Origin: Achromobacter sp. AONIH1 | GTDB taxonomy: Bacteria; Pseudomonadota; Gammaproteobacteria; Burkholderiales; Burkholderiaceae_B | Direction of reading: 5' to 3' | Length of the DNA stretch: 64,000 nucleotides | Assembly: GCF_002902905.1 (NCBI RefSeq) | Contig: NZ_CP026124.1 | Coordinates: 558,001-622,000, forward strand | Shown here: piece by piece, positions 1 to 64,000 of the stretch | Position numbering within the stretch: position 1 is the first letter of the stretch | Layout of the letters: each line of letters opens with the position of its first letter | The notes under the pieces: model-generated | The model's database searches: none | What the model was told of the DNA's origin: nothing | What the model saw: only the letters and a program-made list of their open reading frames with translations | Position numbers and translations under genes: made by a program

Positions 1-569
1 GTGCCCGGCGCTTCCGTAACGATGCGGCTGTCGGCGGCCGAAATTCGCGCGCCCTCCCTCATGGCAAGCAGACCGCTGGCATAGGTGCCATGCGTCAGGA
101 TGGAGGAATTGATCAGCTCGACCCTGGCATCGGCGCCGTTCGCCAGGGCCCCTATCCCGCCATTGCCGAAGGTCTCGACGGCTACCCCCGTGACATCGAT
201 ACGCGCGGGACCATTGGAAGAATTGGCATTCAGCCCGAGACCATCGTTGTCGTGGACGGTCACCGTGCTATCCCGCAACGTGGCCGCGCCACCCTGGACG
301 ACGACCCCGCCCCCCGGAGCGTTCGGCGCTCCGGAATCGCTGACGATGGTGATATTGCTGCCGGTCACGCTGTTGTCGCGACCCCGCACAAGAATCGCCG
401 GCCCCAGTCCACCGTGGAGGATGCTTTCACCCGGCAGGAGCACGCGATGGCGATCAGGCGAACGGTCATTCACGATGACCATCACCTCGTTGCCGCGACT
501 GACAAGGGGCAAGGTGACAAGCACTGCGCCGAGCAGCCCCGGCATGAGGAAAGGCGAATATCTGGACAT
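1..569 (-). CDS. Autotransporter-like surface protein, N-terminal part (3' end outside window)
   Basis: An open frame of 189 codons starts at ATG 569 and runs off the left edge without a stop. The first 35 residues contain a hydrophobic stretch (LMPGLLGAVLVTLPLVS), consistent with a signal peptide. The rest is rich in Gly, Asn, Ser, Thr and Asp, with short repeating beta-strand-like units such as NSVTGSNITIVSDSG and DSTVTVHDNDG. That is the look of a right-handed beta-helix passenger of the pertactin/AIDA type. The diagnostic C-terminal beta-barrel lies outside the window, so the class is inferred. A motif shared with the fimbrial operon lies about 136 bp upstream. A non-autotransporter beta-helix protein is the main alternative. 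Confidence 0.6.
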   Translation of the reverse strand, partial: MSRYSPFLMPGLLGAVLVTLPLVSRGNEVMVIVNDRSPDRHRVLLPGESILHGGLGPAILVRGRDNSVTGSNITIVSDSGAPNAPGGGVVVQGGAATLRDSTVTVHDNDGLGLNANSSNGPARIDVTGVAVETFGNGGIGALANGADARVELINSSILTHGTYASGLLAMREGARISAADSRIVTEAPG

Positions 570-705
570 GAAGGATTCCTGGTCGTGGCGGACTCTTGCA
601 CGCCCACCACTCAAGCCTGCCAGGCATTCTGAGGATGCGGCCGCGTCCGCAACGGCCTTTGTGTTGCGCTAAGCGACACGATTCCAGTATTTCTAGCCCA
701 GGAAT

Positions 706-719
706 ATCAGACAGTTCTG
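706..719 (-). promoter_or_regulatory. RcsB-box-like site upstream of the autotransporter-like gene
   Basis: On the minus strand this reads CAGAACTGTCTGAT and continues as ATTCC. It matches sites upstream of the fimbrial operon, the EAL gene and the small receiver gene (consensus CRGAAHYGTCTGAT). The extended block GTCTGATATTCCT is identical to the one upstream of the EAL gene. It lies 136 bp upstream of ATG 569. A -10 at the spacing used by the other copies (AATCGT, 678-683) is poor. Confidence 0.5.
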
Positions 720-825
720 AAACACTTGGGCCCGTCCGCGCACCTGGGCCGCTCCGCTGCGTCCAACCGCCCGCCCCGCTATCCCTCGCCCTCCTTGAGG
801 CGCGATGTGAGCATTTCCTTGCCTG

Positions 826-2196
826 CTACGATGACGGGAAGATCGGCCCCCCGGAACCGGAACTTGATCCATCCCGTTGTTCCCTCGCCCTGAGCTTCAT
901 TGCCTCGTCTGCTTCCCGGGCCAGTCGAAAATCCTTGATCAGCTGGAAAATGGTCTGTTCGTTGGCGTTGACGGAACCGCCCTTCCCGTTATCCGACGAC
1001 ATGCCTTGCAGGTCCTTGGAGAAACTCCGGAACTTCTCCATTTCCTTGTTCAGCTTTCTTTTCAGCGCGCCGCTTTTCGTCTCGTCATCGTTGGCGTCTA
1101 TGTTTTTCGTCAGCGCTTGCTCCACCCGTTTGGTGCTTTTCAGCTCTTCGATGATGAGTGCGCTGGCCAGGACTCGCAACTCCGACTTCCTGTCCTCGGA
1201 CACAATCGTCTCCAGCTTCAAGTCGGCCAGCGCCTTCGTCACCGCCTTTCCGACGGGCTCGTTCAACCGCTGGTGGAATTGCTTGTTGTCGTCCTCGCCA
1301 AGGTCATTGTTGTTTTCATCTCTCGGCAGGGCGTTGCCCACGTCTATCGCCAGCGCTTCGTCCCCGCCGACATCTTCAAGCGCTTCATGCACGACGCGCT
1401 CCACGACATGCGCGTACAACAGGACCGATACAGAAGGCGTATCGAACAGCGCCTTGCATTGCGCTTCCAGCGCATTCTCGAACTTGTCAATGCTGCGCGT
1501 ACCACGGCTGGACACGACTCTCACCAAGCCATCCAGGCCTGCGCCGATGCCAACCAGGGTAGTTGCCCAGGCCGCCCACCCCTCCCAGCTTTCAGGCTCC
1601 GTCAAGCGGTACGCGCCGATGACGGCGCCCGTGCCCGCCGACAGGGTGGCAAGAACCGGCACGATGATTTCGTGCAGTTGCCGATGCAGGCCGGCGTTGT
1701 GGTTCATGGCCGCCAGGCCGGCCAACAGATCCTTGCGAATATCCAGAACTTGCCCAAGCCATCGCTCGATCTGGACGGGATCATCCTTCTTCGGCGCATT
1801 GCCGGACTCATCCGCGAATTCCGTGAGCTTCTGCGACAGACGGCCCAAATCGTTGAACAGCTTGTCGCTCAATTGCCTGAAGGAAGCGCGGCGGAGGGAA
1901 CGGAGGTCTCCTGGCCGGCCTAACCAACTGTTCCTTTTGTCATACAGCTTTGTCGCCGCGCGTCCCAGTTCGCGGACCTTGGACTGGTCGTCCTCGTTGA
2001 CGCGGCCGAGAAAGCAGACTTTATGGAGCCTCAGCGTCCCGTTCGCATGCTTCGAGACCCTGCCCTGCGGCGCGATAACGACCCTGAATTGCTGCCCGCC
2101 CACGCTGAAACGACCGTGACCGACAGGCCCCGTGCCGTCCGTGCCTGTCGGGATGCTTGGCGGGAGTCCGCCCAGGGGAATGGAAACGCTTTCCAT
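826..2196 (-). CDS. Unrecognised protein with paired hydrophobic segments
   Basis: A 456-residue protein is read from ATG 2196. An in-frame ATG at 2277 would add 27 residues but lies inside a strong inverted repeat, so the shorter form is preferred; neither start has a good ribosome-binding site. I do not recognise the family. The N-terminus is polar, Gly/Pro-rich and lacks a signal peptide (MESVSIPLGGLPPSIP). Two hydrophobic stretches (about 176-197 and 204-228) could form a membrane hairpin. The C-terminal half is charged, helical and probably coiled-coil, ending in a Ser/Gly tail. Base composition looks less GC-rich than the housekeeping genes. With its place beside a tRNA and an adhesin-like gene, this suggests an accessory gene. 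A secreted or membrane-inserting effector is only a guess. Confidence 0.6.
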   Translation of the reverse strand: MESVSIPLGGLPPSIPTGTDGTGPVGHGRFSVGGQQFRVVIAPQGRVSKHANGTLRLHKVCFLGRVNEDDQSKVRELGRAATKLYDKRNSWLGRPGDLRSLRRASFRQLSDKLFNDLGRLSQKLTEFADESGNAPKKDDPVQIERWLGQVLDIRKDLLAGLAAMNHNAGLHRQLHEIIVPVLATLSAGTGAVIGAYRLTEPESWEGWAAWATTLVGIGAGLDGLVRVVSSRGTRSIDKFENALEAQCKALFDTPSVSVLLYAHVVERVVHEALEDVGGDEALAIDVGNALPRDENNNDLGEDDNKQFHQRLNEPVGKAVTKALADLKLETIVSEDRKSELRVLASALIIEELKSTKRVEQALTKNIDANDDETKSGALKRKLNKEMEKFRSFSKDLQGMSSDNGKGGSVNANEQTIFQLIKDFRLAREADEAMKLRAREQRDGSSSGSGGPIFPSS

Positions 2197-2251
2197 GAAC
2201 ACGTATCCGGATCTTGACTGTTGAATAAGGAACAGGAAATCCGGCAAGGTT

Positions 2252-2290
2252 CCAGCGTCATGACCTTTCCGCGTCATGGCATGACGCTGG
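2252..2290. promoter_or_regulatory. 11-bp perfect inverted repeat upstream of the unrecognised gene
   Basis: CCAGCGTCATG (2252-2262) and its exact complement CATGACGCTGG (2280-2290) are separated by 17 bp. The repeat lies 56-94 bp upstream of ATG 2196 and just downstream of the tRNA-Pro terminator. It could be an operator for the 826-2196 gene or an RNA hairpin. It has no T-tract on either side, so it is not a simple terminator. Confidence 0.5.
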
Positions 2291-2310
2291 CTCAGGAAGA
2301 AAGCAGACGC

Positions 2311-2342
2311 AAAAAAGCCGGCACGCTTGCGCGATGCCGGCT
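2311..2342 (-). terminator. Rho-independent terminator of tRNA-Pro
   Basis: On the minus strand the 8-bp stem AGCCGGCA/TGCCGGCT is followed by a run of T residues. It lies 47 bp beyond the 3' end of tRNA-Pro, as expected for that transcript. Confidence 0.85.
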
Positions 2343-2387
2343 CTTGCCGATGATGTCGGGTACATCACCGAGAATTCGACCACATCA

Positions 2388-2465
<78 letters not shown>

Positions 2466-2564
2466 ATTTTGGCAAGTCCCACACTTCAGACTTGCGCACT
2501 TGCTCTTACTACCAACTTGCTTCACTACGGCAGGTTCGGCATCACTGCCTCACCGCTTTTTTCG

Positions 2565-3530
2565 CTAGCGATCTCTGTTCACCGCGAAAGCGCAGAATTC
2601 TAACAGAGATTTTTGGAAAACGGAAATGGGGTAGTTCGACAGGGCATTGCGGGCCAGTTCGGCCTCGGCTTCGGCGGCCTGCATCGCGTGCTCCAGCGCG
2701 TCGGTGGCCTGGATGGCGGCGGCCACGGCGGCGAAGTCGGCGTCGCCCGTCTTGATGGCATCGCGGATCAGTTGCTGCTGCTCGGGCGTGCCCACTTCCA
2801 TGACACGGATCAGCGGCAGCGTGGGCTTGCCTTCGCGCAGGTCGTCGCCCACGTTCTTGCCCAGCGCCGCGGCGTCGCCGCGATAGTCCAACACGTCGTC
2901 GACCAGCTGGAAGGCAGTGCCGACGTGGCGGCCGTAGGCGGCCGCGGCGGCTTCCTGCTCGGGCGTGGCGCCGGCCAGCACCGCGCCGACCTGGGCGGCG
3001 GCCTCGAACAGCTTGGCGGTCTTGTAGCGCACCACCTGCAGGTAGCGTTCCTGCGACACGTCGGGGTCGTGCACGTTCAGCAGCTGCAGCACCTCACCCT
3101 CGGCGATCACCGTGGTGGCCTCGGACAGGATGCTCATGATGCGCATCGAACCGGCCTCGACCATCATCTCGAACGAGCGCGAATACAGGTAGTCGCCCAC
3201 CAGCACGCTGGCGGCGTTGCCGAACACGGCGTTGGCGGTGTCGCGGCCACGGCGCAGGTCGGACTCGTCGACCACGTCGTCATGCAGCAGCGTGGCGGTG
3301 TGGATGAACTCCACCACGGCGGCCAGCAGCTGGTGATGGGTGCCTTCATAGCCCAGCGCGCGCGCCACCATCAGCACCATGGCAGGACGCATGCGCTTGC
3401 CGCCGGCGCCGATGATGTAGTCGCCGATCGTGCGGATCAGGACCACCTCGGAATTCAGCCGGCTGCGGATAACCGCATCGACGGCCTTCATATCGTCTGC
3501 AATGGGAGCGATGAGCGCGGGGAGATTCAA
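2565..3530 (-). CDS. ispB: Octaprenyl diphosphate synthase
   Basis: A 321-residue trans-isoprenyl diphosphate synthase, the normal length for IspB. It elongates farnesyl diphosphate with isopentenyl diphosphate to make the ubiquinone side chain. The substrate-binding GGKRMRP is at 43-49. The first Asp-rich motif, DDVVD, is at 84-88 and the second, DDVLD, at 211-215; both bind the magnesium-diphosphate. The start at 3530 gives the usual N-terminus. In many proteobacteria ispB is divergent from rplU; here an FAH-family gene and an IclR regulator lie between them. A -10 box TATAAT lies about 90 bp upstream. Confidence 0.95.
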   Translation of the reverse strand: MNLPALIAPIADDMKAVDAVIRSRLNSEVVLIRTIGDYIIGAGGKRMRPAMVLMVARALGYEGTHHQLLAAVVEFIHTATLLHDDVVDESDLRRGRDTANAVFGNAASVLVGDYLYSRSFEMMVEAGSMRIMSILSEATTVIAEGEVLQLLNVHDPDVSQERYLQVVRYKTAKLFEAAAQVGAVLAGATPEQEAAAAAYGRHVGTAFQLVDDVLDYRGDAAALGKNVGDDLREGKPTLPLIRVMEVGTPEQQQLIRDAIKTGDADFAAVAAAIQATDALEHAMQAAEAEAELARNALSNYPISVFQKSLLEFCAFAVNRDR

Positions 3531-3835
3531 GACGTATCCGGATTGTGAAGCGAGCCGCGTGGCGGACTCTTACCGCAAGGGCCCCGTCCGGCAGGCGGTC
3601 GGGGAGGATTCGACCGGGGATTATACGGGCTGGCCAAAACAGGGACGCGTCTTGTCCGTCCCTGGCCGCTCCCTGGACGGCGCCCGCGCGTATTGTCTTG
3701 TTGGCCGGCCCCGCCGCCATGCCTGGCCCGCCCAGCGCCCCCCCTGTTCCAGCAATCCCGATCGCGGCTCGCATACCGTCGCGTGACATGCGTGCCACGC
3801 CGGCCCGCGCGATCGCCCTGCGCCGCGCCCCGACC
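3531..3835. other. Intergenic region between ispB and the FAH-family gene, with ispB promoter and operator-like repeat
   Basis: This 305-bp stretch has no convincing gene. On the minus strand TATAAT at 3620-3625 is a good -10 for ispB, giving a leader of about 83 nt. An 8-bp perfect inverted repeat CAGGGACG/CGTCCCTG (3640-3647 and 3657-3664) covers the -35 region. It may be an operator or a coincidental hairpin. The rest (3665-3835) is GC-rich and shows nothing I can name. Confidence 0.5.
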
Positions 3836-5020
3836 TCAGCCCGTGGCGGCCCCCGCCAGCAGCCCCCGCCGCGCCAGGCTCGCGTACAGCGCCCGCAAGC
3901 CGAAGTCCCAGGGAGGAATGGCGGTGCACTCGCCCACCTCGTTGACCAGCGCGCCCAGCGGGCCGGAGGCGATCTCGACGCGGTCGCCCATCGCGTGGGT
4001 GAAGCCGCTGCCCGGCCCGTGCCGGTCCTGCGTGGGCGAGAACATGGTGCCCAGGAACAGCATGCAGCCGTCCGGGTACTGATGGTGCGCGCCCAGGGTC
4101 TGGCGCACCAGGTCCAGCGGGTCGCGGCTGATCTGGCTCATCAGATTCACGCCGGCCAGCGAGAAGCCGTCGGGCCCGTCGATGCGCAGCGCCACCTCGG
4201 CGGCGCGCACGCTGTCCAGGGTGAAATCGGCGTCGAACAGCCGGATGAAGGGGCCGATGGCGCAGGAGCCGTTGTTGTCCTTGGCGCGGGTCAACAGCAG
4301 CGCGCTGCGCCCTTCCACGTCGCGCAGGTTGACGTCGTTGCCCAGCGTCGCGCCCACGATCTGGCCGCGGCTGTCCACGGCCAGCACCAGCTCGGGCTCG
4401 GGGTTGTTCCAACGTGACTCGGGCAGCACGCCGATGCGGGCGCCATAGCCGACCGAGGCCATGGGCGGCGCCTTGGAGAAGACCTCGGCGTCCGGGCCGA
4501 TGCCCACTTCCAGGTATTGCGACCACTGGCCGCGCGCCACCAGCGCTTCCTTCAGCGCCATGGCCTCGGCCGAGCCGGGCCGCAACCGCGACAGGTCCGA
4601 GCCGATCAGGCCCTGCAGGCGTTCGCGGATCGCCTCGGCCTGGCCGGCATCGCCGCCCGCCTCTTCCTCGATCAGGCGTTCCAGCAGGCTGACGGCGAAG
4701 GTGACGCCGGCGGCCTTCACCGGTTGCAGGTCGCAAGGCGCCAGCAGGCGGGCCGGGCCGCCGGCCAGACTGGACGCCAGCCAGTCGCGCACGTCGCCCA
4801 GCGGCTCGCCGGGCGCGAGCCGCGCCAGCTCGACGCGGTCGGGCCGCTCCAGCAGGTCGGCCATGGTCGGCGCCACGGCGGTGATGTCGAACATCCGGCC
4901 GCCGCGCACCGCCACCACGCAGGGGCCGTCCTGCGGCGCCTGGCGCCAGACACGGCCGACCAGCAAAGCGCGGTCCAGGTCGGCGGGCAGGTGATGATCG
5001 GGAATAGTGGGAGCAGCCAT
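3836..5020 (-). CDS. Fumarylacetoacetate hydrolase family protein
   Basis: A 394-residue protein of the FAH superfamily, which hydrolyses, hydrates or decarboxylates 2-oxo acids with a bound divalent metal. The C-terminal two thirds carries the fold: NNPEPELVLAV, GATLGNDVNLRDVEGRS and GSGFTHAMGDRVEI resemble the metal-binding Glu/Asp and substrate-loop regions. The first 130 residues form an extra N-terminal domain found in longer members. ATG 5020 is preferred over an upstream in-frame start because AAGGAA precedes it. The gene is divergent from an IclR regulator with a palindrome between them, suggesting a substrate-induced catabolic step. The substrate cannot be told from sequence; sugar-acid or aromatic catabolism are both possible. 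Confidence 0.8.
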   Translation of the reverse strand: MAAPTIPDHHLPADLDRALLVGRVWRQAPQDGPCVVAVRGGRMFDITAVAPTMADLLERPDRVELARLAPGEPLGDVRDWLASSLAGGPARLLAPCDLQPVKAAGVTFAVSLLERLIEEEAGGDAGQAEAIRERLQGLIGSDLSRLRPGSAEAMALKEALVARGQWSQYLEVGIGPDAEVFSKAPPMASVGYGARIGVLPESRWNNPEPELVLAVDSRGQIVGATLGNDVNLRDVEGRSALLLTRAKDNNGSCAIGPFIRLFDADFTLDSVRAAEVALRIDGPDGFSLAGVNLMSQISRDPLDLVRQTLGAHHQYPDGCMLFLGTMFSPTQDRHGPGSGFTHAMGDRVEIASGPLGALVNEVGECTAIPPWDFGLRALYASLARRGLLAGAATG

Positions 5021-5117
5021 GCGGGTTCCTTGGGTCCGAGTTTCGTCCGGAGTTGGTCCGGTCCCAGGCGCGATGCGCCAGGGACTGCGTCCGAGTCTAG
5101 GAGCGGCTTGCCATAAC

Positions 5118-5153
5118 GTCCAATATGCTAGATTTCTGTTCAACCTATTGGAC
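5118..5153. promoter_or_regulatory. Probable IclR-type operator
   Basis: GTCCAATA (5118-5125) and TATTGGAC (5146-5153) form an exact 8-bp inverted repeat 20 bp apart. It lies between the divergent FAH-family gene and the IclR regulator, ending 4 bp before the preferred regulator start at 5158. The position suits autorepression plus control of the FAH gene. Confidence 0.6.
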
Positions 5154-5157
5154 ATTC

Positions 5158-5916
5158 ATGCCTGACACCGCCGACGTTCCCGCCATCCGCCGCGCCCACG
5201 ACATCCTCAGGACGCTGGCCGCGCAACCCGGCCCGGTGAAGGCCGCCGAATTGATGCGCGCCTGCAACCTGCCCCGCAGCTCGCTGTACCTGCTGCTGGA
5301 CAGCCTGGAGCGGCGCCGCTGGATCGAGCGCCGCGAGGGCGGCTACATCGTCGGCATCGAGCTGATGGCGCTGGGCGCGGCCTACCTGCGCCACGACAGC
5401 CTGCAGACCGCCTTCCACCGGGTGGCGGCGGAATTCGTGGCGCGCTGCAACGAGGTGGTGCAACTGGCGGCGCTGGACGGTTTCGAGGTGGTCTACCTGG
5501 CGCGCGAGGACGCGCGCCGGCCGGTGCGGCTGGTGTCGGATCTGGGGCTGCGGCTGCCGGCGCACGCCTGCGCGCTGGGCAAGGCCATGCTGGCCGGGCT
5601 GGATCCGGCCGAGTTGGACGCGCGCCTGCCCGCCAAGCTGGCCCGAGTCACCGAACGCACGCTGGCCACGCCCGAGGCGCTGCGCCGCGAACTGGAAGAG
5701 GTGCGCCGCGACGGCCTGGCCCAGGACCGCGAGGAGGTCACGGCAGGCCTGGTCTGCTTTGCCGCCTATGTGGGCGTGACGCCGCTGGGCAAGCGGCTGG
5801 CCGTCAGCACGTCCATTCCCTCTGACCGGCTCGATAATGCCCACCGGCAGGCCGCCATCGCCGGCATCCGTCAGGTGGCGCGCGAGCTGGCGAAGCTGAC
5901 CGCCGCCCTGCCGTGA
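5158..5916 (+). CDS. IclR family transcriptional regulator
   Basis: A 252-residue protein, the usual IclR length. An N-terminal winged helix (about 8-70; KAAELMRACNLPRSSLYLLL is its helix-turn-helix) is followed by the C-terminal effector domain (HACALGKAMLAGL, then a region ending KRLAVSTSIP). An in-frame ATG at 5125 would start inside the inverted repeat and add a hydrophobic tail, so ATG 5158 is chosen. The regulator is divergent from the FAH-family hydrolase, its probable target, and the inducer is likely a substrate or product of that enzyme. Confidence 0.88.
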   Translation: MPDTADVPAIRRAHDILRTLAAQPGPVKAAELMRACNLPRSSLYLLLDSLERRRWIERREGGYIVGIELMALGAAYLRHDSLQTAFHRVAAEFVARCNEVVQLAALDGFEVVYLAREDARRPVRLVSDLGLRLPAHACALGKAMLAGLDPAELDARLPAKLARVTERTLATPEALRRELEEVRRDGLAQDREEVTAGLVCFAAYVGVTPLGKRLAVSTSIPSDRLDNAHRQAAIAGIRQVARELAKLTAALP

Positions 5917-5958
5917 GGCCGGCGCGCCACAGCTAAACCCTTAGCCCGCAAGCGCTTT

Positions 5959-5987
5959 TTGACTTTCCATGGCAGGCGGGCTAATAT
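5959..5987 (+). promoter_or_regulatory. Sigma70 promoter of rplU-rpmA, with a long leader
   Basis: TTGACT (5959-5964) and TAATAT (5982-5987) are separated by exactly 17 bp, a near-ideal sigma70 promoter. Transcription would start near 5994, leaving an untranslated leader of about 220 nt before rplU at 6214. The leader (5994-6213) contains no convincing gene. A leader that long before a ribosomal protein operon could hold an autoregulatory RNA structure. Confidence 0.75.
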
Positions 5988-6213
5988 CCCGGATTCGGCT
6001 ATTTCCTAATGGCCGAATTACGTCGGCACGTTCCGCAGCCCAAGCCCAGCCTGGATCGATCATCAGATCAGGTAGCGTCCCGTCAAAACCCAGTAGTCAG
6101 GGCGGACGGCAAGAGCGAAGGCGCCGCCACTTTGCTGCATGCCATGCGCCAAGCATGTGTGTCAGCGAAGCCGGCAGTCGGACAGGCCTTTTTACCTATT
6201 TAAGGAACACCCC

Positions 6214-6525
6214 ATGTACGCGGTCGTAAAAACCGGCGGCAAGCAATATCGCGTTGCTGCTGGCGAAAAACTCAAGATAGAACAGATACCGGCTGACATT
6301 GGGCAAGAAATCACCCTGGACCAAGTGCTGTCCGTGGGCGAAGGCGACCAGCTGAAAGTTGGTACGCCTCTCGTCGCCGGCGCCGTGGTCAAGGCAACGG
6401 TTCTTGCGCAAGGCCGCCACGACAAGGTCAAGATCTTCAAGATGCGCCGTCGCAAGCACTATCAGAAGCATCAGGGCCACCGTCAGAACTACACCGAAAT
6501 CCGCATCGAAGCCATCACGGCCTGA
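6214..6525 (+). CDS. rplU: 50S ribosomal protein L21
   Basis: A 103-residue protein matching L21 over its whole length ([14 protein letters not shown] at the start; [16 protein letters not shown] near the end is the 23S rRNA-binding basic segment). The ATG at 6214 is preceded by AAGGAA. An upstream in-frame start would add 25 non-conserved residues and is rejected. It is followed 35 bp later by rpmA, the usual L21-L27 pair. Confidence 0.98.
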
Positions 6526-6560
6526 GAAGCGACTCGGTACCACATTAGCAGGAGCTAAAC

Positions 6561-6821
6561 ATGGCACAGAAAAAGGGCGGCGGCTCTACGCGGAACGGAC
6601 GCGACTCAGAATCGAAGCGTCTGGGCGTCAAGGCATTCGGCGGTGAACTCATCCCCGCCGGTTCGATCATCGTGCGTCAGCGCGGCACGCGCTTCCACGC
6701 TGGCGTGAACGTCGGCATGGGCAAGGACCACACCCTGTTCGCGCTGATCGACGGCAAGGTTCAATTCGGCTTCAAGGGCGCGTTGAACAAGCAAACCGTT
6801 TCGATCGTCGCCGCCGAGTAA
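6561..6821 (+). CDS. rpmA: 50S ribosomal protein L27
   Basis: An 86-residue L27. It begins [19 protein letters not shown], the flexible N-terminal tail that reaches the peptidyl-transferase centre, and continues [25 protein letters not shown] lies at good spacing before ATG 6561. It is co-transcribed with rplU and followed by a terminator before obgE. Confidence 0.98.
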
Positions 6822-6871
6822 TTCGGCCAGGCACGCTCTGCGACGCGGCCCGGCCGCGTCGACGAACGGCG

Positions 6872-6902
6872 AAAGCCCTGCCGCATGCGGCGGGGCTTTT
6901 TT
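6872..6902 (+). terminator. Rho-independent terminator after rpmA
   Basis: AAGCCCTGCCGC pairs with GCGGCGGGGCTT (one G-T wobble) around a short loop and is followed by a T-run. It separates rplU-rpmA from obgE, which must have its own promoter or rely on read-through. Confidence 0.85.
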
Positions 6903-6933
6903 ATCGCCGGCCCATTTCGGGCAGAATGGTTGA

Positions 6934-8142
<1,209 letters not shown>

Positions 8143-8198
8143 GCCATAATCGCAGCTTCATCCGATTACGCCTCTTCGCGCCGCAGTCCGCCCTGATC

Positions 8199-9335
8199 AT
8201 GTCTGCCGAATCAACCGCCGTATCCGTCGTCTCCAACGCCCAGCGCATCGTCGCCAAGGTGGGCTCGTCGCTCGTCACCAACGAAGGCCGCGGCCTGGAC
8301 CGTGCCGCCGTGGCCCACTGGGCCGCGCAGATCGCCGCGCTGCGCAAGCAAGGCCGGCAGGTGGTGCTGGTGTCCAGCGGCGCGATCGCGGAAGGCATGG
8401 CGCGACTGGGCTGGCGCAAGCGTCCGTCGGTGATGCACGAGTTGCAGGCCGCCGCCGCCGTGGGCCAGATGGGCCTGTGCCAGGCGTATGAGGCCGCCTT
8501 CGCGGAACACGGCCTGCGCACCGCGCAGATCCTGCTCACCCACGAAGACCTGGCCGACCGCCACCGCTACCTGAACGCCCGCAGCACGCTGTTCGCGCTG
8601 CTGCGCCTGGGCGTGGTGCCCATCGTCAACGAGAACGACACCGTCGTCACCGACGAGATCCGGCTGGGCGACAACGATACGCTGGGCGCGCTGGTCACCA
8701 ACCTGATCGAAGCCGACACACTGGTCATCCTGACCGACCAGCGCGGCCTGTACGATTCGGACCCGCGCAAGAACCCCGACGCAAAGTTCATCTCGCACGC
8801 GCAAGCGGGCGACGCCGCGCTGGAAGCCATGGCCGGCGGCGCCGGCAGCGGCATCGGCACCGGCGGCATGCTGACCAAGGTGCTGGCGGCCAAGCGCGCC
8901 GCGCACAGCGGCGCGCATACCGTGATCGCCTCGGGCCGCGAGCGCGACGTGCTGACCCGCCTGGCGCAAGGCGAGTGCATCGGCAGCGAGCTGCAGGCGG
9001 CGCTGCCGGTGTGGTCGGCGCGCAAGCAATGGCTGGCCGATCACCTGCGCCTGCGCGGCCGCGTGACGCTGGACGACGGCGCCGTGCAGGCCCTGCTGCG
9101 CGAAGGCAAGAGCCTGCTGCCCATCGGCGTGACCGCCGTCGACGGCGAGTTCGGCCGCGGCGACGTGGTCGCCTGCGTCGACAGCGAGGGCCGCGAATGC
9201 GCGCGCGGCCTGATCAACTACTCGGCCGCCGACACCCGGCGCATCCTGCGCCAGCCTTCATCGCAGATTGCCCGCATCCTGGGCAGCATGACCGAACCCG
9301 AGCTCATGCATCGGGATAATCTGGTCGTCCTGTAG
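8199..9335 (+). CDS. proB: Glutamate 5-kinase
   Basis: A 378-residue protein catalysing ATP-dependent phosphorylation of glutamate, the first step of proline synthesis. An amino-acid kinase domain (about 12-260) carries [38 protein letters not shown] and the [10 protein letters not shown] loop. A C-terminal PUA domain (about 285-365) follows. ATG 8199 gives the conserved N-terminus; the much longer upstream open frame is a shadow of obgE. Its last 32 bp overlap the convergent wHTH gene. Confidence 0.96.
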
Positions 9336-10023
9336 CGTCCGCGCCCGCCTGCCCTCCCCGCGCCAGCAGGATGTAGCCCCACCCCCGCACCGCCAATACC
9401 GGCAGGTCGATATCGAGCCGCCGCGCCTTGCTGCGCAGACGCGAGACCAGCACGTCCACGCGGCGCACGCTGTCCCGCTCGACGGCGGCGTTGCGCGGCA
9501 GGAAACGCTCGCGTCGCAGGCAGTGGTCCGGCGCATTGAGCAGACGCACCAGGAAGGCGCGCTCGGTCGCGGTGAGCGGCAGCCGCTCGCCCGCCGGCCC
9601 CGCCAGCACGCGCGCGTGCATGTCCACGCGCCAGGCCGGCGCGGGACGCCCAGCGCCCTGTAGCCGCCGGCACAGCGTGCGCAGCAGCGCATCCCATTCG
9701 GCCATGCTCATGTCCGGCGCCGGACAAGCGTCCGCGCCCGCGTCCATGGCCGCGATGCGGGCCTGTGCGCAGGCGTCGGCGTCCTGCCAGGCCAGCGCCG
9801 CGCCCGGCGCGGCCCGGCGCGCGGCGGCGATAGACAGCGAAGGATCATCGTAGCGATCGCGCAGCACGATCGCGTCCGTCACCTGCCCGGACAGGCGTTC
9901 GAGCAGCGCGTTCACCGATGCGAAGCAATGGACGCGCCAGCGCAACTCACGCAGATTCTTGGCGAAATGATTACCCGCAATTTCATCGGATTGCACGACA
10001 AAGACGGTGCCTCTGTGCCACAT
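9304..10023 (-). CDS. OmpR-type winged-helix regulator with a degenerate receiver domain
   Basis: A 239-residue protein. Residues about 1-115 have the size of a receiver domain but lack its signature: the acidic pair and phospho-acceptor region are altered (AIVLRDRY) and the conserved Lys-Pro is replaced (CPAPD). The C-terminal part (about 140-230) is a normal OmpR winged helix ([13 protein letters not shown], then [13 protein letters not shown] and GWGYIL). It probably does not use aspartyl phosphorylation. ATG 10023 is chosen because AGGGG precedes it; a TTG two codons upstream is the alternative. It is divergent from an XRE-type regulator across a palindrome and overlaps the 3' end of proB. 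Confidence 0.82.
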
Positions 10024-10049
10024 GATCAACCCCTAACAGGCATATTACC

Positions 10050-10062
10050 TAAGTGATACTTA
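10050..10062. promoter_or_regulatory. Palindromic operator candidate between two divergent regulators
   Basis: TAAGTGATACTTA is a perfect 5-bp inverted repeat around a 3-bp centre, nested inside a wider TTACCT/AGGTAA pair (10045-10050 and 10072-10077). It lies in the 58 bp between the wHTH gene (start 10023) and the XRE gene (start 10082), where either protein could bind. Confidence 0.4.
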
Positions 10063-10081
10063 TAGCCACCAAGGTAAATTC

Positions 10082-10549
10082 GTGGCAAGCTTCAATCGCG
10101 CTGTGAAGACATTTTCAGACCGACTGAAGCACGCACGTCTCCTTCGCGGCTACACGCAAGAGGAGCTGGCGCGGCTTGCCCGAATCTCGCAAAGTGCAAT
10201 CGGCAGCTACGAAAGCAGCCTGCGCCAATCGAGCCGTTCGGCGCGCAAGCTGGCCCAGGTGCTGAAAGTCGAACTCGAGTGGCTGGAAACCGGCAAGGGC
10301 TCGATGGAGTTGCCGCTGGACGGCTACGATCTCAGCAACACGCTGCCGCCGGCGAACGTGGCCGAACCGGCGCAGCGCGCGGGTCGCAAGCCGCGCCCGC
10401 AAGCGCCATGGCCCTTTCCGAATATTTCTCCGTCGCACTTCGACGCGTTGACGCAGGACGAACGGAACATGCTGGAAGCGCTGGTGCAGACCTACATCGA
10501 AACCGCGCAGGCGCGTCGCAGCCTGAAGCCACGCCGCAAACAAAACTAG
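10082..10549 (+). CDS. XRE family helix-turn-helix regulator
   Basis: A 155-residue protein starting at GTG 10082 with AAGG upstream. An HTH_3/XRE domain covers about residues 12-70 (RLKHARLLRGYTQEELARLA, then ISQSAIGSYESSLRQ). The linker is Pro/Arg-rich, and the C-terminal segment (DALTQDERNMLEALVQTYIE) is helical. The regulon is unknown. The gene is divergent from the degenerate-receiver regulator. Confidence 0.85.
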   Translation: MASFNRAVKTFSDRLKHARLLRGYTQEELARLARISQSAIGSYESSLRQSSRSARKLAQVLKVELEWLETGKGSMELPLDGYDLSNTLPPANVAEPAQRAGRKPRPQAPWPFPNISPSHFDALTQDERNMLEALVQTYIETAQARRSLKPRRKQN

Positions 10550-10580
10550 CAGCGCCGCCCTTCCCGCTGGCGCAACAGCA

Positions 10581-10606
10581 CAAAGCCCCCTTTGCAGGGG
10601 GCTTTG
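10581..10606. terminator. Terminator hairpin shared by convergent genes
   Basis: CAAAGCCCCCT pairs with AGGGGGCTTTG around a short loop. It lies between the XRE gene (+) and the SecDF-head lipoprotein gene (-). The flanking T-tract is weak on both strands, but the symmetry suits bidirectional termination. Confidence 0.65.
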
Positions 10607-10659
10607 TGCTTAACGGCGGACGCGGTTGCATCCCGCGCGGCCGGCCAGGCGTGCCGGAC

Positions 10660-11250
10660 TCAGGGCTTGGCCGCCGGCGCCGTGACAGGCGCGGTGGCCG
10701 GCGAGCCACCCGCCGCGGGCGCGGACGAATCGCCACGGATGCGGGAAGCGATGTCGGCGGCCGCCTTCGCCGACGGCACGCCAAACGCCAGCACGCCGCG
10801 ATTCAGCGGCTCGCCGATGCGCGGCGCGGCGATCAGCTCGCGGTCCAGCACCAGGACCAGCATGTTGCCTACGTTCTTGCTGCTGATGTCGTTGAGCTTG
10901 CGCGCGCCCGATTCCGAGAAGCGCAGGCCGACGAAGTTGTTGCCTTCGCGGTCCACCAACTGGGCGGCCTCGGTCAGGTCGGCGCGCGTCAGCACGGGTT
11001 GCTGTTCCATGTAGAGCTTGCCGTCGGGCAGCGTGACTTCCGTCAGGCCCGGGCCGGCCTGGGTCCTGGCCACATAGAACTCCACCACGGAAGCCGTGGC
11101 CGAGGGCGACTGCTGTTGCTGTTGTTGCTGGCCCGTCTGGGGCGTCGCGGCGGCATCGCCGGCATTCTTGGTCGGCGCGGTCTTGCAACCCGCAAGCGCC
11201 AGGGTCAGGACCATCAAGGCGGGCGCCATGTTGCGCAGGGTCAGTTGCAT
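10660..11250 (-). CDS. Lipoprotein with SecDF P1 head-like domain
   Basis: A 196-residue protein. The N-terminus is a lipoprotein signal (MQLTLRNMAPALMVLTLALAGC, Cys22 as lipidation site). A Gln-rich linker (about 36-50) follows. Residues about 55-170 (VEFYVARTQAGPGLTEV, FVGLRFSESGARKL, VLVLDRELIAAPRI) resemble the periplasmic head subdomain of SecD. The tail is Ala/Pro-rich. ATG 11250 is preceded by AAGGAAACGAGC. The function is not established; it is probably an envelope protein that resembles SecD without its membrane channel. It is divergent from thiC. Confidence 0.8.
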   Translation of the reverse strand: MQLTLRNMAPALMVLTLALAGCKTAPTKNAGDAAATPQTGQQQQQQQSPSATASVVEFYVARTQAGPGLTEVTLPDGKLYMEQQPVLTRADLTEAAQLVDREGNNFVGLRFSESGARKLNDISSKNVGNMLVLVLDRELIAAPRIGEPLNRGVLAFGVPSAKAAADIASRIRGDSSAPAAGGSPATAPVTAPAAKP

Positions 11251-11465
11251 GCTCGTTTCCTTCTTTGAGTAGTCTTCAGACCGGACGGCGGACGTTGCCC
11301 GCCGCAATTGACGAAAAAAGTGTACAGAACCTGATTGCCCCTGTCTCGGCAGTCTGATTCCAAATGTAAACCAGTAATACCACGCGTCGACCGCCCGCAT
11401 CTTGCGCCGCAGCATCGACCACTTTGGCGGCCGGCCCCCGGCAGGCTCTATACTTCGCTTTCGCG

Positions 11466-13539
<2,074 letters not shown>

Positions 13540-13567
13540 GCGCCGGGCGGACCGCCACGCCTGACAG

Positions 13568-13608
13568 AAAAAACCGCGCCGCCCCTTGCAGGGCGGCGCG
13601 GTTTTTTT
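13568..13608. terminator. Strong bidirectional terminator between thiC and the FAD-linked oxidase
   Basis: ACCGCGCCGCCC and GGGCGGCGCGGT form a 12-bp perfect stem flanked by A-runs on the left and T-runs on the right. It can stop thiC on the plus strand and the oxidase gene on the minus strand. Confidence 0.93.
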
Positions 13609-13713
13609 GTCGCCGGACGGCGCCGGGCGCTCTCATCTTGAGACGGCCGGCTCGGGCGAACGAGCGCGACGAGATGCCAGAAACGCGGCCTGGCGACGCT
13701 AGCGGGCGGCCGC

Positions 13714-15126
13714 CTACAGCAGCTTGCCCGGATTCATGATGCCCGCCGGGTCCACCAGGCGTTTGATCTCGCGCATCAGCCGCAGCTCCAGCGGATCCTT
13801 GCTGTGCAGGAAGTGATCGCGCTTGAGCTGGCCGATGCCGTGCTCGGCGCTGATGCTGCCACCGTATCGGTTGACCTCGTCCAGCACCGCGTCGGTGATG
13901 GCCGCGCCCTGCGTGGCGGCCCAGTCGCGCGGCGCGCCGGCCGGGCGCGACAGGTTGTAGTGCAGATTGCCGTCGCCGAAGTGGCCGAAGATGAAGGGGC
14001 GGATGCCGGAGAACTGCGCCTGCAACCGGGCCTGGGCCGAGGCCATGAAGTCCGGGATGCGCTCGATGGGCAGGGACACGTCGTGCTTCAGGTGCGGGCC
14101 ATCGGCGCGCTGCGCCTCGGAGATTTCCTCGCGCAGCTTCCACAGCCCTTGCAGCTGGGCCAGCGAGGCCGACACCACCGCGTCCAGGCACAGCTCGTCT
14201 TCCAGCGCCTGGCCGATCACGCTTTCCAGCAGGGCGTTCAGCGCGGCATCGTCGGCCGAGTCGGCCAGCTCCACCAGCACATAGGCGGGGTAACGCTGGC
14301 CGAAGGGTTCCTGCACGCCTTCGGCGTGCGTCAGCACCAGGTCCAGGCAATCGCCCGAGAAATACTCGAAGGCCTGCAGGCGCGCGCCGCACTTCGCGTA
14401 CAACAGCTCGAACAGGCGCAGCGCCTGGGCCGGCGACTCCACCGCCGCCAGCACCACCGAGCGCACGTCGGCGCGCGGGAACAGGCGCAGCGCCACGGCG
14501 GTGATCACGCCCAACGTGCCCTCGGAGCCGATCAGGAGCTGCTTGAGGTCGTAGCCGGTGTTGTCCTTGCGCAGCGTGCGCAGGCCGTGGAACACCTCGC
14601 CCGTGGGCAGCACGGCTTCCAGGCCCAGCACCAGCTCGCGCGCCATGCCGTAGCGCACCACGTTCACGCCGCCGGCGTTGGTGGCGACGTTGCCGCCGAT
14701 CTGGCTGGAGTCCTCGGCCGCCAGGCTCAGCGGCAGCAGCCGGCCGGCGTCCTGCGCCGCGCGGCGCAGGTTGCCCAGGATGCAGCCGGCCTCGGCCACC
14801 AGGGTGTTGGCGATGGTGTCGATGCCGCGCACCGCGTTCATGCGATCCAGGCTCAGCACCACGTTGGCCGCGCCCTGGTCGGGCGTGGCGCCGCCGCACA
14901 GGCCGGTATTGCCGCCGCGCGGCACCACCGGCACGCCGGCCTGCTGGCACAGCGCCAGGCAGGTGGCGACCTCTTCGGTGCGGCGCGGGCGCACCACTGC
15001 CTGGGCGCGGCCGTTGTACAGGCCGCGCCAGTCGGACAGCCAGGGCGCGATGTCCTGTTCAGCGGTGGCGACGGTGTCGGGGCCCAGGGCCTGGACCAGG
15101 CGTTGGGCGAAATCGGTTGAGCTCAT
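13714..15126 (-). CDS. FAD-binding oxidoreductase, D-2-hydroxyacid dehydrogenase type
   Basis: A 470-residue protein of the vanillyl-alcohol-oxidase/GlcD family. The FAD-binding domain (about 40-220) has VPVVPRGGNTGLCGGA and SSQIGGNVATNAGG. The C-terminal domain has FIFGHFGDGNLHYN and the end motif SAEHGIGQLKRD, then DPAGIMNPGKLL. This layout fits D-2-hydroxyglutarate or D-lactate dehydrogenases that pass electrons to an electron carrier. The gene lies just downstream of a GntR regulator on the same strand (85 bp gap), which may control it. Substrate is not resolvable from sequence. Confidence 0.9.
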   Translation of the reverse strand: MSSTDFAQRLVQALGPDTVATAEQDIAPWLSDWRGLYNGRAQAVVRPRRTEEVATCLALCQQAGVPVVPRGGNTGLCGGATPDQGAANVVLSLDRMNAVRGIDTIANTLVAEAGCILGNLRRAAQDAGRLLPLSLAAEDSSQIGGNVATNAGGVNVVRYGMARELVLGLEAVLPTGEVFHGLRTLRKDNTGYDLKQLLIGSEGTLGVITAVALRLFPRADVRSVVLAAVESPAQALRLFELLYAKCGARLQAFEYFSGDCLDLVLTHAEGVQEPFGQRYPAYVLVELADSADDAALNALLESVIGQALEDELCLDAVVSASLAQLQGLWKLREEISEAQRADGPHLKHDVSLPIERIPDFMASAQARLQAQFSGIRPFIFGHFGDGNLHYNLSRPAGAPRDWAATQGAAITDAVLDEVNRYGGSISAEHGIGQLKRDHFLHSKDPLELRLMREIKRLVDPAGIMNPGKLL

Positions 15127-15211
15127 GAGGAGTGCCTGGAAACGGTGGAACTAGCGGTGGAAAGTAGGACGGGTCAGAAACGAATCGGGTCGATGACGGG
15201 ACAGCGGTGCG

Positions 15212-15919
15212 CTACGGCGCGTCCTCCGCCAGCGCCAGCTGCAATCGCGCGGCGGCTTGTCGAAGGTGCCCCACGGCCGCCTGGCGGGCGGCGACGGCGT
15301 CCTGCGCGCGGATGGCTTCGAACACCGCCACATGCTCCTGGTGCACGGCAACGCTCAGCCCGGCCTGCTGGCGGCTGTTGGCGCGCGCCGCGCCCACGGC
15401 CTGGCGCAGTTGCAGGTTCAGGTAGCGCAGCAGGTCCGCGTAATGACTGTTGTGCGTGGAGGCGGCCACGGCCAGATGGAACGAGATGTCGTTTTCGACG
15501 CCCTGCTCCGGGTCTTCGAGGTGCCGCTCCAGCCGCGCCAGCGAGTCGGCCATGGCGGCCAGGTCGGCGTCGTCGCGGCGCAGCGCGGCCAGCGCCGCGG
15601 CGCCGCCTTCGAGTTCCATGCGCAGTTCGTACACGCTGGCCAGTTGTTCGCGACTGGCGGCGATGCTGTCCGACAGCAGGAAGCCTTGCGCGCCGGTGCG
15701 CGAGGTGACGGTGCAGCCTGAGCCCTGGCGGCTCTGGATCAGTCCCTGCGCGCGCAGTCGCTCGGTGACTTCGCGGATCACGGCGGCGCTGACGCCGTAC
15801 TGTTCGGCCAGCACGCGGCCGGACGGCAGTTTGGCGCCGACGCGATGCACGCCCTGGGCGATGTCGGCGGCGATCTGGCGGGCGACCTGTTCGGTCAGGG
15901 TCAGGGGAGGCGTCAGCAT
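15212..15919 (-). CDS. GntR family regulator (FadR/FCD subfamily)
   Basis: A 235-residue protein. The N-terminal GntR winged helix is about 8-72 (GAKLPSGRVLAEQYGVSAAV, then IREVTERLRAQGLIQ). The C-terminal FCD helical domain is about 90-220 (YELRMELEGGAAALAA; FHLAVAASTHN; HQEHVAVFEAIRAQD). These domains bind metal and a carboxylate ligand. It is upstream of and co-directional with the FAD-linked hydroxyacid dehydrogenase, its probable target. Confidence 0.9.
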   Translation of the reverse strand: MLTPPLTLTEQVARQIAADIAQGVHRVGAKLPSGRVLAEQYGVSAAVIREVTERLRAQGLIQSRQGSGCTVTSRTGAQGFLLSDSIAASREQLASVYELRMELEGGAAALAALRRDDADLAAMADSLARLERHLEDPEQGVENDISFHLAVAASTHNSHYADLLRYLNLQLRQAVGAARANSRQQAGLSVAVHQEHVAVFEAIRAQDAVAARQAAVGHLRQAAARLQLALAEDAP

Positions 15920-16103
15920 GACGCGATTATAGGCAGACTTTTCAGGTTATCTGATAACTTTTCTTGGCAGCGTCCAATTTTCCCGGCGAACGAGCGGCGT
16001 CCACGACGGCGCAGTCCGGGTGACGGAGAACGCTGCCCTGGCCGGGCCCTGCCCTATTCTTGCCCTATCGTGGCCCTATTTTGGGCCGATACCGCGGCCC
16101 ACC

Positions 16104-17294
16104 TCAGGCCGCCACGACGTCGCCTTCCTGTTGCGCGGTGTCGTCCTCGAACGCTCCGGCGACGGCGCAACAGCGGCCGCCCTGCGCCTTGGCCCGGTAC
16201 AGGGCGGCGTCGGCCGCGTCCAACGCGGCCTGGGCGTCGCGGTTGTTGCGCGAGATGATGCTGATGCCGATGGACAGCCCCACGCTCACGCGCGTGCCGT
16301 CGGCCAGCGCGATCGGATGCGAGACGTCCTGCAGCAGGTGTTCGCCCAGCCGCAACGCGGCCGGCGCGTCTATGCCGGTGACCAGCACGATGAATTCGTC
16401 GCCGCCCATGCGCGCGGCCACATCGTCCACGCGCAGCATGCCGCGCATGCGGTCGGCGATGGTCTTGAGCACCTGGTCGCCGGCGGCATGCCCATGGGTG
16501 TCGTTGATGATCTTGAAATCGTCCATGTCCATGTACAGCAGCGCGGCGGGCGTGTCGTGCTCGCGCGTGCCGGAACAGATGCGCTCCAGCGCCGACTGCA
16601 GCCCGGCCCGGTTGGCCAGGCCCGTTAGCACGTCCTCGCTGGCGCGGCGGTCGTTCTCGCGCTCGGACAGCATGGTGGACACCAGGATGCGGTTCAGCCG
16701 GTGCGAGGCGATGCTCATGCTGACCAGGTAGAACGGGATCTGGATGAAGACGATGGCGGTGACCGCCTCGCCGGTGAACAGCGCCCCCAGACACATCGGC
16801 CCCAGGCTCAGGAAGATCATCGCCGCGACCAGCCGGGGCGCGCCGTAGTTGCGAAAGCAGATGCCACCGGCCATCGCGCCGCAGGACACGCCGGCCAGCG
16901 TGGCCGAAAGCCAGTCGCCATTCAGGAAGGTGACGAAGACGCCATAGCCCACGCTGAAGGCCCACAGCAGCGCCAGCAGGATGTAGACGTCGGTATGCGT
17001 GTTGCCGCCGTGCCGCGCGGCGCGCAGCGCCGAGCGCAGCACCATGACCCGCACGGCGGCCAACGCCAGTTCCAGGATGAGCCAGGACAGGTACAGCGGC
17101 TCGGGCCGGCGCCAGGCGACGATGCCGGAGATGAGCACGGTATTGATGACGCCGCCGGCGAAGATGGGCAACGTCCCGAACAGGCTGGCCAGCAGCGCCG
17201 CGCGGATGTCGGCGGGCGTGCCATGGCCGGCGTGGGTCAGCCAGCGCGTCAAGCGCCACTTAGGCAAGCTGAACTTCAGTCCCGTATCCACCAC
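16104..17294 (-). CDS. Membrane-bound diguanylate cyclase
   Basis: A 396-residue protein. About six hydrophobic segments fill residues 30-195. The GGDEF domain follows (DVLTGLANRAG at 221-231, DMDDFKIIND at 256-265, intact GGDEF at 297-301). An inhibitory I-site RVDD lies at 288-291, exactly five residues before GGDEF. Catalytic and product-inhibition residues are therefore present, and it should make cyclic di-GMP. The sensory input is unknown; no periplasmic domain of size is visible. It is one of two visible cyclic-di-GMP enzymes in the window, opposite in activity to the EAL protein at 49.4-50.6 kb. Confidence 0.93.
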   Translation of the reverse strand: MVDTGLKFSLPKWRLTRWLTHAGHGTPADIRAALLASLFGTLPIFAGGVINTVLISGIVAWRRPEPLYLSWLILELALAAVRVMVLRSALRAARHGGNTHTDVYILLALLWAFSVGYGVFVTFLNGDWLSATLAGVSCGAMAGGICFRNYGAPRLVAAMIFLSLGPMCLGALFTGEAVTAIVFIQIPFYLVSMSIASHRLNRILVSTMLSERENDRRASEDVLTGLANRAGLQSALERICSGTREHDTPAALLYMDMDDFKIINDTHGHAAGDQVLKTIADRMRGMLRVDDVAARMGGDEFIVLVTGIDAPAALRLGEHLLQDVSHPIALADGTRVSVGLSIGISIISRNNRDAQAALDAADAALYRAKAQGGRCCAVAGAFEDDTAQQEGDVVAA

Positions 17295-17360
17295 TCTCGC
17301 GCCCCCGGCCCGGATCCACGGGCAGGCAGCGGTTATAGCAGGGATTTTTCAGTCCATACA

Positions 17361-17397
17361 TTGGCCGCAAGGCCAATAGCATGCCGGTGAAACCGGC
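17361..17397. other. Two small tandem hairpins between moeB and the diguanylate cyclase gene
   Basis: TTGGCC-GCAA-GGCCAA (17361-17376) has a GNRA tetraloop and GCCGGT-GAA-ACCGGC (17383-17397) a triloop. They lie just downstream of moeB on its strand. Neither has a proper T-tract, so termination of moeB is possible but not shown. Confidence 0.35.
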
Positions 17398-17425
17398 TGA
17401 AGCCGATACGGCGCGGCGTGAATTT

Positions 17426-18181
17426 TCAGGCGGGCCGGTGTCCGCAGACCGGACATTCCGGGTCGCGCTGCACATTGACGCTGCGCCACTGCATGGTGCG
17501 CACGTCCAGCCATTGCAGCCGGCCCGACAGGCTTTCGCCGACGCCGGACAGCAGCTTCAGGGCCTCGGCGGCCTGCATGCTGCCAATGATGCCGACCACG
17601 GGCGCGAACACGCCCATGGTGGCGCAATTGGCCTGCTCGACGTCATCGGCCTCGGGGAACAGGCAGTGGTAACAGGGCGCCTTGTCGTCGCGCAGGTCGT
17701 AGACGCTGACCTGGCCGTCGAAACGGATGGCGGCGCCCGAGACCAGCGGCTTGCGGTGCTCGACGCAGGCGCGGTTGATGGCGTGGCGGGTGGTGAAGTT
17801 GTCGGTGCAGTCCAGCACCAGGTCGGCGGCGGCCACCGCGTCGGACAGGGCCTGGCCCTGCAGGCGCTCGACGCGCGCATGGACGCGGGCCTGCGGATTG
17901 AACGCCGCCAGCATGTCGCGGCCGGACTCGGCCTTGGGCCGGCCCACGCTGGCCGTGGTGTGCAGGATCTGGCGCTGCAGGTTGCTCAGTTCGACGACGT
18001 CATCATCGGCCAGCGTGATGTCGCCCACGCCGGCGGTGGCCAGGTACAGCGCGGCGGGCGAGCCCAGCCCGCCCGCGCCGACGATCAGCACCCGCGCCGC
18101 CAGCAGTCTTTCCTGCCCCTCGATGCCGAGTTCGTCGAGCAGGATGTGGCGGGCATAGCGCAGCAGTTGCTCGTCGTTCAT
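17426..18181 (-). CDS. moeB: ThiF/MoeB-type adenylyltransferase
   Basis: A 251-residue E1-like enzyme that adenylates the C-terminal Gly-Gly of a sulfur-carrier protein (MoaD or ThiS). The ATP-binding VLIVGAGGLGSPAA is at about 31-44. The ERQ-type LSNLQRQIL segment, Asp in DCTDNF and a Cys in ANCATMGVFAP are present. Two zinc-binding Cys pairs (CYHC and CPVC) are intact. MoeB and ThiF cannot be separated safely; MoeB is favoured by length and lack of thi neighbours. The start overlaps the ctpA stop by 4 bp (ATGA), so translation is coupled. Confidence 0.88.
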   Translation of the reverse strand: MNDEQLLRYARHILLDELGIEGQERLLAARVLIVGAGGLGSPAALYLATAGVGDITLADDDVVELSNLQRQILHTTASVGRPKAESGRDMLAAFNPQARVHARVERLQGQALSDAVAAADLVLDCTDNFTTRHAINRACVEHRKPLVSGAAIRFDGQVSVYDLRDDKAPCYHCLFPEADDVEQANCATMGVFAPVVGIIGSMQAAEALKLLSGVGESLSGRLQWLDVRTMQWRSVNVQRDPECPVCGHRPA

Positions 18182-19620
18182 TTTTCCTTGCTGGGTTCGA
18201 CTCCGGTCGGCGTGATCTTCATGCGCTGCGCCGGGCCGCCGACCTTGGCGTCGGCCTTGGCCTGGGCGCGGGCCGAGCCCTTCTGCACCGGCTTGCCGGC
18301 CAGCAGGTTCAGCGCCTGCTGCAGCTGGAAGTCGTCCTTGCCGCCGAATTCGAAGATCTTGGCCGGCAGTTCGACGTTTTCCTGGTCGGCGCTGGACTTG
18401 ACCTCGTTGGAAGTCTGCTGGTTCGACAGGTGGCGTTGCAGGTCGGCTTCGCGCGGCAGGCGGAACAGATCGCCGTCGGCGGTGTCGGCCACCACGTAGT
18501 CGGGCTCGATGCCGGTGGCCTGGATGGAACGGCCGCTGGGCGTGAAGTAGCGCGAGGTGGTGAGCTTGACCGCGGTGCTCTCGGACAGCGGCAGGATCAC
18601 TTGCACCGAGCCCTTGCCGAAGGTACGGTTGCCCAGCACCTTGGCGCGCTTGTGGTCTTGCAGCGCGCCGGCCACGATCTCGGATGCCGAGGCCGAGCCG
18701 ACGTTGACCAGCACCACCATCGGCACGGTCTTGGTCCAGGCCGGCAGGCCCGACAGGTAGTTGCTTTCGCCGCGCGCGTATTCCGACGGCGAGGCCAGGT
18801 ACTTGTGGCGGGCGTCGGGCGTGCGGCCGTCGGTCGAGACCACCAGGGTCTCGGGCGGCAGGAAGGCGCCGGACACGCCGATGGCGCTGGTCAGGAGGCC
18901 GCCCGGGTCGTTGCGCAGGTCCAGCACCAGGCCCTTGGGGGCTTCCTTGGCGCCCAGGTCCTTGAGCTGCTTGGCCAGGTCGGAACCGGTCTTTTCCTGG
19001 AACTGGGCGATGCGGACGTAGCCGACGCCGTTGTCCAGCATCTTGCTGCGCACGCTGCGCACCTTGATGATGTCGCGCACGATCTTCAGCACGATGGGCT
19101 GGGGACGATCGGCGCGCATGATGGTCAGCGTGATCGGCGACTTGGGCGCGCCGCGCATGAGCTTGACCGCTTCGTTCAGCGACATGCCCTTGGTGGGCGT
19201 GTCGTCGATCTTGATGATGAGGTCGCCGGCCATCACGCCGGCGCGCGCGGCGGGCGTGTCCTCGATGGGAGAAATGACCTTGACGAAGCCGTCCTCGGCG
19301 CCGACCTCGATGCCCAGGCCGCCGAACTCGCCCTGCGTGGCGGTCTGCATTTCGCGGAAGGCCTCGGCGTCCAGGTAGGCCGAGTGCGGATCCAGGTTGG
19401 ACACCATGCCGGAGATCGCGTTGCTGATGAGCGTCTTGTCATCAACCGCTTCGACATAGTTGTTCTTGATCGCGGCGAAGACGTTGCTCAGCTGCCTGAG
19501 CTCGTCCAGGGGCAGCGGGCTGCCGCGCTGGGCCACGGCGGATACGCCAACGCTCAGCAATACGCCTGCCACCGCACCGGTGGCGATCAGTCCGAAACCG
19601 CGAAATTTGCGAGTGCCCAT
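18178..19620 (-). CDS. ctpA: Carboxyl-terminal processing protease
   Basis: A 480-residue periplasmic S41 protease. An N-terminal signal or anchor (about 9-30) precedes the CtpA N-domain, a PDZ domain (about 100-175; EFGGLGIEVG, AGVMAGDLIIKIDD) and the S41 catalytic core. The Ser-Lys dyad is visible in VNVGSASASEI and RTFGKGSVQ. Homologues trim or degrade envelope proteins, including peptidoglycan hydrolases. ATG 19620 begins the normal signal; a longer frame upstream is rejected. envC lies 107 bp upstream on the same strand, an often conserved ctpA pairing. Confidence 0.95.
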   Translation of the reverse strand: MGTRKFRGFGLIATGAVAGVLLSVGVSAVAQRGSPLPLDELRQLSNVFAAIKNNYVEAVDDKTLISNAISGMVSNLDPHSAYLDAEAFREMQTATQGEFGGLGIEVGAEDGFVKVISPIEDTPAARAGVMAGDLIIKIDDTPTKGMSLNEAVKLMRGAPKSPITLTIMRADRPQPIVLKIVRDIIKVRSVRSKMLDNGVGYVRIAQFQEKTGSDLAKQLKDLGAKEAPKGLVLDLRNDPGGLLTSAIGVSGAFLPPETLVVSTDGRTPDARHKYLASPSEYARGESNYLSGLPAWTKTVPMVVLVNVGSASASEIVAGALQDHKRAKVLGNRTFGKGSVQVILPLSESTAVKLTTSRYFTPSGRSIQATGIEPDYVVADTADGDLFRLPREADLQRHLSNQQTSNEVKSSADQENVELPAKIFEFGGKDDFQLQQALNLLAGKPVQKGSARAQAKADAKVGGPAQRMKITPTGVEPSKEK

Positions 19621-19727
19621 GCACACTTCCCGAATTTTGTTTTCGCCGGAGGGAGCCGCAAGCCTGCCGGCTGTCCTACGGATGTACCAACGAGTGGCTG
19701 CCAATAATGTACTGAACTGGTACTGAT

Positions 19728-21341
19728 CTACTGCGCCAGCCACTGGGCCGGGTCGACAGGAGCGCCACGATGGCGAATTTCAAAGTATAGGCCGGATTCC
19801 ACTTGGCCGCCGGTCGCCCCGACCAGGGCGATGGTGTCGCCGCCGCCAACCGGATCGCCCACCCGCTTGAGCAGGCTCTGGTTGTAAGCATAGACCGTCA
19901 GATATTGCTGCCCATGATCCACAATGATGAGGTTGCCAAAACCACGCAGCCATTCGGCGTAGACCACCGTGCCGGGCGCGACGGCCTTGACCGGCGTGCC
20001 CTCCGGCGCGCGCAGCACCACGCCGCGCCAGACGCCGCCGTCGGGGCGGTCGACGCCGAATCGGCCCTGGACCTGCCCGCGCACCGGCATGGGCAGGCCG
20101 TGCTTCAGGCCGTTGCCGCCGCCGACCACGGGGCGCGTCGTCTGCTGCGACACGGATGCGGTCCGGGTTGGAGTGCTGTCGGCTTCGACGGGTTCCGGCT
20201 TGGATTCCGGTTTTTTCGCCGGTTCCGTCGGCCTGGCCGACGGCGTGTCGGCCGGACCGGTCAGGCGGGTATGCGACTGGCGATCGGCCGGACGCAGGCC
20301 GGCGGCGTCCGGGTCGGCCACGGCGACCGGTCCGCGCTGCTGGCGGGCGGCGGCCTCGACCTGCTCGCGCGCCCGGGCCGCGTCCTGCGCATCCTGCGCA
20401 TCGCGGTTGCGGCGCGCGTCGGCGGCAGCGCGACGCTCGGCCTCGGCGCGGCGCGCTTCGTCGGCTTTCCTGCGGGCTTCCTCGGCGCGACGCTCGGCCT
20501 CGGCCTTCTTGCGCGCTTCCTCGGCCCGGCGCGCCTCTTCGGCGCGGCGCGCTTCCTCGGCCTTCCTGCGCGCCTCTTCCGCGCGACGGGCTTCCTCGGC
20601 CTGCTTGACGATGGCCGCGTCCAGGTCGGTGATCAGGCGCGACAGGCGCTGGTCGTCCCGGCCCAGCTTGTTGGCCTCGGCGCGCTGGGCGGCGATCTGC
20701 CCTTCCAACTGCGCCAGCAGCGTGGAGCGCTCTTTCTGCTGGCCGACCAGGGCGGTCTTCTGCTCGGTGGTCTCGGCCACCACTTTTTCGATCTCGGCGC
20801 GACGGGCGTCGGCCTTGCCCTGCAACGCGGCCAGCCGGTCGATGTCGGCGCGCAGCGCCTGCACCGCCTGGGCGCGGGCCTGGGACACGTAATCCAGGTA
20901 GCCCAGATTGCGGCCCAGCAATTGCGGATCGTCGCCGGACAGCAGCGCCGTCCAGGGCGACAGACCGCTGGTGTACTGGGTGCGCAGCTGGTCGGCCAGC
21001 TCGACGCGGCGCTTGGCCAGCGTCGCCTGCTGGGCGCCGATCTGCTTTTCCAGGCTGCCCAGGTCGGCCTGGGCCTGGCGATTGGCCTCGGCCAGCTCGC
21101 GCAGCCGCAGATTGATGCGGGAAATGGAAGATTCGGACTGTTTCAGCGCGTCGGCCGCTTCCTTGCGGGCGGCCTCGCGCGTGTCGATGTCTTTTTGCAG
21201 GTTCTCGATGCGGTCGCGCAGCTGGGCCTGCTGGCGCTCGGCCTCGGACTGGCGCCCGGCCAGGTCATTGGGCGCGGCGCGGGCCGAAAGCGTTCCACCG
21301 GCCAGAACGACCGCCAACAACAACCCCGACGCGCGACGCAT
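19728..21341 (-). CDS. envC: EnvC-like murein hydrolase activator
   Basis: A 537-residue exported protein. A signal peptide (1-22) is followed by a long coiled coil (about 28-240) and an Ala/Glu/Arg-rich stretch built on EEARRAEE-type units. A Pro/Thr linker leads to a C-terminal LytM domain (about 425-537). The LytM zinc ligands are missing: the first motif reads WRGVVL, the HxH-type motif YAYNQSLL, and the final one GLYFEIRH. The domain is therefore non-catalytic, as in EnvC/NlpD, which activate amidases during cell separation. ATG 21341 begins a good signal peptide. ctpA follows on the same strand. Confidence 0.9.
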   Translation of the reverse strand: MRRASGLLLAVVLAGGTLSARAAPNDLAGRQSEAERQQAQLRDRIENLQKDIDTREAARKEAADALKQSESSISRINLRLRELAEANRQAQADLGSLEKQIGAQQATLAKRRVELADQLRTQYTSGLSPWTALLSGDDPQLLGRNLGYLDYVSQARAQAVQALRADIDRLAALQGKADARRAEIEKVVAETTEQKTALVGQQKERSTLLAQLEGQIAAQRAEANKLGRDDQRLSRLITDLDAAIVKQAEEARRAEEARRKAEEARRAEEARRAEEARKKAEAERRAEEARRKADEARRAEAERRAAADARRNRDAQDAQDAARAREQVEAAARQQRGPVAVADPDAAGLRPADRQSHTRLTGPADTPSARPTEPAKKPESKPEPVEADSTPTRTASVSQQTTRPVVGGGNGLKHGLPMPVRGQVQGRFGVDRPDGGVWRGVVLRAPEGTPVKAVAPGTVVYAEWLRGFGNLIIVDHGQQYLTVYAYNQSLLKRVGDPVGGGDTIALVGATGGQVESGLYFEIRHRGAPVDPAQWLAQ

Positions 21342-21390
21342 GACTGAACCTGTTTCCACCTGATGGAGGAGCCCTTTCGGGCCCTTGTCC

Positions 21391-22143
21391 TTAGTCCTTC
21401 TTGGCCTTGCCCTGGGCCGCCACGGCGGCCATGGCCGCCTCGATCTCGGCGGCATCGCCCAGATAATAGTGGCGGATCGGGCGCAGGTCATCATCCAGTT
21501 CGTAGACCAGCGGCTGGCCCGTGGGAATGTTCAGGTTGACGATGTCGTCGTCCGACACATTGTCCAGGTGCTTGATCAGCGCGCGCAGGCTGTTGCCGTG
21601 GGCGGCGATCAGCACGTTGCGGCCGGCGCGGATGGCCGGGGCGATGGACTCGTTCCAGAACGGCAGCACGCGCGCCACGGTGTCCTTCAGGCACTCGGTG
21701 GCGGGCAGCTGGTCGGCCGGCACCTTGGCGTAGCGCTTGTCGAAGCGCGGGTGGCGCTCGTCGTCCAGCGCCAGCGGCTCGGGCGCGATGGCGTAGGCGC
21801 GGCGCCAGACCAGCACCTGCTCGTCGCCATACTTGGCGGCGGTCTCGGCCTTGTTCAGGCCCTGCAGGGCGCCGTAATGGCGCTCGTTCAGGCGCCAGGT
21901 CACGCCGACCGGGGTGTACATGGCGTCCATCGCGTCCAGGGCGATCCACAGGGTGCGGATGGCGCGCTTGAGCAGCGAGGAATAGGCCAGGTCGAAGGTA
22001 TAGCCTTCTTTCTTGAGCAGTTCGCCGGCCTTGCGGGCCTGTTCGCGGCCGGTGTCGGTCAGGTCGACGTCGGTCCAGCCGGTGAAGCGGTTTTCCAGGT
22101 TCCACTGGCTTTCGCCGTGGCGCATCAGAACGAGTTTATGCAT
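21391..22143 (-). CDS. gpmA: 2,3-bisphosphoglycerate-dependent phosphoglycerate mutase
   Basis: A 250-residue glycolytic enzyme interconverting 3- and 2-phosphoglycerate. The phospho-histidine motif [10 protein letters not shown] is at 6-15 (His9). The second catalytic His lies in [19 protein letters not shown]-type signatures ([27 protein letters not shown]) are intact and the length is normal. It is divergent from the rhodanese-grxC-secB-gpsA run. Confidence 0.97.
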
Positions 22144-22196
22144 GGCTAGTCACGCGCGAGCGCGGGTTAAAAGTTGGGAAATGCGGTTGAACAATG

Positions 22197-22217
22197 CGCT
22201 CATTTTATAATTGAGCG
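22197..22217. promoter_or_regulatory. Palindromic promoter element between gpmA and the rhodanese gene
   Basis: CGCTCA (22197-22202) and TGAGCG (22212-22217) flank a TATAAT core (22206-22211) that reads TTATAAAAT on the other strand. It could be the -10 of either gene with an overlapping operator. No good -35 was found at 17 bp on either strand. Confidence 0.35.
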
Positions 22218-22319
22218 ATTTTGCCCTTGATTTTGTCCGGGCGCACCCGCAGATTTGCCCTGCGGCGCGTCCCCGGGCTTGTCGCTACCAAGGCTAGCCG
22301 CCGCACTTCAGGATGCTCC

Positions 22320-22739
22320 GTGGATCTTCTGCAATTCTTGCTCGATAAAAACAACGTCTTCATCGTCGCCGTGGCCGTGGTGTCCGGCATCATGCTGATG
22401 GTGCCCGCCCTGCGCAAAGGCCGGGCCGGCTCCGCCGTGAGCACCTCCGAAGCCATCCAGATGGTCAACCAGCGCCAGGCTGTGTGGGTCGACGTGCGCC
22501 CGGCCGAGCAGTTCCAGGCCGGCCACATCGCCCAGGCCCGCAGCGTGCCCGCCGCCGACCTGGAACAGAAGGCCGGCAACCTGCCCAAGAACAAGCCGCT
22601 GATCGTGGTCTGCGACAATGGCCGCGATTCGGCCCGCGCCGCCGCCAAGCTGCGCGCCCAGGGTTACGCCGACGTGGTGCCGCTGGACGGCGGCATGCGC
22701 GCCTGGCTGGCCGCGAGCCTGCCGGTCACGCAGAAGTGA
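22320..22739 (+). CDS. Membrane-anchored rhodanese domain protein
   Basis: A 139-residue protein from GTG 22320, preceded by AGGA at good spacing. One N-terminal transmembrane helix (about 9-28, NVFIVAVAVVSGIMLMVPAL) is followed by a single rhodanese domain (about 38-135; WVDVRPAEQFQAGHIAQA). The active-site loop CDNGRDSARAA carries the catalytic Cys. It resembles E. coli YibN, which sits next to grxC and secB as here. A role in sulfur transfer or envelope protein handling is inferred from context. Confidence 0.88.
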   Translation: MDLLQFLLDKNNVFIVAVAVVSGIMLMVPALRKGRAGSAVSTSEAIQMVNQRQAVWVDVRPAEQFQAGHIAQARSVPAADLEQKAGNLPKNKPLIVVCDNGRDSARAAAKLRAQGYADVVPLDGGMRAWLAASLPVTQK

Positions 22740-22797
22740 TTCCGGGGGCCCCGCCCCCCGCCCTCCGCCACACGGTTCACGATACGCAGGAACGCCC

Positions 22798-23055
22798 ATG
22801 AACAAAGTTGTCATGTACAGCAAGGATTATTGCCCCTACTGCGCCCGCGCCAAGGCGCTGCTGGAGCAGCGCGGCGTGGCCGACCTGGAAATCATCCAGA
22901 TCGACCGCGATCCGGCCCAGCGCGACATCATGATCGAGCGCACCGGCCGCCGCACCGTGCCCCAGATCTTCATCGGCGACACCCACGTGGGCGGCTGTGA
23001 CGACCTGATGGCGCTGGATCGCGCGGGCGGCCTCGCGCCCCTGCTCAACGGCTGA
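22798..23055 (+). CDS. grxC: Glutaredoxin 3
   Basis: An 85-residue class I glutaredoxin. The redox motif CPYC is at 12-15, followed by the cis-Pro region [20 protein letters not shown] that binds glutathione. It reduces disulfides and glutathione mixed disulfides in the cytoplasm. It lies between the rhodanese gene and secB, the classical order. Confidence 0.97.
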
Positions 23056-23096
23056 TCCTCTTATATTTTTGCCCCCTCCTACCAACGGAAACACTC

Positions 23097-23636
23097 ATGG
23101 CTGACCAGAACCAAAACACCCAGCAAGAAGGCGGCAACGACGCGCCCTCGTTCAACCTGCAGCGCGTCTACCTGAAAGACCTCTCGCTGGAAATGCCGAA
23201 TGCGCCCCACGTCTTCCTGGAGCAGGAAGCGCCCCAGGTGGAAGTGAGCATCGCCGTCGGCGGCCAGCGCCTGGCCGACACCGTGTTCGAAACCACGGTC
23301 ACGGTCACCGTCACCACCCGCATCAACGACAAGGTGGTCTACCTGGTCGAAGGCACCCAGGCCGGCATCTTCGAAGCCGCCAACATCCCCGAAGAGCAGC
23401 TGGATCCGCTGCTGGGCATCGTCTGCCCGACCATGCTCTACCCGTACCTGCGCGCCAACATCGCCGACGCGATCACCCGCACCTCGATGCCCCCGCTGCA
23501 CCTGACCGAAGTGAACTTCCAGGCCCTGTACGAGCAGCGCCTGGCCGAACTGGCCCAGCAGCAAGGCTCGGCCAACGGCAACGGCGCCAACGGCGACTCG
23601 GGCATCATCCTGCCCCCCAGCGCGACCCGCCAGTAA
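23097..23636 (+). CDS. secB: Protein-export chaperone SecB
   Basis: A 179-residue SecB, slightly longer than the E. coli protein. The core includes [56 protein letters not shown] and [12 protein letters not shown]. The tetrameric chaperone keeps preproteins unfolded and delivers them to SecA. Upstream GGAAAC suits ATG 23097. gpsA follows after 31 bp. Confidence 0.98.
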
Positions 23637-23667
23637 CGCGGACCCGCGCAACCCCAGGGACCGCCCC

Positions 23668-24726
23668 ATGACCGCTTCCGCCTCGCCCAGCCTGCGCGTC
23701 GCCGTACTGGGCGCGGGAAGCTGGGGCACCGCCCTGGCGGCGGCCGCCAGCCGCCGCCACCCCACCGTGCTCTGGGCGCGCGACGCCGCCCAGGCATCCG
23801 CCCTCGCGGCGCGGCGGGAAAACGAACGCTACCTGCCCGGCATTGCCCTGCCGCCGGCACTGCAATATTCCAGCGACCTCGACGCCACGCTCGCCAGCCT
23901 GCGGCAGGACGACGGCGCCGGCCTGATCGTGCTGGGCGTGCCCGTGGCCGGGCTGGGCGCCCTCTGCGCCGAGCTGGCAAGCCGGCTGCCCGCGCTGGGC
24001 CTGCAAGACACCCCCATCGTCTGGACCTGTAAGGGCTTTGAAGCCGGCACCGCCCGCCTGCCGCACGAGATCGTGCGCGAAGCGCTGCCGCAGGCCCAAT
24101 GCGGCGTGCTGTCCGGACCGTCCTTCGCGCGCGAAGTCGCGCAGGGCCTGCCGGTGGCGCTGACCATCGCCAGCAGCGCCGCGCCCGTGCGCGAACGCAC
24201 CATCCAGGCCTTCCATGGCGCCGCGCTGCGCGTGTACGCCAGCGCCGACCTGGTAGGCGTGGAGGTCGGCGGCGCGCTCAAGAACGTGATCGCCGTCGCC
24301 TGCGGCATCGGCGACGGCCTGGCGCTGGGCACCAATGCCCGCGCGGCGCTGATCACCCGCGGCCTGGCCGAGATGGCGCGACTGGGCGTGGCCCTGGGCG
24401 CGCAGGCCGAGACCTTCTCCGGCCTGACCGGCCTGGGCGACCTGGTGCTCACCGCCACCGGCGAACTGTCGCGCAACCGCCGCGTGGGCCTGGAGATCGG
24501 CGCCGGCCGCAAGCTGGCCGACATCCTGGCCAGCGGCATCACCGCCGAGGGCGTGCGCTGCGCCCAGGCCGCGCTGGACCGGGCGCGCGCCGCCGGCGTC
24601 GAGCTGCCCATCACGGAAGCCGTCTGCGCCGTGCTGTTCGAAGGCGTGGCCCCCATGACGGCGGTGTCGGCGCTGTTGGCGCGCGACGCCCGCTACGAAA
24701 GCGCGGACCCGGCCGCCACCCCATAA
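23668..24726 (+). CDS. gpsA: Glycerol-3-phosphate dehydrogenase [NAD(P)+]
   Basis: A 352-residue enzyme that reduces dihydroxyacetone phosphate for phospholipid synthesis. The Rossmann motif is [14 protein letters not shown] (about 11-24). The substrate-binding core includes [11 protein letters not shown], the catalytic Lys in [15 protein letters not shown], and [14 protein letters not shown] with the SRNRRVG segment. It ends the rhodanese-grxC-secB-gpsA run. Confidence 0.97.
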
Positions 24727-24763
24727 CAAGACCTACGTCACGACCCTCCTGGAGACCTCATCC

Positions 24764-25756
24764 ATGTTGCAAGCCCGCAAGTTCCGGGTCGGCCGCCTGC
24801 TGCGCGGCCTGTGCCTGAGCCTGGCCGCCGCCCTGCCCGCCGCCGCCCACGCCGACTGGCCTGACCACCCGATCCATCTGGTGGTGCCCTTCCCGCCCGG
24901 CTCCTCGCCCGACATCCTGGCGCGCACGATCTCCGAGCCGCTGTCGCAGGCGCTGGGCCAGCCCATCGTGGTCGACAACAAGCCGGGCGCCGGCGGCAAT
25001 ATCGGCACCCGCATCGTGGCGCAGGCCAAGCCGGATGGCTACACGCTGCTCTACACGATCAACGGCCCGCTGGTCACCGCCCCCACGCTGTACAAGAAGA
25101 CGCTCGGCTACGACCCGCTGCGCGACCTGGCGCCGGTCTCGCTGGTAGGCACCAGCCCCAACGTGCTAGTGGTACCGTCCAGCCTGCAGGTCGACAACGT
25201 CAAGGACTTCGTCAAGCTGGTCAAGAGCCGCGGCAACTCGCTGAACTACGGTTCGGTCGGCCCCGGCAGCTCGGCGCACCTGGCGATGGAGATGTTCAAG
25301 GAACGCGCCGGCGTCGACCTGGCCCACATCCCGTACTCCGGTTTCCCGCAGGTCATCACCGCCATCATCGGCGGCGACGTGCAGGCCGGCTTCATGGTGC
25401 CCGCCATCGCCGTGCCGCAGACCCGCGACAACAAGGTCAGGCTGCTGGCCGTGACCAGCCTGGAACCCAGCGCCGCCCTGCCGGGCATCCCGACCATGGC
25501 CGCGCAGGGCTACCCGGATTTCGAGGCGATCTCGTGGAACGCGGTGCTGGCGCCCGCCGGCACGCCCACGCCCGTGATCGAGCGGCTGAACTCCGAGCTG
25601 GCCCGCATCATCGACAGCCCGGCGGTGCGCAAGCAAATGGAACTGCAGTACTTCACGCCCGCGCCGTCCACGCCGGAAGCGCTGACCAGCCGCATCAAGA
25701 ATGAAAAAGCACGCTGGGACCAGGTGATCCAGAAGCTGAACCTGTCGCTGGATTAG
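24764..25756 (+). CDS. Bug-family tripartite tricarboxylate-type binding protein
   Basis: A 330-residue periplasmic protein with a signal peptide (about 1-30, ending AAAHA). The Bug signatures [32 protein letters not shown] and VPYSGFPQ-like segments are intact. Bug proteins are greatly expanded in Bordetella and relatives and bind small carboxylates or other solutes, usually without an adjacent transporter, as here. The ligand is unknown. Its stop overlaps the convergent trmL by 4 bp. Confidence 0.93.
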
Positions 25757-26223
25757 GACCCGCCGTCGTAACCCTGCTGACGCCAGGCCTCGAACACGGT
25801 CACCGCGACCGCGTTCGACAGGTTCAGGCTGCGCTGCCCGGCGCGCATGGGCAGCCGCAGCCGCTGCTGCGGCGGGAACAGCGCCTGATGCGCGTCCGAC
25901 AGCCCGGCGGACTCGCGGCCGAACACGAATACGTCGCCCGGCTTGAAGGCCACATCCGCCACGCTGCGCTGCGCATGCGTGGTCAGCGCATAGATGCCGG
26001 CGGGCGCCGCGCCCGTGTCGGCCAGCGCCTCTTCCAGCGTGTCGTGCACCCGCACCGGCTGCCACTCATGGTAGTCCAGGCCCGCGCGGCGCATGCGCGC
26101 ATCGTCCAGCTCGAACCCCAGCGGCCGCACCAGATGCAGCTGCGCGCCGGTATTGGCGCACAGGCGGATGGCGTTGCCCGTGTTGGGCGGAATCTCGGGG
26201 CAGACGAGGATGACGTGGAACAT
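25753..26223 (-). CDS. trmL: tRNA (cytidine(34)-2'-O)-methyltransferase
   Basis: A 156-residue SPOUT methyltransferase that modifies the wobble nucleotide of leucine tRNAs. The family N-terminus [17 protein letters not shown] is present. The SAM-binding knot is visible in [11 protein letters not shown] and [18 protein letters not shown] 26223 begins the conserved N-terminus; an upstream in-frame start adds 13 non-conserved residues. Confidence 0.95.
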
Positions 26224-26398
26224 GGGCAGGAAAAAAGTCAGTGGGAGCAAGCGTGCAGGCAAGGGCGCGAGTCGGACCGCGCCCGTGCGGAATTGTCGCC
26301 GATTTCTCCATGGCGGCCGGCCACGCCCTGGCCGATGCGCGCAGCCTGGATCGTACCCGTGCCTCTGCGGAACGCGCGCGGCCGCGTATCCAGGCCGC

Positions 26399-27169
26399 TC
26401 ACGACCCGCGCCCCGGCGTGCGCGCGACGGCCAGCACGGTCACGCTGAGCGCGCCGGCCGCCAACAGCGCCCGCGCGGCGGCCTCGGCCGTGCTGCCCGT
26501 GGTCATCACGTCGTCCACCAGCGCCACGTGCCGGCCGCGCACGCCCTGCCCGCGAAATACGCCAGCCAGGGCGGCGCGGCGCTCGCGCCGGCCCAGCCCC
26601 GCCTGCCGTGGCGTTTCGCGCAGGCGCAGCAGCGCGCCCGGCCGCAGCGGCAGATCCAGCGCGGTCACCAGGCTGCGGGCGATCTCCATGGCCGGGTTCA
26701 TGCCGCGCCGACGCAGCGAGGCCCGGCTGGCCGGTACGGCGGCCAGCACCGCATCGGCAGGCAGGGGTGCCTCCCGGGCGACGGCCGCCCCCAGCAGGCG
26801 CGCCAGCACCGGCGCCAGCGACAGGCGCAGCCGGGTCTTCAACTGACCGATCAGGGCGACGCCCGGCGGCTCATAGTCGAATGCCACGATGGCGCGCAGG
26901 TAGGCGGGCGGCCGGCTCAGGCAGCCCGCGCACAGCGGGGCCGGCTGGCGCAGGCGCTGCGCGCAGCGCGGACAACGCGCGCCCGGTTCACGGCAGCTGC
27001 GGGTGACGTCGGCCTCGCAGCCCGCGCACAGCCGCGCACCCCGCACCCGCGCGCCGCATAGCGGACAATCGCAGCCCATGGCCGACGCCAGCCGCGACCA
27101 CAGTTGTCGGCCGGCGCGTCGTAGGGGAAATCGGGGCCGGCGGCCCGGATGCGCAATAATGTCTGCCAT
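26399..27169 (-). CDS. ComF family phosphoribosyltransferase-like protein
   Basis: A 256-residue protein. N-terminal zinc-ribbon cysteines occur as CPLC, CAGC, CPRC and CAGC (about 36-100). The C-terminal PRTase fold contains the PRPP loop [17 protein letters not shown]. ComF homologues act in natural DNA uptake; dprA is also in this window at 60 kb, but competence is not shown. The methyltransferase gene is divergent with a gap of about 52 bp. Confidence 0.9.
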
Positions 27170-27221
27170 CCCGTCATCAAATCATGTTCCGCCCGCCCCT
27201 TCCGACGCGGGCGCGACCGAA

Positions 27222-28157
27222 ATGTCCCTTCCCGAATCCGCCCCCCTGCCCACCCTGCCCATTGTCAGCGCCGACGTGCCGCGCCAGTTCGCGCGCCGTG
27301 GAGACCTGTCCGAGGCCCAGTTCCTCTATGGCGAAGTCGCGCGCCGCATGCTGGGCCGGCTGCAGTACATCCGGCTGGCGCCGCAGGCCATGCTGGACGC
27401 GGGCTGTGGCGCGGGCGACAACCTGCCGCTGCTGCGTGAGCGCTATCCGGACGCGGCCTACACCGGCCTGGACAACTGCGAGCCGCTGCTGGCCGCCGCG
27501 CGCAAGCGCCACGCACCGGGCGGGCTGGGCGCCTGGATCGGCAAGCTGGCGCGCCGTGGCCCGGCCGCGCCCGCCTTCATCAATGGCGACCTGGCGCAGA
27601 CCGGCCTGGCGCCGGAATCGCTGGAGCTGGTCTGGTCCAACCTGGCCCTGCACTGGCACCGCGCGCCGCACGCGGCGCTGGCCGAATGGCGGCGCGTGCT
27701 GAAGGTCGGCGGGCTGGCCATGTTCTCCTGTCTGGGACCGGCCACGCTGCGCGAGCTGCGCCAGGCGCTGGCCGATGCCGGCCTGCGCACCGCCACGCCG
27801 TCCTTCGTGGACATGCACGACTTCGGCGACCTGCTGGTGGAAAACGGCTTCGCCGATCCGGTGATGGATCAGGAAATCCTGACACTCACCTACCGCAGCC
27901 CGGAAAAACTGCTGCAGGACGTGCGCGCGCTGGGCGGCAATCCCGCCGAAGGCCGCCGCGGCGGGCTGGTGGGCCGGAACTGGCGCGACCGGCTCTATGC
28001 GGCGCTGGAAGCCCAGCGCCGCCCCGACGGCGTGATCGCGCTGAGCATCGAAGTGGCCTACGGCCATGCCTGGCGGGCCGCCGCGCACCGCGCCGCCACC
28101 GGCGAGACGCGGTTGTCGGTCAGCGCCATCGGCGGACGCCAGCCCCGCAATCCCTGA
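27222..28157 (+). CDS. BioC-like SAM-dependent methyltransferase
   Basis: A 311-residue class I methyltransferase from ATG 27222; ATG 27159 is in frame but would overlap the divergent comF gene. The SAM motif is AMLDAGCGAGDNLPLL. LELVWSNLALHW and RVLKVGGLAMFSCLG follow. The pattern RRGDLSEAQFLYGEVARRML resembles BioC (malonyl-ACP methyltransferase of biotin synthesis), but no other bio genes are near, so a general label is kept. Confidence 0.85.
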   Translation: MSLPESAPLPTLPIVSADVPRQFARRGDLSEAQFLYGEVARRMLGRLQYIRLAPQAMLDAGCGAGDNLPLLRERYPDAAYTGLDNCEPLLAAARKRHAPGGLGAWIGKLARRGPAAPAFINGDLAQTGLAPESLELVWSNLALHWHRAPHAALAEWRRVLKVGGLAMFSCLGPATLRELRQALADAGLRTATPSFVDMHDFGDLLVENGFADPVMDQEILTLTYRSPEKLLQDVRALGGNPAEGRRGGLVGRNWRDRLYAALEAQRRPDGVIALSIEVAYGHAWRAAAHRAATGETRLSVSAIGGRQPRNP

Positions 28158-28261
28158 ACCGGCACGGCCACCAGCGCCGCCGCGCCGGGCAGGCCACGGC
28201 GCAACCGGACGGGAACGCCCGTGCCGCCCAGGCACGGATTGCCTGAGAACGTCCCACGACC

Positions 28262-28290
28262 AAAGAAAAAGGGGCCCGCAGGCCCCTGTT
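28262..28290 (-). terminator. Terminator of the YbdK-like gene
   Basis: On the minus strand CAGGGGCCTGCGGGCCCC forms a GC hairpin followed by TTTTTCTTT. It lies 19 bp beyond the stop of the carboxylate-amine ligase gene. Confidence 0.85.
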
Positions 28291-28308
28291 CATACTCCTC
28301 CGCCGAGT

Positions 28309-29544
28309 TCAATGCAGGCGGTCGGGCACGATGACGCCCGGCTCCGCGCCGGGCAGCGCGGCCATGGGCTCGGACGTGGCGCGAATGCGCCGGCGCAGCA
28401 CGGCGGCCGGCTCGGCCGGCGCCGGCTCGCGGTTCGAGCCGCGCCAAGCCGTGGACATGGCCTCCACCACCAGCGGCAGGTCGCGCAGGCGGTGGAACTG
28501 GTTGCGCAGCCAGCGCGAATCGTTGCCGCTGCGCATGGCGTCGTCGCGCAGGGCCGCGATCATGTCGCCGGTGCCCAGCTCTTCGGCCACCGGCATCAGG
28601 CGCTGGAACAGCGCGCGCAGATGGTCGATCAGGCGCATGCGCTGGCCGTCGGGCGTGACATAGCTGCCCTGCAGGCCGAAACGGCAGGCCTGGAAATGAT
28701 TGCTGCGATAGGACAGCCAGGCCTTGTCACTGGGTTCGGGCTCGCGCATCAGCAGCACCGCCAGGGCCTGGGCCAGGGCGGCGATCTGGCACGCGCGCTC
28801 GACCGTCAGCGGCGTGTCGCAGACACGGATCTCGACCGTGCCGAATTCGGGCTTGGGCCGGATGTCCCAGTACAGGTCCTTGATGCTCTCGGCGAGGCCA
28901 TAGGCGCGCAGTTGCGACAGGTGGGCCTCGAACTGGTACCAGTCCTTGACCTCCGGCGGCATGTGGCCGGCCAGCGGGAAGCTGTTGACGGCGTTCAGGC
29001 GCGAGCACGAGAACAGCGTGTCCACGCCCTCGCAATAGGGCGAGGACGCCGACAGCGCGATGAAATGGGGCACGTAGGGCGACAGGCGGCGCACCAGCCG
29101 GATGGCGTCGTCCCCGCTTTTCACGCCCAGGTGGATGTGCTGGCCGAACACGGTGAATTGACGCGCCAGGTAACCGTACATTTCGGCCAGGTACTGGAAG
29201 CGCGGCGTGTCGGAAATGGAGCGTTCCTGCCAGCGCATGAACGGGTGGGCGCCGCCGCCCGCCACGGAAACGCCGACGGCGTCCGCCGCCTCGACCAGCG
29301 CATCGCGCATCTCGCGCATCTCGGCCAGGAGGCCCATGGGGTGCTCATGCACCGAGGAATTCAGTTCGATCATGGACCGCGTGATTTCCGGTTTGACGCG
29401 GTCGGCGATGGGGTGGTTGGCCATCTGGGCCAGCAGCTCGTCGGAAGCTGCCGTCAGGTCGTAGCTGGTCGGGTCGATCAGTTGCAGCTCGAGCTCGATG
29501 CCCAGGGTGTTCGGGGCCGACGAAACGAACGGAATCTGTTCCAT
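28309..29544 (-). CDS. YbdK-type carboxylate-amine ligase
   Basis: A 411-residue protein of the glutamate-cysteine ligase 2 family, which joins a carboxylate and an amine using ATP. Family features include [49 protein letters not shown] and [14 protein letters not shown] 29544 is preceded by AAGGAG; a longer frame upstream is rejected. E. coli YbdK has weak glutamate-cysteine ligase activity, so the substrate here is uncertain. Confidence 0.92.
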
Positions 29545-29893
29545 CTCTGACTCCTTCGGATGTTTGATGAGGGAATGCGTCGTTCGGCCTTGAAGCCCGG
29601 CAACTTCCCGGGGGGCGCTAGACGACGACTTATGGACGCATGATAGCCGCAGGTTTGTGGCAATAAGATGGAGAATCGTGACATTTGTATGCAACATCAA
29701 GAAACACACGAACTCTTCCCTCGGCGCCATGTGAGCAAGCACTTACAGCGTAGGAACGGCGGGGCTTGCCGGCCAATTCATCCGATCGGACCAGTCCTAA
29801 CGGGGCTTTCGAGCGGGGATGGGATTACCCTGATTAGGGTAATTACCTATCAATTTCGGGCCAAAAACGGCCCGCGCGCGGACGGCCGGGGGC
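29545..29893. other. 349-bp intergenic region with a perfect inverted repeat
   Basis: No gene is visible. ATTACCCT (29824-29831) and AGGGTAAT (29836-29843) form an exact 8-bp inverted repeat with a 4-bp centre. CGGGCC/GGCCCG around an A-rich loop (near 29860-29876) lies just after the trkH stop and may be a weak terminator. The AT-richer part at 29650-29700 probably carries the promoter of the YbdK-like gene; no clear -10/-35 pair could be assigned. Confidence 0.45.
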
Positions 29894-31363
29894 CTATTTC
29901 CGCCAGAAAATCGGCGTGAAAAGCACCAGCACGGTCAGCAGTTCCAGCCGCCCGATCAGCATGGCGAAGGTGCAGACCCAGATCTGGAAGTCGGACAACA
30001 CGGCGAAGTTGCCCATGGGGCCGACCGGGCCCAGCCCGGGGCCGGTGTTGTTGACGCTGGCGAACACGGCCGAGAAGGCCGTGATGGGATCCAGGCCGGA
30101 CAGCAGCAGCAGGCTGGTGAACACCGCGATGGACAGCCCGTAGAACAGCATGAAGGCCAGCACCGAGGCCATGGTCCGGGCTTCCACCGCCCGGCCGTTG
30201 ATCCGCACCGGACTGACCGCGTGGGGATGCAGCATGGTGACCAGCTCGTTGCGCGCCTGCTTGATCAGCAGGATGGCGCGGATCATCTTGATGCCGCCGC
30301 CGGTCGAGCCGGCCGAGGTGGCGAAACCCGACAGCAGCAGCATGGTCAGCGGCGCAAACAGCGGCCACTGGGCGAAATCGGTGTTGGCGTAGCCCGTGGT
30401 GGTCGCCATGGATATGGTGTTGAACATGCCGTAGCGCAGCGCCTGCAGCGGCTCGGCGTAGACACCCTTGACGTACAGGAACACCGAGATCACCAGCCCC
30501 ACGCCCAGCACGACCACCAGGTAAGGAATGGCCTCGGGGCAGCGCAGGTAGGCCAGCGCGCTGCGCTGGCGGAAGGCGTTGAAGTGGGTGGCGAAGTTGA
30601 TGCCGGCAATCAGCATGAACACCATGGCCACGATTTCCACCGGCACCGAATCGAAGTGGGCGAAACCGTCGTCCCAGGTGGAAAAGCCGCCCAGGCCCAT
30701 GGTGGTGGCCATGTGGCACCAGGCCTCGAACCAGGACAGGCCCACGGCCCGGTAGGACAGGAAACAAAGGATGGAGAAGACGAAGTACACCGCGTACAGC
30801 GCCTTGGCGGTGCTGGCGATGCGCGGCGTCAGGCGCTCGTCCTTCATCGGGCCCGGCGTCTCGGCGCGCACGACCTGATGGCCGCCCACGCCCAGCAACG
30901 GCAGAATGGCCACGGCCAGCACCAGGATGCCCATGCCGCCGATCCAGATCAGCGTGGCGCGCCACAGGTTGATGGACGGCGGCAGCGCGTCCAGGTTGGT
31001 GAGCACGGTGGCGCCGGTGGTGGTCAGGCCGGACATGGCCTCGAAATAGGCGCCGGTGAAGGACAGCGGCATGCCGGCGCGATGGAAATACAGCATCAGC
31101 GGGATCGCCGCCAGCAGCGGCAGGCCGGCCCACACGGCCGACACCAGCACGAAGCCATCGCGCGCCCGCAGCTCGCTGCGGTTGCGCCGCGTCAGCACCG
31201 CCAGCCCGCCGCCGATGCCGATCGACAGCAGGAAACCGTGCAGGAAGGCGTCGCGCGCCGCGTCCTGGCCGACGTAGGCCACCACCAGCGGGATCAGCAT
31301 GGTGAAGGCGAACATCACCATGGTCAGGCCCAGTATGTAGAGGGTGGCCAGTACGCGCTTCAT
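29894..31363 (-). CDS. trkH: Trk-type potassium uptake channel subunit
   Basis: A 489-residue inner-membrane protein with about 10-12 hydrophobic segments and four P-loop-like pore regions (including EAMSGLTTTGATVL, TTMGLGGFSTWD and SSGTGGGIKM-type turns such as STGGGIKMI). It passes potassium into the cell when regulated by TrkA. It is the last gene of the minus-strand run that starts at rsmB. trkA ends 8 bp upstream. Confidence 0.94.
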   Translation of the reverse strand: MKRVLATLYILGLTMVMFAFTMLIPLVVAYVGQDAARDAFLHGFLLSIGIGGGLAVLTRRNRSELRARDGFVLVSAVWAGLPLLAAIPLMLYFHRAGMPLSFTGAYFEAMSGLTTTGATVLTNLDALPPSINLWRATLIWIGGMGILVLAVAILPLLGVGGHQVVRAETPGPMKDERLTPRIASTAKALYAVYFVFSILCFLSYRAVGLSWFEAWCHMATTMGLGGFSTWDDGFAHFDSVPVEIVAMVFMLIAGINFATHFNAFRQRSALAYLRCPEAIPYLVVVLGVGLVISVFLYVKGVYAEPLQALRYGMFNTISMATTTGYANTDFAQWPLFAPLTMLLLSGFATSAGSTGGGIKMIRAILLIKQARNELVTMLHPHAVSPVRINGRAVEARTMASVLAFMLFYGLSIAVFTSLLLLSGLDPITAFSAVFASVNNTGPGLGPVGPMGNFAVLSDFQIWVCTFAMLIGRLELLTVLVLFTPIFWRK

Positions 31364-31370
31364 GTCCGTG

Positions 31371-32750
31371 CTAGAAGAAAGAGGCGGAAACCTGGAACAG
31401 CTTTTCCACGCGCGGCATCTGCTTGCGCGACGGCACGAACACGATCACGTGGTCGTCGGTCTCGATCACGGTGTCCGCGTCGGGCAGGATGATCTCGTCG
31501 CCGCGCACCAGCGCGCCGATGCTGGCGCCCTTGGGCAGGCTGATCTGGCCCACCGGGCGTCCCACCACCTTGGAATTGGAGCGGTCGCCGTGGGCGATGG
31601 CCTCCAGCGCCTCGGCCACGCCCTGGCGCAGCCGGTGCACCGCGGCCACGTCGCCGCGCCGCACGTGGCGCAGCAGCTCGCTCATGGTGGCGTGCGACGG
31701 CGACACGGCGATGTCGATATGGCTGCCCTGCATGAGTTCGCCGTAGGCCTGGCGGTTGATCAGCGCGATCACCTTGCGCGCGCCCAGCCGCTTGGCCAGC
31801 AGCGAGGACATGATGTTGTCCTCGTCGTCGCTGGTCAGCGCCAGCCAAGTGTCCATGTCCTCGATGTTCTCGCGCTCGAGCAGGCCTTCGTCGGTGCCGC
31901 TGCCGTGCAGCACCAGCACGTTGTCGGGCAGCTGCGTGGCCAGGTACTCGCAGCGCTTGGGGTCCCGCTCGATGAGGCGCACGCTGTAGTTCTCGTCGGC
32001 CAGCTGGCGCGCCAGCCGCAGGCCGATGTTGCCGCCGCCGGCGATCATGACGCGGCGCACGGCCTTCTCGGCCTCGCGCAGCTGGCGCACGGCGCGGCGC
32101 GCATGGCGGGTATCGACCAGCAGCACCACCTCGTCGCCCGGCGCTATCACTGTGCCGCTGCCGCCGCGCACCGGACGCCCGCCACGCAGCACGTCGATCA
32201 CGCGCGCGGTCACGTCCGGCCAGACCTCGCGCAGCTTGTCGATGGAATGGTGGGCCATCGGGCTGCCGTGGCCGACGCGCACGGTCACCACGCTGACGCG
32301 GCCTTCGGCGAATTCCACCACCTGCAAGGCTTCCGGGAATTCGATCAGGCTGTGCAGATAGGTGGTGACGCTGCGCTCCGGACTGATCAGGGCGTCGATG
32401 CAGAAGCCCTCGTCGCTCATCAGCTCGGGATGCTCGGGGAACTCAGCCGAGCGGATGCGGGCGATGCGCCGCGGGATGTTGAACAGCTGGCGCGCGATCT
32501 TGCACGCCACCATGTTGGCGGTGTCGGACGCGGCACAGGCGATGAACAGGTCGGTGTCGGCCGCGCCGGCGGTCTCCAGCACCGACACCTGCGCGCCGTC
32601 GCCATGGACCACGCGCAGGTCGAAGTGTTCTTGCAGGTATTGCAGCTGACTGGGATCGGAATCGATGACCGTGATGTCGTTTTCCTCGGACACCAGGTTT
32701 TCCGCCACGCTGGTGCCTACGCGCCCAGCGCCCATGATCAGGATCTTCAT
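31371..32750 (-). CDS. trkA: Trk potassium uptake regulatory protein TrkA
   Basis: A 459-residue cytoplasmic regulator with two RCK modules. Each has a nucleotide-binding motif (GAGRVGTSVAENL near residue 7 and AGGGNIGLRLARQL near 237) and a RCK-C domain. It binds NAD(H) and gates TrkH. Its start overlaps the stop of the NtrX-like regulator by 4 bp. Confidence 0.96.
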   Translation of the reverse strand: MKILIMGAGRVGTSVAENLVSEENDITVIDSDPSQLQYLQEHFDLRVVHGDGAQVSVLETAGAADTDLFIACAASDTANMVACKIARQLFNIPRRIARIRSAEFPEHPELMSDEGFCIDALISPERSVTTYLHSLIEFPEALQVVEFAEGRVSVVTVRVGHGSPMAHHSIDKLREVWPDVTARVIDVLRGGRPVRGGSGTVIAPGDEVVLLVDTRHARRAVRQLREAEKAVRRVMIAGGGNIGLRLARQLADENYSVRLIERDPKRCEYLATQLPDNVLVLHGSGTDEGLLERENIEDMDTWLALTSDDEDNIMSSLLAKRLGARKVIALINRQAYGELMQGSHIDIAVSPSHATMSELLRHVRRGDVAAVHRLRQGVAEALEAIAHGDRSNSKVVGRPVGQISLPKGASIGALVRGDEIILPDADTVIETDDHVIVFVPSRKQMPRVEKLFQVSASFF

Positions 32751-33439
32751 GCGCCCCGCTTGCGGGCCGACTCAATGCCCAATTGCTTGAGCTTGCGGTA
32801 GAGGTGGGTGCGTTCGAGGCCGGTGCGCTCGGACACCCGGGTCATGCTGTGGCTTTCCCGGACCAGGTGGTATTCGAAATAGATGCGCTCGAACTCGTCG
32901 CGCGCCTCGCGCAGGGGCTGGTCCAGCGAGATGCTGCCCAGCTGGCCGTTGGACGTGACCGGCACTTCGCCGGCCGGCGCGGTGGTCAGGGGCGGCGGGT
33001 CGAGTTCGTCTTCCAGGGCCACGGCGGCGCTGGCGATGGACGGATGGACGGCCGCCGGCGCCGGGTGCGGCGCGCGGCCGCGCGCCAGGCCGGCGGCGAC
33101 GGTCTTGAGCAGGCGCTGCAGCGTGATCGGCTTTTCCAGGAAATCCATGGCGCCGATGCGGGTGGCCTCGACCGCGGTGTCGATGGTGGCGTGGCCGCTC
33201 ATCATGATCACCGGCATGTCCAGCATGCCCTGGGAGGCCCATTCCTTGAGCAGGCTCACGCCATCGGTGTCGGGCATCCAGATGTCCAGCAACACCAGGT
33301 CGGGACGCATGCGAAGGCGCGCGGCGCGCGCTTGCGCCGCGTTTTCGGCCAGTTCGACCGTGTGTCCTTCGTCGTAAAGGATTTCCGACAAGAGTTCGCG
33401 AATACCGACTTCGTCGTCAACCACCAGGATTCTGGCCAT
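32747..33439 (-). CDS. NtrX-like response regulator lacking the AAA+ domain
   Basis: A 230-residue protein. The receiver (about 1-118) has the acidic pair VVDDE, phospho-acceptor Asp52 (LLDIWMP) and Lys103. A Pro/Ala-rich linker (120-170) leads to a C-terminal Fis-type helix-turn-helix (RVSERTGLERTHLYRKLKQLGI). The sigma54-activating AAA+ domain of classical NtrX is absent. It therefore probably regulates sigma70 promoters or acts differently. It pairs with the NtrY-like kinase 11 bp upstream. Confidence 0.92.
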   Translation of the reverse strand: MARILVVDDEVGIRELLSEILYDEGHTVELAENAAQARAARLRMRPDLVLLDIWMPDTDGVSLLKEWASQGMLDMPVIMMSGHATIDTAVEATRIGAMDFLEKPITLQRLLKTVAAGLARGRAPHPAPAAVHPSIASAAVALEDELDPPPLTTAPAGEVPVTSNGQLGSISLDQPLREARDEFERIYFEYHLVRESHSMTRVSERTGLERTHLYRKLKQLGIESARKRGA

Positions 33440-33450
33440 AAAGCATCCAC

Positions 33451-35772
33451 CTATTGCGTAGCCGCATTATCCTTTTCTTGCGCGGTCGCGTCCATAGTAT
33501 CGGCTCCCGGCGCAAGCCGGGTCAACAAGATGGAAATCCGCGCGCCGCCGTCCTTGCGGTTGGCAAGGTCGATCCGGCCGCCATGTTCTTCAACGATCTT
33601 GCGCACGATCGCCAATCCTAACCCAGTCCCGTGGGACTTGGTGGTGACGTAGGGCTCGAAGGCCCGCTGCAGCACCTGCGGCGGAAAGCCCGGGCCGGTA
33701 TCGGCCACCGTGAAGCGCAGCGCCTGCTGGTCGGCGCGGTCCGGCTGCTCGCTGCGCATGAGCTGGGTGGTCACGCTGACCCGCCCTTCCCCGCCCAGCT
33801 CGGCGATGGCGTCGCGGGCGTTGGACAGCAGGTTATGGATGACCTGGCGCAACTGCGTGGGGTCGCCCTCGATGGCCGGCAGGCCGGCCTCCAGCGTCAC
33901 GTCCAGGTTCAGGGCCTTCTCGCCGAAGCGGCCGGCGCCGCCGCCCTCGGGGTCCCAGCCGTACAGCGACAGCACGTCGGCCACCAGGGCGTTGAAATCG
34001 ATGCGCTGCATGACGGCCGGCGGCGTGCGCGCGTATTCGCGGAAATCGTCCACCATCTGCTTGAGCGAGGCCACCTGGTTGACGATGGTGTTGGTCGAGC
34101 GCTCGACGATCTGCGCCTCGGCCGGCGGCAGCTTGCCTTCCAGCTTCATGGCCAGCCGCTCGGCCGACAACTGGATCGGGGTCAGCGGGTTCTTGATTTC
34201 GTGGGCCAGCCGGCGCGCCACCTCGCCCCAGGCCACGGTGCGGTTGGCGGAAATCACCTCGGTGATATCGTCGAACACGACCAGGTAGCCGTTGCCGCGG
34301 CCGTCCACCCGCAGGTGGGTGCCGCGCGCCAGCAGCGTCAGCGGCTGGGGCGCGATGTCGCCGTCGGCCGATGCGGCCGGCGTGATTTCGAACTGCTGCT
34401 GCCAGTGCTGGCGCTCGGAGCCGACGGCGGCGTGGGCCGAGAAGGCCTGGCGCACGACGTTGGCGAACTCCAGCATGCCGCCCACGGTTTCCAGCGGCCG
34501 GCCGATGACCGAGCGCAGATCGGCCTGCAGGATGGTCTGCGCGCCCTGGTTGACGGTGGTGACGCGGAAGGACTCGTCGAACGCCAGCACGCCGGAAGAC
34601 AGGTTCGACAGCACGCTTTCCAGATAGACGTTGGAGCGTTCCAGCTGCTGGCGGTTGCTCTCGACCATGCGGCGGGCCTCGTCGAGCTGGCGCGTCATGG
34701 CGTTGAACGAGCGGGTCAGCTGGCCGACTTCGTCGCGTTCGGGCGGCTCGGGCAGCGGCCGGTAGTCGCCCACGCCCACGGCCTGCGTGCCGGCGGCCAG
34801 GCTGAGCAACAGGCGCACCAGGCGCTTGGACAGCGACAGCGCCACGGCGATGGCGCCGAAGGCGGCCAGCAACAGCGCCAGCGTCAGCGTGATGCCGTAG
34901 AGCTTGCGCAGGCCCAGCCGCGACAGGGCCAGCTCCTGGTAGTCGCGGAACCCCTGCTGCACCTGATTGGCGTTGTGTGCGATCTGCTCCGGCACGGGCT
35001 GGAGCAATTGCAGCCAGCGCGGCTCGGGGGCGGCGCTGAGCGGGCTGTCGTAGCGGTCGGGGCCGGTCAGCGCAATGATGACGCGCAGGTGCAGCCCGCC
35101 GTCGGCGCCGGCCGTGACGGGATCGTCCGCCTCGGCCGCGGAGTAGCCGCGGGCCACCCGCAGCTGATTCATGACCGCCGCCGGCGGCATGGCCGGCAGC
35201 AGCTGCCCATACTGATTGGTGGAAAACGCCACCATCCGCCCGCTGCCGGTGAATACCATGGCCTCCTGCACGCCGTTGGCCTCGCGCAGCCGGGTCAGGG
35301 CCAGCGACACGCCCACGTCGGTATTGCGGTTCAGCTCCACCGCCATCGAGCGGGCGCGGGCGTCCAGGTCCGCCAGCTGGGAATCCAGCGCGGCGCGGCC
35401 CAGGTTCAGGCCCGCCTCCAGCGCCGTGTCCACCCGCACGTTGAACCAGGATTCGATGGAGCGCGACATGAACTGCACCGACACGGTGTAGATCAGCGCG
35501 CCCGGCACCACGCCGATCAGCGCGAAGGCCAGCGCGAAGCGGGCGGTCAGGCGAGCGCCGAACTGCCGGCGGCGGATCTGCCGCGCCAGCCGCACGGTCA
35601 GCGCCACCACCCAGACGAACAGCGCCAGCGCGAAGATCCCGTTCAGGATCAGCAGGACGTCGTAATAGCGCGCGAAGCGCGAGGCATTGCCGGTGGACCA
35701 GGCCAACAGGCCCAGCAGCCCCAGGCCGCTGATGGCGCCCACCACCAGGGCCAGCCTGAGCAGCAACCTCAT
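33451..35772 (-). CDS. NtrY-like membrane sensor histidine kinase
   Basis: A 773-residue kinase. Three or four hydrophobic segments (about 7-28, 37-60, 78-100, 293-314) bracket a periplasmic region. A HAMP domain (about 315-370), a PAS domain (about 380-500), HisKA with His524 (RRLAHEIKNPLTPIQLS) and the HATPase (about 620-755; HNLLSNARDAI, DTGPGFP, GTGLGLAIV) follow. The PAS/kinase order matches NtrY, which senses redox or nitrogen state in other proteobacteria. The start overlaps the DUF4390 stop by 4 bp. Confidence 0.93.
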   Translation of the reverse strand: MRLLLRLALVVGAISGLGLLGLLAWSTGNASRFARYYDVLLILNGIFALALFVWVVALTVRLARQIRRRQFGARLTARFALAFALIGVVPGALIYTVSVQFMSRSIESWFNVRVDTALEAGLNLGRAALDSQLADLDARARSMAVELNRNTDVGVSLALTRLREANGVQEAMVFTGSGRMVAFSTNQYGQLLPAMPPAAVMNQLRVARGYSAAEADDPVTAGADGGLHLRVIIALTGPDRYDSPLSAAPEPRWLQLLQPVPEQIAHNANQVQQGFRDYQELALSRLGLRKLYGITLTLALLLAAFGAIAVALSLSKRLVRLLLSLAAGTQAVGVGDYRPLPEPPERDEVGQLTRSFNAMTRQLDEARRMVESNRQQLERSNVYLESVLSNLSSGVLAFDESFRVTTVNQGAQTILQADLRSVIGRPLETVGGMLEFANVVRQAFSAHAAVGSERQHWQQQFEITPAASADGDIAPQPLTLLARGTHLRVDGRGNGYLVVFDDITEVISANRTVAWGEVARRLAHEIKNPLTPIQLSAERLAMKLEGKLPPAEAQIVERSTNTIVNQVASLKQMVDDFREYARTPPAVMQRIDFNALVADVLSLYGWDPEGGGAGRFGEKALNLDVTLEAGLPAIEGDPTQLRQVIHNLLSNARDAIAELGGEGRVSVTTQLMRSEQPDRADQQALRFTVADTGPGFPPQVLQRAFEPYVTTKSHGTGLGLAIVRKIVEEHGGRIDLANRKDGGARISILLTRLAPGADTMDATAQEKDNAATQ

Positions 35773-36359
35773 GATGGGTCTTTCTCCAAGCCGTTGATCT
35801 CGAAGACGAAATCGACCCAGGGGGTGGCCTGGATCCAGGAACTGCTGTTCAGCGCGTTCACCTGGAAGGGCCGGGGCAACAGCGAGGTATCCAGCCGCAG
35901 GCGCAGCTGGCCGTCGTAACGGGTGTCTTCATCGAAATCGTCGGCGTCGGCCACCTGCCAGTTGCGGATGTGCCGGATCACGCTCATGGCGTCGTCCAGC
36001 GAGGCCACGGGGAAGCTCAGCTCGCCCACGCCCGCCCGCCATTGCCGCGTCAGCGCGTTGTAGGTCACGCGCCAGGTGCGGGTGGTGTCAACCAGGGATT
36101 TGTTGAACCACCACCAGCGATCGCGGGTGATGGTGAGGTCGGCGGTGAAGTACAGCGGCACGCCGCGCTGGGCGGCATCGCGCAATTGCTGGTTCAGCTC
36201 GAATTCCACGTCGGCGTCGATCTGGAGCTTGCCGTCGCGCACAGCGGGCTGGACGCTGACGACGCGCGGCTCGGAAGCGTGCGCCTGCCCGCCCGGCATG
36301 AGAAACAGCAAGGAAGAAGCCAGCAACAACCCGAAAAATAAGCGCGAAATGATGGACAT
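35769..36359 (-). CDS. DUF4390 exported protein
   Basis: A 196-residue protein with a signal peptide (about 1-28, ending GQAHA). The conserved core contains ITRDRWWWFNKSL, TWRVTYNALTRQWRVG-like sequence and FVFEINGL. No function is established for this family. Its fixed position between rsmB and ntrY, with start-stop coupling to the kinase, suggests an envelope role linked to the sensor. Confidence 0.85.
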   Translation of the reverse strand: MSIISRLFFGLLLASSLLFLMPGGQAHASEPRVVSVQPAVRDGKLQIDADVEFELNQQLRDAAQRGVPLYFTADLTITRDRWWWFNKSLVDTTRTWRVTYNALTRQWRAGVGELSFPVASLDDAMSVIRHIRNWQVADADDFDEDTRYDGQLRLRLDTSLLPRPFQVNALNSSSWIQATPWVDFVFEINGLEKDPS

Positions 36360-36399
36360 ACGACACCGCTACACCGTTATGCCCCTTATTCTTGGCGAT

Positions 36400-37737
36400 T
36401 CAGGACGGCTTGGCAAACAAGGCGTAGAAAAATCCGTCCTGTTGCTCGGCCGGTGTTGCATCGACCGCAACAGGCAGCAGTTGGCCGGGCGCGTCCAGTC
36501 GCCGGGCCTCGGGGTGGCGCTGCAGGAATTCCAGCGCCTGGCGCGTGCCCTCGATCGGGAACACCGAGCAGGTCACGTACAGCAGGCGCCCGCCCGGCGC
36601 CACGGTGCGCCACAGGGCATCCAGGATGCGGGTCTGCAACGCGGCGGTGCGGCGCAGGTCGTTTTCGCGGCGCAGCCAGCGGATGTCGGGATGGCGCCGC
36701 ACGATGCCAGATGCGGTGCACGGCACGTCGGCCAGCACGGCGTCGAAGGGCTTGCCGTCCCACCAGGCGTCCAGGTCGGCGGCGTCGGCGGCCTGCAGCC
36801 GCACCCGGTCGCCGCCCAGGCCAAGACGGTCCAGGTTCTGGCCGACCCGCTCCAGGCGACCGGCGTCGGCGTCCAGGGCCAGCAGGTCGATGTCCGCCAG
36901 CTCCAGCAGGTGGGCGGTCTTGCCGCCCGGGGCCGCGCAGGCGTCCAGCACCCGCATGCCGTCGGCCGGAGCCAGCAATTCGGCGGCCCGTTGCGCGCCG
37001 GCGTCCTGGACCGACCACCAGCCCTCGGCGAAGCCCGGCAGCTGGACCACCGGCCGGGGCGTCGCCACCACCAGGCCGGCCGCGCCCACCGGCTCGGCCG
37101 CCAGGCCGGCGTCCTGGAACGCAGCCAGCACCTGTTCGCGGCTGGCGCGGCGGCGGTTCACGCGCAAGGTCAGCGGGGCCGGCAGATTGGCGGCCTGCAG
37201 GATCGCCTGCCAGTGCTGCGGATAAGCCACGCGCAGCTGCTTGACCCACCAGCCCGGGTGGTTCCACTGGGCCTCGGGGCTGTCGGCCACGGCCGCCGCC
37301 AGCGCCTCGCGTTCGCGCAGGAAGCGGCGCAGGCAGCCGTTGAGCAACCCTTTGAACGCAGCCAGGGCGCGGGCCTTGGACGCGGCCGTCACGGCCTGGT
37401 CCACCACCGTGTGCGGCGCGTAGACCGGCATGCCCGGCACGGCGGCCGCGGCCTCGCCTTCCGCCTTCAGCAGGGTCAGCGACACCAGCAGCAGGGACTC
37501 GAACAGGACGTTGGGATAGCGCTGCACCAGTTCCCGCCCGACCGCGTCGGCCCAGCCCAGGTAGCGCATCGCGTGGAACGACACCGCCTGCACCGCCGGT
37601 CGCAGCGCGCCATCGACGTCGGCCAGCGCCTCGGTCAGGGACCGGCCGTCCAGGACCTCTTCGACCACCCCCGCGCTGGAAAGCAGGACAGAGGATAGCG
37701 GCGGGGCCAGATGGGGGGTGTCGGAACGCGTGGACAT
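36400..37737 (-). CDS. rsmB: 16S rRNA (cytosine(967)-C5)-methyltransferase
   Basis: A 445-residue protein. An N-terminal NusB-like RNA-binding domain (about 15-150) is followed by the RsmB/NOP catalytic domain. DACAAPGGKTAHLLEL is the SAM motif. The two catalytic cysteines lie in DVPCTASGIVRRHPDIRW and YVTCSVFPIEG. In many proteobacteria rsmB directly follows fmt; here def-fmt is 20 kb away with other genes between. Confidence 0.96.
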   Translation of the reverse strand: MSTRSDTPHLAPPLSSVLLSSAGVVEEVLDGRSLTEALADVDGALRPAVQAVSFHAMRYLGWADAVGRELVQRYPNVLFESLLLVSLTLLKAEGEAAAAVPGMPVYAPHTVVDQAVTAASKARALAAFKGLLNGCLRRFLREREALAAAVADSPEAQWNHPGWWVKQLRVAYPQHWQAILQAANLPAPLTLRVNRRRASREQVLAAFQDAGLAAEPVGAAGLVVATPRPVVQLPGFAEGWWSVQDAGAQRAAELLAPADGMRVLDACAAPGGKTAHLLELADIDLLALDADAGRLERVGQNLDRLGLGGDRVRLQAADAADLDAWWDGKPFDAVLADVPCTASGIVRRHPDIRWLRRENDLRRTAALQTRILDALWRTVAPGGRLLYVTCSVFPIEGTRQALEFLQRHPEARRLDAPGQLLPVAVDATPAEQQDGFFYALFAKPS

Positions 37738-37860
37738 GGCAGGAAATCAAGGGATAAGACCGCTATGGTAGCCCGGCGGCGGCGGCCGCGCCGGCAAGAG
37801 ACCGCCCGGGACGCCGGACGGACGCGTCCCGGGCCCCGCCTTCCCCAGGCTCCGCCCTCC

Positions 37861-40293
37861 TTACGACGCCGCCTTCCCGGGCGGAAGCTTGCGGCACACG
37901 GCCAGCGCGTCCTGATAGGGGCGATCCGGGTCCGGCTTGCCCTCGGGCGTGAACTCCAGATAGCACTTGCTGCCATCCTGCAGCGTCACCTGCAACGGCG
38001 CGGGATAGTCATCGTCCAGGAATATCTGTCCCTGCCGGCCGACCAGCGTCACCAGGTTGCCGCGTCCGTCCATCACCGGCAGGCGTTCGGCCAGCGGCTG
38101 CCGGTCGGTCTCCAGGACGGCGGATAGCAGGTAGCGCTGGACCTGCCGCAGATTGAAGTCCAGCACCTGCACCGAGCCGCGGGCCGGCTTGACCGATTGA
38201 ACGCCGTTCGGCAGGTTGGCGTTGCGCGGCAGGCTGGCAGTGCTGATTTCCACCGAGCTTTCGCCATAGGCCGTCAGTCCCGGAATCACGGCGTTGCCCC
38301 AGGCGTCCGTCCAGACCGGGCCCGAAGGCGTCTGGATTTCCACCCCGCCCAGGTCGCCGACCTTGGCGATGCCGAACGTGTCGCCCACCTCATAGGGCGA
38401 GAACGCCACCGCGCCACCCGCGCCCACCACCGAGCCCTGCACCCCCCAGTTCGTCGACACGCCGCCTTGCGAACCCCGGTTGGCGGACAGGTTGACGCGC
38501 GCGTAGCGCGGCATCGCGTCGATCGATGCCGACGAATTGACCGCGCCGTCGGGCCTGGCGACGCTCGAGCTGACGCTGTAGCTGAACTGCGGGCTGACGG
38601 TGTCGGAGTAAGTAGCGCCAACACTGCCGCTATTGCCTGACTTGCTGACATAGGTGCTGGCGCTGGCGCTGCCCAGGGGGAAGCTCAGCGTCAGGAAATA
38701 CTGGTTTTCCGATCGCGCCCGCGTGCCCGTGCTGAGATCCTTGGCCATGGACAGGCTGACCGAGGTGCGGGCGAAGCTCCGGTTCCAGGACAGCGTCGCG
38801 CGGTTGCGCTTGCCTTCCTGGCGGGACAGGCGGCTGGTGGTATAGGCTGCGGAAAAGGCGCCCAGGGTCGGGGAGAACCAGGACACGCCGGCGGTGTAGG
38901 TCTGGCTCGCGCTGGGCAAGATCCTGGCATCCGGGCGCGGCGCCTGCACCACCTGCGCCAGGTCGCGATAGCCTTCCGTCTGCAAGGTGGCCGACAGGCT
39001 CGTGGACAAGCGCTCGACCGGCGTGGCCGACAGGTTCGCCGTGATCTGCTGGCCCTGGAGCTTCTCGCCCGCGAAGCTGGCGCTGGACGCGCGCACGCCG
39101 ATCGAAGCGCTGAGCGCATCGCTGGGGTTGACTGAAACCCCGGCGGCCAGTGCGCGGTACGGGGCGGACACCAGAACGCCGGCGTTGAGGGTGCTGCGGC
39201 TGCCCAGGCTCCAGCCGTTGCTGACGGTGGCGACCAGCGGCGTCCGGCTGTCACTGCCGCGCGAGGCCTGGTAACGCCCCACCGCGGCGGACAGCCCTTG
39301 CGGGGCGACGTTGCGCACATTGCCGAACGACGCGGCCGGCACGACGAACTGCTGCCGTTCGCCGCTGGCGGCGATCACCTGGACCTCCAGGTCAGAATTG
39401 CCGCTGACGATGGGCACATCATTGATGGTGAAGGCGCCTGCCGGCACCTGGGTCATCAGGATCAGCCGGCCCAGCTGCCGCACCTCGATCCGGCTCTGGC
39501 CCGTGGCGATGCCGCTGAAGTTGACGCCCGAGGCCAGCGTCTGGCGCAGCGCCTGTTCGGGAAAAAGCTGCGCGCCGCGCAACGTGCCGACGGAGAACAG
39601 CGAACCGGCGGGCGAGATCTGGCCCGCCTGGAACGTCGAGCGCACGCTCGGCACGGCATGTTGCGCGTAGGTGTCGCCCTGCGTGAAGGTGGAGCGCCCT
39701 CCCTGTGAGTAATAGTCCTGGCGGCTGCGCAGGATCCAGTCGGCGATGTTCACGCCCGTTTCGGTATAGGCGCGCAGATACTGATAGCTCGAACCGCCGC
39801 TGGCGCTGCGCGAGCCGCTCACGTTGTAGTTCATCATGGCGGCGGCGCCGCCCGAGGCGTACTGCCCCTGGATCGACTGTTCGATGGGGGCGCGCGCCGC
39901 CAGCGGCGTCACGATATCGACCTGGGACTGGTTCGGCAGCTGCGTGATGGCGGTTTCCGGGTAGGCCTTGCGGTAATCCTGACAGGACTCCTCCGACGTG
40001 CCGTCCGGCACCTTCAGGCCAGCGCGCTGCAACAGCTCGGGCGTGAAACAGAGCGTGCCTTCATAGCTGAAGCGCACGTCCATCGTGCCCAGGTCCGTGC
40101 CGTTGACCACCAGGCGCACCCGGCTGACGCCGGGCAGAAAGCGCGCGGTCTTGCTGAAGTAGGCCGCGGCTTCGGGCGAGATGCCCAGCCGCTTCAAGGT
40201 TTGGGGATCGAACTGCTGCGCGAACGCGGCAGAGGAGACCGTCATGCAGAGAATCGCAGCCAGGCCCGCCGCCGCGTGCGCGCGCGGCTTCAT
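37861..40293 (-). CDS. Fimbrial usher (outer-membrane)
   Basis: An 810-residue PapC/FimD-family usher. A signal peptide (1-25), N-terminal chaperone-binding domain (FDPQTLKRLGISPEAA, VVNGTDLG), the 24-strand barrel with plug, and C-terminal domains (VGRQGQIFLDDDYPAPLQVTL) are present. It is somewhat shorter than classical 830-870-residue ushers. It assembles the DUF1120-like subunits encoded upstream. The start overlaps the chaperone stop by 4 bp. It is the last gene of the fimbrial operon. Confidence 0.93.
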   Translation of the reverse strand: MKPRAHAAAGLAAILCMTVSSAAFAQQFDPQTLKRLGISPEAAAYFSKTARFLPGVSRVRLVVNGTDLGTMDVRFSYEGTLCFTPELLQRAGLKVPDGTSEESCQDYRKAYPETAITQLPNQSQVDIVTPLAARAPIEQSIQGQYASGGAAAMMNYNVSGSRSASGGSSYQYLRAYTETGVNIADWILRSRQDYYSQGGRSTFTQGDTYAQHAVPSVRSTFQAGQISPAGSLFSVGTLRGAQLFPEQALRQTLASGVNFSGIATGQSRIEVRQLGRLILMTQVPAGAFTINDVPIVSGNSDLEVQVIAASGERQQFVVPAASFGNVRNVAPQGLSAAVGRYQASRGSDSRTPLVATVSNGWSLGSRSTLNAGVLVSAPYRALAAGVSVNPSDALSASIGVRASSASFAGEKLQGQQITANLSATPVERLSTSLSATLQTEGYRDLAQVVQAPRPDARILPSASQTYTAGVSWFSPTLGAFSAAYTTSRLSRQEGKRNRATLSWNRSFARTSVSLSMAKDLSTGTRARSENQYFLTLSFPLGSASASTYVSKSGNSGSVGATYSDTVSPQFSYSVSSSVARPDGAVNSSASIDAMPRYARVNLSANRGSQGGVSTNWGVQGSVVGAGGAVAFSPYEVGDTFGIAKVGDLGGVEIQTPSGPVWTDAWGNAVIPGLTAYGESSVEISTASLPRNANLPNGVQSVKPARGSVQVLDFNLRQVQRYLLSAVLETDRQPLAERLPVMDGRGNLVTLVGRQGQIFLDDDYPAPLQVTLQDGSKCYLEFTPEGKPDPDRPYQDALAVCRKLPPGKAAS

Positions 40294-41003
40294 TTCCCTG
40301 GTGTGGGCTTGCAGGCGCCCGACAAGGTGATTGCGTGGGTGCCCACGGCATAGCCGTAGACCGTGGCCGGCCAGATCGTGACCGTGCCGGCGGCGCCCGG
40401 CTGCTTGCCCTTGACGGGCAGCTCCAGGCGCTCGCCCGGCAGCAGGTAGGTCTTGGGCAGCGGCACGGCGATATTGCCGCTGTCCAGGCGCGCCTGCTGC
40501 GCCAGGCGCACCACGTAGGCGCTGTCATTGCACAGTCGCAGCCGGTCGCCGTCCACGGTCGCGGTCAGGCGCGTCCACGGATCCTTCAGCTTCTCCAGCG
40601 AACGCGGCTGGATGATCATGGGGATGTTCTGGCGAAAGGTGGTCTGGACCTGGTTGTCGGCGCCGCGCGCGAAGGGAATGCCCTCGAAGGACACGCGCTT
40701 GAGGCGCTGCGTGGCCAGCGGTCCCTTCTTGGTCAGCATGAAGCGCACCAGCTGGGACTGACCGGCCTCCAGCCGCGCCATGGGCGGGGTGGCGACGACC
40801 AGCTCCTCCTGGTCCTCGGCGATGTTCTCAATGGTGGTGTAGAGCAGCACGGGCGCCGTATCGGTGTTCTGCACGGTCATCGAGCCTTCGCCGGTGGCCT
40901 CGTCAACGATCAGCACGGAGCTTTCGGGAACGACGCCGGCGGCGCCGGCGGGATTGGTCAGCAACGCGCAGGCCAGGGAAACGCAGGTCAGGATGGTTTT
41001 CAT
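40290..41003 (-). CDS. Periplasmic fimbrial chaperone
   Basis: A 237-residue PapD-like chaperone. A signal peptide (1-21) precedes two Ig-like domains. The subunit-donating strand region LVRFMLTKKGPLATQRLKRVSFEGIP and the family motif QNIPMIIQP are visible, with LCNDSAYVVRL in the second domain. ATG 41003 is chosen over a TTG ten codons upstream. It is co-transcribed with the four subunits and usher. Confidence 0.9.
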   Translation of the reverse strand: MKTILTCVSLACALLTNPAGAAGVVPESSVLIVDEATGEGSMTVQNTDTAPVLLYTTIENIAEDQEELVVATPPMARLEAGQSQLVRFMLTKKGPLATQRLKRVSFEGIPFARGADNQVQTTFRQNIPMIIQPRSLEKLKDPWTRLTATVDGDRLRLCNDSAYVVRLAQQARLDSGNIAVPLPKTYLLPGERLELPVKGKQPGAAGTVTIWPATVYGYAVGTHAITLSGACKPTPGK

Positions 41004-41078
41004 AGCAATCAGCAGGAAAAAGGACGTGGTCAAGCCGGCCGTTGCCGGCCCGCGAAGAAGGTCATGGGGTAAGGCGGC

Positions 41079-41714
41079 CTACAGGAAAACGGCCGACAGA
41101 TCTATGGCACCGTCGAGCTGGACCTCGCGGCCCAGGTACAGCGTGGAGGTCGGCGCGATGGCCGCCTCGATCCGCACGCCGACGGTGAGCGTGCGGCCGC
41201 TGGACGGGCGACGCTGCGCGTCGCGGGTCCAGGCGATCAGGTCGTTGGCGTCCGGGGCCGCGTCTGCGTCCAGCTCGCGCCAGGTCGCGCCGCCGTCGGA
41301 CGATACGATCAGGCGCGCCGGCGAGCCGTCCAGCGTGGCGGTATCGCGCCGCCAGCGCAGCACGAACGCGCCCAGGTTCCTGCCGGCCGCCAGGCCCAGG
41401 CCCTGGCTGGCCTGCGGCGTCACGCCGAGCCGGCTGCTGGCCAGGGGACTGGCGCTGCCATCGCCGCCGGATTGGCGCAGCGCGACCGTCGCCGGCTGGT
41501 CGCAGCTGATGGTGATGTTGCGTTGTTGCGGCGGCAGCGGCGCGGCCTCGGCGGCGCGCAGCAGGTTGCGCTTGATCTTGCCGTAGTCGACCACGGCGCC
41601 GCCGCCCAGCTGGATGCGGCAATTGGCGGCTTGCGGCGCGGGAGAGGCGGCGAAACTCGCCGCGCTGAATGCAATACCCGTCAGGGCGTACAGGAAATTC
41701 AAGTAAGGCTTCAT
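41079..41714 (-). CDS. Fimbrial subunit, DUF1120-like (fourth, distal)
   Basis: A 211-residue exported protein. A signal peptide (1-22) is followed by the subunit pattern NCRIQLGGGAVVDYGKI and ITISCDQPATVAL, the two Cys forming the likely disulfide. It ends in a hydrophobic beta strand (DGAIDLSAVFL) with a penultimate aromatic typical of chaperone-bound subunits. Being the most divergent and last of four subunits, it may be a minor or tip protein. Confidence 0.82.
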   Translation of the reverse strand: MKPYLNFLYALTGIAFSAASFAASPAPQAANCRIQLGGGAVVDYGKIKRNLLRAAEAAPLPPQQRNITISCDQPATVALRQSGGDGSASPLASSRLGVTPQASQGLGLAAGRNLGAFVLRWRRDTATLDGSPARLIVSSDGGATWRELDADAAPDANDLIAWTRDAQRRPSSGRTLTVGVRIEAAIAPTSTLYLGREVQLDGAIDLSAVFL

Positions 41715-41752
41715 GGTCAGCCGGCTCTCCCGGCACGAGGCGGCGCAGGCCG

Positions 41753-42424
41753 CTAGAGATAGACCAGCGTCAGGACCGCGCCGCCGCTGAAGGGAACCTC
41801 GGTGGACACGCCAAGCTGGGCAATACGATCCAGCGCGACCTGGACGCGCATGGTGCCCTGGAATACGCTGCCGAAGGCCGGCTCCTTCAGGCCGGGCAGG
41901 CCCCAGGTTTCCAGGCTGCCGTCGTCATGGAAGAAATTGCCGACCGACGGGTCCCAGGACTTGCCGTTGTCGCCGCTGTAGATCGAGTCCGTGGCCTGGC
42001 CGTCCACCGTGAAGCCCGGAACCAGCATCAATGCCCAGGACCCGATGGCGCGCCCGGCCTCGTTGCGCAGGCCGTACTGGCGACTGGAGGACCAGCTCTT
42101 GCCATGCCCGCCGAAAAACACAATGGGATCCTTGAACGGCACCAGCCCGGCGTTAGGATCGCTGGCGGTCAGCGCCACCTTGGTCCTGGCTTCGCAGGAA
42201 ATGCGCAGTTCCCGCTCGAGCACCGGCAGCAGCGTGTACGTGTCCTTGTTCAGGTCCTTCAGCTTCAGCTTGCCGTAGTTGAACGAACCCTGCTCGGAAA
42301 CCTGCATCGTGCAGGCGGCAGGCTTGAGTTCGCCTTGCACCGCCACCTTGAAGGACGGGACTTGCGCGTATCCCGCCAGCGGCGCCATCGCGCAGGCCCA
42401 GGCGAGCAAAATTCGGAGTTTCAT
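41753..42424 (-). CDS. Fimbrial subunit, DUF1120-like (third)
   Basis: A 223-residue exported protein. The signal peptide (1-20) precedes VQGELKPAACTMQVSEQGSF and NYGKLKLKDLN, then LRISCEARTKVALTASD. These are the conserved Cys-containing strands of the DUF1120 family used by beta-clade chaperone-usher fimbriae. The C-terminus ends GGAVLTLVYL. It is shorter than the first two subunits and may be a minor pilin. Confidence 0.83.
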   Translation of the reverse strand: MKLRILLAWACAMAPLAGYAQVPSFKVAVQGELKPAACTMQVSEQGSFNYGKLKLKDLNKDTYTLLPVLERELRISCEARTKVALTASDPNAGLVPFKDPIVFFGGHGKSWSSSRQYGLRNEAGRAIGSWALMLVPGFTVDGQATDSIYSGDNGKSWDPSVGNFFHDDGSLETWGLPGLKEPAFGSVFQGTMRVQVALDRIAQLGVSTEVPFSGGAVLTLVYL

Positions 42425-42474
42425 ATTGGCAGGCTGTCGGCGGCCGGCGCGCCACGCGCGCCAACCGCCACGGA

Positions 42475-43293
42475 TCAGATGTAGCTGAGGACGAGGGTGG
42501 TGGTACCGTAGAACGCCAGATCGGAAGATATCTTCAGCGCCTCCTTCAGCGCCGTCTTCGACTGGATGACGGCGCCGATCACGATGTCGCCGCTAAACTC
42601 CTTCGCGGCCACCGGCACGGTGGACTGGCCGGACTCGGCGAAAGTCACGAACGTTGAGCCATCCGACTTCAGCTGCGAGGCGTGGGTCGCAGTATCCGCG
42701 GCCGTGGCCCAGGTCGCCTTGTCGGCGCTGGTCACGACCACGGTCTTGGTGGATTTCCCGTTCGCGGCCGTGGTCGTGTAGCGGAAATTGCGGAACTGGA
42801 AGACATACCGGCCGATGCGCTCCTTCGACGTTGCCTGGTCGACCAGATCGTAGATATAGCCTTTCTTGGCCTCGGCCACGATGCCCGTGGCCGTGTGCTT
42901 GAGCCCGTTTTCATCAGGAACCGCCAGATTACTGGAGCCGCCGACAGACAAGGCGATTGCCGCATCACCGCTCTCGCACGTGATGGAAAAGGATTGGACG
43001 GCAGGCGGCAGCGGGGTCTCGGCTGTGTCCTTCAGAGAATCGACATTGACCTTGGTTTCGTTGAATTTGATTTCGGCGAGGGTGGGCTTGCAGCTGCCCG
43101 GAGTGATCGTGCCGCCGACGGCGACGTTCAGGCTGCTGGGTGCAGACGCGGCGCCAGGGGCGCCAGCTGCGGCGGCAGCCGGCGCGGCCGGCGCACTGGA
43201 CTGTGCCGCAGCCGGCATCGACACGACCGTGGCTGCGCCAGCGGCGCATGCCAGGAGCGCGAGCAGGATCTTGCTGGATTGGATGTGTTTCAT
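42475..43293 (-). CDS. Fimbrial subunit, DUF1120-like (second)
   Basis: A 272-residue exported protein with a signal peptide (about 1-30) followed by an Ala/Pro-rich stretch (31-52) unusual for a pilin. The subunit core begins VAVGGTITPGSCKPTLAEI, with FSITCESGDAAIALSVG and the C-terminal strand TTLVLSYI. It closely resembles the first subunit (TITPGSCKP, YDLVD, FQFRNFRYT). A tandem duplication of the main subunit is inferred. Confidence 0.85.
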   Translation of the reverse strand: MKHIQSSKILLALLACAAGAATVVSMPAAAQSSAPAAPAAAAAGAPGAASAPSSLNVAVGGTITPGSCKPTLAEIKFNETKVNVDSLKDTAETPLPPAVQSFSITCESGDAAIALSVGGSSNLAVPDENGLKHTATGIVAEAKKGYIYDLVDQATSKERIGRYVFQFRNFRYTTTAANGKSTKTVVVTSADKATWATAADTATHASQLKSDGSTFVTFAESGQSTVPVAAKEFSGDIVIGAVIQSKTALKEALKISSDLAFYGTTTLVLSYI

Positions 43294-43339
43294 GTTGCTC
43301 TCGGGATATCGAAGCGCGCGTTACGCGATGCCGCCTGGA

Positions 43340-44050
43340 TCAGAGGTAGTTCAGCGTGATGGTCGCGCCGCCGGAGATCTTGAGGTCGCCAGTCAATTTC
43401 AGGTCCTTCTTGGGCAGGATCGCCGGCGCCACGATCAGCTCGCCTTCGAATGTCGAGGCCAGGACGGGCGTGGTGTCGGCGGTGGGACTGGCAAAAGACA
43501 GATAGTCGGAACCGTTCGTCTTGAGCTGCCAGGCATCCCAGCCGTTCGATGCCGCGGTAGACCACGCGTTCTTGTCGGTGCTCTTGATGATCACGGCCTT
43601 GTTGGTGGAGGCTCCCGTGCCGCCGCCCGTGTACGAGAAATTGCGGAACTGCATGGCGAACACGCCGGCACGATTCTTGTTGTCGTCAACCAAGTCATAC
43701 TGCGATTGGGGGTAGGTAGACGTGCCAGCCTGGGTGTGTTCCAGATTCCCCGTGGGGGCCGTCGCCGCGCTGGCGGTTGTCTGCGCGCTCAGCGCGATCG
43801 AGGTATCGGCGGTGCAGGTGATCTTCACTTTTTGGAGGATCATCGGCAACTGGGTCATCTTGTCGTTGTTCAACGACTTCGGATTGATGTTCTTCATGTC
43901 GAACGTCAAATCGCCCGACTCCGGTTTGCAACTTCCCGGGGTGATCGTGCCGCTGACCGTGATCTTGAAGGAGGGAGCCTCGGCCATGGCGCCGGCGCTG
44001 GCGGCGCAGGCCAGGAGGGCGGCAAAAAGCTTGCTGGTACGGTGTTTCAT
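43340..44050 (-). CDS. Fimbrial subunit, DUF1120-like (first, probable major)
   Basis: A 236-residue exported protein (signal about 1-24, ending GAMA). The core contains VSGTITPGSCKPESGDLTF, KITCTADTSIALSAQ, FAMQFRNFSYTG and the C-terminal strand GATITLNYL. Its position first in the operon, behind the promoter region, makes it the likely major subunit. ATG 44050 begins a good signal; a longer frame upstream runs into the promoter and is rejected. The ribosome-binding site is weak. Confidence 0.86.
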   Translation of the reverse strand: MKHRTSKLFAALLACAASAGAMAEAPSFKITVSGTITPGSCKPESGDLTFDMKNINPKSLNNDKMTQLPMILQKVKITCTADTSIALSAQTTASAATAPTGNLEHTQAGTSTYPQSQYDLVDDNKNRAGVFAMQFRNFSYTGGGTGASTNKAVIIKSTDKNAWSTAASNGWDAWQLKTNGSDYLSFASPTADTTPVLASTFEGELIVAPAILPKKDLKLTGDLKISGGATITLNYL

Positions 44051-44054
44051 AGAT

Positions 44055-44224
44055 GTCTGATAAGCCAAGTAGGTACGTGTCGGAAGTCTCGTGCTGGGCT
44101 GCCCGGAACCAAGTAACGCCCGGCGCATTCATCACGGAAACTAAGGTAACAACCCGACACCGCACCGCACCATCAGACAATTCCGGTAGTAATGGTCCGG
44201 AAAAAAGTGACAGTCTTATCAGAC
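44055..44224. repeat. 10-bp inverted repeats flanking the fimbrial promoter region
   Basis: GTCTGATAAG (44055-44064) lies 4 bp before the first fimbrial start and its exact complement CTTATCAGAC (44215-44224) directly abuts the stop of the upstream binding-protein gene. The 150 bp between hold the whole fimbrial promoter. Two readings are possible: recombination half-sites of an invertible promoter, or a pair of response-regulator sites, since both contain the GTCTGAT core of the shared motif. Confidence 0.6.
44144..44185 (-). promoter_or_regulatory. Fimbrial promoter with RcsB-box-like site
   Basis: On the minus strand CGGAATTGTCTGAT (44185-44172) ends 22 bp before TTACCT (44149-44144), a weak -10. 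Transcription would start near 44137, with a leader of about 87 nt to ATG 44050. The EAL gene shows the same motif, the same 22-bp spacing and a leader of about 86 nt. The box would overlap the -35 region, a usual activator position. Confidence 0.6.
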
Positions 44225-45319
44225 CTACGGCGCCGGCTTCATGATGCGCGTCAGCCACGCCGCCCGCATATGGGACAGCTGGGCCGGCGTCACCCCAGCC
44301 CAGTCCAGCGGGATCAGCCTGGCGGCGACGCCCGGCGACAACAGCGGTATCCTGGCGCGCGCCGCCTCGCCAATCTTGGCCTTCTGGTTCGACGGCGCGT
44401 AGTACATCGCCTCGGCAAACGCCTGTTGCACCTGCGCGCCCAGTGAAAAATTGATGAAGGCTTGCGCCGCCTTGCCGTTGGACCGGCCGACGACCTGGGC
44501 GATCAGGATGGGCACGGCGACGGTTCCCTCACTGGGTACCGTCACGCCATAGCCGCTCAGGCTGTCCATCTGACTCTGGCTGCGGGAATTCCAACCCACG
44601 GCCAGCAGCACCTGCTTGCGCGCCACCAGCCAGTATTGATTCGGACGAGGCGTCCAGGTCTGGACATTGGGGCCGAGCTTCTCCAGGTACTCGAGGCCGG
44701 GATCCAGATCAGCGGCGCCATCAGGACTGCCGGCCAACCGATTGGCCAGCGCGGTCAGCGCGGTCAGCGCGATCATGCTGCCGTTGACGTTGGCATTGGT
44801 CGAAATGGCGATCTTTCCGCGGTGCTTGGGGTCCCACAACTCGCGCCAGCTCCTGGGCGGCTGCGCAAAGGCCGATTTGGCGTACACCAGCGCCATGGAG
44901 TCGTACATGGCCGGCAGCGCCCAGAATCCCAGCTCGCGGCCCATGGCGCCCAGGTCGGCGGCATTCGGCACGAGCTGTGGATTCATCTGCTCAAGCAGCC
45001 CTTCGCTCTGTGCCAGGCGGGCGTTGGGCGGATCCAGTATCACGACGTCGATGTTCGGCGTCATGCGCTGCGACCGCAGCACCGCCAGGGCATTGCGCGA
45101 GTCCCGGACCGCGTAATAGCGCACCAGGATACCCGGATGCGCGGCCTCGAACGGCCGGATCACCGTCCTCATGTACTTCTCGTCGAAGGCATCCACGCCA
45201 TAGGCCATGACGGTGATTTCGACAGGCGCCGCCGCCCGGCTCTCGCCAGGCGGCAGCGCCGACGCCAGGCCGGCGAGCGTCAGGCCAAGGAAACGGCGAC
45301 GGGGAAAACTGCGATTCAT
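44225..45319 (-). CDS. PotD-like periplasmic binding protein (orphan)
   Basis: A 364-residue substrate-binding protein of the spermidine/putrescine (PotD/PotF) type. The N-terminus has a twin-arginine-like signal (PRRRFLGLTLAG), so export by Tat is possible. The mature part shows VEITVMAYGVDAFDEKYMRT, DVVILDPPNARLAQSEGLL and WRELWDPKHRGKIAIST, typical of the family. No ABC permease or ATPase gene is nearby. It lies between the RcsB-like regulator (67 bp upstream) and the fimbrial operon on the same strand, suggesting a sensory role. Confidence 0.85.
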   Translation of the reverse strand: MNRSFPRRRFLGLTLAGLASALPPGESRAAAPVEITVMAYGVDAFDEKYMRTVIRPFEAAHPGILVRYYAVRDSRNALAVLRSQRMTPNIDVVILDPPNARLAQSEGLLEQMNPQLVPNAADLGAMGRELGFWALPAMYDSMALVYAKSAFAQPPRSWRELWDPKHRGKIAISTNANVNGSMIALTALTALANRLAGSPDGAADLDPGLEYLEKLGPNVQTWTPRPNQYWLVARKQVLLAVGWNSRSQSQMDSLSGYGVTVPSEGTVAVPILIAQVVGRSNGKAAQAFINFSLGAQVQQAFAEAMYYAPSNQKAKIGEAARARIPLLSPGVAARLIPLDWAGVTPAQLSHMRAAWLTRIMKPAP

Positions 45320-45386
45320 GAGAAAAGCTCCCTCTCGATGCCCTCGCTCCCGCCACGGAACAACGACAGGACTTCAGACGCACGCG

Positions 45387-46031
45387 TCATTTGAAAAGGT
45401 CGTAATTGACGCCAAACATCACCAGCTCGTGATCCGTTTCCACGTCCAGCTTGCGCATCGCGGCGACCTTGTGCGTGCTGACCGTCTTGACGCTGCGATT
45501 CATGATGCGCGCGATCTCTCCCACCGACGTGCCCGCCAGGAAATGCCGCAGCACCTCCAGCTCCTTGGGCGAAAGGCGACCGATCCGCGTGGCCGCGTCC
45601 TGCGGGGCGCCAGGCAAGGAGGCCGCCAGGGAATGGGGCCCGCTGCGATACACCTGATTCCTCTCCAGCGTGTCCAGGGCCGTCAGGATTTCTCCCAGAT
45701 CGCGGCTCTTGAACACGACGCCGCTGACGCCCTCTTCATAGAGGCTGGCGACGATCACTGGCGAAGTGATCATGGTATGGATCAGGATGCGCACGTCGGG
45801 AAAGTTGCGGCGCAGGTACTGCACCAGCGCCAAGCCGTCGCTGTAGCCATCCTCGGACGGCATGTTGTAGTCGGTGATGATGACGTCGGGCGCCAGCTCG
45901 CGCGTCTTGCGGATCAACTCCGCGGCATTGGTGGCATCCCCGACGATCTGGTGGCGGCCGGCGCCTTCGAGCACATTGCGAACGCCGAGGATTACCACTT
46001 GATGGTCATCGGCCAGCAGGATTCGTGTCAT
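45387..46031 (-). CDS. RcsB-like LuxR-type response regulator
   Basis: A 214-residue regulator. The receiver has ADDH, phospho-acceptor Asp54 (IITDYNMP) and Lys108. The GDGLALVQYLRRNFP-like and LIHTMITSPV segments follow RcsB rather than NarL. The C-terminal LuxR helix-turn-helix reads RLSPKELEVLRHFLAG, then IARIMNRSVKTVS and KVAAMRKL, again close to RcsB. ATG 46031 has GGGAG upstream and is preferred to ATG 46046. The cognate kinase is the hybrid protein just upstream. Targets are probably the motif-bearing promoters listed here. Confidence 0.92.
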   Translation of the reverse strand: MTRILLADDHQVVILGVRNVLEGAGRHQIVGDATNAAELIRKTRELAPDVIITDYNMPSEDGYSDGLALVQYLRRNFPDVRILIHTMITSPVIVASLYEEGVSGVVFKSRDLGEILTALDTLERNQVYRSGPHSLAASLPGAPQDAATRIGRLSPKELEVLRHFLAGTSVGEIARIMNRSVKTVSTHKVAAMRKLDVETDHELVMFGVNYDLFK

Positions 46032-46098
46032 TCTTTTTGCTCCCATTTTGATGCTTTCGACAAGGCTTCCTGCGATCTTTCCGGGCAGGGCCCGGGGG

Positions 46099-49000
46099 CT
46101 ACAACTCCGTGAATCTTTCGGTCAACTGGGCCAGCGTGCTCTTGACCGCGTTCTCGAGCATCGCTGTCATTCCTTCCTCGGCGATCTTCTGTTCCAGCAC
46201 GCCGCAAAACCGCGCGATGTCCTCGGCGTTCATCACCGCCAGCGATCCGCGCATCCGGTGCAGGGTCGCGACGGCCGCGGGCGCGTCGCGCGCGGCCAGG
46301 GCCGCCCGCATCGACGCCATGTCCTCGCGCATGGTGGTATTGAAGGCCGCGCGCAAATGGCTGTCGAAGAGCTCCTTGGGCTTGGTCGGCGGCGGCGGTC
46401 CGGCGAATTTGGAGCCGATGATTCTCGCGCAGGCGGTGCTCAGCGCATCATGCAGCGTGCGCAGGTCCACCGGCTTCACCACCCATGCGTTCAGGCCGGC
46501 GGCGAAACCGGCATCCCGTTGCGTCTGCAGCGCGTCGGCCGTCAAGCCGATGATCGGCGCATTGGTGCTGCGGGCGCGCAACGTGCGCACCAGTTCATAG
46601 CCGTTCATCAACGGCATGTTCATGTCCGTGATCAGCACGTCGAATTCGTCAGCGCTCCAGCGCGCCAGCGTCTCCACGCCGTCCGCGCACAGCGTGACCT
46701 CGCAGCCCAGCTCCTCAAGCTGGCGCACCAGCAGATTCCGGTTGACCGGATTGTCCTCGGCCACCAGCACCCGCAGCCCCAGCCGCCGCAAACCAGCGTC
46801 CGGCCGGTATTCGGACCCGCCATGGCCATCGTCCCCGTCCGCTTCGGTTGCAGGCAGCTCGGCCGACGGCCGCTCGCGCTGCGCCAGCGCGACCGCTTCA
46901 ACGATGCTGTGCCGCAGATGGCTGGTGACATGTATTTCGGACAGGCTCCATTGCGGCTTGTCCGGTCCGTCTGGAATGCACGATACCCGCGGCCCATTCC
47001 ATTCGATCGGCGGCAGCCGCTCGGGCAGCAATTCCACCAGGATGCCGTCCCGCTTGGCGGGCACGCTGCTGCCGTGGATGGGCCGCGCGCTGGCGCCGGC
47101 CAGCACCAGCCACGCGCAAGTGTCCTGCGCCACGTCGGCGACCGGCGCGCGCACCCATACCGCGGGCGTGGGCGCGATTTCACCGCCACCGGCCAGGCGC
47201 GCGGCGTCCGCCGTCACCCGCAGCGGCAGCTGGAAGATGAACGTGCTGCCCCGGCCCGGACTGCTGTCCAGCGTGATGCTGCCCTGCATCAGCTCGCAAA
47301 GACTGTGGCAGATATAAAGCCCCAGCCCGGTACCGGGCATCGCATGGCCGGACGAACCATGGGCCTGGTAGAACGGCTGGAACAGCATCTGCTGCTGGCT
47401 CGCGGGTATGCCCAGGCCGGTGTCGGCGATACGCCATTCAAGCACGGCGCCGCCGTCCGCCTCGCCAGCCCTGACCAGGTCAATCCGCACCCAGCCGGCC
47501 TCGGTGAACTTGATGGCGTTGCTGACCAGGTTGTTCAGCACCTGCTTGATGCGCAGGGCGTCGCCGTGCGCATAGACCGGAATGTCCGTGGCGATGGTGG
47601 CGAAGAACTGCAGGCCCTTGGCGTCGGCGGTGGCCGCGTATGCCTGCATTACCTCCTCGGTGAGCGCGGCCGGATCCAGGCGCTGGTCCTTGAGCGTCAT
47701 CTGCCGCGATTCGATCTTGGAGACGTCCAGGATATCGTTGATCACGTTGAGCAGGCCGGCGGACGAGGTCTGTATGGTGCGCAGATAGCCGCGCTGCAGA
47801 TTGGTCAGCGGCGTGAGGCCAAGCAATTCCACCGTGCCCAGCGTGCCGTAGAGCGGCGTGCGGATCTCATGGCTCATGGTGGCCAGGAACACCGTCTTGC
47901 CCGCGTTGGCATCGTCGGCGGCGCGCTTGGCCTGCGCCAGCGCGGCCTGCACGCGCTTGTGGTCGCTGATATCGCTGAAGGTGGCAAGAATGACCTCCTC
48001 GCCCCGGTAGGTCAGGCGCGAAGCGATGAAGCTCAGGTGCCGGCCATTGATCTCGACATCGCTGACAGCGCCATCCGGCGCCAGGGCCAGCTGCCTGACG
48101 ATTTCCACGTCCCCCAGCCATTGCTCCGCCAGCTGGTTCTTGGCGACGACCTGCTGGTCGGAAATGCGCAGCGCGCAGACGGCAACGCGAGCCGCGTCGA
48201 TCACGGCGCGGTTGAAGGATTCGCTTTCGACCACCCGTTCGTGACTGGCCTGGGCCGGCCGCACCACCAGGTTCCGATGGCGCCGATACAGCACAATGCT
48301 GCCAACCACGCAGAGCAGCAGCAAGCCGACAAACGAAAGCGGCTGCCAGCGTGCGGCCTCGAAGAACCGATCATAGGGAACCAGATAGCCCGCCGCCCAG
48401 CCATCCTGGCACCAGGTGTCGATCAGCACCCCTTCCCGCCCAAAGCGCACATTGCTGTCCACCTCTTCCAGCGCGCCATGCTCGTGGGGGCCGTCGGACG
48501 CGGGAGCGAGGCCGGGCGTGGTGCCCAGGTACTGGAAATAGGTCCGGCCATATGCGGCGTCGCCGTTGTACACGTCGCGCATTTCGAAAAACGTGGCCAG
48601 CACCAGATTGCGCTTGGGAGTCTCGGGTGCCCACAAGGCATCCGGCAGTTCAATCGCGCTGTAGATGATGTAGCCGATCCGGTCCTGCCCGCTGCCCGGC
48701 AGGTTGACGTTGATCCATCGCAGCCCGCTGGGGCTGACTTTCGCCGTCTGGGTATAGATCAATTCCCGCACCCGGTTCGCCGACAGCGGACAGCGCCACC
48801 AGCGATGCACATCATCCGTCATGGAATCCTCGGAGCAGGGCACGGAGATGCTGAGAGGGCTGTTCAGGTCGAGCAGGAACACCTGCATCCCGGGCTGCTG
48901 CCAGGGACTGCGGTAGGACCCGTAGAGGTTCGACAGACCGGCCGCCACGGTCTGCAACCGCCGGCTGTAGTCGCCGCCAGTGGCCGAATCGTTGCGGCTG

Positions 49001-49374
49001 ACCTTGATGATGTACGGCATCGCCAGGCTCCCGCTCTGGCCTTCGTAGGTATAGGTGCTGGCGTCGCTGTCGATCAGCTCGAACGATGCGGGGCCGCCCT
49101 GCGCCAAGGTCAGGCTCAGCCGGGTGGCTTCATTCTTGATGGCGCGGGCCAGGAAAGACTCCTGCCCGTGCAGGTTGTAGGCCAGCTTCTGGAAGTGCTG
49201 CCGCGCATCCGTGCTGGCGACGTTGATCAGGCTGCTGATCATCCAGTAGCACAGGGCCAGCATGATGATGGCCAGGATCAGCGTGACGATGAACAGGACC
49301 TGCATGCGCAGCGAAACCCGCGCCAGGTCGCCGATGGAGGCGATGCGCGAATGCCGGGAGGTGGCGCGGATCAT
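46099..49374 (-). CDS. Hybrid sensor histidine kinase with receiver and HPt domains
   Basis: A 1091-residue membrane kinase. One transmembrane helix (about 25-48) and another (about 345-363) enclose a periplasmic domain of about 295 residues that I cannot classify. A PAS-like region (about 385-475) precedes HisKA with His502 (ATMSHEIRTPLYG). The HATPase (about 605-717) has NLVSNAIKF, DTGLGIP and GTGLGLYIC. A low-conservation segment (738-835) may be a degenerate receiver. The receiver follows (about 867-985; EDN, Asp917, Lys967), then HPt with His1039 (LHRMRGSL). The start overlaps the EAL stop by 4 bp. Confidence 0.93.
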   Translation of the reverse strand: MIRATSRHSRIASIGDLARVSLRMQVLFIVTLILAIIMLALCYWMISSLINVASTDARQHFQKLAYNLHGQESFLARAIKNEATRLSLTLAQGGPASFELIDSDASTYTYEGQSGSLAMPYIIKVSRNDSATGGDYSRRLQTVAAGLSNLYGSYRSPWQQPGMQVFLLDLNSPLSISVPCSEDSMTDDVHRWWRCPLSANRVRELIYTQTAKVSPSGLRWINVNLPGSGQDRIGYIIYSAIELPDALWAPETPKRNLVLATFFEMRDVYNGDAAYGRTYFQYLGTTPGLAPASDGPHEHGALEEVDSNVRFGREGVLIDTWCQDGWAAGYLVPYDRFFEAARWQPLSFVGLLLLCVVGSIVLYRRHRNLVVRPAQASHERVVESESFNRAVIDAARVAVCALRISDQQVVAKNQLAEQWLGDVEIVRQLALAPDGAVSDVEINGRHLSFIASRLTYRGEEVILATFSDISDHKRVQAALAQAKRAADDANAGKTVFLATMSHEIRTPLYGTLGTVELLGLTPLTNLQRGYLRTIQTSSAGLLNVINDILDVSKIESRQMTLKDQRLDPAALTEEVMQAYAATADAKGLQFFATIATDIPVYAHGDALRIKQVLNNLVSNAIKFTEAGWVRIDLVRAGEADGGAVLEWRIADTGLGIPASQQQMLFQPFYQAHGSSGHAMPGTGLGLYICHSLCELMQGSITLDSSPGRGSTFIFQLPLRVTADAARLAGGGEIAPTPAVWVRAPVADVAQDTCAWLVLAGASARPIHGSSVPAKRDGILVELLPERLPPIEWNGPRVSCIPDGPDKPQWSLSEIHVTSHLRHSIVEAVALAQRERPSAELPATEADGDDGHGGSEYRPDAGLRRLGLRVLVAEDNPVNRNLLVRQLEELGCEVTLCADGVETLARWSADEFDVLITDMNMPLMNGYELVRTLRARSTNAPIIGLTADALQTQRDAGFAAGLNAWVVKPVDLRTLHDALSTACARIIGSKFAGPPPPTKPKELFDSHLRAAFNTTMREDMASMRAALAARDAPAAVATLHRMRGSLAVMNAEDIARFCGVLEQKIAEEGMTAMLENAVKSTLAQLTERFTEL

Positions 49375-50561
49375 CGGGAGACGATGGGATTCCGTTTCAG
49401 GAAGCCCAGCAATAATTCCGGGGTCAGCGCGCGGGATATCAGGAAACCTTGCGCCATATCGCACTGCAGTTTCTTCAACAAGGCCAGTTGCTCCCAGGTT
49501 TCGACGCCTTCGGCCACCACGTTCAGGGCCAAGCGCCGGCCCAGCGAGACGATACTCTCGACGGCGGCCTGGGCACCTTCATCTGCCGTACAGCGGCTGA
49601 TCAGGGAACGGTCGATCTTGAGTTCGGTGAAGGGCGTGGAGACCAGGTTGAACACCGAGCTGTAACCCTGGCCGGAATCATCCTGGGCCAGGCCGAATCC
49701 CTTCATGCGCAGGCGGCAGGCGCCCGCGTAATAGTCGCTTATCGCATCCGTGGTCGAACCCTCGGTCAGTTCAAAGCAGATGTCCTGCGGGGTGCCGCCC
49801 AGGCGCATGACATGGTCGTACAGACGATCCGGCAGGTCGGCATTCTGCAACAGGTGCGTCGGCAGATTGACCGACACCTCCATCCGGAAATCATGCTGCT
49901 GCCACACATGCTGAGCGGTAATGGTCTGTGCGAGCATCGACAATAGCAGCTCATCTTCCAGCTCGTCCAGTATCAGGGCTGGCAGGAACTGGCCAGGCAG
50001 CAGCACGCTGCCATCGGGCAACACCCAGCGCACCAGCGCCTCCGCCGCCCTCACCGAGCCGTCGGCGATGCGCATCTTCGGCTGGAACCAAGCGCGCACC
50101 TCGCCCGAGGCCAGCGCATGCTGCAACGCGGAACGATCGAACACCTGGCCCGACACCAGCGACTCGGCCTTCAGCCGCGAGGCTGCCTTCAACTTGGCCA
50201 CCAGCGCGATGATGGCTTGCGGCTGGGCGGGCTTGGACAACTGATCGATGACCCGCATGCCCAAGGTCTTCGCGACCAGGCTGGCGCCGGAGATGAGGCG
50301 CTTGGGAGACGAGCTGATCACCGCCAGCAAGGGCGGCGCCTCGTAGGTGGACAAGCGCTGAATCAGCTGGACGCCGTCCAGCTCGGGCATGAGCAGATCG
50401 CTCAGGACCAGGTCATAGCGCTGCTGCTCCAGCAGGCTCAAGGCGTGACAGCCGTTCTCGGCCGTATCCACCTGCGCGATGCCAGCCTGTATGAACAGGC
50501 TTTTCAGATATTCGCGTTGCAATAGCTGATCATCGACGATCAAGACGCGATAAGACAGCAT
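49371..50561 (-). CDS. Receiver-EAL cyclic-di-GMP phosphodiesterase (RocR-like)
   Basis: A 396-residue protein. The receiver (about 1-125) has VDDQ, Asp55 (VLSDLLMP) and Lys110. The EAL domain (about 140-390) has E-A-L at 174-176, the Asn of VSVNLP, FELTE, QDDSGQGYSS, LKIDRSLI, VAEGVET and QGFLIS. All catalytic metal-binding residues appear intact, so active hydrolysis of cyclic di-GMP is likely. ATG 50561 is preceded by AAGGAG; a longer frame upstream is rejected. It is the first gene of the EAL-kinase run and has a motif-bearing promoter. Confidence 0.93.
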   Translation of the reverse strand: MLSYRVLIVDDQLLQREYLKSLFIQAGIAQVDTAENGCHALSLLEQQRYDLVLSDLLMPELDGVQLIQRLSTYEAPPLLAVISSSPKRLISGASLVAKTLGMRVIDQLSKPAQPQAIIALVAKLKAASRLKAESLVSGQVFDRSALQHALASGEVRAWFQPKMRIADGSVRAAEALVRWVLPDGSVLLPGQFLPALILDELEDELLLSMLAQTITAQHVWQQHDFRMEVSVNLPTHLLQNADLPDRLYDHVMRLGGTPQDICFELTEGSTTDAISDYYAGACRLRMKGFGLAQDDSGQGYSSVFNLVSTPFTELKIDRSLISRCTADEGAQAAVESIVSLGRRLALNVVAEGVETWEQLALLKKLQCDMAQGFLISRALTPELLLGFLKRNPIVSR

Positions 50562-50653
50562 GATTCGTAATCTCCTTGGGACGCTGCTACCCGTGGGAGC
50601 GAAACAGGCCCGGCAGGACAGGCGCACACGCGTCGGCGGTCAGCAAGGGAGTG

Positions 50654-50695
50654 ATTAGAGCGGGATGCCACGCCAAGGAATATCAGACGTTTCCG
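50654..50695 (-). promoter_or_regulatory. EAL-kinase operon promoter with RcsB-box-like site
   Basis: CGGAAACGTCTGAT (50695-50682 on the minus strand) ends 22 bp before TCTAAT (50659-50654), a fair -10. The leader to ATG 50561 would be about 86 nt. The block GTCTGATATTCCT is identical to that upstream of the autotransporter-like gene. Confidence 0.6.
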
Positions 50696-50738
50696 AATTG
50701 ATTCTCTCATTCACCCATGGGTGCTCCGGGAGGGTTTT

Positions 50739-50781
50739 AGGAACCGTCTGATTCCCGGATCCGTTGTCGCGTTCGGACAAT
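50739..50781 (+). promoter_or_regulatory. Divergent promoter with RcsB-box-like site for the small receiver gene
   Basis: AGGAACCGTCTGAT (50739-50752) ends 23 bp before GACAAT (50776-50781), a fair -10. Transcription would start near 50788, 23 nt before GTG 50811. The site is a divergent partner of the EAL-operon box, 43 bp away. Confidence 0.55.
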
Positions 50782-50810
50782 GCCGTATCCCGTCTGTTTC
50801 CCTTCGCCCC

Positions 50811-51266
50811 GTGACTCATTTCGCTTTCCTGCATACCCTGCATGTGCACGCCCAGCACATCGACCGCGCCGCACGCCTGGCGGCCAGCATTCGGGATTCC
50901 GTTTCCGCCATCTGCTTCTATGCCGAAACCCAGGCCAGCCTGTACGCGCGCGCCGGCGCGCCGGGCCGGCACTATCTGCTGGTCGAGGGCGAATCGGCCT
51001 GGCTGCAGCGCTTCTTCGCGATACCGCACTGTCCGCAGGTGTCCGGCGTGGTCGCGCTGGTGAACGACGACGCCGGTCCGGCCGACCTTGCCAGGCTCAT
51101 GCTGGCCGACGCTGACATCTGCCTGCAGGGCTCGGCGCATCCTCGGGTGATCCTGGCCGCCCTGTCGGCGCTGGCGCGCATGGAACGCCGCCTGCTCGTC
51201 GCCAGCGGCGGCGCGCCAACCCATGACGCGACGGAATACGGGCACGCTCCGCGAAGCGCACACTGA
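50811..51266 (+). CDS. Small degenerate receiver-like protein
   Basis: A 151-residue protein from GTG 50811. Its pattern (FAFLHTLHVHAQHIDRAAR, YLLVEGESAWLQRFF, GVVALVNDDAGPADLARLM, ADADICLQG then ALSALARMER) has the strand-helix rhythm of a receiver domain. The phospho-acceptor Asp and conserved Lys are missing and no DNA-binding domain follows. The start is uncertain because no ribosome-binding site is seen. It is divergent from the RocR-like gene and shares its box, so a partner or decoy role in the relay is possible but speculative. Confidence 0.55.
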   Translation: MTHFAFLHTLHVHAQHIDRAARLAASIRDSVSAICFYAETQASLYARAGAPGRHYLLVEGESAWLQRFFAIPHCPQVSGVVALVNDDAGPADLARLMLADADICLQGSAHPRVILAALSALARMERRLLVASGGAPTHDATEYGHAPRSAH

Positions 51267-51406
51267 CTCCAGGCGCGTCGTGATCCTACCGTCTGTCGAC
51301 GTGGACGATGCCGCGCACCGGGCGCCGCGCCGCGCGCACGATCGTCAGTCCGCTGGACGAACCGCGCCGGCGGCGTCACACTGACCGCCTGCCACGGAGC
51401 CCCTTC

Positions 51407-52039
51407 ATGTCCACCGCCACCCTGCTGCTGTTCATCCTGGCCTCGGCCGTCGCCATCGTCACCCCCGGCCCCACCGTGCTGCTGGCCATGAGCAACGGCT
51501 CGCGCCACGGCGTGCGCGTCGCCTGCTGGGGCATGGCCGGCGCGGTGCTGGCGGACATGATCCTGGTAGGCGCGGTGGCCTCCGGCCTGGGCGTGCTGCT
51601 GGCGGCGTCCGAGGTCGCCTTCCAGGCGGTCAAATGGGTTGGCGCGGCCTACCTGGCCTGGCTGGGCTGGAAGATGCTGCGCTCGGACGCCGCCTTCGTC
51701 ATGCCGGCCGACGATACCGGCGCGCGCCATGCCAGCGGCTTCAAGCTGGGCTTGCGCAGCTTCATGGTGGCGCTGACCAATCCGAAGGCGCTGCTGTTCA
51801 TGTCCGCCTTCCTGCCGCAATTCATCAATCCCGCCGCGCCGCTGTTCGCCCAGTACGCCACCCTGGCCGCCGTGCTGGCGCTGATGAACGTCGCGACCAT
51901 GCTGGCCTACGCCACGCTGGGCGCGCAGCTGGTGCGCGCCTTCCGCGGCGCCGGCCTGCGCTGGATGAACCGCGTCTGCGGCAGCCTGATGATGGGCCTG
52001 GCCGCCACGCTGGCGCTGTATCGGCGCGGGGCGCAGTGA
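51407..52039 (+). CDS. LysE/RhtB family amino-acid exporter
   Basis: A 210-residue membrane protein with about five or six hydrophobic segments. The family signature TPGPTVLLAMSNGSRHG (about 19-35) and GLRSFMVALTNPKALLF are present. It probably exports an amino acid or related metabolite by proton antiport. ATG 51407 is chosen because it starts directly at the first helix; the in-frame extension upstream is not conserved-looking. Confidence 0.92.
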   Translation: MSTATLLLFILASAVAIVTPGPTVLLAMSNGSRHGVRVACWGMAGAVLADMILVGAVASGLGVLLAASEVAFQAVKWVGAAYLAWLGWKMLRSDAAFVMPADDTGARHASGFKLGLRSFMVALTNPKALLFMSAFLPQFINPAAPLFAQYATLAAVLALMNVATMLAYATLGAQLVRAFRGAGLRWMNRVCGSLMMGLAATLALYRRGAQ

Positions 52040-52145
52040 GGTTCGCTGCCGAAAGAGGGCCAAATTGGTCACGCTGCGCCTGATCCTGACAAGGCGCGCG
52101 CGGTAGATTCAAGGAAACGCGGCACTTGCCGACATTTCCAGTGAA

Positions 52146-52174
52146 TTGACATAGTCCCAAATCGGGACCAAAAT
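52146..52174 (+). promoter_or_regulatory. higBA promoter and operator
   Basis: TTGACA (52146-52151) and CAAAAT (52169-52174) are 17 bp apart. The perfect inverted repeat GTCCCAAATCGGGAC (52154-52168) fills the spacer, where a bound HigA antitoxin would block RNA polymerase. It lies 8 bp before the toxin start. Confidence 0.75.
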
Positions 52175-52181
52175 ACCCGCC

Positions 52182-52484
52182 ATGCGCATCATCGCCAAGA
52201 AGACGCTGCTCACGTTCATCGAACGTCATGCTGAAGCCGAACAAGCGCTGCTGGCATGGCACGCCGAAGCCGCGCAAGCAACCTGGACCAGGCCCCAAGA
52301 CATCAAGGACCAATACGCGTCGGCGAGTTTCGTGGGCAAGAACAGGGTGGTGTTCAACATCAAGGGCAATACCTACCGCGTGATCGTCGCGATCGCGTAC
52401 CGAATCGGCGTCGTCTACGTGAAGTTCGTCGGCACGCATACTGAATACGACAAGATAGACGTCACAACCGTGGACATGGGATGA
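52182..52484 (+). CDS. higB: HigB-type mRNA interferase toxin
   Basis: A 100-residue protein of the HigB/RelE-like toxin family (MRIIAKKTLLTFIERHAEAE, DIKDQYASASFVGKNRVVFN, KGNTYRVIV, VYVKFVGTHTEYDKI). Family members cut mRNA on the ribosome. The gene precedes the antitoxin, the reversed order typical of higBA, and overlaps it by 4 bp. Local base composition is lower in GC than the neighbours, suggesting acquisition. Confidence 0.9.
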   Translation: MRIIAKKTLLTFIERHAEAEQALLAWHAEAAQATWTRPQDIKDQYASASFVGKNRVVFNIKGNTYRVIVAIAYRIGVVYVKFVGTHTEYDKIDVTTVDMG

Positions 52485-52852
52485 CAAGCATGGACATTCA
52501 TCCGATCCGGACCAAGCAGGATTACGCTGCCGCCCTGAAGGTGGCCTCCGCGCTCGTGGACGCCGATCCGGCGCCAGGCACGGAAGCGGGCGACAAACTG
52601 GACGTGCTTTCGATCCTGATCGAGCGCTACGAGGTCGATCACTTCCCGCTGAAAGCGCCCAGCCCGATCGAGGCGATCAAGTTCCGCATGGAACAGGCCG
52701 GCCTGTCGGTCGGAGACATGAAGCCCTACATCGGCAACAGCAACCGCGTCTATGAAGTGCTGAACGGCCGCCGGGAACTGAGTCTGGCGATGATCCGCAG
52801 GCTGCATGATGGGCTGCATATACCGGCAGACGTGCTGATCGGTTCCGCCTGA
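52481..52852 (+). CDS. higA: HigA-type antitoxin
   Basis: A 123-residue protein with a C-terminal helix-turn-helix (about 70-115; EQAGLSVGDMKPYIGNSNRV, then NGRRELSLAMIRRL). The N-terminal part (HPIRTKQDYAAALKVASALV) is the usual HigA segment. It should bind HigB and autoregulate through the upstream palindrome. Coupled to higB by ATGA. Confidence 0.9.
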   Translation: MTSMDIHPIRTKQDYAAALKVASALVDADPAPGTEAGDKLDVLSILIERYEVDHFPLKAPSPIEAIKFRMEQAGLSVGDMKPYIGNSNRVYEVLNGRRELSLAMIRRLHDGLHIPADVLIGSA

Positions 52853-53033
52853 ACCTGGCCGGACGGCTATGGCCAACACTGCAACGCGATTCATTCCCAA
52901 GCGCTGACCCGCCACTCGGCCCGCCTGCCTGCGCCGAGCCCCCCGACCCGGTAAAATACCGCCCCCTGCCCCGCCGCGCTAAAATTGCGCACTATTTGAT
53001 CATCGGCGCCGGCAGCGTCCACCGAGGTATCCC

Positions 53034-54350
53034 ATGTCTTCCCCCAAAGTCGGCTTCGTCAGCCTGGGCTGTCCGAAAGCCCTGGTCGACTCCGAACGCA
53101 TCCTGACCCAGCTCCGCACCGAAGGGTACGAAGTCACGCCCGAGTACAACGACGCGGATGTCGTGGTCGTCAACACCTGCGGCTTCATCGACAGCGCCAA
53201 GGCCGAATCGCTGGAAGCCATCGGCGAGGCGCTGGCCGAGAACGGCAAGGTCATCGTCACCGGCTGCATGGGCGTGGAAGAGTCCGTGATCCGCAACGTG
53301 CACCCCAGCGTGCTGGCCGTGACCGGACCGCAGCAATATGAAGAAGTGGTGCGCGCCGTGCACAATGCCGCGCCGCCCAAGAAAGACCACAATCCCTACC
53401 TGGACCTGGTGCCACCGCAAGGCGTCAAGCTCACGCCGCGCCACTATGCCTACCTGAAGATATCCGAAGGCTGCAATCATCGTTGCAGCTTCTGCATCAT
53501 CCCGTCGATGCGCGGCGACCTGGTCAGCCGTCCGGTGGGCGACGTGCTCAGCGAGGCCGAGCGCCTGGTCAAGGCCGGCGTGAAGGAACTGCTGGTGATC
53601 TCGCAGGACACCAGCGCCTATGGCGTGGACATGAAGTTCCGCAGCGGCTTCTGGAACGGCCGCCCGGTCAAGACCCGCATGACCGAGCTCTGTACGGCCT
53701 TGTCCGAAATGGGCGTCTGGACGCGCCTGCACTATGTGTATCCCTACCCGCACGTCGACGAGATCATTCCGCTGATGGCCGAAGGCAAGGTGCTGCCGTA
53801 CCTGGACATTCCGTTCCAGCACGCCAGCCCGCGCATCCTGAAGGCCATGAAGCGTCCGGCCTTCGAGGACAAGACGCTGGCGCGCGTGAAGCGCTGGCGC
53901 GAGGAATGCCCGGACCTGACCATCCGCTCGACCTTCATCGTCGGCTTCCCCGGCGAGACCGAGGAAGACTTCCAGTACCTGCTGGACTGGATGCAGGAAG
54001 CCCAGCTCGACCGCGTCGGCTGTTTCCAGTATTCGCCGGTGGAAGGCGCGCCGGCGAACCTGCTGGACAACCCCGTGCCGGACGAGGTCAAGCAGGAACG
54101 CTGGGAACGCTTCATGGAACAGCAGCAGGCCATCTCCGCCAGCCGCCTGCAGGCCAAGGTCGGCCGCGAGATCGACGTGCTGATCGATGAAGTCGACGAG
54201 GACGGCGCCGTGGGCCGCAGCAGCGCCGACGCGCCCGAGATCGACGGCTGCGTCTACGTCAGCTCGGACGAACCGCTCAAGCCCGGCGATCTGGTGCGCA
54301 CGCGCGTCACCGACGCCGATGAGTACGACCTCTGGGCCGACAAGCTGTAA
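53034..54350 (+). CDS. rimO: Ribosomal protein uS12 methylthiotransferase
   Basis: A 438-residue radical-SAM protein that methylthiolates Asp of ribosomal protein S12. The MTTase domain has [27 protein letters not shown] and GCMG, giving the three Cys of the auxiliary cluster. The radical-SAM motif is [13 protein letters not shown]-terminal TRAM domain (about 370-435) follows. Length is normal. Confidence 0.97.
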
Positions 54351-54361
54351 GCATGCACGCG

Positions 54362-54392
54362 GGCCACGGCATCCGCTTGCGGCGCCGTGGCC
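54362..54392. other. GC hairpin between convergent rimO and SMR genes
   Basis: GGCCACGGC (54362-54370) and GCCGTGGCC (54384-54392) form a perfect 9-bp stem. There is no T-tract, so bidirectional termination is only a possibility. Confidence 0.35.
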
Positions 54393-54449
54393 GCGCCTGT
54401 CGGCCCTGGCGCGCGTGCCGCGACATGAGCGGCGGCAGCGCTTCCGCCC

Positions 54450-54767
54450 TCAGCCTTCCAACGCCTTCAATCCGGCCACGCCGCCGATGATCAGCGCGAT
54501 GCAGGCCAGCCGCGCCAGCGACGCCGATTCCCCGAACAGCGCGATGCCCAGCACGGCGATGCCGGTCGCGCCGATGCCGGTCCAGACCGCATAGGCCGTG
54601 CCCGCCGGCAGCTGCCGCAGCGCCAGCGTCAGCAGGAACACACTGCCCAACGCCGCCGCCACGCCCAGCACGCCGGGCCACAGCCGCGTCCAGCCTTGCG
54701 CGTACTTCAAGGCCAGCGCCATCACGATTTCCGCCGCGCTCGCGGCGATCAACAACCACCAGGCCAT
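54450..54767 (-). CDS. SMR family exporter, SugE/Gdx-like
   Basis: A 105-residue protein with four transmembrane helices. Glu14 in ASAAEIVMALALKYA is the expected charge-coupling residue. AYAVWTGIGATGIAVLG resembles the guanidinium exporter (Gdx/SugE) subgroup more than EmrE. ATG 54767 is preceded by AGGAGG. The HxlR regulator is divergent and probably controls it. Substrate is inferred only. Confidence 0.88.
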   Translation of the reverse strand: MAWWLLIAASAAEIVMALALKYAQGWTRLWPGVLGVAAALGSVFLLTLALRQLPAGTAYAVWTGIGATGIAVLGIALFGESASLARLACIALIIGGVAGLKALEG

Positions 54768-54847
54768 CGCGGCCTCCTGTGCAGACTTCGGACCGCCCAG
54801 CTTACGGGCTATAGTGGGCTCGGAACAGTACGCACTTTCTGGTAACG

Positions 54848-55258
54848 ATGGACACGCCCTCAACGCCCGCGCCGACCGCCGACGTCTTCAACGCCGCCTG
54901 CCCCTCCCGCCACGCGCTCGAACTGATCTCCGGCAAGTGGGTGCCGCTGCTGCTGCCGGCGCTGGCCGACGGCCCCCTGCGCAACGGCGAATTGCTGCGC
55001 CGGCTCGACGGCATCTCGCAGAAGGTGTTGACGCAGACCCTGCGCGATCTCGAGCGCCACGGACTGCTGCTGCGCGAGGATCTGCGCACGGTGCCGCCGC
55101 ACGTGCGCTACCGCCTGAGCGAACTGGGCCGCTCGCTCAACGTCGCGCTGCTGGCGCTGGATCGCTGGGCCGAGACCCATCACCAGGAATTGCAGGCCGC
55201 GGCAGGCAGGCACGACGCCCGGCAGGCGGCGGGACCAGACCGCCCCGCCCCCGGCTGA
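54848..55258 (+). CDS. HxlR family transcriptional regulator
   Basis: A 136-residue winged-helix regulator (CPSRHALELISGKWVPLLLP, then GISQKVLTQTLRDLERHGLL and PPHVRYRLSELG). The N-terminal Cys (CPS) of this family can sense oxidants or electrophiles. It is divergent from the SMR exporter with an 80-bp gap, suggesting substrate-responsive control of export. Confidence 0.9.
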   Translation: MDTPSTPAPTADVFNAACPSRHALELISGKWVPLLLPALADGPLRNGELLRRLDGISQKVLTQTLRDLERHGLLLREDLRTVPPHVRYRLSELGRSLNVALLALDRWAETHHQELQAAAGRHDARQAAGPDRPAPG

Positions 55259-55304
55259 AGCGTCGCGCGACCTTGCGTAAACTATCGCTTTTCCGGACAG
55301 AACA

Positions 55305-55889
55305 ATGAAGAATCTCTGCGTCTATTGCGGTTCGAATCCCGGCAACCGCCCCGACTACATCGAACAGGCCCGCGCGCTGGCGCGCGAGCTGATCAAGCGC
55401 GACATCGGCCTGGTCTACGGCGGCTCGGTGGTCGGCATCATGGGCGAGGTCGCCAATGAAGTGCTGGCCGGCGGCGGCCGCGTGATCGGCGTGATCCCCG
55501 AATTGCTGCTCAAGAAAGAGCACGCGCATCGCGGCCTGACCGAGCTGCACCTGGTGCAGACCATGCACGAGCGCAAGGCCATGATGATCGACAAGGCCGA
55601 CGGCTTCATCGCCCTGCCCGGCGGCGCCGGCACGCTGGAGGAGTTCTTCGAGGTCTGGACCTGGGCCCAGCTGAACATGCACGAGAAGCCCTGCGGCCTG
55701 CTCAACGTGGCCGGCTACTACGACGCCATGCTCCGGTTCCTGGACCATGCCGTGGCCGAATCCTTCATCCGCCCCCAGCACCGCGACATGCTGGTGGTCG
55801 AGCAGGACCCCGTCGCGCTGCTGGACCGCTACGCCGCCTACCGGGCGCCGGTTGTCTCGAAGTGGTTCGAACCGGTCAAGGCCGCCTGA
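55305..55889 (+). CDS. LOG family phosphoribohydrolase
   Basis: A 194-residue Rossmann-fold protein of the TIGR00730 family. The LOG motif PGGAGTLEEFFE (about 105-116) and GLVYGGSVVGIMGEVAN are present. Plant and bacterial members hydrolyse cytokinin riboside 5'-monophosphates or other nucleoside monophosphates. The physiological substrate here is unknown. Confidence 0.92.
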   Translation: MKNLCVYCGSNPGNRPDYIEQARALARELIKRDIGLVYGGSVVGIMGEVANEVLAGGGRVIGVIPELLLKKEHAHRGLTELHLVQTMHERKAMMIDKADGFIALPGGAGTLEEFFEVWTWAQLNMHEKPCGLLNVAGYYDAMLRFLDHAVAESFIRPQHRDMLVVEQDPVALLDRYAAYRAPVVSKWFEPVKAA

Positions 55890-55938
55890 GGCGGCCGGAC
55901 CAGGCGGTCCCGCCATCACCGACATGGAGACCCACGCA

Positions 55939-56505
55939 ATGACCCATGCTCCGCAGCCCCAGCCCAGCACGGAATCCGTCCTGCGCGACTACTTCCATGC
56001 CAAGGACGAGAACCGCCCGCTGTACATGGCCCGCGCATTCGCGCCCGACGCCGTGCTGAAGATGGCGCTGCGCACGCAGGCCATCGCGTTTCCGCCCGAA
56101 TCGCACGGCCTGGCCGCCATCACCGACACGCTGGTGCGCAAATTCGGCCAGACCTACGACAACGTCTTCACGTTCTACCTGTCGCGCCCCGAGGCCGGCC
56201 AGCGGCTGTCCGAGTACCGCTGCGACTGGCTGGTCGGCATGACCGAAAAGGCCGGCGGCGCCGTGCGCGTCGGCTGTGGCCGCTACGACTGGAACTTCCA
56301 GGCCGAGCCCTATCGCGCCGAGCGCCTGACCATCACCATCGAGACCATGGTCACGCTGCCGCCGGACGACGCCGGCGCGGTCTTCGGCTGGCTGACGGCG
56401 CTGGATTATCCCTGGACCGACGCGCGCCGCGCGGTCGCCGGCGCGCCGCCGCTGGAAGCGCTGGCGCCGGTCGCGCACTATCTGCTACACCCCAACGGCC
56501 AGTAG
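55939..56505 (+). CDS. SnoaL/NTF2-like protein
   Basis: A 188-residue protein with an NTF2-like fold inferred from STESVLRDYFHAKDENRPLY, MARAFAPDAVLKM and FTFYLSRPE. ATG 55939 is preceded by GGAGA; the ATG 15 bp upstream is the alternative. Such domains are isomerases, hydrolases or binding proteins; no catalytic set is evident. It may be co-transcribed with the LOG gene (49-bp gap). Confidence 0.7.
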   Translation: MTHAPQPQPSTESVLRDYFHAKDENRPLYMARAFAPDAVLKMALRTQAIAFPPESHGLAAITDTLVRKFGQTYDNVFTFYLSRPEAGQRLSEYRCDWLVGMTEKAGGAVRVGCGRYDWNFQAEPYRAERLTITIETMVTLPPDDAGAVFGWLTALDYPWTDARRAVAGAPPLEALAPVAHYLLHPNGQ

Positions 56506-56536
56506 CCCCGCGCCTGGCTGGCACCGGATCCGATTC

Positions 56537-57163
56537 TTGAAATACGACTTCGCCGCCTTCGACTTCGATGGAACCCTGGCAGACACCATGCCCTGGTTCA
56601 ACTCCGTCCTGAACACCGTGGCCGAGAAATACGGCTTTCGCCAGATCGACGCGACCGAGCGCGAACAGCTGCGCCACCGCGACCCGATGGCGATCCTGAA
56701 GTACCTGGGCATTCCTCTGTGGAAGCTGCCCGCCATCATGACCCACATGCGCGAGCTGATGCGCGACATCGACCCATCCGTGCATCTGTTCGACGGCATG
56801 GTCGATGTACTGGCCACGCTCAAGGCCGCCGGCCTGCGGCTGGCGGTGGTCAGCTCGAATTCGATCGAGAACGTGCAGCGCGTGCTCGGGCCGCACGCGG
56901 CCGCGCTGTTCGACGACTACGAATGTGGTACGGACCTGTTCGGCAAGGCGGCCAAGATCGACCGCCTGCTGCAACGGCACCGGATCGCCCCGGAACGCTT
57001 CCTGCTGGTGGGCGACGAAATCCGCGACATCGAAGCGGCGCGCAAGGCCGGCGTGCGGGTCGCCTCGGTGGGCTGGGGCTACAACCACGTCGACGCGCTG
57101 CGCGAACGCCAGCCCGATGAACTGCTGCTGACCGTGGCGGAACTGCCCGCCGTCCTGACCTGA
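56537..57163 (+). CDS. HAD family hydrolase (phosphoglycolate phosphatase-like)
   Basis: A 208-residue protein starting at TTG 56537. HAD motif I is DFDGTLAD (about 8-15), motif II VVSSNS, the motif III Lys is in FGKAAKIDRL, and motif IV is VGDEIRDIEAARKAG. A helical cap domain sits between I and II. It resembles phosphoglycolate phosphatases, but the substrate is unknown. Confidence 0.88.
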   Translation: MKYDFAAFDFDGTLADTMPWFNSVLNTVAEKYGFRQIDATEREQLRHRDPMAILKYLGIPLWKLPAIMTHMRELMRDIDPSVHLFDGMVDVLATLKAAGLRLAVVSSNSIENVQRVLGPHAAALFDDYECGTDLFGKAAKIDRLLQRHRIAPERFLLVGDEIRDIEAARKAGVRVASVGWGYNHVDALRERQPDELLLTVAELPAVLT

Positions 57164-57183
57164 CCCTTGCCCTTCACGTCATC

Positions 57184-57810
57184 ATGCGCCTCGATCCCGA
57201 TCACCTCGTCACCGACCCCGACGCCCTGCAAGCGCTGTACGGCGAACCCGGCGAAGCCTCGCTGAAGAAGGAAGTGGACCACGTCCACCCGCATTACCGC
57301 GCCTTCATCGAGGCCTCGCCCTTCGCCATGCTGGCCACGGCGGGACCGGACGGCCTGGACGCCTCGCCGCGCGGCGACCCGGCCGGATTCGTCGTGGTCG
57401 AGGACGAGAAAACCCTGCTGCTGCCCGACCGGCGCGGCAACAACCGCATCGACAGCCTGCGCAACATCCTGGCCGACCCACGCGTCGCCCTGCTGTTCCT
57501 GGTGCCGGGCGTGGGCGAGACGCTGCGCGTCAACGGCCTGGGCCGCATCAGCACCGATCCAGCGCTGCTGGAGCGCTTCGGCATGGACGGCAAGCTGCCG
57601 CGCTCGGTGCTGGTGGTCGAGGTGCAGACGGTGTATTTCCAGTGTTCGCGCGCGCTGCTGCGCTCGCGCCTGTGGGACGCGTCCACCCAGGTGCCGCGCA
57701 GCGCCCTGCCCAGCGCCGGCCGCATCCTGTCCGACCTGACGGCCGGCACCTTCGACGGCGTCGCCTACGACCGCGATTTTCCGGCGCGCGTGGCCAAGAC
57801 GCTGTACTGA
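57184..57810 (+). CDS. PPOX-class FMN-binding protein
   Basis: A 208-residue pyridoxamine 5'-phosphate oxidase-like protein (PFAMLATAGPDGLDASPRGD, then LLLPDRRGNNRIDSLRNILA and VALLFLVPG). It resembles the flavin/deazaflavin-dependent oxidoreductases of the MSMEG_1061 type. The reaction is not known. It lies 20 bp after the HAD gene and may share its transcript. Confidence 0.87.
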   Translation: MRLDPDHLVTDPDALQALYGEPGEASLKKEVDHVHPHYRAFIEASPFAMLATAGPDGLDASPRGDPAGFVVVEDEKTLLLPDRRGNNRIDSLRNILADPRVALLFLVPGVGETLRVNGLGRISTDPALLERFGMDGKLPRSVLVVEVQTVYFQCSRALLRSRLWDASTQVPRSALPSAGRILSDLTAGTFDGVAYDRDFPARVAKTLY

Positions 57811-57850
57811 AACCCGGGCGCGGCCCGGCGCCCCCAACCTGGAGCCATGC

Positions 57851-58369
57851 ATGGCCCGCAACGTGGAAATCAAGGCGCGCGTCGACAGCCTGGCCGCCAT
57901 CGAGCCGATCGCGGCGGCGCTGTCGGGCCAGCCGCCCCAGGCCGTCGCCCAGGACGACACTTTCTTCGCCTGCGCCCAAGGCAGGTTGAAGCTGCGCGCC
58001 TTCGCCGACGGCCATGGCGAGCTGATCTTCTACCGCCGCGCCGACGACACCGGCCCGAAGGAAAGCTTCTATGTGATCTCGCCCACGGCATCGCCCGACA
58101 CGCTGCGCGAGACGCTGCTGCTGGCCTATGGCGTCATCGGCCGGGTGCGCAAGCAGCGGTGCGTCTATATGGCCGGACGCACCCGCATCCATCTGGACCG
58201 CGTCGAAGGGCTGGGGGAATTCCTGGAACTGGAAGTGGTGCTGCGGGAAGATGAAAGCGTGGAGACCGGCATGGCCGAGGCGCACAGCCTGCTGGCCAGC
58301 CTGGGCGTGAAGCCCGCGCAACTGCTGTCCGGCGCCTACCTGGACCTGCTGGCCGCGCAGGCCCGGTGA
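57851..58369 (+). CDS. CYTH domain protein (class IV adenylate cyclase-like)
   Basis: A 172-residue protein with the CYTH pattern: EIKAR at residues 5-9, RLKLRAF, GELIFYRRAD, VRKQRCVY, RTRIHLDRVEGLGEFLELEV. These charged residues line the triphosphate tunnel. Members are adenylate cyclases, thiamine triphosphatases or tripolyphosphatases; which applies is unclear. Confidence 0.88.
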   Translation: MARNVEIKARVDSLAAIEPIAAALSGQPPQAVAQDDTFFACAQGRLKLRAFADGHGELIFYRRADDTGPKESFYVISPTASPDTLRETLLLAYGVIGRVRKQRCVYMAGRTRIHLDRVEGLGEFLELEVVLREDESVETGMAEAHSLLASLGVKPAQLLSGAYLDLLAAQAR

Positions 58370-58381
58370 AATCGGCGCGCC

Positions 58382-59323
58382 TCAGGCCGGCTGCCAGCCC
58401 CGCACGAACACATCCACCGGCTGGCGCTTGCCGCCGGCCTTCTGCAACTCCAGCAAGCGCAGCGCGCCTTCGCCGGTGGCGATGTCGATGCCATCCGCAT
58501 CGGCGCGCAGCACGCTGCCGGGAACCGCGCCCGCCGGCGCGGGAACGGATTCGGCGCGCCAGATCTTCACCGGATCGTCCAGGCCGGGCAGGCGGATATT
58601 GGCGCCTGGCACCGGATTGAACGCCCGCACGCGGCGGGCCAGCAGGCTCGCCGGCTGCGCGCAGTCCAGCGCGGCCTCGGCCTTGTCCAGCTTGGCGGCG
58701 TAGGTCACGCCTGCCTCGGGCTGCTTGCGGGCCGGCAGGCCGTCGGCGGCCAGCGCCCGCAGCGCCGCCACGATGGCCTCGCCACCGGCCTCGGCCAGCG
58801 CGTCGTGCAACTGCGCGGCATTGGTCTCGGCGCCGATCGGCACTACGCGTTCCAGCAGCATGTCGCCCGTGTCCAGGCCCGCGTCCATCTGCATGATGGT
58901 CACGCCGGTCTGCGCGTCGCCGGCCTCGATGGCGCGCTGGATAGGCGCCGCGCCGCGCCAGCGCGGCAGGAGGCTGGCATGGATGTTCAGGCAGCCCAGG
59001 CGCGGCAGGTCCAGCACCCATTGCGGCAGGATCAGGCCGTAGGCGGCCACCACCATCACATCGGGCGCGATGGCGCGCAGCTGCGCCTGCGCCTCGGCGG
59101 CCTCGTCAGGATAACGGCCGTCGAGTCGCAGGCTGCGCGGCTGGGCCACGGCGATGCCGGCGTCCAGCGCGGCCTGCTTGACCGGGCTGGGCGTGAGTTT
59201 CAGGCCGCGACCGGCGGGCCGGTCGGGCTGGGTCAGAACCAGGGGAATGTCATGGCCGGCCGCCCGCAACGCGTCAAAGGCGATGCGAGCGAACTCCGGC
59301 GTGCCGGCGAATACGAGACGCAT
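58382..59323 (-). CDS. fmt: Methionyl-tRNA formyltransferase
   Basis: A 313-residue enzyme that formylates initiator Met-tRNA. It has [16 protein letters not shown] at the N-terminus, the formyl-transfer core [21 protein letters not shown] and [11 protein letters not shown], and a C-terminal RNA-binding domain. It follows def in the minus-strand def-fmt pair (30-bp gap). Confidence 0.97.
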
Positions 59324-59353
59324 GGGAAGGGACCAGGAAAGGAAAACGGGGAA

Positions 59354-59866
59354 TCAGGCGCGCTCGGCTTCGCGCTCGGCCTTCTTCAGCTTGGTCTTGA
59401 TGCGGTTCTGCTTGAGGTTCGACAGGTATTCCACGAACACCTTGCCGTCCAGGTGGTCCAGCTCGTGCTGCACACAGACCGCGAGCAGGCCGTCTGCCTC
59501 GAACTCGAAGGGCTTGCCGTCGATGTCCAGCGCCTTGCAGCGGATGCTGGCGGCGCGCTCGACTTCATCGTAGATGCCCGGCACCGACAGGCAGCCTTCT
59601 TCGTAGATCTTGTAGTCGTCGCTGCGCCAGGTGATCTCGGGATTGATCAGCGTCAGCAGCTGGTTGCCGTCTTCGGACACGTCGATCACGACCAGGCGCT
59701 CATGCACGTCCACCTGCGTGGCGGCCAGGCCCACGCCGGGCGCATCGTACATGGTCTCGGCCATGTCGCGGGCCAGCTGGCGGATGCGCTCGTCGACCTC
59801 GGCCACGGGCTTGGCTTTCTTGTGCAAGCGCGGGTCCGGGTAGCGAAGGATGGGAAGTAAAGCCAT
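59354..59866 (-). CDS. def: Peptide deformylase
   Basis: A 170-residue metallohydrolase that removes the formyl group from nascent proteins. The three motifs are GVGLAATQ (44-51), EGCLSVPG (metal ligand Cys92) and HELDH (134-138). The charged C-terminal tail is normal. It is divergent from dprA, a conserved arrangement. Confidence 0.97.
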
Positions 59867-60085
59867 GAAGAAAGATCGCCAATGATTGATTGCTTTGACA
59901 TGAGTTTAATTCATTAGAGTATTGATTTCTAATAGTTTTCGGCTAACGCAGCGTTCGCTTTGGCTTCGGCCCCGTTTTCAGCGCAAGGGCGGTGCGCGAT
60001 TCGATCCACCCCCGGCCGGCGGGCCGCGCCGCGCCATGCGACACTCTGGCCCCATCCTCGCCCGCAATCCGCATCCGCCCTGCCC

Positions 60086-61201
60086 ATGCCCCTGACCCAA
60101 ACCGCTGCCGAACTGTCCGCCTGGCTGCGCCTGTCCCTGGAGCCGAACGTCGGCCCGGCCACCGCCTGCACGCTGCTCAGCGCGCTGGGCCTGCCCGAGC
60201 AGATCTACGCGCGGCGGGCCACGGCGCTGGCGCGCCACCTGCCCGAGGCGCTGGCGCGCCAACTGGCCGCGCCCATGCCGGCGGACATGCAGGCGCAGGT
60301 GGAACGCAGCCTGGAATGGGCCGAGGCGCCGGACCACCACATCCTGACGCTGGCCGATCCCGGCTATCCGCAAAGCCTGCTGACCATTTCCGATCCGCCC
60401 ATCCTGCTGATGGTCACGGGCAAGCCGGCCTTCCTGCAAGGCCCGGCGCTGGCCGTGGTGGGCGCGCGCAGCGCCACGCCCGGCGGCCAGGAAAACGCGC
60501 GCGCCTTCGCCCGCCATCTGGCATCGCATGGCTGGCGCGTGGTCAGCGGACTGGCCCTGGGCATCGACGCCGCCGCGCACGAAGGCGCGCTGGACGCGGG
60601 CGCGCAGGGCGGCGGCACCGTCGCCGTGATGGGCACGGGCATCGACCGCATCTATCCGGCCCGCCACCGCGAACTCGCGCACCGCATCGCCGCGCATGGC
60701 GCGCTGGTGTCCGAGCTGCCGCTGGGCGCGGGCGCACTGCCGCAGCACTTTCCCAAGCGCAACCGTATCGTGGCCGGCCTGGCGCGCGGCGTGCTGGTGG
60801 TGGAAGCCGCCAGGCAAAGCGGCTCGCTCATCACCGCGCGCCTGGCCGGCGAATGCGGCCGCGAGGTCTTCGCCATTCCGGGCTCCATCCATTCGCCGCT
60901 GTCGCGCGGCTGCCATGCGCTGATCCGCCAGGGCGCGAAGCTGGTGGAGACGGCGCAGGACATCACCGACGAGCTGGGCGGCTCGCCGCTGCCGTCGCGC
61001 CCGGCCTCGCGCGCATCGGCGGCCCCGCCGCTGCCCGCCCATCCCGTGCTGGAAGCGATGGGCTTCGATCCGCTGCACCTGGACGCCATCCAGGCCCGCA
61101 GCGGCCTGGACATCGCGGACCTGCAAACGCAGCTGGTCGAGCTGGAACTGGCGTCGCGCGTCGCGCGGCTCGACGACGGACGCTACCAGCGCTTGAAGTA
61201 A
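60086..61201 (+). CDS. dprA: DNA-processing protein DprA
   Basis: A 371-residue protein. The Rossmann-like DprA domain (about 75-290) contains LAVVGARSATPGG, VVSGLALGIDAAAHEGAL, GTGIDRIYPARH and FPKRNRIVAGL. A C-terminal winged-helix-like domain (about 310-370) follows. DprA loads RecA on incoming single-stranded DNA during transformation. ATG 60086 is chosen as the first conserved start; the longer frame upstream overlaps the def promoter. Confidence 0.95.
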   Translation: MPLTQTAAELSAWLRLSLEPNVGPATACTLLSALGLPEQIYARRATALARHLPEALARQLAAPMPADMQAQVERSLEWAEAPDHHILTLADPGYPQSLLTISDPPILLMVTGKPAFLQGPALAVVGARSATPGGQENARAFARHLASHGWRVVSGLALGIDAAAHEGALDAGAQGGGTVAVMGTGIDRIYPARHRELAHRIAAHGALVSELPLGAGALPQHFPKRNRIVAGLARGVLVVEAARQSGSLITARLAGECGREVFAIPGSIHSPLSRGCHALIRQGAKLVETAQDITDELGGSPLPSRPASRASAAPPLPAHPVLEAMGFDPLHLDAIQARSGLDIADLQTQLVELELASRVARLDDGRYQRLK

Positions 61202-61416
61202 GGCCGCGCGGCACCACGCATGCGCCGCCGCCCGGCAGACCTGCCGCGCACGCGGCCCGGCGCGGAAAATCCGCGCCATGCCCGCACCATGCCAGCCCGC
61301 AGGAAACAGCCTGACCGCGCGGCATCAGCGGCATTTAGCGGGGCCGGACCATGCCGGTTTCATGCGCGGTAATATGGTCCCGGGCCGCGCTGGCCCTTAC
61401 CGATACAGGAAGAGAC

Positions 61417-62325
61417 ATGGCTTTGCCCTCCCGCGTCAAGATCGTCGAAGTATCGCCTCGCGACGGTCTGCAGAATGAAAAGGAATTCGTGCCCACCGAC
61501 GTCAAGGTGGAGCTGATCGACCGCCTGGCCGCCGCCGGCTTTCCCAATGTCGAGGCGGCTTCCTTCGTCTCGCCCAAGTGGGTGCCGCAGATGGCCGACG
61601 GCGCCGAGGTGATGACGCGCATCGCGCGCCGCCCCGGCACGATCTACTCGGTGCTGACGCCCAACATGAAGGGCTTCGAGGGCGCGCTGGCTGCCCGCGC
61701 GGACGAAATCGTGATCTTCGGCGCGGCCAGCGAGGCCTTCTCGCAGAAGAACATCAACTGTTCGATCGCCGAATCCATCGCCCGCTTCGAGCCCGTGGCC
61801 GAAGCGGCGCGCGCGGCCGGCATCCGCGTGCGCGGCAGCATCAGCTGCGCGCTGGGCTGCCCCTACCAGGGCGAGGTCGCGCCGGAAGCCGTGGTCGATG
61901 TGGCGCGGCGCTACCTGGCCATGGGCGTGGACGAGATCGACGTGGCCGACACCATCGGCGTGGGCACGCCGCGACGCGTGCGCGAGGTCATGGACGCGGT
62001 GACGCGGGTGGTGGATCCGGCCCGCGTGTCCGGCCATTTCCACGACACCTACGGGCAGGCGCTGGCCAATATCCTGGCCGCGCTGGAAACCGGCATCTCG
62101 ATCTTCCACACCTCGGTGGCAGGCCTGGGCGGCTGCCCCTACGCCAAGGGCGCGACCGGCAACGTGGCCACCGAGGACGTGCTCTACATGCTGCGCGGCC
62201 TGGACATCGACACCGGCGTGGACTTCGACGCCGTGGTGGACATCGGCCAGTGGATGGCCGGCCATCTGAACCGCAAGGGATCCAGCCGCGCCGGCAACGC
62301 CATCGCGGCCAAGCGCGCCGCATGA
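61417..62325 (+). CDS. Hydroxymethylglutaryl-CoA lyase
   Basis: A 302-residue TIM-barrel enzyme that cleaves HMG-CoA to acetyl-CoA and acetoacetate in leucine catabolism. The signature SVAGLGGCPYAKGATGNVAT, VEVSPRDGLQNE and metal-ligand region SGHFHDTYGQALAN are intact. ATG 61417 is preceded by AGGAAG. It overlaps the next gene by 4 bp. Confidence 0.95.
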   Translation: MALPSRVKIVEVSPRDGLQNEKEFVPTDVKVELIDRLAAAGFPNVEAASFVSPKWVPQMADGAEVMTRIARRPGTIYSVLTPNMKGFEGALAARADEIVIFGAASEAFSQKNINCSIAESIARFEPVAEAARAAGIRVRGSISCALGCPYQGEVAPEAVVDVARRYLAMGVDEIDVADTIGVGTPRRVREVMDAVTRVVDPARVSGHFHDTYGQALANILAALETGISIFHTSVAGLGGCPYAKGATGNVATEDVLYMLRGLDIDTGVDFDAVVDIGQWMAGHLNRKGSSRAGNAIAAKRAA

Positions 62326-62783
62326 GCGTGAACGCAAGCGCGCCGACCGCCGAGGAACGCGCCGCGCTGCTGCGCGATATCGGGCCCCTGCCCTTGTCGG
62401 GCCAGGCCTGGCCCGACTGGGTCCGCATCCTGTCCTGGGTGATCCTGGCGGTGCTGGGCGTGCAGGCGGTCACCTCCGCCATCGGCGCGCCGGACGCGCT
62501 CGAGGCGCTGCCCGCCGTGCTGGCCGGCCTGTGCTTCGCCGCGCTGCTGTTCGTGGCCTGGCACATGCAGACCTCGATCACCACCATCGACGAGCGCGGC
62601 CTGCGCCAGAGCTGGTACCGACGCCGCGAAGTGGCCTGGGAAGACGTGCGCCAGGCGCGCTTCGTGCCCATGCTGTTTTCCAAGCGGCTGGTGATCTTCA
62701 CGCACAGCGGCCGGCCGGTGATCTTCCAGGGCGGCACGCGCGAGCTGCGCGCGGCGTTCGTCAAGATTGCTAGAGTGTATTGA
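62322..62783 (+). CDS. Membrane protein with PH-like C-terminal domain
   Basis: A 153-residue protein. Two hydrophobic helices (about 34-55 and 63-85) are followed by a small soluble domain (TTIDERGLRQSWYRRREV, then AWEDVRQARF and VIFTHSGRPVIFQGG) like bacterial PH domains. The start overlaps the HMG-CoA lyase stop (ATGA), so translation is coupled. Function unknown. Confidence 0.8.
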   Translation: MSVNASAPTAEERAALLRDIGPLPLSGQAWPDWVRILSWVILAVLGVQAVTSAIGAPDALEALPAVLAGLCFAALLFVAWHMQTSITTIDERGLRQSWYRRREVAWEDVRQARFVPMLFSKRLVIFTHSGRPVIFQGGTRELRAAFVKIARVY

Positions 62784-62799
62784 TCCTCCCCCCCGAAGC

Positions 62800-62855
62800 G
62801 CTGCGCGCTTCCCCCCCAGGGGGGCGCAGCTACGGACCGGCGGAGCCGGATCCGT
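62800..62855. repeat. GC-rich double-hairpin intergenic element
   Basis: GCTGCGC...CCCCCC and GGGGGGCGCAGC form one hairpin (62800-62830). ACGGACCGGC and GCCGGATCCGT form a second with one bulged base (62832-62855). I recall similar GC-rich intergenic blocks repeated in Alcaligenaceae genomes, but this window contains one copy only. It may act as a terminator or mRNA stabiliser after the PH-like gene. Confidence 0.5.
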
Positions 62856-62874
62856 GCTGCCCCGATGGTGGGGC

Positions 62875-62946
62875 GCTGGTGGCTTGCGTAGGGAATGGCT
62901 CGATTGGGGGGCTCTGGTGGCGTGCGGAGGGGATGGCTCGATTGGG
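62875..62946. repeat. Imperfect tandem repeat, two copies of about 34 bp
   Basis: The unit at 62875-62908 and the unit at 62912-62946 share the core ATGGCTCGATTGGG and most of the preceding bases (CTGGTGGC, TGCG). Noncoding; no function is evident. Confidence 0.6.
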
Positions 62947-62994
62947 CGTTGCCTGACTCAGATGTTCATTTCCGCGTGGGAAACCGATCAGGTC

Positions 62995-63034
62995 AAAAAA
63001 AACGGCCTCATGTTTTGCATGAGGCCGGTTTTTG
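62995..63034 (-). terminator. Rho-independent terminator of the amino-acid-binding protein gene
   Basis: CGGCCTCATG (63003-63012) and CATGAGGCCG (63018-63027) form a perfect 10-bp stem. On the minus strand it is followed by eight or more T residues. It lies 30 bp beyond the stop of the 63058 gene. Confidence 0.93.
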
Positions 63035-63057
63035 TCTTGCGGATTTGCCGTGGCGGG

Positions 63058-64000
63058 CTAGCGGATCGGCAGTGCGTACATGAGGCCGCCTTGCGTCCAT
63101 TGCGCGTTCAGGCCGCGCTGGATTTTCAGCGGGCTGCCCTGGCCGACGTGGCGTTCGAAGCTTTCACCGTAATTGCCCACCTGCTTGACGATCTGGTAGG
63201 CCCATTTTTCGTCCAGCCCCAGGTTGGCGCCGCTGCCGGCGGTGACGCCGAGGATGCGCTTGATGTTGGGGTTGGCGCTGTTCTTGGCCAGGTCGTCCAC
63301 GTTCTTGGAGGTGATGCCGTATTCCTCGGCCTCGATCATGGCGGACAGCGACCAGCGCACGATGTTGAGCCAGGCGTCGTCGCCCTGGCGCACGAAGGGG
63401 CCCAGCGGTTCCTTGGAGATGATCTCGGGCAGCACCACGTAATCGTCCGGATTCTGCAGCTTGGAGATGCGGATCGAAGCCAGGCCCGAGGCGTCGGTGG
63501 AGAACACGTCGCAACGGCCGGCCGCGAAGGCGTTGACCACTTCGTTGAAGGTCTCGATGACGACCGGCTTGTAGGTGACGTGATTGGCGCGCGCCCAGTC
63601 GGCCAGCGTGTTCTCGTTGGACGTGCCGGTCTGCAGGCAGATAGTGGCGCCGTTGATGTCCTTGGCGCTCTTGACGCCCAGCGACTTGGGCACCAGGAAG
63701 CCCTGGCCGTCATAGAAGTTGATGCCGGCATGGATGATGCCCAACGCGGTGTCGCGCTGCTGCGTGACCGTGGTGTTGCGCGTCAGCACGTCCACCTCGC
63801 CCGATTGCAGGGCGGTGAAACGCTGCTGCGAATTGAGCGGCACCACCTTGATCTTGTCGGCGTCGCCGAACACCGCGGCGGCCACGGCGCGGCACAGGTC
63901 CACGTCCAGCCCTTGCCACTTGCCTTGCGCGTCGGGCGCGGAAAAGCCCGCGAAGCCCGTGGTCGTGCCGCAAGTCACGGCGCCGCGCTGGCGCACCACG
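63058..64000 (-). CDS. General amino-acid ABC transporter binding protein (5' end outside window)
   Basis: The visible 314 codons match AapJ/BztA-type periplasmic proteins (AVTCGTTTGFAGFSAPD, GLDVDLCRAVAAAVFGD, FTALQSGEVDVLTRNTT). About 25-35 N-terminal residues with the signal peptide lie beyond the right edge. The protein captures polar L-amino acids for an ABC importer whose other genes would be upstream, outside the window. A strong terminator follows, so transport genes are not downstream. Confidence 0.92.
   Translation of the reverse strand, partial: VVRQRGAVTCGTTTGFAGFSAPDAQGKWQGLDVDLCRAVAAAVFGDADKIKVVPLNSQQRFTALQSGEVDVLTRNTTVTQQRDTALGIIHAGINFYDGQGFLVPKSLGVKSAKDINGATICLQTGTSNENTLADWARANHVTYKPVVIETFNEVVNAFAAGRCDVFSTDASGLASIRISKLQNPDDYVVLPEIISKEPLGPFVRQGDDAWLNIVRWSLSAMIEAEEYGITSKNVDDLAKNSANPNIKRILGVTAGSGANLGLDEKWAYQIVKQVGNYGESFERHVGQGSPLKIQRGLNAQWTQGGLMYALPIR

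What the first reader, a model, noticed from the sequence alone, without database searches (positions are those of the whole stretch)
50654..50781. A shared 14-bp motif marks four promoters, including a distant autotransporter gene
The consensus CRGAAHYGTCTGAT occurs at 706-719, 44172-44185, 50682-50695 (minus strand) and 50739-50752 (plus), each oriented towards the gene it precedes. The fimbrial and EAL-operon copies end 122 and 121 bp before the start codon and 22 bp before a -10-like box. The motif fits 10 or 11 of 13 positions of the RcsB-box consensus as I remember it (MRGAWTMWYCTGR), and an RcsB-like regulator is encoded beside three of the sites.
Basis: partly seen in the sequence, partly recalled or inferred. 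Interest (0 to 1): 0.85.

Follow-up and report, generated by a model that had tools for sequence, protein, structure and literature searches.

The report
RcsB-type switch shared by adhesin promoters
A short DNA site, kept in the same place before several Achromobacter adhesin genes, looks like the docking site of an RcsB-type regulator encoded beside it, which probably turns on fimbriae, its own operon and a distant autotransporter adhesin together.

Summary
Three sites match CRGAAHYGTCTGAT exactly and are the only exact matches in the 6.65-Mb Achromobacter genome; the fourth (50739) has one mismatch. With C or A at position 1, the motif recurs exactly at 15 of 15 orthologous promoter positions in the five other Achromobacter genomes found with the neighbouring RcsB-like regulator, while most flanks diverge. 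A matrix built only from those relatives ranks the four window sites first, the autotransporter site top. Mostly, a -10-like hexamer lies 22-23 bp after the box and no good -35 is present. Three relatives have the box at a distant Csu-type pilus operon; autotransporter homologues in all five carry it or a variant. A paralogous regulator has its own box flavour with the same 22-bp geometry.

Best reading: the operator of an RcsCB-PvrR-like system, activating its own operon, fimbriae, a receiver-fold gene and, less certainly, the autotransporter. It is a new member of a known kind (P. aeruginosa RcsB-cupD). The autotransporter site is weakest: its -10 is poor.

The parts
706..719 (-). RcsB-type box CAGAACTGTCTGAT upstream of the autotransporter gene; AATCGT 22 bp downstream is a poor -10
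   Evidence: (top matrix score 30.0)
1..569 (-). 5' end of an autotransporter gene (likely ATG at 567-569; gene runs out of the window; the open frame, 884 codons from an upstream TTG, has an autotransporter beta-domain)
44172..44185 (-). RcsB-type box CGGAATTGTCTGAT of the fimbrial operon
44144..44149 (-). -10-like TTACCT, 22 bp after the box (TACCTT one base on)
43343..44050 (-). DUF1120 fimbrial subunit gene, start codon 44048-44050
37861..43293 (-). rest of the fimbrial cluster: usher 37861-40293, chaperone 40290-41033, and three further subunit-like genes 41062-41736, 41753-42424, 42475-43293 (only the middle one has an NCBIfam match)
44225..45319 (-). solute-binding protein gene between regulator and fimbriae; present at this place in 4 of 4 relatives compared
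45387..46046 (-). RcsB-like (LuxR/NarL-type) response regulator, here called RR1; candidate that binds the box
46099..49464 (-). RcsC-like hybrid histidine kinase with receiver and Hpt domains
49374..50561 (-). PvrR-like receiver-EAL protein (549 bits; model cut-off 580)
50682..50695 (-). RcsB-type box CGGAAACGTCTGAT of the pvrR-rcsC-rcsB-like operon
50654..50659 (-). -10-like TCTAAT, 22 bp after the box
50739..50752 (+). RcsB-type box AGGAACCGTCTGAT of the divergent gene
50775..50781 (+). GGACAAT: degenerate -10 here; TAGAAT in the five relatives
50811..51266 (+). divergent gene (GTG start chosen from the alignment), no Pfam family; predicted stand-alone receiver (CheY) fold

Best explanation
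The motif is the operator of the RcsB-like response regulator at 45387-46046 (RR1). Phosphorylated by the neighbouring RcsC-like hybrid kinase, an RR1 dimer would bind the imperfect dyad (RGAA ... TCTGAT) that takes the place of a -35 element and recruit RNA polymerase to a -10 placed 22-23 bp downstream. It thereby switches on its own pvrR-rcsC-rcsB-like operon, a divergent stand-alone receiver-fold gene, the fimbrial operon and, probably, the autotransporter 43 kb away. The PvrR-like EAL protein made from the same operon would lower c-di-GMP and limit the response, as in P. aeruginosa. Shown by sequence: the sites, their geometry, their conservation and their link to the regulator gene. Inferred: binding by RR1, activation rather than repression, dependence on phosphorylation, operon structure and the c-di-GMP feedback.
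For: Only exact matches in the genome. 15 of 15 orthologous positions in five relatives match MRGAAHYGTCTGAT exactly (four of the five are the named records). For the fimbrial, pvrR, divergent and Csu promoters the mean pairwise identity is 0.91-0.95 in the box against 0.33-0.44 in the 45 bp before it (rows were gathered by the pattern, so this is partly by construction; the 15 of 15 is not). Matrix from 18 sites of other genomes: the four window sites score 24.9-30.0, next 17.9, best of 20 simulated windows 16.1. A -10-like hexamer peaks at 22 bp over 22 sites, z about 6, with -10 weights of my own; -35 matches are 2 or 3 of 6 in 21 of 22 promoters and 4 in one. Same box before a Csu-type pilus gene in 3 of 3 genomes with a close relative of that gene. 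RcsB contact residues: K180 kept, S184 to Thr. In P. aeruginosa PA14 the GAA of the RcsB site in the cupD1 promoter is crucial for promoter function (PMC3842833, passages).
Against: No binding or expression data. RR1 scores below the NCBIfam RcsB cut-off (137 of 235 bits). A second RcsB-like regulator exists in the same genome. The autotransporter copy has a poor -10 at 22 bp (AATCGT), and this genome's divergent gene has GGACAA where relatives have TAGAAT. At the fimbrial promoter the spacer after the box is also conserved (0.81). Five one-mismatch sites elsewhere in the genome precede no adhesin that I saw, but their neighbours were only partly annotated.
Confidence: 0.8

Rival explanations
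1. The boxes are read by the second RcsB-like regulator (RR2, at 6464603 in this genome) or by another NarL-family protein, not by RR1.
For: 36 of 43 Achromobacter genomes have a match to RR1 at E<=1e-40, mostly RR2-type at 41-48% identity; autotransporter genes sit beside other RcsB-like clusters in G205, G228, G217 and G003.
Against: RR2 operons carry a different box, RAGATTCTTCTYAT: 19 sites in 43 genomes, 17 within about 8 kb of an RR2 gene. The RR1-type box is rare in genomes without RR1 (5 sites in 37 genomes). Recognition-helix residues differ (Thr-His in RR1, Gly-Gln in RR2).
Confidence: 0.1
2. The box is a repressor site: a protein bound at the -35 region blocks polymerase.
For: An RcsB box lying in the -10 and -35 regions represses gadA in E. 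coli (PMC5651002 passage); the box here touches the -35 position.
Against: The promoters lack a usable -35, as expected of activator-dependent promoters; RcsB activates cupD in P. aeruginosa (PMC2696094 and PMC3842833, passages).
Confidence: 0.12
3. The three cluster sites are real but the autotransporter site is a chance or decayed match.
For: Poor -10 at the fixed distance; autotransporter homologues in three RR1 genomes have another box flavour, AAGAATCGTCTTAT; of 15 homologous loci scanned only 6 had a box within one mismatch.
Against: Best score in the window with a matrix trained without it; homologues in two relatives keep CAGAGTTGTCTGAT followed 22 bp later by CATCAT; autotransporter genes sit beside RcsB-like clusters elsewhere in the genus.
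Confidence: 0.2

Closest known systems
P. aeruginosa PA14 RcsB-RcsC-PvrR-PvrS / cupD system (PMC2696094, PMC3842833; passages)
   Same: RcsB-like regulator, RcsC-like kinase with Hpt, PvrR-like EAL regulator and a chaperone-usher operon side by side; an RcsB site with a crucial GAA before the fimbrial gene; among RcsB-induced genes one (PA1468) for a protein without recognised domain that models as a receiver.
   Different: One hybrid kinase in this cluster instead of two; an extra solute-binding protein gene; the box also precedes the pvrR-like operon, a divergent receiver-fold gene and an autotransporter gene; the cupD1 site lies at about -78 from the ORF, here about 120-137.
P. aeruginosa Roc system: RocA1/A2/A3, RocS, RocR with cupC, cupB and lepBA (PMC12051241; abstract and passages)
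   Same: Paralogous activators with an EAL-type antagonist controlling fimbriae together with a secretion operon.
   Different: The Roc paralogues are described as having similar DNA-binding sequences; here two paralogues appear to have distinct box flavours.
Enterobacterial RcsB / RcsAB box (PMC5829831, PMC4325325, PMC5651002; passages)
   Same: Dyad with AG/GA near one end and TC near the other; homodimer sites usually upstream of the -35; conserved base-contacting Lys.
   Different: Box reads MRGAAHYGTCTGAT rather than TaAGaatatTCcta; S184 is Thr and Q185 is His; RcsA, RcsD and IgaA were not looked for.

Membership tests
RcsB-type response regulator | Receiver plus LuxR/GerE helix-turn-helix with RcsB as nearest family | tested here: met
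   Response_reg and GerE; best NCBIfam model RcsB PRK10840; best PDB sequences RcsB, E 1.2e-34
RcsB (NCBIfam equivalog PRK10840) | Score above the curated cut-off | tested here: not met
   137.3 of 235 bits; so RcsB-like, not filed as RcsB
RcsB-type response regulator | DNA-contact residues of RcsB kept | tested here: inconclusive
   Of 11 named residues 7 identical (S152, K154, R177, K180, T181, S183, K186); S184 to T; T169G, Q185H, K187V differ
RcsB/RcsAB box | Binding by the regulator | not testable with these tools
   needs gel shift or ChIP
RcsB homodimer promoter | Box directly upstream of the -35 position, no good -35 | tested here: met
   22 or 23 bp from box to -10-like hexamer at most sites; -35 matches 2-3 of 6 in 21 of 22; the autotransporter site here has a poor -10
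RcsCB-PvrR fimbrial system of P. aeruginosa | Regulator, hybrid kinase, PvrR-like and chaperone-usher genes together | tested here: met
   same order in 4 of 4 relatives compared
PvrR (NCBIfam NF052596) | Score above the curated cut-off | tested here: not met
   549.2 of 580 bits, protein 1-389 on profile 1-390 of 398; PvrR-like
Stand-alone receiver (divergent gene) | Receiver fold | tested here: met
Stand-alone receiver (divergent gene) | Pfam Response_reg match | tested here: not met
   no Pfam family at E<=1

The most novel reading that the evidence does not exclude
Achromobacter carries two paralogous RcsB-type regulators that have split one ancestral operator into two codes (GTCTGAT-type and TTCTYAT-type) on the same promoter chassis (box, 22 bp, -10), tracked by two neighbouring recognition-helix residues (Thr-His against Gly-Gln). 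Through these boxes fimbriae, Csu-type pili and autotransporters are wired to one or other regulator, so that a strain's surface repertoire follows the box flavour of each adhesin promoter.
Probability: 0.4. Interest if true: 0.65.

Novelty: new member of a known kind. Interest (0 to 1): 0.5.

Why it matters
It gives an RcsB-PvrR type system outside Pseudomonas a well-defined operator with fixed promoter geometry, which makes its regulon predictable from sequence. It ties chaperone-usher fimbriae, a Csu-type pilus and probably autotransporters in an opportunistic genus to one signalling cluster, and the two paralogues offer a natural comparison of how sister regulators keep their targets apart. 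In the listings of my paper searches (open-access library, the first 8 to 20 papers of each) I saw no report of this system in Achromobacter; papers outside that library and further down the lists were not seen.

Tried and rejected
Chance: rejected by the genome count, shuffles at exact match and the matrix that leaves this genome out; at up to two mismatches the window count alone would not exclude chance. Repeat or mobile element: not supported, as the sequence before the box diverges between genomes. Motif common in coding regions: not so at tight match (3 exact in 6.65 Mb; 29 sites of the slightly wider pattern in 43 genomes, 24 of them in the six with RR1). Two of those 24 (G098:C6:45898 and G215:C17:99010) stand at no adhesin promoter that I recognised; the second has near-identical surroundings in G206, which lacks RR1, so it is not RR1-linked.

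A geometry search, RGANNNGTCTGAT then 22-23 bp then NANNNT, in 43 genomes listed 38 places in 19 genomes: 18 in the six with RR1 and 20 in the other 37. Beyond promoters already known it gave mainly scattered hits, so it does not extend the regulon. One candidate in G221:C45 was looked at and left open. A one-mismatch site upstream of a LysR-type gene at 4448330 was not pursued. The class-wide search (369 genomes) gave one genome besides this one at E<=1e-45, and its region has one box-like sequence (score 13.2) without a -10 at 22 bp. Plasmid searches with the regulator and PvrR gave only relatives below 60% identity and were not used. The P. aeruginosa cupD promoter itself was not retrieved; that comparison rests on the papers. 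PMC8041468 was opened but named RcsB only in its reference list. Of 15 autotransporter loci scanned, L136 and L137 had no upstream sequence in the fetched locus.

Full report
What is there. The window (C1:558001-622000 of a 6,648,943-bp single-contig genome) comes from Achromobacter, judged by close orthologues of the regulator in four named Achromobacter records. The pattern CRGAAHYGTCTGAT is present exactly three times in the whole genome, all in this window: 706-719, 44172-44185 and 50682-50695, all on the minus strand. The fourth site, 50739-50752 on the plus strand, differs at the first base. Each points at a gene: an autotransporter gene that runs out of the window on the left, the first gene of a DUF1120-type fimbrial cluster, a PvrR-like EAL gene followed by an RcsC-like kinase and the RcsB-like regulator RR1, and a divergent gene of 151 codons.

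Is it more than chance. Shuffled windows give 0.01 exact matches on average. At up to two mismatches 5 of 100 shuffles reach the window's count of 5, and the genome has 180 sites against 73 for the reversed pattern, so loose matches are mostly background while tight ones are not. A matrix was made from 18 sites of five other genomes only, without any autotransporter site. On the window it ranked the four reported sites first (706: 30.0; 44172: 29.1; 50735, which is the 50739 site with four leading bases: 28.3; 50682: 24.9), then 17.9 for a hit over the fimbrial start; the best score in 20 first-order simulated windows was 16.1.

Conservation. Of 43 Achromobacter genomes searched, six carry an RR1 orthologue (83% identity or more): this one and G098, G215, G221, G223, G229. 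With the pattern MRGAAHYGTCTGAT those six hold 4, 5, 5, 3, 4 and 3 exact sites in the order G000, G098, G215, G221, G223, G229; the other 37 hold 5 in total; the reversed pattern gives 2 in 43. Three or more sites: 6 of 6 against 0 of 37 (Fisher 1.6e-7). This must be read with care, because three sites per genome lie within the cluster that defines the group, and the genomes are related. The stronger fact is that 15 of 15 orthologous promoter positions in the five relatives match exactly, while the 45 bp before the box share 0.33-0.44 pairwise identity at the fimbrial, pvrR, divergent and Csu promoters. At the fimbrial promoter the spacer is conserved too (0.81). Of the 24 sites, 18 are the three cluster promoters, 3 lie before a Csu-type (SCPU) pilus subunit gene on other contigs (97-105 bp before its ATG; SCPU), 1 is the autotransporter site here, and 2 have no recognised target. 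A close relative of that Csu-type subunit occurs in three of the 43 genomes, all with RR1, and has the box in 3 of 3 (a 41% match in G210 was not examined).

Geometry. After the box come 22 bp and a -10-like hexamer: TCTAAT at pvrR in 5 of 6 genomes (TCCAAT in G229), TAGAAT at the divergent gene in 5 of 6 (GGACAA here), TGTAAT at the Csu-type gene in 3 of 3, and TACCTT at 23 bp at the fimbrial operon in 6 of 6. Pooled over 22 sites the -10 score peaks at 22 bp, z about 6, with weights of my own. At the matching -35 position there are 2 or 3 of 6 consensus bases in 21 of 22 promoters and 4 in one. The box therefore sits where an activator that replaces the -35 contact would sit; RcsB homodimer sites are described as usually upstream of the -35 (PMC5651002, passage).

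The autotransporter. Its site is the best-scoring of the four, but AATCGT at 22 bp is a poor -10. Homologues in G221 and G223 (52-54% identity) have CAGAGTTGTCTGAT, 22 bp, CATCAT; those in G098, G215 and G229 have AAGAATCGTCTTAT, 22 bp, CACCAT. Of 15 homologous loci scanned, 6 had a box within one mismatch. By eye, G205, G228, G217 and G181 have further variants, and the one in G217 reads TAAGAATATTCCTA, the letters of the published RcsAB consensus (PMC4325325, figure legend). In G205, G228 and G217 an RcsB-like regulator, two kinases and a PvrR-like gene lie beside the autotransporter gene, and in G003 a more distant regulator (37%) and a kinase do. So linkage of RcsB-like regulators to autotransporters recurs in the genus, which raises the likelihood that the site here works.

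Two regulators, two boxes. Most Achromobacter genomes searched carry a paralogue, RR2 (about 41-48% identity). Starting from two RR2 operon promoters I searched RAGATTCTTCTYAT: 19 sites in 18 of 43 genomes, 0 for the reversed control, 17 of them within about 8 kb of an RR2 gene, and 18 of 19 with a TA..AT hexamer exactly 22 bp on. The other two sites are in G224 (57% complete, no RR2 found) and a second site in G215. In the recognition helix, the residues aligned with E. coli RcsB S184 and Q185 are Thr-His in 5 of 5 RR1 proteins aligned and Gly-Gln in 5 of 5 RR2-type proteins (Ala-Gln in G181; the sixth RR1, of G223, was not in that alignment). The contacts come from PMC5829831 (passages); the numbering on the alignment is my count. 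That these residues set the box flavour is my inference.

Mechanism and standing. I take the box as the RR1 operator, activating its own operon, the receiver-fold gene, the fimbriae and probably the autotransporter, with the PvrR-like protein as built-in antagonist. Sites, geometry, conservation and linkage are shown; binding, activation and the c-di-GMP loop are inferred from the P. aeruginosa RcsB-PvrR-cupD work (PMC2696094 and PMC3842833, passages). The system is a new member of that kind; the wider regulon and the two box flavours are its new points.

Noticed in passing
window 44225-45319: A solute-binding protein gene sits alone between the regulator and the fimbriae, and at the same place in 4 of 4 relatives compared; it may feed a signal to the kinase.
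   Followed up: no
window 50811-51266: Divergent gene encodes a predicted stand-alone receiver fold with no Pfam match and a Glu invariant in 15 sequences near the usual phospho-Asp position.
   Followed up: partly
L167 (G000:C1:6457001-6473000): Second RcsB-like regulator with kinase, PvrR-like and kinase genes; upstream of them AAGATTCTTCTCAT, 22 bp, TACCAT.
   Followed up: partly
L165 (G217:C35:14001-32000), about 1513: Autotransporter promoter carrying TAAGAATATTCCTA, the letters of the published enterobacterial RcsAB consensus, near an RcsB-like cluster.
   Followed up: partly
window 44048-44061 (+) and 44215-44224 (-): Further GTCTGAT sequences around the fimbrial promoter, one over the start codon and one upstream; possible extra contacts.
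   Followed up: no
L034 7330-7343 (G000:C1:4448330): CAGATTTGTCTGAT upstream of a LysR-type gene, with GAAGAT 22 bp on.
   Followed up: no
L188 11773 (-) (G097:C1:1838001-1856000): In another genus of the family, AGGAATAGTCTTAT, 22 bp, TTAAAT near an RcsB-like and usher-containing cluster.
   Followed up: no
window 697-712 and 50673-50688 (-): The autotransporter and pvrR sites share identity beyond the box: GTCTGATATTCCT, one differing base, GG.
   Followed up: no
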